From Jacaranda mimosifolia (lineage: Eukaryota; Streptophyta; Magnoliopsida; Lamiales; Bignoniaceae), in assembly GCA_018894105.1 (NCBI GenBank), contig CM032118.1, forward strand, positions 26,702,690 through 26,766,689: a stretch of 64,000 nt of DNA, in the 5' to 3' direction. The notes below the pieces were generated by a model. The model saw nothing but the letters and a program-made list of their open reading frames with translations. It had not been told where the DNA came from and did no database searches. The position numbers and the translations under genes were made by a program. Of this stretch, positions 1-64,000 are shown piece after piece. Each line of letters starts with the position of its first letter. Position 1 is the first letter of the stretch.

Positions 1-1642
1 TTAATTCTTTTTTTCTAATGTTGAATTTTGATTTGGCATTGATGGGTGTTATATGTTGATATAGCATGATGTAAATGGCCTTAAGTTGTTTTGGTCATTT
101 TTGGATTCAATATAATTGAAGAAAATTGGATATTCTTTGAAGAATTTGATTCTTGCTTAAACTTGTTTTTCAAGCAATATTGAGCACTTAATATTTTAGT
201 TTTAAAAGGTGTTTTAATCTAAAATTTCCATCTATGTTGTGTGTTTTGAGTTAGAAGCTGTTCTAAAAAACTTGGTGCACGAAAATTGACCCCAAAATGG
301 CTTGACTCGCTCATGACTCAAAAATAGCGGAGCTGCTGACACACACACACAATGGATGCACAAGTGTTGTGCAAGTTCTCAAAATTGTGTTGGACACTTT
401 TAATTGCTTTTAAAACATGTTAAAGTTAATTTCCAATTGTGGAAAAAATATGATGCATAAATGTTATGCTTGTTTTTCCATGACTAATTATTTGTTAATG
501 CGATTAGCATTTAATTGATTTAAATGTCAATTCTTAATTTATTTATTGTTCATTTAAGTGTTGAATGGATGATGAATGAATGGGGATGATCATGAGCCTT
601 TAATATTGATTTTATTTGTTTCAAGTTGTTGAAAAGGGTTGTATTAAATTGCAGCTTGCATGCCTCTTAATTTCTATTTTGTAAATGTTATGAGAGTAGA
701 ATCACTAGGAGTGAGGATTTCTTTCTCATATAAAGGTTACAAGGAGCAAAGAAGACCATTAGAGTCATGAAGACCTATGAATATATGGGATCACTTATGT
801 AGTAGCTATATTTAATCAACCTACTTAAAATCAACTAAGTGGTGCACCTATGGCTCTAAGTACATCACTTGGTTAGGCTCATAGTCATCCTACCTCAGGA
901 GCATGCTAGGTGCATTTACTTATTTGTGATTTCCATATCCTATTGATGTATGAGATGCATGATTAGGATATAGAGAACCTAAATAAGAAAATAAAATAAT
1001 GAGATCTTTGCAAGCAAAAACCCCTCAACTTAGAATATCTAAGTGCTTTCAAATATTAAATCAAAATGGATACAAGTTAAAAGAGTTTTAATTAATCCAT
1101 ACCTTTTATAAATAGTATGTGGCATGACGATGCTACTATTATTTATGTAATGTCTCACGAGCCGTGGGTCACACTTATAGTGGAAAGTTGTAACCATATA
1201 CTTAGCATAAAATGCATCCTTGATTTGAGAATACCCATGCATTGGCACACGAGTTGTGGGATGTCATGGGCCTGTCTCGAAATTGAAGAATGATTGGTAT
1301 GTGCAACTTGACACCTGGTAATGTGGATGCATCACGAGTCATGGGTCTACAAGAAAAGTGAGGTAAAACATATCAAGAGTTGTATGAGATATAATAAGCA
1401 AAAGTTGCTTACTTTTGGATTGTTTGTAGATGTCTCATGAGTCATGGGTTTACTTGCAAGTCTTTAGGATCTTGATTCTTACTAGGAAATATGATTTCCC
1501 GAATTCTTCTAGGGGGTGAAGGATTTGATAAAATAGTGAGATAAAAACATGTTTGAAAGACCATTAACATGTTTTCTATATCAATAATCAATCACATGCT
1601 TATATTCTTTTTTTTGCCTTTGAGGATTTGTGAAATCTCAAA
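1..1642 (+). other. Untranslated leader of element G
   Basis: No coding sequence is recognisable here. The stretch matches, as an inverted copy, the leaders of F (11353-13314), B (50691-54103) and C (54830-56821). Shared landmarks are the block around 780-930 and the motif series at 1150-1455. It lies between the expected PBS (off the left edge) and gag at 1643. The short minus-strand ORF at 1039-1248 crosses the repeated motifs and looks like chance. Confidence 0.7.
1150..1455 (+). repeat. Four leader iterons of element G
   Basis: Four related motifs of about 20 bases occur near 1151, 1245, 1330 and 1430, spaced about 92, 85 and 103 bases apart. Their core resembles CTCACGAGTCGTGGG, for example CTCACGAGCCGTGGGTC in the first and CTCATGAGTCATGGGTT in the last. 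The centre is close to a palindrome (CTCRYGAG). Motifs at equivalent positions and spacing are seen in the leaders of F, A, B and C. The function is unknown. Confidence 0.7.
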
Positions 1643-2415
1643 ATGGCTAATAAACTGCTCAACGTTATTTTGGAAACCAATAAACCAATTGGGCCTAACT
1701 TCCATGATTGACTTAATATCAAATATCATTTTAGATTTCTAGAAGTGGATATATATATCCTATATCAAAGTGCTCCTAATCCCATGGGGATTATTGTAGA
1801 TCAAGAGACACATGAAAAGTTCAGGAATTTGATTTAGGATCATCCTATCCCTTAGTCTCATGATGGCATCTACAAACTTTAAAAAATCTCAGAGGCACAT
1901 GAATAGACTTTGGTCAAAGTTTACAAGAATTGTAAAGCAAACGAGGTACAAAAAGTTCATATTGTCAAAGGAGAATTTTCAAGCTAGGATAGATGTGAAG
2001 TCATGTGTCGTCTACAATGTAAATATAATTAAGCTTGGAGAAGCTTTTTCAACTTGGAGGTGGTGATGGACAATGATCTCCATGAGGATTTGATCCTTAC
2101 ATCCTCGTCGAGTTTTATGGATCAAAGTGTTGATGTAGAAATGAGACTACGATGAAAAGGGAAAACCTTGACATTTATTTCCTCCTACAAGTCTATGGGC
2201 CCTAGGGGTGCTAGAAGGAGAGGTAAAAGGAAGAAAAGGTTTTCCTCCTAAGGAAAACAACTATTAAAGGCATCTAGTGGAGTCAAGAAGATTGTAGAGG
2301 AAATAGTCAATATTACTTATTTCTACTATGGTGGATAGGCCATTGGAAGCGGTATTGCAAGGAATACCTTGCAACCCTCAAGAAGGGTTTGTACTTTATT
2401 GAAGTGCAATTAAGG
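1643..2415 (+). pseudogene. Degenerate gag of element G
   Basis: The likely ATG at 1643 starts MANKLLNVILETNKP, aligning with the gag start of F (minus strand, 11352) and with B. In family terms this is a UBN2-type copia gag polypeptide that would form the virus-like particle. It is broken: there is a stop within the first 40 codons (near 1711) and later frameshifts, so only short open stretches such as 1860-2066 survive. The CCHC zinc knuckle is recognisable at about 2306-2360, but cysteines are replaced by tyrosine and a stop lies inside it. Gag identity is secure from alignment with F and B; the exact 3' boundary with protease is approximate. Confidence 0.75.
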
Positions 2416-3455
2416 ATAAATTCTTTCTGATGGATATATGATATCGCATGTGGTTCTTATCTTTATAAGTTGTTACAAAGAATAGAAATAAGAATAAATC
2501 TAACTGATGTGGATATGATTCATCGCCTTGACTAAGAAGTAAGAGTTGTGACCAAAGCCGAAGGCATATAATAAGTTAGACTTAGGGAATTCCGTACTTG
2601 TATTGGACCTTTGTTATAATGTACCATATATTGTTGAGAACATTATTTCAATTCCCATTTTGGATAGCGAAGGATTTGATCCTTATATATCAAGTGGAAA
2701 ATTGAAGGCAAAGAATGAGTTCTTTAGTTGCTTACGGTACATTTGACAAAGGATTGTACACATTGGATTCTCAATTATTACTAATGCACTTTCAACAAAG
2801 TAAGAAAGTTAGATAACCAAAAAGATGGCATTCTTTGGCATGTAAGACTTGGGCATATCTCTAAGAATAAGATAAGCAAGATGGAAGCTATTAAAGCACT
2901 AAAAGTTAGTAGCATTAAGGACCTTTCTACTTGTGAATCTTGTTTGGAGGGAAAAATGACCAAGGATCCTTTTGTAGGACAATCAAAGTGCTCCACAAGT
3001 CCTTTGGATTTGATCCATATGAATTTTTACGGCCCACAAAAGTTAGTGCAAGAGGAGGCTATTCTTACTTCATCACCTTCATCAATTATTATAGTCAGTT
3101 CGAACATGTGTAACTTATGAAGTGCAAGTCCAAAGCCTTTGAAAAGTTCAAAGAGTATAGGAATGAAGTGGAAATACAATTGACACTTAGTATTAAAGCC
3201 CTTCGATTGAATCGAATGGGAGAATAATTAAGTACCGAATTCTTGAATTATCTAAAGGAGAATGGGATTATCTCAATGGATTCCACCAGCACACCCCAAC
3301 ATAATAGAGTAGCCGAGAGGAGAAATCATACCTTGTTGGACATGGTATGTCCATGATGAGCTTTTCTGATGAGCCCATATCCTTTTGGGGATACGCCTTA
3401 GAAACGGCGTTGAAATCATACCTTCAAAGTTAGTACCAAAGATGCTGCATGAGAT
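2416..3455 (+). pseudogene. Protease and N-terminal integrase remnant of element G
   Basis: The aspartic protease active-site region is visible at about 2440-2470 as YDIACGSYLY, where relatives have a D-T-G-type motif, so the catalytic site is lost. After several frame breaks, the pre-integrase zinc-binding region and the start of integrase are read at 2881-3120 (MEAIKALKVSSIKDLSTCES, then a CLEGKMTKDPFVGQS segment). Integrase sequence continues to MLHEM, where solo LTR S1 is inserted after 3455. The frame resumes at 15961. The protein would process the polyprotein and integrate cDNA, but this copy cannot. Confidence 0.75.
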
Positions 3456-4400
3456 TGTTAGAATAGTGCCCGGAAAGCCAATAATATTGGCCTTGTAAAA
3501 TCTATTTCCTTGTAAAATAATCTTGATTGAATGATATTCTTTATATGGCCACCTTCATCTTATCCTTTATATTCTTTCACTTACATTTGGATGAAGTCCT
3601 TAGATCACACATAACTATGAAACTTAGTTCATTGATTAGGGAATAACTCTCACAAAGTCGTTATCTTAAATCTTCCAAGTCATAGGATCTTATGAGACAG
3701 GGCATCTAAGATTTAGATAGACTTTCACTAACGATTCATAAATCCAAGAGTTGGATATTGCTCAATTCCATGAGCAATCTGTATGAGATATGGGTGCATA
3801 TTAGTAAGTGCCTGTTAGAGAACAAGGCACTGAAGACCCACCGTAGAATCCACTAGATATCCACAGTGGCAAGTCGGTAGTGGTCAATTATCCTACTTAT
3901 GCTAGTGCATATTATTAGTCCTTTAACTTGAGGATCCATGGTAACCTTGTGTCCGATCCTCATGATTTGACTCTTCCTTGACCACTTAGTAGGTCTTTCA
4001 GGCTGAGGTTGGATATGAGTTATTTGGCACGGAGATTTGTGAGATCCAAGATGGAATTCGACTCCTCGCTTTTGTGAAGGGAGAGTATATCTCATATGTG
4101 TTCTATAATGATCGATTCCAAGAAATCCTTGTGTAAGATGGTGTGACAATTTGGAAAAGGAGTTTTCCAAAGGTGAGGCACACAAAGGAATTGAACATTG
4201 AGAATAAAGACATGGTATCGAGACTATTAGGGAGCCGACAAATATCTTGTCCTAGGCCTATTTCGGGAGATAGGAGACGGAAGGACCATATTTGCATGGT
4301 ACGCATAGAGCTATGATGGTTCTCCAAAATATTCATTATGGCCAATTAGTTGGGCTCCATGGGCTAGAGGTTGGACATCGACCATAGAGATTGGGTACTC

Positions 4401-4859
4401 TTAATTAATGAGATTAATTGAATCGGGTCGATTAGTTTAATAGGAATTTTAAACTAAAATGAATATAAGATATTTGAAAGTTACAAAAGGGTTGTGAGCC
4501 CATGTCCAATGAATAGTAGAACCTATTGGGTCACACATAAAAGCCAAATAGCTTCCAAAATTGGTAGAGCAATTTTCTAAGTGTTAGAAAATCACCCTTT
4601 GGTGATCGATTTTCAAGGTCCAATCCAACGATCAATTTTTGGTTTGATGAATTTAAGTGTTAAATTAATCAACTAATTTAAGAGCTAAATTAGATCAATT
4701 GAAAAAGGAGTTAATTATTTGGTACCATGTTGACCATCAATTGGACAAGTTGACTTAAAGAGTTAAGTTGACTAATTTAAGCTTAAGAGTTAAGCTTGTT
4801 TGATTTAAGAGTTAAATCAAAAGTTAATTAATTAAATTAAAGGGTTTAATTTAATTAAT
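4401..4859 (+). repeat. Train of short inverted repeats in LTR U3 (S1 copy)
   Basis: Consecutive short palindromes share a 3-4 base loop of GAG/GTG/GGG type: 4401-4421 (TTAAT-gag-ATTAA centre), 4433-4455, 4646-4670, 4673-4693, 4701-4722 (decayed), 4753-4768 (ACTTAA, loop AGAG, TTAAGT), 4779-4797 (AGCTTAA centre), 4802-4818 (GATTTAA-gag-TTAAATC) and 4828-4858 (14-15 base arms around GGG). The last seven occupy 214 bases. The same array, in the same order, is in every LTR of the family here, for example near 6124-6350, 14140-14370, 19135-19330, 32600-32822, 57910-58140 and 60955-61180. It lies upstream of the TATA box, hence in U3. Confidence 0.85.
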
Positions 4860-5024
4860 GGGAAGAGTACTTTTTGAAGGGAAAATTTAAATGAAGTGTT
4901 CATTTAAATTAGCATCTAATTAATTTGGAATTAGATTCCAAATGAAATTGAAATGCACTTAAAATTCAAGACTTGAATTTGAATTTTGCCAACTTGGCAT
5001 GCCTTTTGGGCAGTCACCTTGAGG

Positions 5025-5079
5025 AAGGTGTGATGCCAACTTGCATCGCACCTTCCACCTTCTATATATAGATATAAAG
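5025..5079 (+). promoter_or_regulatory. LTR core promoter of S1: dyad plus TATA box
   Basis: A TATA-like stretch, CTATATATAGATATAAAG, lies at 5062-5079. Just upstream (5025-5054) is an inverted repeat with arms AAGGTGTGATGC and GCATCGCACCTT, one mismatch, around a short loop. The arrangement recurs in S3 (33002-33056), S5 (41062-41118) and the G 3' LTR (19521-19566), so this is the probable Pol II promoter of the family. The transcription start would fall roughly 30 bases downstream. Confidence 0.65.
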
Positions 5080-5285
5080 GGTGTGTACAATTCAAAGATT
5101 AGTTGTTGAAAAGTGTGAGAATTAGATTCTTGCATTCCGTCCAAAATCTCTCTCTCTCCATGCATTGCATCATGTGTTGAAGCTTTACATTTCTTCTTCT
5201 TCCCAACATCAAAATTGGCCCCCTCTACCTCATTTTCTCCTTTCTAACTCCAGCTTCTAGTGAGGGGAAATTTGAAGATCGTTTG

Positions 5286-7510
5286 TGAAGGCTAGAGTAG
5301 CATTAGGATCCATAAATCAAAACTTCATAAGCTTGAAAATAATTAAGCTACTCAAGATCCCAAGGATCTAGACATGCTATAGATCTAGATTAGGATGAAG
5401 AATTACCTCTTGTAGCTCAAAATCAAGGAGAAGATCAACTATCTCTCACAAGTCCAGAAACTGTCTGGATCTGGCATAGCGGAAAGATGACAACAATTGT
5501 CCAGGATAAACTGCTCCAAAATTCACAAAATTAAATATGGAACACCTAAACTCATAGGGTAAGATAATGTGAAAATTTTGAGCCAAAAATCCTTTTGGAT
5601 CTTTCCATAAAAATTCTCCAATCGGAAGTTTCTGCAGGTGGATCTCCAAAACCGAGCAAGTCAATCGCCTTGTCTCTATTGAAAGGATCCACACACCAAA
5701 AAACTTGTGATTTCCCCTCAATAGAATCTGGAGTTAGAGAGGAGAAAGTGAGATAGAGGAGGACCATTTTCATGTTGGGAAGAAGAAGGAATGCAAAGCT
5801 TCTACTCACGATGCAATGCATGATAGAGAGATTTTTGAGGGAATGCAAAAATCTAATTCTCACACTTTCAGCAATGCTTATTCGAATTTTGCACACTCTC
5901 TATATCTACATATAGAGGGAGGAAGGTTTGATACTAGATGGCATCACACCTTCCTCAAGGTGACTGCCCAAGTGCCATGCCAAGTTGGCAAAATTCAAAT
6001 TCAAGTCTTACTTGAATTTCAAGTGCATTTCAATTTCATTTGGAATCTAATTCCAAATTAATTAAGATGCTTATTTAAATGAACACTTTATTCAAATTTT
6101 CCCTTCAAAAATTTTTCTTTCCATTAATTAAATTAAACATTTTAATTTAATTAATCAACCTTTGATTTAACTCTTAAATCAAATAAGCTTAACTCCTAAG
6201 CTTAAGTTAGTCAACTTAACTCTTTAAGTCAACTCGTCCAATTGATGGTCAACATGGTACCAAATAATTAATTCCGTCATTACTGGTCTAATTTAACTCT
6301 TAAATTAGTTGATTAATTTAACACTTAAATTAATCAAACCAAAATTGACCGTTGAATTGGAACCTTGAAAAATCGGTCACCAAAGGGTGAATTTTTCTAA
6401 CACTTAGGAAATTTGATCTACCAATTTTGGAAGACCTAATAGGTTCTACCATTCATTGGACATGGCCTCACAACTCTTTGTGACTTTTGAATATCTTATA
6501 TTCATTTTAGTTTAAAACTTCTTTTAAATTAATCGACTCGATTCAATTAATCTCATTAATTGAAGAGTACCTAATCTCCATGGTCGATGTCCAACCTCAG
6601 GCCCATGGAGCCCAACTAATTGGCCGAAATAAATGTTTTGAAAAACCATCATAGCTCTATGCGTTCCATGCAAATACGGTCCTTTCGTCTCCTATCTCCC
6701 GAAAGAGGCCTAGGGCAAGATATTTGTTGGCTCCCTAATAGCCTCGATACTATGTCTCTATTCTCAATGTTCGATTCCCTTGTGTGACCTCAGCTTTGGA
6801 AAAATCCTTCTCCAAATTGTCACATCACCTTTCGCAAGGATTTCTTGGAATCAATCATTATAGAACACATAGGAGATGTACTCGCTCTTCACAAAAGTGA
6901 GGAGTTGGATTCCATCTTGGATCTCACAAACCTCCATGCCAAGTAGCTCATACCCAACCTCAACTCGAAAGACCCGCTAAGTGGTCAAGGAAGAGTCAAA
7001 GTATGAGGATCGGAGACAAGGTTACCATGGATCCTCAGGTTAGAGGACTAATAATATGCACTAGCGTAAGCAGGAGAATTGATCACTACTGACTCGCCAC
7101 TACGGCTATCTAGTGAATTTTCTGGAGGGTCTTCAGTGCCTTGTTCTCTAACAAGCACCCACCAACATGCACCCGTATCTCATACAGATTGCTCATGGAA
7201 CGGAGCAATATCCAACTCTTAGATTTATGCATTGTTAGTGCAAGTCTATTCGGATCTTAGACGCCTCGTCTCCTAAGATCCTATGACTTGAAAGATTTAA
7301 GATCACGACCGTGTAAGACTTATTCCATGGTCATCAAACCAAGTCCCATAGTCATGTGTGATCTAAAGGCTTCATCCGAATGCAAGTGAAGTAATATGAA
7401 GCATAAGATAAAGATGGCCATATAAAGAATATCATTCAATCAAGATTATTTTACAAAGAAATAGCTTTTATAGGGCCAATCCGATTGGCTTGTCGGGTAC
7501 TATTCCAACA
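5286..7510 (-). repeat. 3' LTR of element F
   Basis: The LTR runs from TATTCCAACA (its 5' end on the minus strand, at 7510) to TGAAGGCTAGAG (its 3' end, at 5286), with canonical TG...CA termini. The length is 2225 bases, against 2216 for the partner. It contains the inverted-repeat train (about 6124-6350, including a perfect 11-base-arm hairpin at 6311-6335) and a TATA-like stretch near 5905-5925. The ORFs at 5446-5721, 5552-5896 and 5816-6061 lie inside the LTR and have no coding support. Confidence 0.92.
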
Positions 7511-7525
7511 ATCTCCCACTTTTCC
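7511..7525 (-). other. Polypurine tract of element F
   Basis: On the minus strand this reads GGAAAAGTGGGAGAT and abuts the 3' LTR. It is the expected plus-strand primer site. Equivalents occur at 17899-17911 (G), 37266-37280 (A), 46795-46809 (B) and 62371-62385 (J). Confidence 0.85.
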
Positions 7526-7545
7526 TAAAGTGAATGCCCCATGGC

Positions 7546-9170
7546 CTAGAGACCCATCTTCTCAAGATGTTCTTCAAAGACCTTTTGCATTAGGGGTTTG
7601 GTTAGTGGATTTGCTATATTCTCTTCTGAGGCAACTCTTCCCACTTGGATGTCGCCTCTATCAATGATCTCCCAGATCAAATGATATCTCCTCAAAATGT
7701 GCTTGGATTTCTAATGAGATCTTGGCTCTTTAGCTTGCACTACTGCTTCAGTGTTGCTATAGAAGACAACAACTGGCTCAGCATTGCTAGGCATTACATT
7801 CAACTCTTGAATGAAGTTTTTCATCCAAACACCTTCCTTTGTAGCTTTCGAAGCCGCAATATATTTTGCTTCAGTGGTGGAATTGGTCGTGGTGTATTGT
7901 TTGGAACTCTTCCAACTCACTGCACTGCTACTGAGGCAAAATATGAATCTAGAAGTGGATTTGAGGTCATCTACATCGGATTGGAAACTTGAATCCGAAC
8001 ATCCCTCTAGTTTCAATTCTCCATTGCCATATACTAAAAATAAGTCCTTAGTGCTTCTCAAGTACTTAAGGATTGCTTTCACGGCTATCCAGTAACTCTC
8101 ACTGGGATTAAATTGGAACCTACTCATAACACTCAGCGAGTGTGCCACATCTAGTCTTGTACATTAAACTGCATGCATTATGCTACCAATGGCAGAGGTG
8201 TAAAGTATGTGAGACATCCTTCGTTTCTCTTTCTTAGTCTAGAGGGCTATAGACTTTGAGAGATGAATGCCATGTCCCATGGGAAGGAATCCCTTCTTGG
8301 ATTCTTCCATACTAAAATCTTTAGTATCTTGTCAATATATGGGTTTGGGATAGGCCTAGCATCCTCTTAGACCTATCTCTATAGATACATATTCTCAATA
8401 CGTAGGATGATTATCCTTAATCCTTCATGGAGAATTGTGTAGATAACCATGCTTTAGTACACTCTAACATTCCTATCTCATTCACAATGAGAAAGATGTC
8501 ATCAACATAAAGCACAATAAACTGTACTGAACTCTCACTAGCCTCTTTGTACACACATGGTTCATACACATTTTTGACAAAGCCAAATGATTTGAACGTT
8601 TTGTCAAAACGTATGTTCCAACTTCGAGACGCTTGTTTGAGTCCATAAATGGATCTCTACAGTTTGCAAACCTTTTGTTCACTCCCTTTAGATGTAAAAC
8701 CTTGTGGTTGCTCCATATATATTTGTTCTTCAATGTCATAATATGTGGCTATGGCAAGTAGAATCCGAATGGATTTCAGCATAGCGACCGGTGAAAAAGT
8801 TTCCTCGAAATCAATACCGAGTATTTGAGTGTAACCCTTTGCCACTAGTCATATCTTAAAAGTCACTACTTCTCCATCTACTCCAAGCTTTCGCTTATAG
8901 ATCCACTTGCAACCAATGGGAACTATTCCCTTTGGTGGATCTACTAAAGTCTATACTTTATCTGAGTACATGGAGTCCATTTCAGATCTCATGGCTTCAA
9001 GCTAACGTCCCAAGTCTATGTCCAACATAGGTTCCTCATAGATCTTCGGATCATCATCCGATTGGCCTGTCTCATGATGGAATCCGAACCCTTCGGGTTG
9101 TTTCTTGATTTGGTCCGACCTACATAGAGGTTTTATACAAAGCTTTACTTGCTCGCTTGTTTCCATCGCT
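7546..9170 (-). pseudogene. Reverse transcriptase and RNase H of element F (broken)
   Basis: RT copies the RNA and RNase H removes the template. RNase H is the open stretch 8148-7711. It retains the first acidic region (CSDSSFQSD) and the STTEA glutamate, but the later C-D-N motif is altered with loss of a residue, and RSHQ has become RSH-stop. RT has an intact YVDD signature near 8500-8525 but lacks 16 residues between ...TYYD and IEEQ near 8740. That missing block is where relatives (G at about 16695, J at about 63600) carry the MDV catalytic aspartate. The RT N-terminal part (8845-8657) is in another frame from integrase and RNase H. The final stop is at 7546-7548, 35 bases from the LTR. 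Confidence 0.88.
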
Positions 9171-10544
9171 TGTGGGATTCATGATCATCTTGAACTTCAT
9201 CAAGTTCAACAACAACGCCATATCTATCTAATAGAAATTGCTTTTCCAAAAAATAGGCGTTTCTCTAGACAAACACCTTTTGTTCCGAGGGATCATAAAA
9301 GTAGTAACCCATAGACTCTCTAGGGTATCCCACAAACTTGCACAAAATGGATCTACTATCCAACTTATCTCCCATTGTCCATCTCACCTATGCGGGAGAT
9401 CTCCAAACCTTAAGATAATGGTAAGAGGGTGCTTTGCCATGCCATATCTCATATAGTGTTTTGGGCATCAACTTTGAAGGTATTATATTTAGTAGCTTCG
9501 CTGCCATATGTAAGGCGTATTCCCAAAAGGATATAGGCACATTGGAAAAACTTATCATGGAGTGCACCATATCCAACAAGGTACGGTTTCTGCTTTCGGC
9601 TACTCTATTAAGTTGGGGTGTGCCGGGTGGAGTCCATTGAGAGAGAATCTCATTCTCTTTTAGATAATTCAAGAATTTGATACTTAAGTATTCTCCCCCT
9701 CGATCCGATTGAAGATCTTTAATACTTAGCCCCAATTGCTTTTCTACTTCATTCCTATACTCTTTGAACTTTTCAAAGGCTTTGGACTTGTTCTTCATAA
9801 GAAACACGTGTCCGTACCGACTAAAGTCATCGGTGAAGGTGATGAAGTAGGAATAGCCTCATCTCCCACTAACTCTTAGTGGTCCACAAACATCCGTATG
9901 GATCAAATCCAAAAGACTTGTGGAGCGCTCTATTTGTCCTACAAAAGGAGATTTGGTCATTTTTCCCTTTAAACAATATTCACAGGTAGAAAGGTCCTCA
10001 ATGCCACTAACATTTAGTACTTTGAGAGCTTCTAACTTGTTCATCCTATTCTTAGAGATATAACCAAGTCTTGTATGCTAAAGAATGGCATCTTCTTGGA
10101 TATCTAATTTTCTTTTACTTGATTGAATGTGCACTAGTGAAAGTTGAGAATCAAGCATGTACAATCTATTTATTAATGTACCTTGAGCAATTAAAGAACT
10201 ATTATTTAATGCCATCAACTTCCCATTCGATATAGAAAAATCAAATCCTTCATTATCAAGAATAGGAATTGAAATAATGTTCTTAACAAGGTAGGGTACA
10301 TAATAAAATAGATCAAGTACAATGCAAGCATTCCCCAAGTCTAACTTGATAGCGCCTTGGAAAGTGGCCGCAACTCTTGCTCCATTTCCTAGGCGGAGGA
10401 TCATATCCCCTTCACAAAAACTTCTTCTTCTTTCTATCCCCTGTAATGAATTACAAAGGTGAGAACCACATGTGGTATCAAATACCCATGTGGAAGAATT
10501 AGTCGTCATGTGCCCTTCAACAAAGTACATACCCTTCTCAAGGG
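9171..10544 (-). pseudogene. Protease and integrase of element F (same frame, several nonsense codons)
   Basis: Protease is seen around 10460-10500 as FDTTCGSHLCN. Relatives have D-T-G here, so the glycine is replaced. A pre-integrase zinc-binding domain follows (10044-9859, with a CEYCLKGK segment), interrupted by a stop at the expected W of the WHARLGH motif (10075-10077). The integrase acidic triad is visible: the D of HTDVCGP, the D of QSDRGGEY and the E of VAESRNRTLLD. Further stops lie after VSGR (about 9858) and after WRSPA (about 9387). The frame is the same as gag throughout, so this part is broken mainly by point mutations. Past about 9170 the frame is lost. Confidence 0.88.
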
Positions 10545-11352
10545 TTGCAAGGATAGCTTTGTAAATTTTTTTCCAATGCCCATTTTCGCCACAGTGGAAA
10601 CAATTAGCTTTGGTTTTAACCATCTTCTTAACCCTCCAGGAACTTTTCTTGGGTTGCTTCCCTTTCGAGGAAGAACTCTTCTTTCTCTCACTTTCCTTTC
10701 TAGGACCTCTAGGGCCTTTCGACTTGGAGGAAGATACAAGCATAAGAGGCTTTTCCTTTCTCATAGTTGCCTCTGCGATCACAAGCATATTGATCAATTC
10801 GTTAATCGTAACATCGTGCTTGGACATATTGAAGTTCATAACGAATTGATCATATGACGATGGTAATGATTGTAAGATCAAATCCATATAAAGGTCGTTG
10901 TCCATGACTGCATCTAACTATCCAAGCTTCTTGATGAGTCCAATCATCTTGAGGCTGTGATCATAGACATTAGACCCTTCACTCATCCTTGCCCTAAAGA
11001 GCTCTTTAGACAAAGCAAACCTTTCATGTCTACTTTGTACACCATACAACTCTTGTAAGTGCACATATATCTCTCGAGCATGTTTCATGTGCTCATGAGT
11101 CTTTTGGAGATCATTGGACATGGATGCCATCACGACACACCTCACTTGTAGATCATCATCTACAAATTTAGTGAAAATTTCACGTTGTGCGTCAGTGGCA
11201 TCATCACCAAGTGTGTCCACAGGACTTTGATCAAGGACGTAAGTCTGCTTTTCAGAGTCAAGAATGATTTTAAGGTTCCTTAACCAATCTTGGAAATTTG
11301 GCTCAGTTGGTTTATTGGTTTCCAAAATGCTTCTAAGTGGATTTTTAGCCAT
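10545..11352 (-). pseudogene. gag of element F (one nonsense codon)
   Basis: The chosen start is the ATG at 11352 (MAKNPLRSILETNK), because B, C and G align from there. The 12 codons upstream (to 11388) read through the leader. The family is a UBN2-type copia gag with motifs DWLRNLKIILDSE, HMKHAREIYVHLQELYG and YDHSLKMIGLIKKLG. A TAG at about 10917 replaces the expected glutamine codon, and the frame then continues (MDNDLYMDLILQSL). The C-terminus is lysine/serine-rich and ends in a zinc knuckle, CFHCGENGHWKKIY, in which the last zinc-binding cysteine is tyrosine. Apart from the nonsense codon and the knuckle change, the reading frame is complete. Confidence 0.88.
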
Positions 11353-11540
11353 TTTTGTTTGGAGATTTCGAAAATCTACAAGAGGCAAAAAAAGAGTATA
11401 AGCATGTGATTGATTTGATATTTAAAACATGTTTATGGTCTTTCAAGCATGTTTTCCCCCCACTATTTTATCGTATCCTTCACCCTCAAGAAGAATTCGG
11501 AAAATCATATTTCCTAGCAAGAGTCAAGACCTTCGCAAGT

Positions 11541-11850
11541 GGGACCCCATGACCGGATGTATATCTACGAGCAATATAAAGGTAAACAACTTTTCCTAAT
11601 TGCATCTCATGCAACTTTTGATATATTCTGCCTCACCATTTCATGTAGATCCCCTGATGGACGACCTCTACATTACTCGGTGTTAAGTAAAACCTACTAA
11701 TCAATCTTCGATTTGAGACGGGCACCACAACATCCCCCATGACTGAGTGTATAATGTGTAGGCGTTCTCAAATAAAATGTGCATCTCATGTAGAGTGTAT
11801 GGTCACAACTTTCACCTAAGTATGACCCCTATGACCAGATGTATATCATA
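11541..11850 (-). repeat. Four leader iterons of element F (divergent core)
   Basis: Motifs lie at about 11541-11568, 11645-11670, 11729-11756 and 11821-11850. On the minus strand their cores read like ATACATCTGGTCATAGGGG. Positions, spacing and flanks match the iterons of G, A, B and C, but the core sequence is specific to this element. Confidence 0.65.
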
Positions 11851-12707
11851 CAAAGGTAGTAGCATCATCATGCCATATACTATTGGTAGAAGGCTTGGAT
11901 TAATTAAAACTCTTTTAATTTGTATCCATTTTGACTTAATATTAGTAATACACTTAGACATTCTAAGTGGAGGGTTTTTGCTTGCAAAGATCTCATCATT
12001 TTATCTTCTTATTTAGGTTTTCTATATCCTAAACATGCATCTCATACATCAATAGGATACGGAAAGCATAAATAAATAAATGCGCCTAGCATGCTCCTAG
12101 GGTGGGATGACCATGAGCCTAACCAAGTGGTGCACTTAGAGCCATAGGTGCACCACCTAGTTGATTTTAGATGGGTTGATTAAATCTAGCTATTACATGA
12201 TCATATCCCATACATTCATGGGGCTTCAAAAATCTCCATGCCTCCATTCGCCTCCATTGCTCCATGTAACTTTTACATGAATAGGAAATCCTCACTCCTA
12301 GTGATTCTACTCTCATAACAATTACAAGGTAGAAATTAAGAGGCATGCAAGCCTCAATTTAATACAACCCATTTCAAAAATTTGAAACAATATAAATCAA
12401 TATTAAAGGCTCATGATCATCCCCATTCATTCATCATCTGTTCAACAATTAAATGAACAATAAACAAATATAGAATTAACAATTAATTCCATCAATTAAA
12501 TGCTTATCTCATAAACAAATAATTGAACAAGCATAATATTTATGCCATTATTGGAAGATGAACTTTAACCAATTTTCAAAGGCATTCAAAAATGTCAAAC
12601 ATAATTTTGAGAACTTGCACAACGTTTGTGCATCTATCATGTGTGGTGCAAACACATTTTAAGCACAAAAGGAATTGGAAAAATTACTCAAAATTCACCA
12701 AAACCAA

Positions 12708-12803
12708 AAAATAGGGGCTTCCGCCTAGCCTAGGTGCACAGCTGGGCAGGCCGCGAGCATAGTGTGCGCACAGTGCCCGGCCTGCTTGGCAGCCCCCTAT
12801 TTT
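12708..12803 (-). other. GC-rich foldback in leader of F
   Basis: This is an island of high GC in AT-rich DNA. Outer arms are ATAGGGGCT (12711-12719) and AGCCCCCTAT (12791-12800), with A/T runs extending both. Inner arms are GCAGGCCG (12746-12753) and CGGCCTGC (12778-12785). Other leaders have GC-rich islands at the corresponding place with different sequence (B about 52010-52090, C about 56195-56340). It is possibly an RNA structure in the genomic transcript, which is inference only. Confidence 0.55.
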
Positions 12804-13314
12804 GGGGCTACCAAGTGAATCAAGTTATTTTTCCACTCAACTTTCATGCAACAATAGTTTTAGCACATGTTCTCAACACTTAAACACACATTATAGATGA
12901 ATTTTCAGATTTAAAACCTCTATTAAAAAAGGAAATTCAAGTGCTCAATCATGCCTTCAAAAATTAGAAAAAGCTAGAATCAAATTCTTCAAAATCTCCA
13001 ATACAACTCCAATCAAATTTGATCCAAAAAATGGCCAAAACTATTTTGATCAAATATCAACATGCTATATCACCATATAATGTCAATAAATGCTAAATCA
13101 ACATTAAACATTTATCACTATGAATTGAAACATACTAAAACATGAATCAACACTTAAATCACATAATAGCATGCTATCAATTCATCAAGCAATAGAGCCA
13201 CCAGCATCATCATCCAAACACTCCAATCCATGGCTTGGATCAATTTTTTTGGTGATATTGATCAATTCATCACATAAACCAATCAAACAATAATCCAAAA
13301 CATAGTATGAAAAT

Positions 13315-13327
13315 GGCTCTAATACCA
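13315..13327 (-). other. Primer-binding site of F (initiator-Met tRNA)
   Basis: On the minus strand this reads TGGTATTAGAGCC, two bases inside the 5' LTR. The plant copia consensus complementary to initiator Met-tRNA is TGGTATCAGAGC, so there is one mismatch. It fixes element orientation and the LTR boundary at 13330. Confidence 0.88.
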
Positions 13328-13329
13328 CT

Positions 13330-15545
13330 TGAAGGCTATAGTAGCATTAGGATCCATAAATCAAAACTTCATAAGCTTGAAATTAACTAATATACTCGAG
13401 CTCCCAAGGATCTAGCCATGATATAGATCTGGATTAGGATGAAGAATTACGTCTCGTAGCTCAAAAACAAAGAGAAGATCAACTATCTCTCACGAATTCA
13501 GAAACTGTCTGGAACTAGCATAGTGGAAAGACGACAACGTTTTCCCCGGATAAATTGCTCCAAAAATCACAAAATTAAAAATGGAATACCTCAACCCATA
13601 TAAAAAGATACTTTGAAAAATTGGAGCCAAAAATCCTTCTGGAGCGTTCCACAAAAATTCTCCAACCGGAAGCTGCTGCAGGTGGATCTCCAAAACCGAG
13701 CAAGTCAATCGCCTTGCCTCTATTGAAACAATCCGCACTCCAAAAAATCTTCCAATTTCCCCTCACTAGAAGCTGGAGTTAGAGAATAGAAAATGAGATA
13801 GAGGAGACTGATTTTTAGGTTGGGAAGAAGAAGGAATGCAAAGCTTCAACACATGATGCAATGCATGGAGAGAGAGATTTTGGAGGGAACGCAAGAGTCT
13901 AATTCTCACACTTTCAGCAATGCTTATTCGAATTTTTCACACTCTCTATATCCTAGATGGCATCACACCTTTCTCAAGGCGACCACCCAAGTGGCATGCC
14001 AAGTTGGCAAGATTCAAATTCAAGTCTTACTTGAATTTCAAGTGCATTTCAATTTCATTTAGAATCTAATTCCAAATTAATTAAGATGCTTATTCAAATG
14101 AACACTTCATTTAAATTTTCCCTCCCAAAATTATTCTTCCCATTAATTAAATTAAACCCTTTAAGTTAATTAATCAACCTTTGATTTAACTCTTAAATCA
14201 AATAAGATTAATCTTAAGCTTAAGTTAGTCAACTTAACTCTTTAAATCAACTCATCCAATTGATGGTCAATATAGTACCAAATAACTAATTCCTTAATTA
14301 TCGGTCCAATTTAAACTTTAAATTAGTTGATTAATTTAACACTTAAATTAATCAAACAAAAATTGACCGTTGGATTGGAACCTTGAAAAATCGGTCACCT
14401 AAAGTTGAATTTTTCTAACACTTAGAAATTTTGATCTACCAATTTTGGAAGCTATTTGGATTTTGTGTGTGACCCAATAGGTTCTACCATTCATTGGACA
14501 TGGGCTCACAACTCTTTGTGACCTTTGAATATCTTATATTCATTTTAGTTTAAAACTCTTTTTAAACTAATCGACTCGATTCAATTAATCTCATTAATTG
14601 AAGAGTACCCAATTTTCATGTTTGATGTCCAACCTCAAGCCCATGGAGCCCAGCTAATTGGCCAAAATGAATATTTCGGAGAACTATCATAGCTTTACGC
14701 GTTCCATGCAAATATGGTCATTTCATCTCCTATCTCCCGAAAGAGGCCCAAGGCAAGATATTTGTCGGCTCCCTAATAGCCTCGATACTACGTCTCTATT
14801 CTCAATGTTTGATTCCCTTGTGTGACCTCATTTTTGGAAAACTCCTTTTCCAAATTGTCACACCACCTTGTGCACGGATTTCTTGGAATCAATCATTATA
14901 GAACACATAGGAGATGTACTCGCTCTTCACAAAAGCGATGAGTCGGATTCCATCTTGGATCTCACAAACCTCCATGCCAAGTAGCTCATACCAACCTCAA
15001 CCCGAAAGACCTGCTAAGTGGTCAATGAAGAGTCAAAACATGAGGATCGGACACAAAGTTACCATGGATCCTCAGGTAAGAGGACTAATAATATGCACTA
15101 GCATAAGGAGAGAATTGATCACTACCGACTTGCCACTACGGCTATCTAGTGAATTCTCTAGAGGGTCTTCAATGCCTTGTTCTCTAACAAGCACTCACCA
15201 ACATGCACCCTATCTCATACAGATTTCTCATGGAACGGAGCAATATCCAACTCTTGGATTTATGCATCTTTAGTGCAAGTCTATCCGAAAATTAGATGCC
15301 CCATCTCCAATGATCCTATGACTTGAAAGATTTAAAATCACGACTGTGTAAGACTTATTCCATGGTCATCAAACCACGTCTTGTAGTCATGTGTGATCTA
15401 AGGGCTTCATCCAAATGCAAGTGAAGTAATATGAAGCATAAAATGAAGATGGCTATATAAAGAATATCATTTAATCAAGATTTTTTTACAAGGAAATAGA
15501 TTTTACAAGGCCAATCCGATTGGCTTGCTAGGCACTATTCCAATA
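13330..15545 (-). repeat. 5' LTR of element F
   Basis: The LTR has 2216 bases with TG at 13330-13331 and CAATA (relatives CAACA) at 15541-15545. The inverted-repeat train is at about 14140-14370. The TATA region near 13945-13955 is shortened relative to the 3' LTR, so the promoter may be damaged. The ORFs at 13490-13766, 13820-14062 and 14914-15273 are LTR shadows. Confidence 0.9.
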
Positions 15546-15965
15546 GTTTGGTGTGTGAATCATATCAATAGAGGCAAAGCACTTGACTTGCTCAGTTTTG
15601 GAGATCCACTTGCAACTACTTCCGGTTGGTGATTTTTTCTGGAGCGATCCAGAAGGCTTTTTGGCTCTAATTTTTTATAGTATCTTCCCAGTGTGTAGAG
15701 GTGTTCCAGATTTAATTTTGTGATTTTTGGAGTAGTTTAGCCCAGGAAAACGTTGCCATCTTTCCATTATGCTAGTTCTGGACAGTTTCTGGATTCATGA
15801 AAGATAGTTGATCTTCTCTTTGTTTTTGAGCTACAAGAGGTAACTCTTCATCCTAATCTAGATCTATGGCATAACTAGATCCTTGGGAGCCTGAGTAGCT
15901 TAGTTAATTTCAAGTTTATGAAGTTTTGATTTATGGATCCTAATGCTACTCTAGCCTTCAGAGAT

Positions 15966-17895
15966 GTGGTATGGTAAAGAACTCTCTTACCACTACCTAA
16001 GGGTTTGGAGGTCTCCGGCTTACGTGAGACGGATAGTAGGAGACAAGTTAGATAATAGATCCACCTTGTGCAAGTTTGTGTGATACCCAAGAGAGTCTAT
16101 TGGTTATTACATCTGTGATCCTTCGGAAGAAAAGGTGTTTGTTTCGTGGAATGCCACCTTTTTGGAAAAAGGATTTTCTATTGGATAGAAATGATGTTGT
16201 TGTTGAACTTGATGAAGTTCAAGATGATCAGCAAATGCCATAAGCAGTAAAAATGAATAAATATCAAAGAGCCTTACACATACCTCTAAGAAGGTTAGAC
16301 CAGATCAAGAAGCGACCTAAAATGTTCGATTCCTTCATGAGACTGGCAAATCAGATAGTGATCCAAAGATCTATGAGAAAGCTATGTTGAACATAGACTT
16401 GGGACATTAGCTTGATGCCATGAGATCTGAAATGGACTCCATGTACTCCAACAAAGTATGGACTTCGTTAGATCTACCGAAGGGAATAGTTCTCGTTAGT
16501 TGCAAGTGGTCTATAAGCAAAACCTAGGAGTCGACGAAAAGGTAGTGACCTTTAAGGCACGACTAGTGGCAAAAGGTTACATTCAAAAACCTAGTATTGA
16601 TTTTGAGAAAACCTTTTTCACTGGTCGCAATGCCTAAGTCCATTTGGATTCCACTTGCCATAGGTGCATATTATGACTATGAGATATGGCAAATGGATGT
16701 GAACACTGCTTTCCTCAATGATAATATTGAAGAAGAAATCCATATAGAGCAAGCACAAGGTTTTACATTGAGAAGAGTGAATAAAAGTTTTGCAAACTTT
16801 GGAGACCCATTTATGGACTCACACAAGCGTCGCAAAGATGGGGCATATGTTTTCACAAGATAGTCAAATCATTTGGCTTTGTCAAAAATGTGTATGAACC
16901 ATATGTGGACATAAAAGCTAGTGGAAGTAGTATACAATTTATTGTACTTTATATCGATGACATCCTTCTCATTGAGAATGAGGTAGGAATGTAAAAGTGT
17001 ACTAAAGCGTAGATATCTACATAATTCTCCATGAAGGATTTAGGAAAACCATCCTGCATATTAGGAATATGTATCTGTAGAGATAGATCGAGGAGAATAT
17101 GGGGCTTTCCCAAACTCAGTACATTGATTAAATACTAAAGAGGTTTAGTATAGAAGAATCTATTTGGAGACTCCTTCCCATAGGATATGGCATTCGTACC
17201 TCCAAGTCTATGGCCCCCAAGACTGAAGACGAGAGACAGATGATGTCCCATATACCTTATGCATCTGCCACATGGAGCATAATATATGTATTTCAATATA
17301 CAAGATCGGACGTGGCACACACTCTAAGTGTTACGAGCCATTCCCAATTCAATTTTGGTGAGAGTCACCAGACAGCCGTAAATGCAATCCTTAAGTACTT
17401 AAGAAGGACTAAGGACATGTTTTTGGTAAACGACAATAGAGAATTGAAACTCGAGGGGTTTTTGAATTCTAGTTTTCAATTTGATGTAGATGACCTAAAA
17501 TCCACTTCTAAATTTATATTTTGCCTTAATAGTGGCGCAGTGAGTTGGAAGAGTTCTAAACAAGATATCACGACTGACTCTACCACTAAGGTGAAGTAAT
17601 TTGTGGTTTTGTAAATCGCAAATGAAGGTGTTTGGAAGAATAACTTTATCCAAGAGTTGGATTTAGTGCCTAATGTACATGAGCCCATAGTTATCTTCGA
17701 ATGATAGCTTAGGACTTGAGCCAAGATCTCATCAATGATCCAAACACAATATTCAATTGATAGAGGCAACATCTGATTGGATAAAGTTGCCTTAGAGGAG
17801 AATATAGCAGAACTATTGTTTAAACCCCTATATGCAAATAGTCTTTAAAGGACATCTTGAGAAGATGGGCCTTAAGTCTATGGAGAATTGACTTT
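15966..17895 (+). pseudogene. Integrase C-terminus, RT and RNase H of element G (broken)
   Basis: Coding resumes after solo LTR S1 with WYGKELSYHYLRVWRS, the integrase C-terminal part, then runs through several frame breaks. RT keeps both catalytic signatures: QMDVNTAFLND (within the open stretch 16597-16863) and YIDDILL near 16945-16970. RNase H is open at 17210-17599, with the first acidic segment altered to NSSFQFDVDD and the STTEA glutamate changed to valine/lysine before a stop. The last residues (LEKMGL) lie just before the polypurine tract. Confidence 0.83.
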
Positions 17896-17898
17896 AGG

Positions 17899-17911
17899 AC
17901 AAGTGGGAGAT
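17899..17911 (+). other. Polypurine tract of element G
   Basis: The stretch contains AAGTGGGAGA directly before the 3' LTR and matches the tract of F on the opposite strand. Confidence 0.8.
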
Positions 17912-20180
17912 TTTTAGATTAGTACCCTGCAAGCCAATTAGATTGGCCTTGTAAACTATTTCCTTGTAAGACAATCTTAATTGAATGATATTTATTATAT
18001 GGCTCTCTTCATCTTATGCTACTTATTTACTTCATTGGCATTTGGATGAAGCCCATAAATCACATAAGACTATGGGGCTTGATTACACATTGGATTGTGA
18101 TCACGGAATAAGTCTTACACGATTGTGATCTTAAATCTTCTAAGTCATAGGATCTTACGAGATAGGACATCTAAGATCCGGATAGATTTGCACTGATGAT
18201 GCATAAATCCAAGAGTTGGATATTGCTTCGCTTCATGATCAACCCCATATGAGATATGGATGCATGTCAGTAAGTGCTTGTTAGAGAACAAGGTACTGAA
18301 GACCCACCTGGAGAATCCACTATATAGCCGAAGTGGCAAGTTAGTAGTGGCAAGTTAGTAGTGGCAAGTTCTCTAGCTTATGCTAGTACATATTATTAGT
18401 CATTTAACTTGAGGATCTATAGTAACCTTTTGTTTGATTCTTATGCTTTGACTCTTCCTTGGTTACATAACAAGCCACTCGGGTTAAGATTGGGCTTGAG
18501 TTACTAGATATGGAGGTTTGTGAGATTCGAGATGGAATCCGACTCCTCGCTTTTGTAAAGGGCGAGTGCATCTCCTATGTGTCCTATAATGATCGATTCC
18601 AAGAAATCCTTGCGCAAGGTGATGTGACAATTTAGAAAGGTGTTTCCAAAGATAAAGTCACTAAGGGAATCGAACATTGAGAGTAGAAGCATAGAATCGA
18701 GGCTATTAAGGAGCCGACTAATATCTTGTCCTAAGCCTCTTTCATGGAGATAGGAGATACAATGATCGTATTTACATGGTACGTATGATGCTAGAATGGT
18801 TTTGCAAGAACATTTATTTTGGTCAATTAGTTACGCTCCATGGGCTTGAGGTTGGACATCGACTATGGAGATTTGGTACTCTTCAATTAATGAGATTAAT
18901 TAAATTGAGTCGCTTAGTTTAAAGGAGTTTAAACTAATGTGAAAATTTGATATTCCATAAGTCACAAGGAGTTCTGAGCCCATGTTCAATGAATGGTAGA
19001 ATGTAATGGGTCACACACAAAAGCCAAATACAAGACTTATTGTAGGAAGGAGAATTTTGTAGGTGTTAGAAAAAATTCACTCTTGATCGAATTTGAAGGA
19101 GGCAAAAATTGAAGTCATTTTTGGCTTGATTAATTTAAAAGTTAAATTGGTCAATTTAATTTAAGAGTTAAATTAAGATCAATTAATTAAAAGTTAATTA
19201 ATTGATATCACATGACTATCAATTGGTCAAATTAATTTAAGAATTAAATTAATTTTGACTAGGTTAAGGAGTTAAGCACTTTGACTTAAGAGTTAAGTCA
19301 AAGTATTATTGATTAAATTAAAGTGTTTAATTTAATTCAATTAGAGAGTTAATTTTGGAAGAGAATTGATGAATGAAGGGTTAGTTTAATATATAAATTA
19401 GAATTCATTTGGAAGACATTTCATGAGTTGAAACTTAAATTCCAAATGACATTTAAATTCATACATCACTAATTTTTAGTGGCTACCTTGGCATGGACAT
19501 GTGGTGTCCCCTCCTTGAGATGGTGTGTGACCACACACCACCCTCTTCCTATATATAGATATAGGAGGGGGGCAGGCCACTATGCATGAAAATTTCTAGG
19601 TGTGAATTATTCTCTCAACAACAAACTTTGTCAGTGGGCATCTAATAATTAGATTCTCCACAAACCTCTGCAACCTCCCTCATTCTCCTTTCTATACTTG
19701 GCCTTCTTTTCTCCATTTCTCTACAAATATCTCCAGCTATTTTTGTAGAAAAAGAGTCATTCCATGTGATGTATGAACTATCTTGTTAGAGGCAAAACGT
19801 TTGGGTTGCTATTGCTCTTGAAGAAGCAATTTCTGGCAGCCGTTTGCAATGAGTTCTGGGTAAACTTATTTTGTTCTGATTGAGCTAAAATTTTTGTTGT
19901 AGAATCTTAAAGGTGTTGAAGGAATACAATAAAATTTTTAGCTCAAAAGGAGAAGTTTTACTGGGGGAAATTCGTCGGTATTTCTATTGCGCAAATGAGG
20001 TGACAACTTCAAGAGTTGAAGGATGTTCTTCTTTGTTCCTTGATTTTCGGTTTCATCAAGGTATTTTCCTATCTAAATCTGAATCCTATGTATGTCTAGA
20101 TCCTTGTAGATGTGTGTGGGCTACTTTTATTCAATTTTGTTTTTTAATTTTAATAGATCCTAACGTCATACATTCCTTCA
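17912..20180 (+). repeat. 3' LTR of element G
   Basis: The LTR is about 2.27 kb. The left terminus is decayed (TTTTAGATTAG, where relatives have TGTTGGAATAG) and the right terminus is CATTCCTTCA at 20180. It holds the inverted-repeat train at about 19135-19330, including a perfect 12-base-arm hairpin at 19229-19255 with loop GAA, a promoter dyad at 19521-19540 (TGGTGTGTG and CACACACCA) and a TATA stretch at 19550-19563. The ORF at 19913-20245 lies in U5 and runs past the LTR end, so it is not a gene. Confidence 0.85.
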
Positions 20181-20526
20181 AGCAGCTCATGCCCATTCAC
20201 CAACTGAACAGCCCGCTAAGTGACCAGGGAGGAGTCAAAGCATGAGAACCCAAAACAAGGTTACCATGAATCCTCAGGTCAGAGGACTAACTATACACAC
20301 TATCATAAGCTGAAGAACTTGCCATTACCATGCTTGAATTAAAATCAGGCCAACATATGAAATAACACTTAAACAAATATTAACAAATGTCAATTCAACA
20401 CAAAAAGAGCCACATGCAAAATCATCCAGACAATTAAATTCATCAATTGAATCAAGCATTTGGAGATTTAGAATCAATTTAGCACATTAATCAATTCACT
20501 AAAATCCAAATTCAGGCATGAAATAA

Positions 20527-20538
20527 GCTCCGATACCA
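20527..20538 (-). other. Primer-binding site of element H
   Basis: The minus strand reads TGGTATCGGAGC, one base from the consensus TGGTATCAGAGC, adjacent to the LTR end at 20541. Confidence 0.85.
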
Positions 20539-21246
20539 CTTGAAAGAAGGAGTAGGATTAGGATCCAAAATACAAAACAAAAAATAGGAAAAATATAACC
20601 AAACTACTCCATCCCAAGGTTCATATTCATGCTCCAAATGAGGATTTAGATGCAAAAAAATTGCCTTTCTAGAGCGACACAAACAAACTGAGAAGATCAC
20701 TCTACTGAACACTTCAAAGGATGATCTACACACAACAGACGATGCCATGGTTGGTCCCCCTTCCTAAGCTAAAAATTTTGGCAAATTTAGCAGGTTGCAC
20801 CACCACAAACACAATGAGTTGCTGCTAAAATTTTGCTAAAATCAGAAACTCCCTGGTCACCTAAATCTACTTCCAAAAACAAGTGCAAATAATAATCACT
20901 AAGGAATTCTTAGTCCTCCAAATATAGGATCTCTAATGGCAAAGTCCACACACCTTGGGCAAGCACTAAATCAACCTAACTTATGCTAGAACAAGAGAGA
21001 AAGAAGGTGATAGGAGGCGTTGATGGAAGTGAGAGGGAAATGAGAGAATTTTCTGTGAATCTTTACCACATGAATATCATACTTTTGGAGGGAAATGATG
21101 AGTATGCCAACTTCTCCTTAGGTGGCCGGCCAAGTGGCCTATTTGCAGAGGTGAGAGGATGCTAGCTAGCATCACACCTCCCATGCTAGTTGGCTAACTT
21201 GTCAACTTGCATGTGTTGCATTTCATCTTATAAAATGACATTCTAA

Positions 21247-22691
21247 GGGTGTGCTTGCTAGTGAGATTTTCTCTCACAAGCCACCCTCGAAAGACGTTTT
21301 TCTTGAAAATGTGTGGTTGCCTATGGGAAGTTTTTTCATCTCATAGGCTGACTTCAAAAAAATTTCTTGGAGCTATGTTTTCTCCTCCTCACCCACACTT
21401 CCCCCATCTTTATTATTCACCTAAAAAATTGCGGTTTTCTATGCGAGATTTCTTCTTCAAATTTCCTAAAAATTTGAGAGAATATTTGAGAAAAATCTTG
21501 AAGGTTGTCTTTTGGGTTGTCAAATTACATAAACATATAATATACATATATATAATAATATAGATGAGTATATAGATAAATTTAAGTGCAATGTATTTGT
21601 TTATATATAATTATTCAATGGTAAATAATAAATAGGTGTAAAAATAATTATGTGCATAATAAAATTAAAGTATATGTATATGCATTGTTTGCAAAAAGTT
21701 ATTTTCATATTATAATTAGTTGCACTTAATAATTTAATATTCAAATATAAATTGTTTCACAATATAATTATTTATAAATATAATTTAATATTTAAAAATT
21801 AATTCAATTTCTTATTTAATTGTATAAAAGTGTATAATTTTATTTACACTTTAATTTTTTTAAATGTTAATAAAATAGTTTATTATATTATATTTTATTA
21901 TGATACAATACAGGATATTTTAGATTATATTTCATTCATGTTAATTTATTCTAAAGAATATATATATGTACAATATTATATAATATTTATATAAATTTAC
22001 TCAACAGTAAAATAATAAATATATTATATATATTCATATTAATACGTATTTTACTATTAATAATCATTGTCTGCATAATAAATTAAAGTATTACATGTTA
22101 CATTGTTTATAGAAAATTATTTTCATATTTATAATTATCTGTCCACATTATTTTTTAATATTTAAATGGAAAATTTTCATATTATAATTAGTCACAGTTA
22201 TATTTTAATATTAAAAGATAAATTATTTTACAATATAATTAGGTAAACATATATTTTAATATTTTCAATTTAATTTGATTTCTCAATATTTCATTATATA
22301 AAGGTGTAATGTTATTTACACTTTAAATTATTTAAAATGTTCATAAAATAAATTATTCAAGTAATTCAATACTAAATTTCATTATATATTACAGAATATT
22401 TTAGGTAATATTAAATTAATATTAATTTATTCTACAACAATGTATATATAAATATATAATATTCCTTACACATAAAAAAAAAACTCATAACCAATTACCA
22501 TCTTTTAAATTTTTCTCATAAAAAATCTCACAAGCAATCACTGCCTTATAACACTAACATGTCATAACAACTGTAATCATTACACTTTTACCTCACAAAC
22601 AATCACTCCCTCATAAAAAAAAATCTCAATCTCACAAACAAAAAAATCTCACTATTTCCTTTAAGAAATGAGAACACAAGTAATCACACCC
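21247..22691. mobile_element. Non-autonomous PIF/Harbinger-like element in the H LTR
   Basis: This 1445-base insert begins GGGTGTGCTTGCTAGTG and ends in the imperfect inverse of that (the complement of the right end begins GGGTGTGATTACTTGTG). It is flanked by TAA on both sides (21244-21246 and 22692-22694). A 3-base TWA duplication with such termini is typical of PIF/Harbinger. The flanking LTR sequence joins smoothly once the insert and one TAA are removed. No transposase is encoded; the 104-codon ORF at 21249-21563 starts in the terminal repeat. The middle is very AT-rich and holds two imperfect tandem units of about 460 bases (about 21530-21985 and 21986-22460). GTGAGAT/ATCTCAC words recur near both ends. 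Confidence 0.72.
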
Positions 22692-24132
22692 TAATTAACT
22701 CTAATTCAAATTCAAATGGACTCTTCCATTTGATTTCTCTCCAAAATCCAAATTCTCATTTTTAATTAAATTAACTCTTTAATTTAATTAATTTGACTTA
22801 ACTCCAAGTCAACTAACTTAACTCTTTAAGTTAACTTCACTAATTAATTATCATATGGCACCAATTAAATTAACTCCTTAATTTTATTGTCTTAATTTAA
22901 CTCCTTAAATTATTTTGATTAATTTAACACTTAATTTAATCAATCCAAGATGATCAATTAAATTAGTCACTCGTCCCTCTCTTCAAAACGTCTAGGATTG
23001 AATTTTCTAACGCCTTAGAAACTTCCTTCCATCAAATAAGAGCTTCCTATAGGCTTTTTATGTGCGGCCCATTAGATTCATCCATTTATTGGACATGGGC
23101 TCACAACTTATTGTGATATTTTGAATATCAAAGTATTCACATTACTTTAAACTCGTTTAAACTAATAACCTTTTCAATTAATCTCCATTAATTGAAGAGC
23201 ATCCGGTCTCCATGGTTGATGTCTAGCAACAAGCCCATGAAGCCCAACTAATCAGATGAATGAATTATATCTTGATGAACCGTTATAGCTTATGCTTACC
23301 ATGCAAACACGATCCTTCCATCTCCTATTTCCTAAAAGAGTTTAGGATAAGATATTTACCAGCTCCCTAATAGTCTCGGTGACTATGTCTATACATCTAA
23401 TGTTCAATTTTCCTTTATGATCTCAACTTAGGAAAACTCTTTTTCCAAATTATCATACTACCTTGCGCAAGGATTTTTTGGAATTGATTATTATAGAATA
23501 CATAGGAGATGAACTCATCCTTCACAACAATGAAGAGATGGATCCCTTCTTGAATCTCACAAACCTCCATGCTTAAGTAGCTTATGTCCAATCTCAACCT
23601 GAATGACCCGCTATGTGGTCAGAGAAGAATCAAATCATAAGGACCTAAACACAAGGTTACCATGGATCCTCAAGTCCAAGGACTAGTTATATACACTATT
23701 GTAACTTGGAGAACTTGCCCCTACTGCTATATAGTAGATTCTCTGGGTGGGTCTTCAGTAACTTGTTTTCTAACAAACACCCACTAATATGCATCCACGT
23801 CTCACATAGATTGCTCATGAAGTAGAGCAATGTCCAACCCCTTAGAATATGCACCGATAGTGCAAGTATAGTCTCAAATGCCCCATCTCTTAAGATTCTA
23901 GGACTTGAAATATTAAAATCATGACCATTGAGACTTATTTCTTGATCACCATTATATGCATTCGAAGTCTCGTAGTCTTATATGATTTAGGGGTTTCAAC
24001 CAAATGCAAGTAAAGTATAATAAGCAAAGAGAAATATGGTCATTTAATAAGAATATCATTCAATCAAGATTATATCACAAGTGAAATAGCATTATATGCC
24101 AATCTAATTGGTTTCAGGGCACAATTCCAACA

Positions 24133-24934
24133 ACTAATACCTGGTGGAGGTGTCCCCGAAAGCAGTCCCGTTGCTAGGTTAGCTTTCTTAGTAGCTATTT
24201 TCTAGCAATCTTGGAGTCATTTTTGGTAGGTCCTCCAAGTATTATGTGGATCTTGTGGCCTAGGAGGCCTAAGTTTTATGTTGGAGCATTTGGGCTTTTT
24301 ATTTTTTTACTCGTTGGGCTATTTTCCAGAAAATTATAACTTTTGTTCACACAGACAATGCCAAAATGCTATGGTTAAATTCTGGAGGGTTGCTTCAGAG
24401 TAGTTTGTAAATGGAAGACGATATTGATATTAAGTCGAAACTCAGCTTGATGGAGGCGCAGGGGTTGAACTTACAACCATAAAAGCCTCATTAGGCTTAC
24501 CAAGGTGGCCTTAAGCTAAGACCCTCAAATGCTATTGAAAAGAGGATAAAATATGATTTAGCTAGTGCAAAATTTGAAAATGAAAAGCTTATCTTCAATA
24601 GGTGATTCTCCAACTTTTATATGATTATCTTCTAAGAATTACCATTTTGGCCATTCGTCAGCTAATTTTACCTCCTCTACAGAAGAGTGTTGTGGACTAT
24701 TTCTCATTGCCAATCCATATGGGGTCCTCTACCCACTGTCATAGATCAGATTTAGTATGATCTAGGGAAATAATAGTCATTTTTGCATCAGAAAATAGAT
24801 GACGGTACTAAGGATGATCAAAATTAAATATGGCCCACTGGATAGGAGGTCAGAGGTCTCTCTGCTCATGAGATTGAAGCCAGACTCATGCCTCCTAATA
24901 GAATGATGTCAAAGAGGATAGAGATGGATAGAGG
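24133..24934. other. Unassigned sequence between H and S2
   Basis: No open reading frame or recognisable domain is present. Because solo LTR S2 carries a target duplication, this stretch was continuous with 27118 onward before S2 landed. It could be part of the SIRE-like element or older DNA. A tRNA-like B-box (minus strand GTTCAACCCC, 24461-24470) with an upstream A-box-like word near 24510 hints at a SINE scrap, which is weak evidence. Confidence 0.4.
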
Positions 24935-27112
24935 TGAAAGTAGGAATAGGATTGAGATCCAAAATATAAAACCAAAAATAGAAAAAATATAATCAATCTA
25001 CTCCAACCCAAGGATCTATTCATGCTCATAATAAGAATTTAATAGCAGAAAATTCACCTTTTGAAGATCAATTCAAAGGCAAGAGATGGATCACTCCAAA
25101 GAACATTTCAATAGATGATTCGCGCATAGCAGAAGATGCCAATGGTCAAGCACCTTCCATAGCTCCAGAAATCATTAAAATTGGCAAATAACTCAACCAC
25201 ACATCCAGGTAGAAGTTGCCAAAATTTTGTCCAAATCAGAACCTCATGGTTTCTCCAAATCTGCCCCTGAAGCTGCTAGACAACAATGGTTCACCAAGGA
25301 ACTCTTAGTCTCCCAAGTGTTTGACCCCTAATGATCAAGTCCACACATAATCTAAGCTCTAAATCAGCCTCAAATATGCTAGATTAGATGAGGATGAAAG
25401 TGAGGGAGTGGCATTTCAGAGAAAAAAATAAAAGGACAAGAATTTAGTGTGTGAATCTTCAACACATGAATATCACATTTTTGGAGGGAAAATAAGAATG
25501 CATACTAGCTACCATCACTTGGCCGGCCACCAGGCTATTTATAAAGGGGAGAGTTGGCATCACACCTCCCATACTTGTTGGCCAACTTGCATGTGAATTT
25601 GAATTTCACATGCATTTATATTTAATTAGCATCTATATTTCATCATATGAAATGTAATGAAAATTAACTCTAATTAAATATAAATGAACTATTTCATTTT
25701 ATTTCCCTCCAAAATCCAAATTCCCATTTTAATTAAATTAATTAAATTGAATTAATTCCTTAAGCTAATTAACTTAACCCTTTAAGTTGATTGGTGTTAA
25801 CTTAACTCCTTAAGTTTAATTTGACTAGTTAATTGTCATATGGCACCAATTAAATTAACTCCTTAATTTAATTGGTCTAATTTAACTCCTTAAATTATTT
25901 TAATTAATTTAATAATTAAATTAATCAAGCCAAAATGACCAATAAAAATAGTCAATTGTTTTCTCTTCAAAAACGCCTAGTCCTTAGAAAATTCCTCCTA
26001 TCAAGTAGGAACTAGTTATAGGCTTTTGTGTGTAACCTACTAGGTTCATACATTCATTGGATAAGGGCTCACAACTTATTGTGATATTTTGAATATTAAA
26101 ATATTCACATAAGTTTAAATTCCTTTAAACTAATAACTCTTTCAATTAATCTCCATTAATCGAAGAGTACCCAATGTCTAGCACCAAGCCCAAGGAGCCC
26201 AACTAATTGGATGAGTGAATTATGTCTTGATAAACCATTGTTATTCTACACTTGCTATGCAAATACGGTCCTTCCATCTCTTATCTCTCAAAAGAGGCTA
26301 AGGACAAGATATTTATCGGCTCCCCAATAGCCTCGATAACTATGTTTGTATATTCCAATGTTCGATTTTCCTTTATGACCTTATATTTGGAAAACACCTT
26401 TTCCAAATGTCATACTACCTAGCGCAATAATTTCTTAAAATTGATCATTATAGAATACATAGGAGATGTTCTCATCCTTCACAACAATGACGAGACAGAC
26501 CTATCTTAGATCTCAGAAACCTCCATGCTTAAATAACTCATACCCAATCTCAACCCTAGATGACCTGCTATGTAGTTGGAGAAGAGTCAAAACATAAAGA
26601 CCTAAACATATGGTTACCATGGATCCTCAGGTCCAAAGACTAATTATATGCACTAGCGTAAGCTGGAGAATTTGCCACTACCAACTTGTCACTCCGATTA
26701 TCTAGTGGATTCTTCGGGCAGATCTTTAGTGAACTTGTTCTCTAACAAGCACCCACTAACATGCATCCATGTCTAACATAGATTGCTCATTAAACATAGC
26801 AATATCCAACTCTGTGGAGTGTGCATCGTTAGTGCAAGTCAATCTGAATCTTAGATGCTCTATCTCATAAGATTTTATGACTTAAAATATTTAAAATCAT
26901 GCCCTAGAGACTTATTTCATGATCACCATCATATGTGTGATTAAGTCCCATAGTCTTGTGTGATTTAGGGGCATCAACCAAATGCCAGCAAAGTATAATA
27001 AACATAAGATGAAGATGACCATTTAATAAGAATATCATTCAATCAAGATTATATCACAAGTGAAATAATTTTTACATGCCAATCCAATTGGTTGCAGGGC
27101 ACTGTTCCAACA
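24935..27112 (-). mobile_element. Solo LTR S2
   Basis: This is a 2178-base minus-strand LTR from TGAAAGTAGG (24935) to TGTTCCAACA (27112), flanked by a perfect AGAGG duplication (24930-24934 and 27113-27117). No PBS or polypurine tract adjoins it. The inverted-repeat train is at about 25720-25930. It belongs to the same LTR family as H, A and C. Confidence 0.9.
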
Positions 27113-27143
27113 AGAGGTTGAAATCCTCCAATATTAAGAATAC

Positions 27144-28960
27144 TTGAGCAAACATAATGCGGATATTATTTCCCCTTTTGCAATCAGTAAAGAAAAAATG
27201 GAAGATAGGACTTATATCAAAATCAAGGAAGAAAAAAGTTCTCATTCTGAACAAGCTGGTGAATATATTTCCAATGAAATGGATGATCCAAGGACTAAAA
27301 TAGTAAGAAAATTCCAACAAGCATCAAGCCATCCTACATCGCAAGTTGTTGGCAGCTTAAGAGATAGAGTAAAGATAAGATCATCCTCCAAATAGGAAGA
27401 AGATGAAATGGAAAAGGGTGCATTTCTATCAATGATTGAACCAACAAGTATTGAAGAAACCATCAATGATCAATCATGGGTAGTGCTATCAAAAAGAAGA
27501 GCTAGTGCAATTTAAAATGAACTTAGTTTAGAATTTTGTAGAAAGACTGGATAACCATCCAATTTGGAATGAAATGGGTATTAAAAAACAAACTTAATGA
27601 GGATCAAAATGTTTCCAGAGACAAGGCTAGGCTGGTGTAGCCAAGGGCTATAGTCAAGAAGAAGGAATTGATTATGATGAGATATTTATACTAGTTGCAA
27701 GATTGGAATCTATCTGTTTGTCACTCGCCTTCGCATCTCACAAACGGTTCATTCTATACTAAATGGTTGGGAAAAGTGCATTTTTAAAGAGATTCATCCA
27801 TGAGGAAGACTATGTAGACAACCCTCTGGATTTGAGAAAGAAAACCTTCCTAATCATGTCTACAAACTCATCAAAGCATTATATGATTTGAAATAAGCTC
27901 CACGAGCTTGTTACAAAAGGTAGAGTAAATTTTTGATAAATAAAGGACTCTCAATTAGTACAATTGATACTTCACTGTTTATAAAAATTCATAACAATGA
28001 TATGATACTTGTGCAAATCTATATTGATGATAATATATTTGGAGCAACCAACGATAATTTGTATAAACAATTGCCGAGCAAATGAAAGAAGAGTTCAAAA
28101 TAAGCCTCATGGGTGAGCTTAGCTACTTTCTTAGTTTGCAAGTAAAATAATCTGACAAAGACAACTTCATTTGCCCACTAAAATATACCAAAGAGCTGTC
28201 AAAGAAATTTGGGATAGACAGTTGCAACTAAGCATTGACTCCTATGAGCATTTCTGCCAAACATAATGAGGACGAGAATGATAAACCAATAGATGCAAAA
28301 AGATATTAAGGCATGATTGGTAGTTTCTTATACTTAATTATTACTAGACCTGATATTATGTTTGCTACATGTATATGTGCATACTTCCAATCTAATCTTA
28401 AAGAGTCTCTCTTAATTGTTGTTAAACATATTTTCAAATATCTTAAAGGAACTATTTATTATAGTTTATGGTACCCTGAATGTGAAGAATTTGAACTCAT
28501 TGGTTACTCGGTTGTTGATTATGCTGGATGTAGATTAGATCTTAAGAGTATAAGTGGAACATGTCAATTCTTAGGAAATAACCTTATCACATAGTTTAGT
28601 AAGAAACAAAATTATGTTGCTCTTTCTAATACTAAAGCTGAATTTATTGCATTAGGTAATTGTTATGCAAAGATTTTATGAATGAAATAGGCTTTTAAGT
28701 GATTATGATTTAATGTTTAGTAATTTCCTATATAGCGTGATAATACAAGTTCTATAAGCATTATTAAGAATTAATCAAGTTAATCATTATTGAAAAACAT
28801 CATTTTGTTCAAGATAAAGTGAACGAAGGAGATATATATGTTTGTTTTGTGAGCACTAAATTTTAACTAACTGATATTTTCACCAAGCCCCTTACTAAAT
28901 ATTGTTATTGCAAAATATGGAATGATGTAGGGATTGTCAAAACCAATTATTTATGTGCCC
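27144..28960 (+). pseudogene. RT and RNase H of the SIRE-like element (broken)
   Basis: The open stretch 27144-27395 corresponds to the polar linker before RT and contains SSHPTSQVVGSLRDRVK. RT follows in broken frames: AKGYSQEEGIDYDEIF near 27640-27690, and a metal-site region near 28015-28035 reading YIDDNIFG, where relatives have a YVDDIIFG-type motif. RNase H is open at 28313-28594 (MIGSFLYLIITRPDIMFATC at its start) and then disrupted. In the middle catalytic segment the YSDADFAG-type motif reads YSVVDYAG. Pol ends near 28950. Confidence 0.75.
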
Positions 28961-29410
28961 TAGAAAGGAATGAGTGAAGAAATATGTTATGGATTAAAGT
29001 TATTATTCAAAGATACGCATTTACATTTTGAAATTATGTCCATATGGGAAAAAATGCTGAAGTATGCTCTGTCTTACAATCTGTTGATTTGAATTTGAAT
29101 TTCAAATTTCCTACAATAATTGGAGTGCCTTGGTAACTGTAAACTGGGCAACAAACCTTAATTACACATTGGTAAGGAAAATTTAAAGCTACTTTCTTTT
29201 ACCCATTTGTTAAAACAATTCACTATTGCATACATTTATATTTTTGCCCCTTTTAACTAATGAATACATCACAAAAACACATCATAACATCTCATTCATG
29301 TCATTTGCATACTCACACACTCATCCCCCGCCATTTCTCTCCTCCCCCCCCGCTTTCTCTATCTTTCTTCAAACTAAAGAGAAAACCTTAACCTTCAAAC
29401 TTTTTAAACC

Positions 29411-30830
29411 ATGAGAAGAACCAAGAGAAAGAATGTAGCAAAATCACTCATTCACTTACTTAAGCAGCCACAAACAACTACAACCATTAAAAGTTTGAAC
29501 ATCAATGAAGAGCTAGAACCCTCATTAATTCTACTAAGAGTAGTTCATCCTGAGAAATCTGAAGGAACATTCTCGAAGGGAAATGGAAAAGAAATGACCT
29601 CGAAACTGAAGTGAAATCTAAGTCCAAAACTCATTTTGAAAAAATAGGAAGTAACGTTGAAGGAGAAACCCATAAATCTATGAGTGAAAATAGATCGACT
29701 GCAAGTGAAGGGAGTAAGGAAAAAAGCAAATGGAAAGAAGTGTTTGCAAAAGAAGAGAGCGACAACTCGAAAGATGAGGAGAAACCATTTTCAAAGGATT
29801 TCCGAATAAAAGACTACATGGCCAAATACGAGAACGAGCACAAAGGAAAGAAAGTTAAGTGTGGAAAGTCAGTAGATTTTCCTCTCATATTTTATACAAA
29901 ATTACCATATCTGATTAGGCAAGCTGGTATGGATTCGATCATAAAAATAGAAAAGTTTGGTTATCCTGAGTTCTTAAATTTTTTGTGAACATAACATGTG
30001 GCAAAGAGAAAGAGAATCCTATGGTAGAGTCTTATGATAATGGAACTCATATTAAGTTGACCATTCAAAAGTTGTACAAGATTTTAAGATATGAGAACAA
30101 CGGATATGAATACTTTAAAATAAAAGAATGACGCAATAAGGAGTATTTTGACATGGATTTTGCTAAGTAAGTATTGTCAAAAGGAAAAGGTTTTAAGAAG
30201 TTTGTTAGTGGGTAAGCATATAATGGGATGGACATTTACAATAAAATGCTTCATTAACTCAATTCTAACATAGTTCTTTACCGTACTGGACTTACCCCCG
30301 CCACTTATATGAATTTCTTTGCAGTTTATTAGATGTATAAGACCTTAAGCAGTTTTGAGGTTAACTTAAGTTACCTCATCATCCAAAATATTATTTACTA
30401 TTATTTGAACAAAACAAAGGTGTTGTCGTATGGGATGCTCTTTACAAAGATAATCAAGAGTTCAAAGCGGAATTGCCTGAAAAGTTAAATGAGTCCTAGA
30501 GTGAAATGCAGAAACATATGATCACCCTGAAAATAGGGTTCTACCAGAGAAAGAAAAGTGACTATGTCACGTATAAAGAGGATCCTTCTATCATGTATAA
30601 AAGCATAAGGTGGCAGAGAAAAGGAAATGTGCGAAGGAGGACACATAAACTGAAGAGAAAAAAGGATGCTAAATCTGAAAATTCTAGTGGAGAGGACAGT
30701 GACTTTGAGAAGAGGGAGAAGGAAGTGATGAAGGAATTTATGAAAAGATTAAACCAGTTATTTCCATCCTTAAAGCTTTGTAAAACAAAGTTGACTCCAT
30801 TCAAGGCCTTCTAAAAAAGAAGTCCAAGTC
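29411..30830 (+). pseudogene. Extra ORF downstream of pol (env-like region of SIRE elements), frameshifted
   Basis: Three open segments follow one another: 29411-29614 (67 codons from an ATG), 29611-29988 and 30506-30814, with in-frame stops and frameshifts between 29988 and 30506. The N-terminal part is highly charged and rich in K, E and S. The middle part is more hydrophobic (VDFPLIFYTKLPYLIRQAG). The C-terminal part is again basic/acidic (KRKKDAKSENSSGEDSDFEK). Position and composition match the post-pol ORF of SIRE-type copia elements, sometimes called env-like, although its function is not established. No signal peptide or clear membrane segment was seen, so an envelope role is not supported by this copy. 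It could alternatively be an unrelated captured ORF. Confidence 0.5.
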
Positions 30831-31249
30831 CTAAACCATTTCATGGCCTCACTAACAACCTCACATACTATATTACATCATTGTATTCACAAAGTACTGC
30901 ATCATTATTGTTGAAGTTTCTCTAAAATAATTTAATTTTCTTGTCTTTTCGGATAATTATTAATTTTTGTTGGATATATTTTACTCTAAAGCCTATGGAT
31001 GTTTGGATATTTTGATTATGAATGTTATCTTTACAATTCTAGTTTATGAGTTTATGCTCATATTTTTGATATTATCTTGATGATGGCCCTTGTTGATTAA
31101 TATTCATATTTTTCATGAATTTATAGCCTTTCTTGATGATGCCAAAGGGGTAGAATCGCAAGTATTCCATGCTTTTTGATTGTCGAGATGTTTCTTTTTG
31201 ATAATTTAGCATGGTTTCTCTAGGGAGAATGTCAAGAATAATTTAGCAT

Positions 31250-31442
31250 CACTACAAATATATATATATATTATTACGGTAAAATATATGTAGTAAATAG
31301 TAATTAAGTATAGTAAAAAGTTTTCAACTATGCTTGTGCTACACTTTCTATATATATATATATATATTATGGTTAAATATATGTAGTAAATAGTAACTAA
31401 GTATAGTAAAAAGTTTTTAACTATGCTTGTGCAGCACTTTCT
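31250..31442 (+). repeat. 93-base tandem duplication after a CACTA-like end
   Basis: CACTACAA at 31250-31257 resembles the end of an En/Spm (CACTA) element. It is followed by two near-identical units (about 31258-31349 and 31350-31442), each with a TA run, TAGTAAATAGTAA, AGTATAGTAAAAAGTTTT and ACTATGCTTGTGC. Arrays of short subterminal repeats are usual in CACTA elements. No matching right end was found before 31820, so this is at best a fragment. Confidence 0.4.
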
Positions 31443-31639
31443 ATCTGTAGGCATTGCAAGCGAGGTGTGTCATAAAAAATTATCAAATACACCACTATCT
31501 TTCACAATAATTAAAAAAATGTAGTATATATAAGTTAATTGATATATTTTAAAAAATATAGTAAATATTTAAATTATTTCTCACCGCAATTAAATTTAGT
31601 AAAAGAAAATTAATTTGATTTTTTTATTTATATACATGT

Positions 31640-31735
31640 ATACCAAGAGTTCATCAGGACTCGAACTCTTGACCTTACACTTAAGGATTTGAAGGTAGGA
31701 CCATAAGGCCAATGGTCATTCTTTTGGTAATTAGG
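31640..31735 (-). repeat. tRNA-like (SINE-like) remnant
   Basis: On the minus strand an A-box-like TGGCCTTATGGT (31701-31712) precedes a B-box-like GAGTTCGAGTCC (about 31658-31669) with tRNA-like spacing. There is no full cloverleaf, so this is not a tRNA gene. A tRNA-derived SINE head is the likeliest reading. The remaining bases up to 31820 are AT-rich with nothing recognised. Confidence 0.35.
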
Positions 31736-31820
31736 TAATTTAAATATATTTGATTAATTGATTAACTTTTTAATAATAAAAATTATTGGAAGCATATTTT
31801 TAATTTACCTCCAAATTCAA

Positions 31821-33654
31821 GAATTCACTAGATAGTCAGAGTGGCAAGTTCTCCAGCTTACGCTAGTGCATATTATTAGTTCTCTGATCTGAGGATCCGT
31901 GGTAACCTTGTGTCCAGTCCTCATGCTTTGACTATTCCTTGACCACTTAGCGGGTCTTTCGGGTTAAGGTTGGGTATGAGCTACTTTTTTATTATTATTA
32001 TCTAGCGGGTATGAGCTACTTGGCATGGAGGTTTGTGAGATCCAAGATGGAATCCAACTCCTCGCTTTCATGCAGGGCGAGTACATCTCCTATGCGTTCT
32101 AAGTGTGACAGTTTGGTAAAGAAGTTTTCCAAAGGTGAGGTCACACAAATGAATAGAACATTGAGAATAGAGACCTAGTATCGAGGCTATTAGGGAGTCG
32201 ACTAATGTCTTGCCCTAGGCCTCTTTTGGGAGATACGAGACGGAAGAACCGTATTTGCATGGTAAGCTTACAAATATAATGGTTCTCCAAAATATTCATT
32301 TTGGCCAATTAGTTGGCATCATGGGCTTGAGGTTGGACATCGACCATGGAGATTAGACACTCTTCAATTAATGAGATTAGTTGAATTGAGTTGATTAATT
32401 TAAAAGTGTTTTAAACTAAATTGAACATATGATATTCAAAAGTGACAAGGAGTTGTGAGCCCATGTGTAATGAATGGTAGAAGCTATTGGGTCACACACA
32501 AAAGCCAATTGGCTTCCTATTTAATGGAGAAAAGATTTTCTAAATGTTAGAAAATGTCTCCCAAGGGATCGATTTTAAGGTGCCAATTTTGAAGGTCAAT
32601 TTTGGCTTAATTAATTTAAGTGTTAAATTAATCAATTAATTTAAGGAGTTAAATTAGACCAATAATTAAGGAGTTAATTATTTGGTGCCAATGTGACCAT
32701 CAATTGGTCAAGTTAACTTAAAGAGTTAAGTTAACAAAATTCAAGCTTAAGAGCTGAGCTTGTCTGACTTAAGAGTTAAGTCAAAGGTTAATTAATTAAA
32801 TTTAAGTGTTTAATTTAATTAATGGGAAGAACACATTTTGGAGGAAAAATTCAAATGAAATGTTCATTTAGATTGGCATTTTAATTAACTTGAAATTAGA
32901 TTTCAAATGTGATTAAAATGCAAATGAAATTCAAATTAGATTTGGACTTGCATTTGCCACCTTGGCAAAATGCAAGTTGGCTGCCCTTTTTTTCTCATGG
33001 AAGGTGTGATGCCACCTTGGCATCACACCTTTCAACCTCTATATATAGATATATAGAGAGGGGGCTGGTCATTATGAAAAAAGGTGTGAAGAATTAGGTT
33101 CTCCACCATTCCCTTCAAAACTCCTGCAAACATTGCATTCATATGTTGGAAGCTTTGCTCTGTTTTTCTTCTTCCCTTCCTAAAATGGGCCTCCACCATA
33201 GCTGATATTTGGCCTTATTCCATCTTATAGACTAGAGATTTTGGAAGATTTATTTGGTGTGAGGATCATATCAATAGAGGCAAAAAAGTTAGTTTGCTAC
33301 GGTTTGGAGGTCCACTTGCACAGAGTCCGATTTGGTGATTTTCTCCAGGGAGATCCAGAAAACTTTTTGATCTGAATTTTTACTGAGAGTTTCCCAAGGT
33401 GTTCAGAAGCTCCAGTAATGTTTTTTTGATTTTTGGAGGAGATTTGATGCTAGTAAAAATCACTCAATTCCTACTGTGCAGTTTCTGGATTGGTGAAAGG
33501 TTCACCACATTCTCCTTGGATTTTTCATTTTGAGGTAACACTCTATCCAAATCTAAATCTTAGGCATAATTTGATCATAGTTAGCATACAAGCACTAGTT
33601 TATTAAACTTTTGAAGTTTTTTATAATTGGATCCTAGTGCATTACTTGCTTTCA
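31821..33654 (+). repeat. Truncated LTR S3 of the main family
   Basis: This plus-strand LTR lacks about 400 bases of its 5' part and ends ACTTGCTTTCA at 33654. It has well preserved inverted repeats: arms GTTAACTTAA and TTAAGTTAAC at 32712-32735, and GACTTAA-gag-TTAAGTC at 32766-32782. The promoter dyad at 33002-33030 has perfect 13-base arms, and the TATA stretch is at 33040-33056. A 36-base direct duplication (GGGTATGAGCTACTT at 31972 and 32008) lies near its start. No target duplication can be checked. Confidence 0.85.
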
Positions 33655-36600
33655 CAACCAACTTGCCAACTTGACAACCATCTTGCATGTGACTATTGTA
33701 TGCATTTAGATTTAATTTATATCTACATTTCATCTCATGAAATGTAATTCAAATTAATCCTAAAATAATTTTAAATGAACTCCTTCATTTGAATTTCTCT
33801 CCAAAACCAATTCTAATTTTAATTAATTAACTCTTTAATATAATTAATTGGTTTGACTTAACTCCTTAAGTCAATTAACTTAACTCTTTAAGTTAAATGG
33901 TGTCAACTTAACTCTTTTAAGTTAACATGACTAATTAATTGTCATATAGCACCAATTAAATTAACTCCTTAATTTAATTGATCTAATTTAATTTCTTAAA
34001 TTATTTTGATTAATTTAACAATTAAATTTTTCAAGCTAAGATGACCAAAAGACTAGTCAACTTATTTCTCTTCCAAAAATCGCCAAGGTGAACTTTCTAA
34101 CTCCTTAAAAAATTCCTCCCATCAAGTAGAACTTCTTTTAGACTTTTGTGTGTGATCTATTAGGTTCTCCCATTCATTGAACATAAGCTCACAACTAATT
34201 GTGATATTTTGAATATTAAAATATTCCCATTAGTTTAAACTCTTCCAAACTAATAATTCTTTCAATTAATCTCCATTAATTGAAGAATACCCAATTTCCA
34301 TAGTTGATGTCTAGCAACAAGCCCATGGAGCCGAACTAATTGGTCGAAATGAATATGCTCTTGATGAACCATTCTAGTTCTACGTTTGTCATGCAAATAT
34401 GGTCCTTCCATTTCCTATCTTCCAACAAAGGCCTAGGGCAAGATATTTGTCGGCTCCCTAATAGCTTCAATAATTGTGTTTCTAATCTTAATATTCGATT
34501 CCCCTTTATGACCTCATCTTTGGAAAACTCATTTTCCAGATTGTCATACTACCTTGTGCAAGAATTTTTTAGAATCGATCATTATATAATACATAGAAGA
34601 TAAACTCGCCCTGCACAACAACGAGGAGACAGATCCCATCTTGGATCTCACAAACCTCTATGTCTAAGTAGCTCATACCTAATCTCAACCCGAATGACCT
34701 GTTAAGTAGTCGGTGAAGATGTTGGAATAGTATCCCATAAGCCAATTAGATTGGCCTTGTAAACTATTTCCTTGTAAGACAATCTTGATTGAATGATATT
34801 CTTTATATGGTCATCTTCATCTTATGCTCTTAATTACTTCAGTGGCATTTAGATGAAACCCTTATTCTTACACGGTCGTGATCTTAAAATCTTCCAAGTT
34901 ATAGGATCTTATGAGACATGGCATCTAAGATTCGGATAGATTTGCACTAAAGATGCACAAATCCAAGGGTTGGATGTTGCACTATTCCAAGAGAAATCCC
35001 ATATGAGATATAGATCATGTTAGTGGGTACTTGTTAGAGAACAAGATACTGAAGGTCCGCCTGGAGAATCCACTAGATAGCCGTAGTAGCAAGTTCTCCA
35101 GCTTACGCTAGTATATATAATTAGTCCTCTGACCTGAGGATCCATGGTAACCTTATGTTTAGGTCATCATGATTTGACTCATCCTTAGTCACCTAGCAGG
35201 CTGTTCGGGTAGAGATTGGGCATGAGCTACTTAGACAGGTTTGTGAGATCCAAGATAGAATCAACTCCTCGTCTTTATGAAGGGCGAGTGCATCTCCTAC
35301 GTATTCTATAATGATTGATTCTAAGAAATCCTTGCGCAAAGTAGGATGACAATTTGGAAAAAGATTTTTCCAAAGATGAGGTTATAAAAGGGAATCAAAC
35401 ATTAGGAATAGAAATATAGTATCGAGGCTATTAGAAAGTAGCAAATATCTTGCCCTACGCCTCTTTCGGGAGATAGGAGATGGGATGACCGTATTCCCAT
35501 GGTATGTGTAAAGCTAGAATAGTTCTCCAAAAGCATTCATTTTGGCAAATTAGTTGGGCTCCATGGGCATGAGGTTGGACATCAACCATGGAGATTGGGT
35601 ACTCTTCAATTAATGAAGATTAATTGAATTTAGTCAATTAGTTTAAAGGAGTTTAAACTAAAAATGAATATTTGATATTCAAAAGTCACAAAGAGTTGTG
35701 AGCCCATATCTAATGAATGATAGAATCTAACTGGTCACACACGAAAGCCAATTGCATTTCCTACTTGATGATTGAATTTTTCTAAGTGTTAGAAAAATGC
35801 TCCTTATGGACTGATTTGAGGTTGGAAAAAATTGAGGTCATTTTTTGGCATGATCAATTTGATTGTTAAATTGATCAACTAACTTAAGAAGTTAAATTAG
35901 ACCAATAATTAAGGAGTTAATTATTTGAGTTAATTCAAAGGTTAATTAAATAAATTAAAGTGTTTAATTTAATTAATGAGTAGAATCCTTTTGGAGAGGA
36001 AATTCAAATGGAAGGTTCATTTGGTGTGGCATTTTGATTAATTAAAATTAGATTCCAAATGAAATTGAAATGAACATAAAATTCAAATTTATATTTGAAT
36101 TGCAACTTGCCAACTTGTATAGCAAGTTGGCAGTCCCCCTTGAAGAATATATTTATGTCCCATGTGAAGAATTAGAGTCTCTCACATTTTCCCTTCAAAT
36201 CTCAAGTGTTGCCTCATATGTTGAAGCTTCACTTTCTCTCTTCTTCTCCTATCTCAAATCAAGCCTTCATCTCTGCAAATCCTATTTTTTTTTCTAGCTG
36301 ATATTAAGTGGATTGGGCTCAAGCATTGGTGTGTGGATCATATTGTTAGAGGTAAGACAATTGCATTGCTTGCTTTTGGAGATCCACCATCAGGGCAATC
36401 TGCTTGGCAATTTTTTTATGGCACTTCCCTAAGACTTTTTAAGCTGCATTTTTTACATTAGCTTTATCAAGGAGTTGAAAAGGTGCTATAATTTGTTTGG
36501 AAGTTTTGGAGAAGTTTGGATCGGGTAAACACTGCATCCAATCTGCTATACTGATGTGTGATAGTTTCTGGATTGAATAAGTGTTCTTCATCATTCTTTT

Positions 36601-37265
36601 AGATTTTTGCTAATCAAGGCAATTCTCTATCCAAATCTGAATCATGAGCATGTTTAGATCCTTATTAGCATGTGTAGCCTTGTTTATTTCAAATTTTAAA
36701 ATTTTAATTATTGGATCCTAATGCTACATGTGCCTTTATAAGAGTCACAATATGAAAACCTAAACATAAGGTTACCATGGATTCTCAAGTCATAGGACTA
36801 ATTATATACACTAGCATAAACCGGAGAACTTGCTACTATCAACTTGCCACTCCAGCTATCTAGTAGATTCTCGAGGTTGGTCTTAGTGAACTTGTTCCTT
36901 AACAAGTACCCACTAACATACACCTATAGCTAACATGGGTTGCTGATGGAGCAATATCCAACTCCTTGAATTTATGCATCGTTAGTACAAATCTATTTGA
37001 ATATTAGATTCCCTATCTCTTAAGATTCTATAACTTGGAATATTTTAAGATCATGACCATGTAAAATTTATTCCATGATCACCACCCATGCATGACCAAG
37101 TTCTGTAGTCTTGTGTGATCTAGGGGCTTTAACCAAATGCTAGTGAAGTAAAATAAGTATAATATGAAGATGGCCATTTTATATGAATATCATTAAATCA
37201 AGATTGTATCACAAGTGAAATAGTTTACATGCCAATCTAATTGGCTACAGGGTACTATTTCAATA
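33655..37265 (-). repeat. 3' LTR of element A (truncated, split by S4)
   Basis: The LTR sequence is 33655-34719 plus 36744-37265. The 5' terminus reads ATTTCAATA at 37265, next to the polypurine tract. The inverted-repeat train is at about 33815-34030. The 3' terminal portion, including the promoter, is missing at 33654/33655. Confidence 0.83.
34720..36738 (+). mobile_element. Solo LTR S4 inside the A 3' LTR
   Basis: This is a plus-strand LTR from TGTTGGAATAG (34720) to TGTGCCTTTA (36738), 2019 bases. Flanks are GAAGA (34715-34719) and TAAGA (36739-36743), a target duplication with one mismatch. Both outer sides continue the A LTR on the opposite strand. The ORF at 36070-36297 lies in the promoter/U5 part and is not a gene. 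Confidence 0.87.
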
Positions 37266-37299
37266 ATCTCCTACTTGCCCTGAAGCTAATTTCCCATAG

Positions 37300-39612
37300 T
37301 CTTAAGACCCATCTTCTCAAGATATCCTTCAAAGACCTTTTGTGTTAGAGGTTTTGACAGTGGTTCTGCTATATTCTCTTATAAGGGAACTATATCCACT
37401 CAATTGTTGCTTCTATCAATTGATCTCATAGATCAAATGATAATGCATTTACTTGTGTTTAGATCACTGATGAGATTGGCTTATGTCCTAAGTTGTCTTC
37501 CAAAGACAACCGTAGGCTCTTGAATGCTAAGCACTACATCTAACTCTTAGATAAAGTTTTTCATCGAAACATCCCCCTTTGCAGTTTCAGAAGCCATAAT
37601 ATATTCTGCCTCGATGGTAGAATCGGCCGTGGAGTCTTATCTGGAACTCTTCCAACTCACCGACACCACTATGGAGGCGAAATATAAATCTTGAGATAGA
37701 TATGAGATCATTTTCGTTGAGTTGGAAACTAAAATCCAAAAATCCCTCGCGTTACACTTCTCTATTGCCTTATACTAAAAATAAATCCTTAGTTTTTCTT
37801 AAGTACTTTAGGATTGCTTTTACGGTCGTCCAGTGACTTTCACCAAGGTTGGATTAAAAGTGGCTCGTAACGCTTAGAGTTTGTGCTACATCTGGCCTTG
37901 TACATTGGACGGCCTACATTGTGCTACCTATAGCAGACATATAAGGTATGTGGGATATTTGTTCTCTCTCGTCATCAATCTTAAGGGCCATAGACTTGGA
38001 GAGTCAAAGATTATGTCCTATAGGAATGAATCCCCTCTTGGATTCTTCCATACTAAATCTCTTTGTTATCTTTTTAATGGATGGTGTTTGGGAAAGCCCC
38101 AACATCTTCTTTGATCTACCTTTATAGATCTGTATTCCCAATATGTAGGATGCTTCTCCCAAATCTTTCATAGAGAATTGTGAAGATAACCATATTTTGG
38201 TGCACTATAATGTTTCTCTCTCATTCCTAATGAGAAGAATGTCATCGACATAAAGTATAATAAATTGTATACTACTCCCACTAGCCTTTCTGTACACACA
38301 AGGATCATGCACAATTTTGATAAAGCCAAATGATTTGATTGTATTATCAAAATACATGTTCTAACTTCGGGATGGTTCTTTAAGTTCATAAATTTATCTT
38401 TCGAGTTTACAAACATTTTGCTCACCCCTTTTAGATGTAAAACCTTATAGTTTTCTTTGTATAGATTTCTTCTTCAATGTTACCATTAAGAAAAGCAGTT
38501 TTCACATCCATTTACCATATCCCATAGTCATAATATATGGCTATGACAAGCATAAACCTAATGAACTTAAGCATAGCGACCAGAAAAAAGGTTTCCTTGA
38601 AATCAATACTGGATCTTTGAGTGTAACCTTTTGCCACTAGTCACGCCTTAAAGGTCGCAACCTCTCTATTGACTCCTAGCTTTTGCTTATAGATCAATTT
38701 GCAACCAACGGATACTATACCCTCTGGTGGATCTACCAAAGTCCAAACTTTGTTGGAGTACATGGAGTCCATTTTGGATTTCATAGCTACTAGCCATATC
38801 TCGAATCTATGTCCAACATAGCTTCTTGTAAGTCTTTAGATCACTGTTTGTTTGGCCCATCTCATGAAGAAATCCGAACCTTTCGGGTTGCTTCTTGATC
38901 CAATCTAACCTTCTCAGAGATTTGTGCTAGGCTCTTGATGTTCACTTATTTCTACTGCTTGTGGGATGTTTTGATCATCTTGAACTTCATCAAGTTCAAC
39001 AACAACGTCATTTCTATATAATAGAACTTCCTTTTCTAAAAATATGGCGTTACTTGAAATAAACATCTTTTGTTCCGAGGGATCATAGAAATAATAACCC
39101 AAAGACTCTCTTGGGTATCCCACAAACTTGCACAAGAGGGATCTTACATCCAACTTGTCTCCCATTAATCGCTTGACGTATGCAGGAGACCCTCAAACTC
39201 TTAGAAAAGAGTAAGAAGGTGTTTTGCCATACCATATCCCATGTAGTGTTTTTGGCACTGATTTTGAGGGTATTACATTTAGTAGCCTCATCGCTGTTAT
39301 ATAACCTTAAAAGGATATAGGCACATCGGTGAAGCTCATCACAGAACGCATCATGTCCAAAAAGGTATGGTTTCTCCTCTTGGCTACTTCATCATGTTGG
39401 GATGTGCAAGGTGGAGTCTATTGTGAGAGAATTCCATTCTCTTTTAGATAATCCAAGAATTTAGTGATTAAGTATTCTCCTCATCGATCCAATCGAAGGG
39501 CTTTAATACTTAATCCTTTTTGCTTTTCTACTTCACTCGTATACTCTTTGAACATTTCAAAAGCTTTAGACTTGTACTTCATAAGATACACATGTTTGAA
39601 TCAAGTATGATC
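37300..39612 (-). pseudogene. RNase H, RT and C-terminal integrase of element A (broken)
   Basis: Read on the minus strand from high to low. The integrase C-terminal part is open at 39165-38914 (MGDKLDVRSLLCKFVGYPRE, then YYFYDPSEQKMF). RT occupies roughly 38870-37960 in broken frames; the YVDD-type site near 38240-38260 reads as MSMTF in the open frame, showing a shift. RNase H lies near 37900-37560 with stops. The pol end (LEKMGL) is about 37300, next to the polypurine tract at 37266-37280. Confidence 0.8.
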
Positions 39613-41725
39613 TATTGGAATAGTGCCCAGCAAGCCAATAAGATTGGCATATAAACTATTTCACTTGCGAAACAATCTTGATTGAATGATATTATTCTTA
39701 TATGGGCCATCTTCATCTTGTGCTCACATTACTTCACTGGCATATGGTTGAAGCCCTTAAATCACATAAGACTACGGGACTTGGTCAGTTCACTCGGTGG
39801 TGATCATGGAATAAGTCTTACACAATCGTGATCTTAAACATCCCAAATTATAGAATCTTAAGAGATAAGGCATCTAAGATTCGCATAGACTTGCACTAAC
39901 GATGCATTAATCTAAGGGTTGGATGTTGCTCCATTCCATGAGCAAACCATATGTGATATGGATGCATATTAGTGGGTGCTTGCTAGAGAATAAAGCACTA
40001 GAGACCCACCCAGAGATCCCACTATATAGCCACTGTGGCAAGTCGGTAGTGGCTAGTTCTCTAGCTTATGCTAGTGCATATAATTAGTCCTTTAAGCAGA
40101 TGATCCATTGTAACCTTGTGTTTAGGTTCTCATGTTTTGACTCCTCCCTAGCTACTTAAGAGGCATTCCAATGGTGATTGGGCATGAGCTACTTAGATAT
40201 GGAGGTTTATGAGATCCAAAATGGGATCTGACTCCTCATCTTTGCAAAGGGCGAGTACATCTCCTATGCGTTCTATGATGATTGATTCCAATGAGTCATT
40301 GCCCAAAGCCGTGTGACAATTTGGAAAAGAAGTTTTCCAAAGATAAGGTCACAAAAGGAATCAAACATTAAGAATAGATGCATAGATTGAGTCTATTAGG
40401 GAGCCAACAAATATCTTGCCCTAAGTCTCTTTTATAGAGATAGGAGATGAAAGGACCATATTTGCATGGTACACATAAAGCTAAAATGGTTCACCATAAG
40501 CATTCATTTAGCCAATTGTTGGGCTCCATAGGCTTAAGGTTGGACATCGACCATGAAGATTGGGTACTCTTCAATTAATAGAGATTAATTGATATGAGTC
40601 GGTTAGTTTGGAAAGAGTTTTAAACTAACATGAATATATGATATTCTAAAGTTACAATTATTGTGAGCCCATATCCAATTAGCGGTAGAACCTAATAGGT
40701 CACACCTAAAAGCCTATAGAAAATCCTAAATAATGAGGAGGAATTTTCTAAATGTTATAAAAATTCCAAGAACACCGAAAATGTGAGGAAAAAATCTTGA
40801 TGCAATTTGTAGTTATTGGGTTTCATCAATTTAATTATTAAATTGATCCAATTAAATTAATTATTAATTTAATTTGGTACCACATGATTATCAATTGGTC
40901 AAGTCAAACTTAAAGAGATAAGTTTGATGACTTAAATGTTAAGTCAATATTTAATTAAATTAAAGTGTTTAGTTTAATTAAATGGAAGAATGAGATTTGG
41001 AGGGAAAATTCAAATTAAGCTTGCAAGTTGGCATGCTTAGTTGGCAACCCCCCTTGAGGAAGGTGTGATGCCACCTTGGCATCACACCATCCTCCCTCTA
41101 TATATAGATATAGAGGGGGACGGCCAACAAGAAGAATAAGTCACACTTTTTGCATCTAATTGATAGATAAAAAACATAAAAAATCCCCCCAAAAGTGATT
41201 CTCTCATGAGTTGAGGCTTCACTCTTTTCTTCCTCCCCTCCATTTTCGGCCTTCAACCTAGCTCTCTTCCTTCTATTTTTTCAGCTAAATTGAGAAGGAA
41301 ATGATTGTTCAAAGGTGTGTGGACTTTGACATTAGAGGCAAGATGAATTTTGGATTGCTTGCTTTGGTGATCCCCTATTTCAGCAGAAACTTTGAGTCTC
41401 AGTTCAAGGTCTATCCGAAGGAGTTTGGGGGTGAATTTTATATCTGGACGCCTCTCTTGGAGTCAAATTTCATTAGTCCAAATTTGGTTGAATTTCAAGG
41501 TGGTTCGCTAGATCAAAAGTTGATCACGCCTAGCTGCGCCAGTGGCAGTTTCCTCTCGAGAAAATGAGCTTTTATTCTACCTTTGGTTGGATTTTGCTCA
41601 AGAGGTAACAATCTAACCTTAATCCACTATATATGCATGATTTAGATCCTTGTGGTGGTGTAAGCTAAGTTAGATTTTAGTTTTTAAACGTTTTAAATTG
41701 GATCCTTAGCCTTACACCTCTTTCA
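39613..41725 (+). mobile_element. Solo LTR S5 inside A integrase
   Basis: This 2113-base plus-strand LTR runs from TATTGGAATAGTGCCC (39613) to CACCTCTTTCA (41725). The flanks TGATC (39608-39612) and AGGTC (41726-41730) are at best a decayed duplication, but A integrase coding resumes on both sides. The promoter dyad at 41062-41088 has perfect 12-base arms and loop CCT, and the TATA box sits within an inverted repeat at 41095-41116. The 88-codon ORF at 41301-41567 is LTR U5. Confidence 0.85.
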
Positions 41726-42480
41726 AGGTCATCGGCAAAGGTAATGAAGTATGAATAGCCATCTCTCGCAGTAATTCTTAGTGGTCCACAAACATCCGTG
41801 TGGATCAAATCCAAAAGTCTTGTAGTTCGCTCAGATTGTCCTACAAAAGGAGCCTTGGTCATTTTTCCTTTTAAACAAGATTCACAAGTAGGAAGTTCCT
41901 CTATGTCACTAACGTTTAGTGTTTTGAGGACTTCTAACTTGTTCATCCTATTTTTGAAAAAATTTCCAAGTCTAGCGTGCCACAACATGGCATCTTCTTG
42001 GTTATATAATTTTCTCTTACTTTGTTAAATGTGCAAGAATGATGGTTGAGAATCCAAAATGTATAATCCATTATTTAATGTACATTGAGCAACTAAAGAA
42101 CCATTCTTTATTGCCCTCAAATTTCCATTAGTTATAGAAAAATCAAATCCTTCATTATCCAATACGGGAATTGAAATGATGTTCTTAACAAGATTAGGTA
42201 CAAAGTAACATGGATCCTATATAAATAAGGTGTTCCCTAAGTCTAACTTAAATTATACCTTCAGCTTTGGCCACAACTTTTGCTCCTTTGCGAAGACGGT
42301 GGATTATATCCCCATCACTAAGATTTATTCTTCTTTCCATTTTTTGTAACAAATTACAAAGATGAGAACCATATATCATATATCTATGAGGAAGAATTTA
42401 TCCTTAGGTCCACTTCAACAAGTACATACCCTTCCCAAGGGTTGCAAGGCATTCCTTGCAATACCACTTCCATTGGTCTT
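41726..42480 (-). pseudogene. Protease and N-terminal integrase of element A (broken)
   Basis: The best-preserved part is open on the minus strand from 41988 down to the S5 junction. It starts MLWHARLGNFFKNRMNKLEV with the zinc-binding residues CESCLKGK, then PFVGQSERTTRLLDLIHTDV (the D is the first integrase acidic residue) and YSYFITFADD, where S5 intervenes. Protease (about 42030-42400) is out of frame with several stops. The zinc knuckle at the gag end (about 42455-42515) has lost a cysteine and its histidine. Confidence 0.8.
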
Positions 42481-43202
42481 TCTTGCCAAAGTAGAAATAA
42501 GTAGCATCAACTATATCCTCTATAATTTTTTTAACTCCACCAGATGTCTTAAATGTTTGTTTCCTCTTGAAAAAGAACATTTTTTATTCTTACCCCCTTT
42601 CTACTTGCCTATAGGGCATTTAGAGTAGAAGGGGGAAGCAATCATTTAAGGTTTAACCTTGTCATGGTTGTCTCCACCTAAACCAACACTTTGGTAAAAT
42701 AAACTCAGCAAGGATGTGAAAATCAAATCCCCATAGAGGTCATTGTTCATCACTACATCCAAGTTAAAGGGCTTCTAAAGTCTAATCATCTTTAGATGGT
42801 AGTTGAGGACACATGACCCTTCATCCATCCTAGCTTGAAAAATCTCATTTAACAACATAAACCTCTTATACCTTGTTTACTATACAACTTTTGCAAGTAA
42901 TAGACCATGGTATGTTTCATGTATGCATGAGACTTTTGAAGTTGATAGATGCCATCATGAGACTATGGGCTAGGAGGTGATCCTCAACCCTTTTCATGAA
43001 CATTTCACATGTCTCTTGACCCGTATCAACCCCTATGGGATTTGGAGCACCTTGATGTAGGACTTATATACGTTTCTCAAAATCATTCTGACTTATATAC
43101 GTTTCTCAAAATCTAGAATGATTTTGAGGTTCAGTCAATCATGGAAGTATAGCTAGTTAATTTATTAGTTTCCAATGTAATGCTTAGTGGATATATAGCC
43201 AT
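42481..43202 (-). pseudogene. Degenerate gag of element A
   Basis: The start is an ATG at 43202 by alignment with F (11352). The first codons are followed by frameshifts and stops. A short direct duplication of about 35-45 bases near 43046-43110 (ACTTATATACGTTTCTCAAA occurs twice) further breaks the frame. Only short matches to the F and B gag are readable. Confidence 0.7.
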
Positions 43203-44335
43203 TCTTAAGATTTCTCAAATCTTTAAAGGTAAAAAGGAGAATATAAGGATGTGATTGAATATAGATATTGAAAACATTTTCATGGAGTTTCAAGCATGTT
43301 TTTCTCCCACTATTTTATCAAATTCCTAACCCCTTAAAGGAATTCAGGAAATCTCATTTCGTAGTGAGAATCAAGGCCCAAAGGACTTGTAGTGGGCCCA
43401 TGACTCATGAGATATCTACAAACAATCCTAAGGTAAGCAACTATTATTAATTGTATCTCTATGCAACCCTTGATATATTTTGCCACACTTTTCATGTAGA
43501 CCTATGACTCGTGCGACATCTACACTACTAGGTATTTAAGTCGGACCTACCAATTAATCTTTCATTCGAAACAACACTATATCATTCCACAACTCGTGAG
43601 ACAATGCATAGGAAGTGTCAAATAAATGTTACATCGTATGCTAAGTATGTGAGCATAGCTTTCCTCTATAAACATACACTAATCAACCATTTAAGCAAGG
43701 CTGGTTGGCTGGTTGGGTAGTTCCTCTATAAACATCTACTAACTAACAACGAGCATGCACAAGGCTTGCCCATGGCCGTGCCTAGCTACTGGCCACCCTG
43801 CAACCTTGCCACAACATACACTAATCAACCATTTAAGCACCATTTTGTGTTTTTGCCGCTCCAAACCATATGGACACCTCTATAACATCATTTCATACAA
43901 AATTTGACAAATTTCCAAATTATAAACACCTTTAAAAATTGGAAATTAAAATGTTCAAATATGCTTCAAAAATCAAGTGAAAGTAAGAATCAACATTTTC
44001 CAAAAATCTTAAGTTAACTCCAATCAAATTGGATCCAAAAATGACCAAAATACCTTAAGGACTAATTAAACATGCTATATCAACATATAATATAAATCAA
44101 TACTAAATCAACATTTACATAATCATCCATGAATCAAAATCATGCCAACATATGAATCAATACTTAAAATAAATATTAGCATATCTCAATTCATCAACAA
44201 TGGAGCCACATACAAAATTAACCAAACACGCAAATTCATCATTTAAATCAAGTATTTGGTGATTTAGGTCAATTCATCACATGAATCAATCCGATAAAAT
44301 CCAAATTAAAGCATGAATGAGGCTCTAACACTACT
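43203..44335 (-). other. Leader and PBS of element A
   Basis: This leader is about 1.1 kb, shorter than in F through an internal loss after about 43680. Three iterons remain near 43393-43415, 43497-43522 and 43585-43609, with cores like CTCACGAGTTGTGG; the fourth is missing. The PBS is 44321-44333 (minus strand TAGTGTTAGAGCC, mutated). A GC-rich patch lies at about 43730-43810. No coding region is seen. Confidence 0.7.
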
Positions 44336-44754
44336 TGAAGGTAGGAGTAGGCCAAAGATCCAATTATAAAACCACAAAAAGGCTAAATAGAACTTGTCTA
44401 TTCCACTTCCAAGGATCTAATCATGCATTTAATGAGGATTTAGGTTAGAAAATTACCTTGAATACAAAATCCAAAGGTAGAACAAGAAAACTCCTATGAA
44501 CGCTTCAAAAAGATCAATTAACGCACAACAGAGAGACGCCAACACTTGATGGCCTTCCTCAAGTCCAAATTGGCTGAAAATTTACAGAGAACACCTCAAC
44601 ACATATATGAAGTTTCTGTAAAAATTTTAGCCCGATCAGATTTCTGGAAGTCTTCCAAATTAACTTCAAAAAATAGAGGATAGCAATGAATCTTCAAGAG
44701 CACAAGTCCCCTAAATGTTGAGCCTCTAATGTTATAATCCACACACCCACGGAG
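44336..44754 (-). repeat. 5' LTR fragment of element A
   Basis: This is the 3' end of a minus-strand LTR (TGAAGGTAGG at 44336), cut at 44754 where the LTR of element B begins (TGAAGTCAAG). The remainder of the LTR is not found to the right of B. Confidence 0.75.
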
Positions 44755-46794
44755 TGAAGTCAAGTATAGCACAGGATCCAATTAATAAAGCACAAAATAG
44801 CTAAATCAAACTTGGCTACACTCAATCCAAGGATCAAATCATGCTTCTAATTTAGATTTGGTTGCAGAAAATTACCTTGATTGCTCAAAATCAAAGGTAG
44901 GAAGGAAGACAAGGTTGAACTCTTCAAGCTATCTCTCATGGCACAGCAGCAATGTGGCAACGTGTACCCTATCAAAATACCTCCGAATTTGCTAAAATTT
45001 GGTCAGCACCTCACCAACAGCTTGAGAAATATCCAGTAAAAAATTCAATAGAAAACAAGATCGGCAAGTGAAAATGCCTCTAATGTTTCTACTCCTGCCG
45101 CAGATCTCCAAGAGCAAAGCTATCCAAATGTCTAGCTTCTAATGAAATGATCCACACACCCAAGGAAAATCCTAATTAACCTGTAGAGAGCTGGAACTCC
45201 AGAGGAAGAAGAAATGATGAAGACCGAATTTAGGAGGGAAGGAGAAGAATAAGGTGTGAAACTTCAACACATCAGTATATCACACTTTTTGAGGAAAAAA
45301 TAGACTCTAACATGAATGTCTTGCATTGTAGCTGTCTATCTCTATTTATAGGTTGGCATCACACCTCCCATGAGGTGAGGCACCACCTAAGCAAGCGAGT
45401 TGCAAGTGAAATATAAATTTCACTTGCATTTGAATTTCATTTGAATTCTTCATTTTGTCTCATTAAATGACATCCAAATTAATTCTAAACGCACCTCAAA
45501 TGAACTCTTTCATTTGAATTTCCCCCCAAAATTATTTCTTTAAATTAATTAAATTAGCCCCATAATTTAATTAATTTGTCATAACTTAACTTCTTAAGTC
45601 AACTAGCTTAACTCCTTAAGTTAAAAGGTGTTAACTTAACCCCTTAAGTTAACTTGACTAAAAAATTATCATAGGACACCAATTAAATTAACTACTTAAT
45701 TTAATTGGTCTAGTTTAACTCCTTAAATTATTTTGATCAACTCTTAGGAAATTCCTTCATCAAGTAGAACTTCCTTTAGGCTTTTGTGTGGACCTATTAG
45801 GTTCTACCATTCATTGGAGATGGGCTCGTGATATTTAGAATATCAAAATATTCACATTAGTTTAAACTACTTCAAACTAAAAACTTAATTCAACTAATCT
45901 CCATTAATTGAAGGGTACCCAATCTCCATGGTCGATCTCCAACCTTAAGCCCATGAAGCCTAACTAATTGGCCGAAATGAATATGGTATCAGTAAACCAT
46001 TGTAGCTTTACGCTTGCTATGCAAATACAATCCTTCCGTATCTTATCTCCCAAACAAGGCCTAGGGCAAGATAATCGTCGGCTCCCTAATAGCCTTGATA
46101 ACTATGTTTTTGTTCCCAATGTTCAATTCCCCTTTATGACCTCATCTTTTGAAAACTCATTTTCTAAATTGTCATACTATCTTATGCAAGGATTTCATGG
46201 AATCGATCATTATAGAATACATAAGAGATGGACTCGCCGTTCACAACAATGAGGAGATGGATCCCATCTTGGACTCACAAACTTCCATAGTTCCTAAATA
46301 GAAGGTTACCATGGATCCTCATGTTTAAGGACTAATTATATGCACGAAGAACTTGCCACTACTGACTTGCCAATATACCTATGTAGTGGATTTCCCGGAT
46401 GGCCTTTAGTGAACTTGCTCTTTAACAAACACCCACTAATATGCACCTATGTCTACCATGGATTGCTCATGAAATTGAGTAATATCCAACCCCTTGGATT
46501 TGTTTATTATTATGCAAGTCTATTTGAATCTTAAATTCCATATCTCATAAGATTCTACGACTTAGAATATTTTAAGATCATAATGGTGTAAAATTTATTT
46601 CATAATCACCACCCAGTGCGTGACCAAGTCCCGTAGTCTTGTGTGATCTAAGGGCTTCAACCAAATGCTAGTGAAGTAAATTAAGCATAAGATGAAGATG
46701 GCCAATTAAATATGGATATAATTCAATCAAGAATGTATCACAAGTGAAATAGTTTACATGCTAAACTAATTGGCTTCGGGGCTCTATTCCAACA
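44755..46794 (-). repeat. 3' LTR of element B
   Basis: This 2040-base LTR runs from TGAAGTCAAG (44755) to CTATTCCAACA (46794), next to the polypurine tract. The inverted-repeat train is at about 45540-45740, including arms GTTAACTTAA and TTAAGTTAAC around CCCC. The ORFs at 45968-46252 and 46340-46534 are LTR shadows. Confidence 0.87.
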
Positions 46795-46839
46795 ATCTCC
46801 CACTTGTCCTAAAGCCCATTCCCCATAGTCTTAAAACCC

Positions 46840-49800
46840 ATCTTCTCAAGATGTCTTTCAAAGACTTTTTGCATCGGGGGTTTTATCAGTAGGTCTTTTA
46901 TATTCTCTTCTGAGGCTACACTCTCCATTCAGATGTCGCCTCTATCAATGATCTCACGGGTTAAATGATATCGCCATAAAATGAGCTTGGATTGCTGATG
47001 ACATCTTAGCTCTTTAGCTTGTGCAACTGCTCCGTTGTTGTCACAGAAGACAACTACAAGCTTAGAAATGCTAGGCACTATATCCAACTTTTAGATAAAG
47101 TTTTTCATCCCAACACCTTTCTTTACAGTTTTCAAAGCTACAATTTATTCTGCCTCTTTAGTTGAGTCAACCATGGTGTCTTGTTTGGAACTCTTCCAAC
47201 TCACCGCGCTACCATTAAGGTAATATATAAATCCAAAAATGGATTTTAAGTCATTTATATCGGATTGAAAACTAGAATCCAAAAATCCCTCGAGTTTCAA
47301 TTGTCCATTGCCATATACAAAAAATAAATCGTTAGTCCTTCTCAAGTACTTAAGGATTTCTTTGACGACTTTCCAATAACATTTACTAAGGTCGAATTGA
47401 AAGTGGCTCGTAAGATTTAGAATATGTACTACATCCGATCTTGTACATCAAACGCCATATATTATGCTCCCAATAGCAAATGCATAAAGTATGTAGGATA
47501 TTTTATTTCTCTCGTCGTTAGTCTTAGGGGCCATGGACTTGGAGAGATAAAGATCATGTCCCATACGGATGAATCCTTTCTTAGATTCTTCCATATTAAA
47601 CCTCTTTAGTATCTTATCAATGTACGGTATTTGGGAAAGCCCTAGTACCCTCTTCAATCTATCTCTATAGATACATATTCGTAATACATATGATGCTTCT
47701 CTCAAATCCTTCATGGAGAATTGAGTAGATAATCATATTTTGGTATACTCTAACATTTCTCTCTCATTCTCAATGAGAATAATGTCATTGACATAAAGCA
47801 CAATAAATGTGCACAATTCCCACTAGCCTTCTTATACGCACAAGGTTCATACATATTTTTGACAAAGTCAAATGTTTTGATTACCTTATCAAAATGTATG
47901 TTCCAACTTCGGGACGCTTGTTTAAGTTCATAAATGGATCTCTTGAGTTTGAAAACCTTTTTGCTCACTTCCTTTGGATGCAAAACTTTGTGGTTGCTCC
48001 ATGTAAATTTCTTCTTCAATATTTCCATTGAGAAAAGTAGTTTTCACATCTATTTATCATATCTCATAGTCATAATATGCGGCTATGACAAATACAATTC
48101 TAATCGACCTAGGCATAGCGACCGGTGAAAAGGTTTTCTCGAAATCAATATCGAGTCTTTAAGTGTAACCCTTTGACACTAGTCATGCTTTAAAGGTCAG
48201 TACCTTTCCATCGACTCCTAGCTTTTGCTTATAGATCCACTAGCAACCAACAGGTACTATACCATCTGGTGGATCTATTAAAGTCCATACTTTGTTAGAG
48301 TACATGTACTCCACTTTGGATTTCATGGCGTCAAGCCAATATCCCAAATCTATATCCAACATAGCTTTTTCATAGGTCTTCAGATCACTATGCGATTGGC
48401 CCATCTCATGAAGGAATCCAAACATTTCAAGTTGTTTTTTGATTTGGTTCGACCTTTTCAGAAGGTGTGTGTGCAAGGCTTTTGATGTTCACTTGTTTCT
48501 ACTGTTTATGGAATTTATTGATCATCTTAAACTTCATCAAGTTCAACAACAATGCCATTTTTATCTAATAGAAATTCCTTTTCCAAAAAATAGGCATTCC
48601 TTGAAACAAACACCTTTTTGTTTCGAGGGATCATCAAAATAATAACCTAAAGACTCTCTTGGGTATCCCAAAAACTTGCATAAGATAGATCTTGCATCCA
48701 ACTTGTCTCCCACTAACTGCTTGACATAAGCAAGATGCCCCTAAACTTTTAGAAAAGCGTAATAAGGTACTTTGCCATACCACATCCATGCGGTGTCTTT
48801 GGTACCAACTTTGACGGTACTACATTTAGTAACCTCACCTTCGTTTCTAAGATGTATCCCCAAAAGAAAATAGGCACATCGAAAAGCTCATCATAGAGTG
48901 TACCATGTCCAACAAGGTATGATTTCTCCTATTGGCTACTCCATTGTGTTGGGGTGTGCCTGGTGGAGTCCATTGAGAGAAAATCCCATTCTTCTTTAGA
49001 TAACCCAAGAATTCGGTACTTAAATATTCTCCCCTTTAATCCGATTGAAGAGCTTTAATACTTAGTCCTTTTTGCTTTTCTACTTCATTCTTATACTCTT
49101 TGAACATTTTAAAGGCTTCGGACTTATACTTCATAAGATACACGTGTCCGACCGAGTGTACTCATCGATGAAGGTAATGAAGTAAGAATAGCCTCCTCTC
49201 GTACTAACTCTTAGTGGGCCACGAACATCTGCATGGATCAAATTCAAAGGACTTGTGGTTCACTACGATTGTCATACAAAAAGGGCCTTGGTTATTTTTC
49301 CATTCAAACAAGATTCACAAGTAGGAAATTCCTCAATGCCACTAGCATTTAGTGCTTTGAGAGCTTTTATCTTGTTCATCTTATTTTTGGAAATATGTCC
49401 AAGTGTTGCATGCCATAAGATGGCATCTTCTTGGTTATTTAATTTTCTTTTACTTTGTTGAATGTGCAACAATGATGGTTAAGAATCTAATATGTACAAT
49501 CCAATGTTTAATATACCTTGTGCAATTAAAGAACCATTTTTTAATGCTTTCAACTTCCATTAGATATAGAAAAATTATATCCTTCATTATCTAATATGGG
49601 AATAGAAATAATATTCTTAACAAGACTGGGTACATAAAAGTAAGGATCAAGTACAATGTAGGAATTCCTCAAGTCCAATTTGATTACGACTTTGACCATG
49701 GCCGCAACTTTTGCTCCATTGCCTAAGCGGAGGATCATATCCCCTTCATTGGGACCTCTTATTCTTTTCATCCCCTATAATGAATTACAAAGTGAGAACC

Positions 49801-49880
49801 ATACGCGGTATCAAATACCCATGAGGAAATTTGTCGTTAAATGCACTTCAACAAAGTACATATCTTTCCCAAGGATGCCA
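46840..49880 (-). pseudogene. pol of element B (protease, integrase, RT, RNase H; broken)
   Basis: On the minus strand the readable parts from N- to C-terminus are as follows. Protease/pre-integrase lies at 49771-49272 (RLGNGAKVAA; WHATLGHISKNKMNK; CESCLNGK). Integrase at about 49250-48650 is in broken frames. The pre-RT linker is 48476-48240 (YEKAMLDIDLGYWLDAMKSK). RT fingers/palm are at 48028-47750 (LKRSIYELKQASRSWNIHFD), and the YVDD region is shifted to another frame. The RT thumb is 47714-47448 (SYVLRICIYRDR; IPYIDKILKRFNMEES). RNase H is 47345-47145 (FLDSSFQSDIND; AVSWKSSKQD). Frames change repeatedly, so no enzyme can be made. The end is near 46840. Confidence 0.83.
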
Positions 49881-49899
49881 AGGTATTCCTTACAATTCC

Positions 49900-50690
49900 T
49901 TTTCTAATGGCATTTCTCGCCACAATAGAAACAAGCATCATTGGCTTTGGCTTCTTTCTTTTTCTTGATTCCCCCCAAACCTTTCAAAGGTTTCTTTTCC
50001 TTAGAGAAAGAACTCTTCTTCCTTTTACATCCCTTCTTAGCACCCCTAAGCCCCTTAGACTTGGAGAAGGAAGTAAGCAAAAGAAGCTTATCTTTCTTCA
50101 TTATTGCCTCGGTGATCACCAACTTATTGACCAACTCATTAATTGTTACTCCTTGCTTCGTCATGTTGAAGTTCATAGCTAATTGATCAAAAGAGCTAGC
50201 CAATGATTGAAGGATCAAATCTACATAGAGCTCATTGTCCATGACTACATCTAATTGCCCAAGCTTCTCAATGAGATCGATCATCTTTAGGCCATGGTCA
50301 TAGACACTCAAACCCTCATTCATTCTAGTTCTAAAGAGCTCATTAGACAATGAAAACCTTTCATGTCTAGTTTGCACACCATACAACTCTGGTAAGTGCA
50401 AATGGATCTTGTGAGCGGTTTTCATGTGCTCGTGAGACTTTTGGAGCTCATTAGACATAGAATCCATCTTGAGACATCTCGTTTGTAGATTGTCATTCAC
50501 AAACTTCGTGAACACTTCACATGCCTCATCGATGGCATTATCGTTAATGGTGTCTGACAAACTTTGAGTAAGCACATAGGTCCTTTTTTTGGAATCAAGT
50601 ATAATCTTGAGGTTTCTAAGCCAATCACGAAAGCTAGGCCCAATGAGTTCATTAGTTTCCAAAAAAGCATTGAGTGGATTCTTAGCTATT
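49900..50690 (-). pseudogene. gag of element B (longest open gag, start codon lost)
   Basis: The open frame 50662-49904 encodes 252 residues from METNELIGPSF. Alignment with F puts the true start about 12 codons upstream near 50690, where ATG has become ATA. UBN2-type gag motifs are DWLRNLKIILDSK, HMKTAHKIHLHLPELYG and YDHGLKMIDLIEKLGQLD, the last showing the glutamine that is a stop in F. The C-terminus is lysine/serine-rich and ends in a zinc knuckle, CFYCGEKCH, where the expected GH is changed and the frame stops at once. This is the best-preserved gag core of the window. Confidence 0.85.
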
Positions 50691-53600
50691 AGATTTGAGA
50701 TTTCAAAAATCTATAAAGGCGAAAAAAAAAAGTATAAGCGTGTGACTGAATATTGATATTGAAAACATGTTTATAGACTTTCAAGCATGCTTTTCTCCCA
50801 CTATTTTATCAAAATCCTTACCCTCTAGAAGAATTCGAGAAATCTCATTTCCTAGTGAGAATCAGGGCCTTAAGGACTTGCAAGTGGACCCCCGTGTTGA
50901 GTGCAATCCACAAATAATCGAAAGGTAAGCAACTTTTGCTAATTGCATCTCTATGCAACCCTTGATATATTTTGCCTCACTTTTCATATAGATCCACGTG
51001 TCATGAGCCCTCTACATTACTAGGTGTTAAGTCAGACCTAACATTCAAATTTTGATTCTAGACGGCTCTATAACATCCCAAGTGTCGTGTACCAATGCAT
51101 GGGAATCATCAAATCAAAGGTCCACCATATACTAAGTATATGATCATAGCTTTCTACCTAAGTGTGGCCCACGTGTCGTGTGCCATCACACAAAGGTAGT
51201 AGCATCATCATGTCATATATTACTGGTAGAATGAATGGATTAATTAGAACTCCTTATCCATTTTGACTTAATATTTCAAAAACACTTAGACTCTTCTAAA
51301 TGGAGGGATTTTCTTTCTTGCAAAGATCTCATCAAATTTATCTTCTTATTTAGGTCTTCTACATCCTAACCATACTTCTCATACATTAGTAAGATATGGA
51401 AAGCATAAATAAGTAAATAAGCCTAGCATATTCCTAGGGTGGGATGACCATGAGCCTTAACCAAGCAGTACACTTAGATCCATAGGTGCACAATTTATTT
51501 TAAGTGGGTTGATTAAATCTATACATTCATGGGTCTTCTCATCTCCTTGAAACAATTATATGAGGAAAAAATTCTCACTCTTAGTGATTCTACTCTCATA
51601 AGTTTAATAAGATAGAAATTAAGACGCAGTCAAACCCCAATTTAATACAACCCTTTTCAACAACTTGAAATAAATAAAATCAATATTAAAGGCTCATGAT
51701 CATCCCTATTCATTCATCATCCATTCAATGATTAAATGAAGAGTAAATCAAGAATTGACATTCAATTCCATAATTAAATGCTTATGTCATAAACAATTAA
51801 TTATCTAGCAAAGAGAAGCAAAACAATTATGCATCTCATTTTTGCACCAATTTGAGGATTAACTTAAACAAGATTTTAAAAGCAATCAAAAATGTCAAAC
51901 ATAATTTTAAGAACTTGCACAACACTTGTGCATCTATGTAGCATGATTTAGATTAATTTTGGTAAAGAAAAATAAACACAAAAATGGCTCAAAACTTATC
52001 CACACCCTAACTGGGCGCCGCTGCCCTAGCTTGGGTGCACGGTTGCACAGTCAACGCCCTACTATGCACGGTAGCTCCTCTGTTTTAGAGTTAGGATCGA
52101 GTCAAGCCAATTTGGCTCAACTTTTGTGCATCAAAAAATTAAGGACCCTTCATTAACACTAAATCATACATTATAGACAATTTTCAAATTTAAAACACCT
52201 TTTAAAAAATGGAAATTCAAGTGGTCAAATATGCTTCAAAAATCAAGTTTGAGTAAGAATCACCATTCTTCAAAAATCTATAATTAACTCTAATCCAATT
52301 AATCCAAAAATGCCAAAACCCCTTAAGGCCAAATTTAACATGCTATATCAACATATAACATCATCTAATGCTAAATCAAAATTTAACATAGGGTGAATTA
52401 TGGCTACCGCCCCTAAGGTTAAGCGTAATTACGAAACGATCCTTGTATTTTTTAAAATTACAAAAAAAGCCCCTGAGTTTTGTCACCATCCAACAATTTA
52501 ACCTACTCGTTACTTGTTATTAGGGTTTTTGAAATTTTTCGTTAAATTTTCCATGTGAAATTCTAAAAATACCCTTCTGATTAATTACCTCATTTTGACC
52601 AATTCTGACCTTATGTTCATGCTGAAAATACCCTCAAGGTCTGTGTTGTTATATTTTTAAGTTATCGAAGGATTAAATAGTAATATTAACATACTCTATG
52701 GGTTTAACTATAAGAAATATAGAAATATTTATATATATATAGCTATATATACAATATAATATTATATATACATAGATACGTAATATAAACATGTATACGC
52801 CTACTATACACATATACATATATGATACAAACATATATATATAATGTATACATATACATACACACACCCCCACCCCCCATCAGCCAGATCTGGTAGTGGC
52901 AGCTGCTGGCAGCGATCGCCTCGCCATGGCCATGCAAGTCGTGAGTAAGGCAGTGGCCGCCTAGTGCTTGTCTACTACCCATGGCAACCGTAGCTTCCAT
53001 GGGCAACAAGTCACCGGCAATGGCTATGCCACGACTAGCGGAAGAAGAAATGAGGGGGCGCTGAGATGGATAGGGGAAATGTAAGGGGAATTTATTTTTT
53101 TTTCAAAAAAAATTATTTTTTAATTAATAAATAATTTAATTAAATATGTATGTTGTTTTTATTTATTATTTCCTAATTAATATTTTTTTAATTTTTTATT
53201 TATTGTGTTTTGAATTAATTAATAAATTTAACTAAGTTTTATTAATTATTTTAGATAGATTTATTATTAGAATAAATATGTTAATTATTTATTATTAGTT
53301 TAGATAGATTTATTATTCAAACACATATTTTAATTATTTTTAAAAAATTTAATTTAGATATGATTATTATTTTAATAAATGATATAATTAAATTTAAAAA
53401 ATTTATCTTTTTTATTTAATAAATAATTTAGTTAAAAATACATATATTTAAATTTTTTATTTATTTATTCTTAATTAACATAATTTTTAATTTTTTATTC
53501 ATTATTTTTGTTAATTAATAAATTTAACTAAATAATTAGATATGCTTATTAGTTTTTATTGTCTAATATGTAACTCAACTAATAAATATTTTATTATTTA

Positions 53601-54118
53601 ATATTATTAGATAAATTTAACTATGTAAATAGACTATTTTAAATATATATACTATTTAAAATAATTCATAATTCTAAAATATCATAACACATGGTGGGGC
53701 ATTTAGGACTTTAACCATCAAAACTAATATTCAACATTTTTTGTTTTCTTAATTATTTTTCCTTCAAGGGTATTTTTCACTTTTCTCATTTTATGTCTAC
53801 CTTACAATTAGGTCTACAATTTAGGGGAGTTATTGTAATTTTTGAAATACGAGAATCGTTTCATAATTACGCCAAACCTCAGGGGTTGTAGCCGTAATTC
53901 ACCCTTTAACATAATCATCCATGAATCAAAAACATACCAACATATGGATTAACTCTTAAAACACATATCAGCATAATTCAATTTAGCATCAAAGAAGCCA
54001 CAAGCAAACACTCGAATCCATGATTTGGATCAAGTATTTGGAGATCTAGATCAATCCATCACATGAATTAATCAAACAAAAATCCAAATTAAAGCATGAA
54101 ATAGACTTTGATACCACT
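50691..54118 (-). other. Leader and PBS of element B
   Basis: Without the inserted MULE the leader is about 1.9 kb. Iterons with a distinct core (minus strand like GGCACACGACACGTGGG) lie near 50885-50908, 50991-51014, 51075-51100 and 51166-51188. A GC-rich patch is at 52010-52090. The PBS is 54104-54116 (minus strand TGGTATCAAAGTC). No coding region is seen. Confidence 0.72.
52391..53904. mobile_element. Mutator-like (MULE) element with a GC-rich core
   Basis: This 1514-base insert has long terminal inverted repeats of about 85 bases (52391-52476 and 53819-53904). Both ends start GGGTGAATTA, continue with CCCCTRAGGTT and share ACGAAACGAT or ATGAAACGAT. It is flanked by a perfect 9-base duplication TTTAACATA (52382-52390 and 53905-53913). 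A 9-base duplication with long TIRs indicates Mutator. No transposase is present. Inside are TA-rich microsatellite runs (52700-52860), a GC-rich segment (52865-53065) and an AT-rich arm. The minus-strand ORF 53009-52743 crosses the GC-rich part. Confidence 0.82.
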
Positions 54119-54690
54119 TGAAGTTAAGTGTAGCACAAGGATCCAATTAATAAAGCACAAAATAGCTAAACCAAACTTGGCTACACTCAATCTAAGGAAG
54201 ACAAGGTTGAACTCTTCAAGCTGTCTCCTCCTGGCATAGCGGCAATGTGGCAACGTTTGCCCTATCAAAACACCTCCGGATTTGTTAAAATTTGGACAGC
54301 ACCTCACTAACACCCTGCAGAATATCTAGCAACGAATTTAGTAGAAAACAAGATTGGCAAGTGCTTGAAAAATGCCGCTAAAGTTTCTGCCCCTACAGTG
54401 GATCTCGAAGAGCAAAGCGATCCAAATGTCTAGCTTCTAATGAAATGATCCACACACCTAATGCAAATCCCAATCAACCTCTAGAAAGTTGGAACTTTAG
54501 AGGAAGAAGAAGTAATGAAGGTTGAATTTAGGAGGGAATGAGAAGAAGAATGTGTAAAACTTTAATACCTGAGTGAATCACACATTTGAAGGGAAAAATA
54601 GAATCTAGCATGAATGTCTTGCATTGTGGCCTCCTATCTCTATTTATGGAAGAGGGAGGATGCGATGCAAGTTGGCCACCTATGTAACTA
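54119..54690 (-). repeat. 5' LTR fragment of element B
   Basis: This is the 3' end of the minus-strand LTR (TGAAGTTAAG at 54119), similar to the B 3' LTR start at 44755. It is cut near 54690, just past a damaged promoter dyad (around 54655-54675). Confidence 0.75.
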
Positions 54691-54829
54691 GGAGCACCTG
54701 GATATAAGACATATATCCATTTCTCGGAATCTAGATAATTTTGAAATTTAGTCAATCGTGGTAGTTTTGGCCCTATTAGTTTATTGGTTTCCAATATAAT
54801 GCTTAGTGGATTTATAGCCACTCTTGAGA
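54690..54829 (-). pseudogene. gag N-terminal fragment of element C
   Basis: It aligns with the first residues of the F and B gag (NPLSIILETNKLIGP). The start codon is GTG where F has ATG (near 54821). The fragment ends after about 45 codons at the B LTR junction. It is not functional. Confidence 0.72.
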
Positions 54830-56836
54830 TTTCTCAAATCTACATGAACGAAGAAGAGAATATAGGCATTTGATTGAATTTGATATTATAAAACATGTTT
54901 ATGGACTTTTAAGCATGTTTTTCTTCCACTATTTTATTTATCAAATTCCTCACCCCCCCAAAGGAATTCAGGAAATCACATTTTCTAGTGAGAATGAAGG
55001 TTTGAAAGGCATCATTTGTGGACCCATGGCTCGTGAGACATCCATAAATAATTCTAAGGTAAACAACTTTTGTTAATTGCATCTCTATGCAACCATTGAT
55101 TAGTTTTGCCTCACTTTTCACGTAGACCCACGACTCATGCGACATCTACATAAGTAGGTGTTAAGTCATACCTTTCAACCAATCTTTAATTATAAAGTCT
55201 ACTATATCATTCCACGACTCATGAGACAATGCCATAGTGAGGTTTAAATTAAAGTGCATCATATGCCGAGAAGTGAGAGTGGCTTTTCTCTAATAAAGTA
55301 TCCCACGACTCGTGAGCCAACACTAAATTAGGGTGGCATCTCATGTCACCTCCCATTGGTAGAAAGCCAGGATTAATTAAAACATTTCTTAATTGTATCC
55401 AATTTGACTTAATATTTTGAAAAACTTAGACTCCTCTAAGTTGTGGGCTTTTCTTGCTTTGAAAGATCTCATCAATATTAACATCTCTTACTTAGGTTCT
55501 CTATATCCTAACCATGCATCTCATACATTAATAGAATAAAGAAAAGCATAAACAAGTAAATGCACCTAGCATGCTTCTAAGGTGGGATGACCATGAGCTT
55601 TAACCAAGTAGTGCACATAGAGAGCCATAGGCGCACTACTTAGTTGATTTTAAGTAGGTTGATTAAATCCTTTCAATTACATAGAAGTATCCCATACATT
55701 CATGGGTCTTCAAGCCTCCTTGATCCTCTTGGCCTTCTTTGTCTCCTTGAAATATTTACAAGAGAAAAGAAATCCTCATCCCTAGAGTTCTGCTCTCATA
55801 ACATTTACAAGATAGATATCAAGAGGCATGCAAGCCACTATTTAATACAACACATTTCAAACAACTTTGAAACAAATAAAACCAATTTAAAAGCTTATGT
55901 TCATCCACATTCATTCATCACCCATTCAACAATTAAATGAACAATAAATAAGAATAGACATTCAATTCAACCAATTAAATGATTATCACATAAACAATTA
56001 ATTAGCTAGCAAAAATAAGCATAACTCTTTACGCATCTCATTTTTGCAACAACTTGAAGTGCATACTTAAATTTGAGCATAAAAGCAAGCAAAAATGTCC
56101 AACATGATATTGAGCACTTACACAACAATTGTGCCTCAAAAGTGTATGGAAAAATCAAATTTAGGAAGGCAAAAATGCACAAAACAACAAATTAGTCATG
56201 CTTAGGCAGCCATGGGCAGGCCTACTGCCCAGTTGACTGCCGAGGCAAGCTGCATAGGCACTACAATGCCCCTGCTATGCAGCCAAGGACTAGCCGGCTG
56301 GCAGGGGCCCTACCACAAGGCGCCTAGGCCACCATTTTACCCCATGTTTGCTCTTTTACCATCCCAAACTTTATGGACACTTCCATAATTCCATTCCATA
56401 CATTTTATGAAAAATATTCAGATTATAAACACCTTTAAAACTTAAAATTAAAGTGTTTAAATTGCTTCAAAAATCAAATCTAAGGAAGAATCACTATTCT
56501 TCAAACAACTTCAAGACATCCAATCAAATTGGGTCCAAAAATTGCCAAAATACTTTTAAGCAATTATCAACATGCTAAACCAATATCTAACATCATCCAA
56601 TGCTAAATCAACATTTAACATCATAAGATTTGAATCGAAATCATGCCAACATATGAAATAACACTTAAACACATATTGATATATTTCAACTCAACACATA
56701 AAGGGCCACATACAAAATCATCCAAACACTCAAATTCATCAATTGAATCAAGTATTTGGAGATTTAGAATCAATCCATCACATGAATCAATTCACTAAAA
56801 TCCTTATTTAGGTATGAAAATGGCTCTGATACCACT
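54830..56836 (-). other. Leader and PBS of element C
   Basis: This is about 2 kb without coding. Four iterons lie at about 55019-55043, 55124-55148, 55208-55233 and 55300-55322, with minus-strand cores like CTCACGAGTCGTGGG. A GC-rich region at 56195-56340 contains several foldbacks, including GGGCAG...CTGCCC (56214-56230) and GCTGCATAG...CTATGCAGC (about 56248-56284). The PBS is intact. Confidence 0.75.
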
Positions 56837-57165
56837 TGAAAGATAGAGATAAATTGGGATCCAAATATTAAAACGAAAATTAGGCAAAAACGAAACCAAT
56901 CATATTATCCCAAAAATCATAGTCATGCTCTAAATAAGGACTTGAAGGCAGAAAATTTACCTTTGCAATTAGAAACAAAGGATTTGAGTAGATCACTCCA
57001 AAGACTCTTCTAGTGGAGGATCTACAAGCTCCAATGGTTGGATCTGAAAACTCCCTTTCTAATGCTCTAAAAATCGACAAAAATGGTAGATCTTCTCACC
57101 ACCAATATAGTGAGTTGTTGCCTAAATTTTGTTGAAATCAAAAACTCCTTGGTCACCCAATGATG

Positions 57166-59171
57166 TAAAGTAAAGTGTAGTACAAGGATCTAAGTTATAA
57201 ATTAAAAATAGCTAAATAAAACTTGACTACACTTCATCCAAGGATCTATTCATGCTCTTAAGATGGATTTGGTTGTAGAAAAGTACCTTCATAGCTAAAA
57301 TCCAAGGTAGAAAAGGATGGCAATGTTGAACTCTTCAAAATTGCCAAATCCCTGGTGCAGTAAAGAACCGACAACAATTGCCCAAGGAAATCAGCTTCGA
57401 TTGACATGAAATTAGACATCAACTCTTCAACACCTTTGAGCATCTCCAGTCAAAATTTTAGCAAAAACAAGAAACAGCAAGGTCACAAAAAATGCCTCCA
57501 AACAATCTACACCGTAGTAGATCTATTAAGAGCAAAGCTCCACAATCAAGAAGCCTTTAATGAAATGATCCACACACCCAAGGAAAGCTCCAATCAACCT
57601 CTAGTCAGCTAGATCACCAAAGGATGAAGAAGAGATGAGGGCCGAAAATGGTGGAGAAAGGTAAGGAAAGTGTGTGAAACTTCAACACATGAATGGATTA
57701 TGCTTTTGGAGGGAAAATGGAATCTAGCATGCTTAGCTTCAAGCAGCAACCACCTCCTCTATTTATATAGTTGGAGGTGTGATGCAAGTTGGCATCACAC
57801 CCATTTGAATTTGGAATCTTCATTTCATCATATGAAATGTCATCCAAATTAATTCTAAATGCACCACAAATGAATTTCTTCATTTGAATTTCCCTCCAAA
57901 ATTAATTCCTCACTTTAATTAAATTAACTCCTTAATTTAATTAGTTGGTATTGACTTAACTCCTTAAGTCATCTAACTTAACTCTTTAAGCTAGAAGGTG
58001 TTAACTTAACTCCTTATGTTAACTTGACTCATTAATTGTCATATGGCACCAATTAAATTAACTCTTTAATTTAATTAGCCTAATTTAACTCCTTAAATTA
58101 TTTTGATCAATTTGACAATTAAATCAATCAAGCCAAAATAACTAAAAATTAGCCAACCGTTTATCTCCATAAAATCGGTCATTAAGAATTTTCTAGCTCT
58201 TAGAAAATTTCCTTCAACAAATAGAACTTCCTTTAGGCTTTTGTGTGTGACCCATTAGGTTCTCCCAATCATTGGACATAGGCTCACTACTCTTGTGATA
58301 TTTTGAATGTTGAAATATTCGCATTAATTTAACATTAGTTTGAACTCCTTTAAACTAATAACTCAATTCAATTAATCTCTATTAATTGAAGAGTACCTAA
58401 TGCCTCAATAACTATGTTTCTGCTTCCAATGTTCAATTCCAGTTTATGACCTTATCCTTGGAAAACTGTTTTTCCAAATTGTCATACCGCTTTGCACAAG
58501 GACTCCTTGGAATCAATCATTATAGAATACATAGGAGATGTACTCGCCCTTCATAATAACGACGAGATGGATCCTATCGTGGATCTCACAAACCTCTATG
58601 TCTAAGTAGCTCACACTAAATCTCAACCCAGATAACCTACAAAGTGGTCAAGGAAGAGTCAAATCATGAGAACCTAAACAGAAAAGTACCATGGATCTTC
58701 AGGTCGAAGGACTAATTATATGCACTAGCATAAGCCAGAGAACTTGCCACTATGGCTATCTGGTCGATCTCCAAGCGGGTCTTCAGTGAACTTGTTCTCT
58801 AACAAGCACCCACTAACATGCAGACATGTCTAACATAGATTGCTCATGAAATAGAGCAATATCCAACTCCTTAGATTTATGCATCGTTAGTGCAAGTTTA
58901 TCTGAATCTTAGATGCCCTATCTAATAAGATTCTATAACTTGAAATATTTTAAGATCATGACCGTGTAAGACTTATTTCACGATCACCTCCCAGAGTACA
59001 ACTAAGTCCCATAATCTTATGTGATCTAAGGGCTTCAACTAAATCCTAGTGAAGTAAAATAAACATAAGATAAAGATCGCCATTGAATATGAATATCATT
59101 CAATCAAGATTATCTCACAACCAAAATAGTTTACATGCCAATCCAATTAGCTGCGGGGCACTATTCCAACA
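57166..59171 (-). mobile_element. Solo LTR S6 inside the C 5' LTR
   Basis: This is a 2006-base minus-strand LTR ending ATTCCAACA at 59171. Its other terminus reads TAAAG (TG decayed to TA). A perfect TGATG duplication flanks it (57161-57165 and 59172-59176), and the C LTR reads through on both sides. The inverted-repeat train is at about 57910-58140. The promoter dyad is near 57774-57800, with arms GGTGTGATGC and GCATCACACC. Confidence 0.9.
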
Positions 59172-60126
59172 TGATGCTCCCAAAAATCAGTGTAATAGAT
59201 GATCCAGCAAGGATATCTAAGCCTTCCAAGTGTAGGACCTCTAATGAACAAGTCCACACACCTTAGGCATGCTCTAATCAACCTTACTTGTGCTAGAACA
59301 AGAGAGGAAGAATGTAAGGAGTTGTGGTATTGGATGAGAGAATTTTTGTGATTATTCAACACATGAATTATATCACACTTGGAAGGAAAATGTGAGGACA
59401 GCCAACCACACCAAGTGGCCAGCCACATGGCCTTTTATAGAAGAGATGGAAGCTCTTAGATGCTTCCATCACACCATCCATGCTAGTTTGCCAACTTACA
59501 CATGCATTTGCATTTAATTAACATTTTCATTTCATCTCATTAAATGAAATGCTAATTAACTTAATCTTCCATTTGATTTTTCTTCAAAATTCAAATTCTA
59601 AATTTAATTAATTTAACTTAACTCTTTAAATCAATTAATGTTAATTTAACTCCTTAAGTCAACTTGACTAATTAATTGTCATATGGCACCAATTAAATTA
59701 ACTCAATAATTTAATTCATCTAATTTAACTCCTTAAATTATTTTGACTAATTTAACACTTAAATTAATCAAGCCAAAATGACCAATTAAAATAGTCAATC
59801 ATTTGTCACTCCAAAAACTCCTAGACTTGAATTTTCTAACTCTTTAAAAAATTTCTCCTATAAAATAAGAGTTTTCTTAGGCTTTTGTGTGTGACCTATT
59901 AGGTTCATCCATTCATTGGACACTGGCTCACAACTCATTGTGATATTTTGAATATTGAAATATTCACATTAGTTTAAACTCCTTTAAACTAATAACTCTT
60001 TCAATTAACCTCTATTAATTGAAACGTACCCAATCTCTATGGTCGATGTCTAGCTTGTCCCATGGAGCCCAACTGATTGGGTGAATGAATTATATCTTGA
60101 TAAACTAGTATAGTTGACGCTTACCA

Positions 60127-62370
60127 TTTAAAGCATTAAAAATGCAAATTTTTAATGCAAATTAACTAAGCTAAAAATGCATTAAAAAGGATCTAAGCAT
60201 GCCATTAATATAGATTAGGTATGAGGATTGCCTTGTTTTGTTGAAAAAGCAAGGAGGCTAGAAGAAAGCTTTTGACTCTTCAAAATTGCCTTCTAGCAGT
60301 GCAGCAGAGTAGCAACCAGCTTTCCCCAACCAAATGATTTTTTCTTGAGCTAACAATTTTATTGGAACTCCACAATACCTTGCTGGATCTACAATCCAAA
60401 ATTTAGCTCAATCAAAACTCAAAAAGGTCACCCAGAACTGCCTCAAAGTCACTAACAGAAATTGGATCTCCAAAGGTGACCAATCCAATTGTCTTGCCTC
60501 TAACGTTAAGATCCACACACCAATGCAATAACCTATTCTCCTCAATATTAATTGGAGAATATAGAGAAAATACATGATGATGAAGGGTTGATTTGGAGAT
60601 AGGAGAAGAAAAGAAAGTGAAGTTTCAACACATGATGCAACACTTGAAGATTTGAGGGAAAAGTGGATAGAATCTAATTCTTCACACTTGTTGCTAGATT
60701 GCTGCCCCTCTCTCCCTCTGTATCTATATATAGAATGAGGATGGTGTGATCCCAGTGTGGCATCACACATTCCTCAAAGGGTGACCGCCAACTTGGCATT
60801 GCAAGTTGGCATTCAATTTGAATTTAAATTTCATGTGAATTTAAATTTCATTTGAAATCTTCATTTCATCTCATGAAATGTCATCCAAATAAATTCTAAT
60901 TCACATCAAATGAACATTTCATTTGAATTTTTCCCTCCAAAATTAATTCTCCATGTTAATTAAATTAAACTCATTTAATTTAATTAATTACCTTGACTTA
61001 ACTCTTCAAGTCAATTAGCTTAACACTTTAAGCTAACAATTGTTAACTTAACCCCTTTAAGTTAACTTGACCAATTGATAGTCATGTGGTACCAAATAAT
61101 TAACTCCTTAATTATTGGTCTTAATTTACCTCCTTAAATTAGTTAGATCAATTTAACAATTAAATTGATCAAGCCAAAAATGACCACAATATTTATGTCA
61201 ATTGGTCAACCTCCAAATCAGTTGTGTGGGACTTTTCTAACTCTTAGAAAATTCCCCTTCATCGCCTAGGATATGCAATTAGCTTTTGTGTGTGACCCAT
61301 TAGGTTCTACCATTCATTGGACATGGGCTCCCAACTTTGAGACTTTGGAATATCAAATATTCACTTTAGTTTAAACTCCTTTAAATTAAAAGACTCAACT
61401 CAATTAATCTCCACTAATTGAAGAATACTCAATCTCCATGTCGATGTCCAACCTCAAGCCCATGAAGCCCTATTCGTTGGCTGAAATGAATGCTTTTAGA
61501 GAACCATTCTAGCTCTATGCGTACCATACAAATACGGTCCTTCCGTCTCCTATCTCCCGAAAAAGCCCTAGGGCAAGATATTTATCGGATCCCTAATAGC
61601 CTCAATTTTATGTTTCTATTCTCAATATTTAATTCCCTTTATGACCTCATCTTTGCAAAACTCTTTTTCCAAATTGGCATACTACCTTGCGCAAGGATTT
61701 TATGGAATCGATCATTATAGAATACATAGGAGATGTCCTCGCCTTTCATAACGACGAGGAGTCAAATCCCCTCTTGGATGTCATAAACTTCCATGTCTAA
61801 GTAGCTCATACCTAATCTCTACCCGAACAACCCGCTACATGGCCAGGGAAAAGTCAAAGCATGAAGACCTAAACACAAGGTTACAATGGATCCTCACGTC
61901 TATGGACTAATTATATGCACTAGCGTAAGCTGGGGAACTTGCTACTACGGCTATCTAGTGGATTCTCCGGGCTAATCCTCAGTACCTTATTTTTTAACAA
62001 ACATCCACTAATATACACCCATATCTCATATGGCATTGTTCATGATTCGAAGTAATATCCAACTTATTGGATTAATGCATCGTCAGTGCAAGTCTATCCG
62101 GATCTTAGATTTCCCTAGCCTCATAAGATCCTATGACTTTGAAGTTTTTTAAGATCACGATCGTGTAAGATTTATTTCATGATCACCACCAAGTTTGTGA
62201 CCAAGTCCGTAGTCTTGTGTGATCTAAGGGCTTCAACCAAATGCCAGTGAAGTAAATATGTGCATAAGACAAAGATGGTCATTTAAAGAATATCATTTAA
62301 TCAAGATTGTATCACAAGTGAAATAGTTTACAATGCCAATCTAATTGGCTTGTAGGGCACTATTCTAGCA
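60127..62370 (-). repeat. 3' LTR of element J
   Basis: This is a near-complete LTR of about 2.24 kb. The inverted-repeat train at 60955-61180 is well kept, including GATCAATTTAA and TTAAATTGATC with loop CAA at 61146-61170. A TATA-like stretch is at about 60719-60733. The ORFs at 60408-60770 and 61490-61720 are LTR shadows. Confidence 0.85.
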
Positions 62371-62399
62371 ATCTTCTACTTGCCGTAAAGCCTATTCCC

Positions 62400-64000
62400 T
62401 ATAGTCTTAAGACCCATATTCTCAAGATGTCTTTCAAATACCTTTTGCGGTAAGGGTTTAGTCAGTAGATATGGTATGTTCTCTTTCGAGGCAACTCTCT
62501 CCACACAGATGTCGCCTTTGTCAATGATCTCCTGAATCGAATGATATCGCCTTAAAATGTGGTTGGACTACTAATGACATTTTGGCTCTTTAGCTAACGC
62601 TACCTCCCTATTGTTGTCATAGAAGACAACGACTAACAAAGCAATGCTAGGTACTACATTCAACTTTTGGATGAAGTTTTTCGTCCAAACACCTTCCTTT
62701 GAAGATTCGAAGCCACAATATATTCTGCCTGGGTGGTTAAATCACTCATAGTATCTTGTTTGGAACTTTTCCAACTTACTTCGCCAACATTGAGGCAAAA
62801 TATAAATCCAGAAGTGGATTTTTAGTTATCTACATCGGATTGGAAACGGGAATCTAAAAACCCCTCAAGTTTCAATTCTCTATTGCCATATACCAAAAAT
62901 AAGTCCTTAGTCCTTCTCAAGTACTTAAAGATTTTTTTAATGGCCATCCTGTGACATTCACCGCGGTTGGATTAGAAACAGCTCGTAACACTTAGAGTGT
63001 GTTCCACATTCGATTTTGTACATTAGACGACATACATTACGCTTCCTATAGCAGATACATATGGTATATGGGACATTCTTTGTCTCTCATCTTCAGTCTT
63101 AGGGGCTATAGATTTGGAGAGACGAATGTTATGTCATAAAGGAAGGAATCCCCACTTAGATTCTTCCATTATAAACCTCTTTAGTATCTTGTTAATGTAC
63201 GGTGTTTGGGAAAGCCTTAGCATCCTCCTCGATCTATCTCTATAAATATGTATTCCTGATAATAGGATTCTCCCAAATCCTTCATGGAGAATTGAATAGA
63301 TTACCACGTTTTAGTGTACTCTAATATTTCTCTCATTTCCAATGAGAAGAATGTTATATACATAAAGCATAATAAACTCTATGCTACTCCTATTAGCCTT
63401 CTTATACACATAAGTTTCATACACATTTTTAACAAAGCCAAGCGATTTGACTCTCTTGTCAAAACGTATGTTCCAACTTCGGGATGTATGTTTAAGTCCA
63501 TAAATGGATCTTTGGAGTTTGCAAACCTTTTGCTCATTCCCTTTGGATATAAAACCATATGGTTGCTCTATATAGATTTGTTCTTCAATGTTTCCATTAA
63601 GAAAAGCGGTTTTCACATCCATTTTCCATATCTCATAGTCATAATATGCAGCTATGGCAAGTAAAATCCAAATAGATTTAAGCATTGCGACCTATGAAAA
63701 GGTTTCCTCGAAATTGATTTTGGATCTTTGAGTGTAATCTTTTATCACTAGTCGTGCCATAAAGGTCATAACCTCTCCATCGACTCCTAGCTTTCACTTA
63801 TAGATCCACTTGCAACCTATGAAAATAATTCCATCTGGTGGATCTACCAAAATCTATACTTTGTTGGAGTACATAGAGTCCACTTCGGATTTCATGGCAT
63901 TATGCCAATGTCCTAAGTCTATGTCCAACATAGCCTCCTAATAGGTCTTTGGATCACTATCCGATTGGTTTGTCTCATAAAGAAATTCAAACCTTTTGGG
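62400..64000 (-). pseudogene. RNase H and RT of element J (broken)
   Basis: RT is open on the minus strand at 63685-63311: it keeps the first metal-site motif KMDVKTAFLNGN and the LQRSIYGLKHTSRSWNIRFD stretch, but the YVDD box is YVYN, so the catalytic aspartates are lost. RNase H (about 63000-62640) and the connection are in broken frames, for example a stop-containing SWKSSKQ region near 62755. The pre-RT linker continues to the window edge. Homologous order and wording match F, A and B. Confidence 0.82.

Follow-up and report, generated by a model that had tools for sequence, protein, structure and literature searches.

Four hairpins sharing a loop in the leader of Ty1/copia elements of Jacaranda mimosifolia: a candidate packaging or dimerisation apparatus

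Ty1/copia elements of the window and their leader hairpins

We have analysed a window of 64,000 nucleotides from the 707 Mb, 65-contig genome of Jacaranda mimosifolia which, in self-comparison, is full of related, decayed stretches. The window contains decayed Ty1/copia elements, and the sets designated A, F, C, B and G were examined. Only three closed frames of at least 150 amino acids are present in the window, all being gag or gag-pol pieces. The gag open frame of element B, located at 49904..50662 on the minus strand, contains Retrotran_gag_2 (Pfam PF14223, 2e-17), and two F frames near 10-11.4 kb match the same family at 1.7e-06 and 5.8e-07, one of which also contains the Pol beta-barrel domain PF22936 (5.6e-09). 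Membership in plant Ty1/copia is indicated by this combination of a copia-type gag with a Pol beta-barrel and by a tRNA-Met primer binding site, the word TGGTATCAGAGC, which is present as an exact match at 56823..56834 (-), ∼1.5 kb upstream of the G array, a location which places this array within the transcribed leader. The other six of the seven primer-site matches in the window carry 1-2 mismatches, with ∼4 such matches expected by chance. A shorter form of the primer site, TATCAGAGC, is stated for Sireviruses in the available text of PMC2829016.

Upstream of the gag frame of element B, four sites each form a hairpin on the sense strand, in which an outer stem private to the site is followed, past a bulge on the 5' side, by an inner stem capped with a loop of 3-4 nt. 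The four hairpins are located in the leader, their starts being ∼80-105 nt apart, and the gag frame starts ∼220 nt downstream of hairpin 4. An earlier note on this DNA, in which these sites were described as iteron-like cores within position-specific flanks, located them correctly, as the hairpins of element B span 50884-51191 on the minus strand and parallel sets are present in A, F, C and G. Hairpin 1 of element B (51162..51191) has the outer stem GTGTGA/CCACAC and the inner stem and loop CACG-ACA-CGTG; in hairpin 2 (51068..51103), a single base bulges from the outer stem around CAT/ATG; hairpin 3 (50988..51015) has the outer stem GTAGA/TCTAT; and hairpin 4 (50884..50911) has the outer stem GTGGA/TCCAC. 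The loop is ACA in each, and at site 4 it is still ACA within an inner stem of a different class (CTCA/CGGG).

Loops of the AGT type are observed in three further arrays: in element A on the plus strand (1145-1174, 1234-1270, 1323-1350 and 1426-1453), in element C on the minus strand, in which site 1 is lost (43577-43612, 43496-43523 and 43392-43419), and in element G on the minus strand (55297-55324, 55202-55237, 55122-55149 and 55018-55045), the stem of site 1 in the latter being AGTGT/ATACT. The element F array, also on the minus strand (11820-11851, 11725-11762, 11645-11671 and 11539-11568), carries GTCA-type loops at sites 2 and 4, a GTCA-like site 1 which was not callable by script, and at site 3 a deviating core, GTCGTCCATCAGGGG, with the loop AUCA. 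The AGT core word has 17 matches in the window at up to 3 mismatches compared with 0.83 expected, and all core matches with up to 2 mismatches lie inside the arrays.

Several further observations were made in the vicinity of element B. A stop codon at 49933 (-) breaks the CX2CX4HX4C zinc-knuckle motif which ends the element B gag, a pattern that has no further match in the six frames of the window. The region 52000-54000, upstream of the B array, has a low GC content (27%) and is perhaps a further insertion. No Rfam family reached its gathering score over window positions 50600-57000, and two Rfam microRNA matches at 52.77-52.87 kb scored far below it.

Pairing, covariation and strand preference of the stems

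Candidate relatives in four DNA searches numbered 4,585, 4,250, 3,611 and 3,358, the best 40 of each being scored. A total of 139 genome copies were compared, of which 104 were called at all four sites and the other 35 at three or fewer, using templates for loops and inner stems that were picked after the sequences had been seen. The alignment of the arrays, A1, contains 134 of the 139 copies (L147, L154, L155, L158 and window element C are omitted).

On the sense strand the outer stems are GTGTGA/TCACAC at site 1, around CAT/ATG at site 2, GTAGA/TCTAC at site 3 and GTGGA/TCCAC at site 4, and pairing is kept with other letters in other lineages, as at site 1 in F (GTATGA/TCATAC) and G (AGTGT/ACACT). 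The flanks are indeed specific to their position, as the earlier note had proposed, but the left and right flank of a site depend on each other, being complementary and forming its stem. Over 25 pairs and 134 arrays, 88.7% of 3,332 outer-stem cells pair, compared with only 27-56% when one side is slid by 1-3 columns. Cells altered on both sides number 149, compared with 67.1 in shuffles, and covariation is 0.215 compared with 0.156; none of 500 shuffles, which ignore the relatedness of the copies, was as high in either measure. Of the five measures, two were not above shuffles: how many pairs showed any double change, and how many further pair types occurred. In G-type arrays the register of site 2 is shifted by one base, so that the given register pairs in just 51% of cells; in its own register, chosen after the data had been seen, 125 of 147 cells pair.

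Conserved RNA stem-loops, the arrangement expected of a packaging signal, are therefore present in the leader upstream of gag, with the stem of site 1 being the only one of the four recovered when RNAalifold was applied unaided to the whole alignment. Folding of full arrays in 45 of the 134 copies gave modest mean pair probabilities for the outer stems (0.15-0.46), and a mean z-score of -2.27 on the sense strand, yet also of -1.76 on the antisense strand. Local sense z-scores of the individual sites ranged from -0.56 to -1.68.

Inner stems could be parsed at 512 of 556 sites, leaving 44 unparsed, and fall into five classes of four pairs: CACG/CGTG, CTCG/CGGG, TCCG/CGGG, CTCG/CGAG and GTCC/GGGG. 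A mean of 3.42 of the four pairs is formed, and all four form at 276 of the 512 parsed sites. Mixing arms across stem classes resulted in worse pairing in most combinations, the exception being the CTCG and TCCG arms, which pair approximately equally with the CGGG arms of either class. Outward of the four pairs, the fifth is mostly a mismatch (304 of 512).

Strand preference is evident in the inner stems, in which the four pairs contain 328 G-U compared with 193 A-C combinations over the 512 sites, the third pair contributing 115 and 9, respectively. The preference is reversed at the second pair (A-C 74, G-U 55) and also at the sixth, where A-C exceeds G-U by 49 to 20, and in the outer stems the wobble excess within lineages is slight (145 G-U compared with 110 A-C). 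Local folds of every second copy were more stable in the sense than in the antisense orientation at all four sites, by 63:5, 48:20, 66:4 and 59:11 copies, a difference to which base composition may contribute. Together, the G-U wobbles and the local folds favour the sense RNA.

An additional conserved stretch lies between sites 3 and 4, where the antisense word AAGGTAAGC, at 50922-50930 (+) in the window, is nearly invariant in alignment A1. We take this word to resemble the consensus of a 5' splice donor.

Loop types within and between elements

Six loop types were distinguished: AGU, ACA, UCA, (G/A)UCA, AAG and AGG. A uniform loop type at all four sites was observed in 80 of the 104 fully called copies (52 AGT, 16 ACA, 6 AAG, 4 TCA and 2 AGG), counts which reflect a query-driven sample of copies and are not genome frequencies. 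In a further 11 fully called copies the loop is AUCA at site 3 and GUCA at the other three sites, and 13 are mixed. The claim that the cores of an element resemble one another and differ from those of other elements is thus upheld, with site 3 of F as an exception in the window. That AGT to ACA is not the product of CpG decay, also claimed, holds as well, since both changes are transversions.

Agreement in loop type was nearly complete among sites 1, 2 and 4, at 114 of 118 copies for sites 1-2, 111 of 116 for sites 1-4 and 112 of 118 for sites 2-4, with shuffle means of 35-39. Site 3 agreed with the other sites at a lower level (85 of 118, 85 of 121 and 87 of 120; shuffle means 30-33). The proposal that all four sites changed together is consequently too strong, as the near concordance of sites 1, 2 and 4 often does not extend to site 3. 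In copies L156, L157, L159 and L160 the loop of site 3 is AGU, whereas those of both site 2 and site 4 are GUCA, with site 1 being GUCA in two and uncallable in two, and L100, L103 and L108 are among the copies mixed for UCA and ACA. These GUCA/AGU and UCA/ACA copies look like intermediates in stepwise loop switches, with site 3 lagging. Three other copies also look like loop switches caught midway: L093 has a private loop, GCA, at sites 1 and 2; L111 has AGG at sites 2 and 3 and AGU at sites 1 and 4; and L110 has AGG at site 2.

It is mainly the loop that is common to the hairpins of an element. Among 196 within-copy pairs of sites with differing inner stems, 170 have the same loop type and 26 differ, UCA, GUCA and AUCA being counted as a single UCA type in this comparison; 99 of the 170 are listed with identical letters and 70 as UCA-type variants. 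That loops mostly match inside differing inner stems renders gene conversion improbable and points to a common reader.

Searches with exact-stem patterns extended these observations to the whole genome, detecting 1,507 site-1 and 619 site-4 hairpins compared with 0 for reversed controls. The intact CACG/CGTG form of site 1 occurs 225 times and the G-type form 52 times, the latter nearly all with AGU loops, and neither reversed pattern was found. Pairing by hand of site-1 and site-4 matches on contig C1, among the first 100 places listed per pattern, gave 13 copies with both sites, a less query-driven set which shares L157 with the sample. Loops are identical in 8 of these, of the same type with transitions in 4, and different (UCA and ACA) in 1. 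A scan of 1.5 kb to each side of 65 loci of the AGT, ACA and GTCA types, using the core of the type with one mismatch on both strands, placed all core matches but one at the array positions. On contig C1, at G000:C1:35530771-35531176, two site-4 hairpins lie 375 bases apart on one strand, and the site 1 located 273 bases beyond this pair differs in loop type (UCA compared with ACA); a partial array duplication is possible.

The relation of loop type to gag was investigated in a tree of 74 of 101 gag pieces, those of at least 500 nt, 27 shorter ones being dropped and AAG-type copies not being included. Loop type is clustered on this tree, requiring 13 changes compared with 35.0 in shuffles, but is not related to gag one-to-one. 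In a shallow clade around B, with short branches and little support, copies of the AGU, ACA and UCA types are intermixed. Eight copies form a well-supported clade in which a single divergent gag body lies behind four loop types: GUCA in L064, AGU in L023, L117, L072 and window element C, UCA in L092 and L100, and ACA in L004. From approximately column 375 of the alignment, the gags of L064, L023, L092, L100 and L004 share 72-87% identity with the C type, represented by two reference copies, compared with 55-72% with the other types, and the spacing from site 4 is normal (154-161 nt) in the three of these five chimeras in which it was measured. A divergent gag behind several loop types indicates that leaders recombine onto gag bodies. 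The correlation between core type and gag subtype, for which the earlier note proposed a test, is present as clustering and is broken by these recombinants, and strict co-evolution with gag is not upheld, as loop type is not locked to the gag body. In a tree built from leader positions that do not belong to the hairpins, 20 changes of loop type are required where 5 would suffice, compared with 65.7 in shuffles, a rough count because only 4 of the 131 inner branches are well supported. The refuting outcome named in the earlier note, in which cores follow the tree of their flanks, is borne out by half: loops cluster on this tree, yet change far more often than is necessary.

A candidate packaging apparatus and its alternatives

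The explanation that we consider most likely, at approximately even chances and from sequence comparison, is that the four RNA hairpins in the Ty1/copia leader constitute a packaging or dimerisation apparatus whose loops are read repeatedly by one partner. The loop common to most or all hairpins of an element would be contacted several times over by this partner, for which Gag, its nucleocapsid end or a co-factor are candidates, and the multiple contacts would recruit the reader to its own genomic RNA. A change in the reader or in a competitor would then lead to replacement of the loops one after another, by selection and not by copying. Packaging or dimerisation is favoured by the position of the hairpins, by their multivalency and by the precedent of retroviruses, in which short loops serve in packaging. 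The leader-gag recombinants imply that the reader lies outside this part of Gag, or that it is tolerant, or that the chimeras are packaged by the proteins of others. A more far-reaching proposal is put forward tentatively: the repeated 3-4 nt loop may be a multivalent RNA identity tag, telling the packaging apparatus which genomes to take, with lineages switching tags by stepwise, selected replacement of all loops and recombination moving tagged leaders to other gag bodies, an arrangement analogous, at the RNA level, to the VANC target system. Homotypic kissing of the loops was set aside, as by inspection AGU, ACA, UCA, AAG and AGG are not self-complementary.

The iteron or operator interpretation advanced in the earlier note survives in part, as the behaviour of the four sites is that of one set with a single reader, but DNA iterons and operators were rejected: the sites lie in a retrotransposon leader beside gag, their flanks pair with compensatory changes, wobbles and local folds favour the sense RNA, and they are not repeats in an origin or promoter associated with a replication or repressor gene, the three closed frames noted above being gag or gag-pol pieces. 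We regard as improbable the related possibility that the sites are double-stranded DNA dyads bound by a transcription factor or a TE-encoded DNA-binding protein, comparable to the palindromes of Sireviruses or the targets of VANC. The AGT core forms a near-perfect palindrome (CACGAGTCGTG), ACA cores include the G-box word CACGTG and Sirevirus motifs are likewise uniform within and different between elements (PMC2829016, available text), all of which would be expected of DNA dyads; however, the outer flanks show compensatory changes, the AAG, GUCA and site-4 ACA cores require a U-G wobble (CTCG/CGGG) and form no DNA dyad, the G array is downstream of the primer binding site, and core matches are confined to array positions in 65 loci with one exception.

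Control of translation, in which the hairpins would steer ribosomes across the long leader to gag by shunting or internal entry with a host factor on the loops, is unlikely but would account for the location of the array immediately ahead of gag, at least 1.5 kb past the primer site in G, and for the greater stability of the sense RNA hairpins; alone, it leaves the repeated, largely concerted switching of loops between related elements unexplained. Very little probability is assigned to the spread of one core over four sites by gene conversion or template switching in the absence of selection for a shared reader, since the shared unit is often just the 3-4 nt loop inside differing inner stems (the 170 of 196 pairs above), although cores of ∼14 nt are alike within elements and some copies are mixed, as copying would predict. 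Equally remote is the possibility that the loops evade recognition by a nuclease or small RNA of the host: at least 20 changes of loop type on the weakly supported leader-flank tree would be consistent with such pressure, but any change at each site would then do, yet most sites of a copy share the new loop.

The packaging or dimerisation reading has a close parallel in retroviral leaders, in which stem-loops of the genomic RNA also present a short loop on more than one hairpin. In MLV, SL-C and SL-D are a pair of hairpins with the same short loop. Retroviral stem-loops with GACG tetraloops function in packaging, and possibly in dimerisation, of the genomic RNA (PMC516450, available text). The hairpins described here differ in that they are four in number and that a single family contains lineages which have switched loop type, and their role in packaging is putative. 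Among plant Ty1/copia elements, Sireviruses contain repeated non-coding motifs which, according to the text available, resemble one another inside an element and vary from one element to the next, the same pattern as that of the present hairpins; each element carries 8-32 of these palindromes, which with a single exception bear a CGG-CCG signature and are located in the LTRs and in the linker before env (PMC2829016). The present motifs, in contrast, are four leader hairpins with private outer stems and include non-palindromic variants. VANDAL elements are DNA transposons. In Arabidopsis, the motif sets of these elements differ between related TEs and evolve with the TE-encoded reader, VANC (PMC5735166, available text). 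VANC targets differ from the hairpins in being DNA motifs within VANDAL elements, spread by tandem-repeat formation, for which the reader is known.

A precedent for the exchange of packaging components is found in BARE2, a plant copia element lacking its own Gag which has retained the signals for both dimerisation and packaging and is taken up into VLPs (PMC3735527, available text). Packaging parasitism of the BARE1/BARE2 kind would fit the leader-gag recombinants observed here; the accessible portion of the BARE account differs in mentioning no repeated-loop hairpin array, and that on Ty1 describes palindromes but nothing like the present array (PMC4974528). No comparable hairpin array was found in the accessible parts of the open-access literature.

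Little seems to be established about how plant LTR retrotransposons recognise the RNA of their own that they package. Outside BARE, little is known of the packaged RNA (PMC3735527, available text), and in the main text available of a 2025 review of plant LTR retrotransposon host factors 'packaging' occurs 8 times and 'psi', 'hairpin' and 'stem-loop' 0 times (PMC12786077). The hairpin array provides a clear signature for tracing in other elements, and the natural loop variants, mixed copies and leader-gag recombinants would make packaging specificity, its co-evolution and parasitism directly testable.
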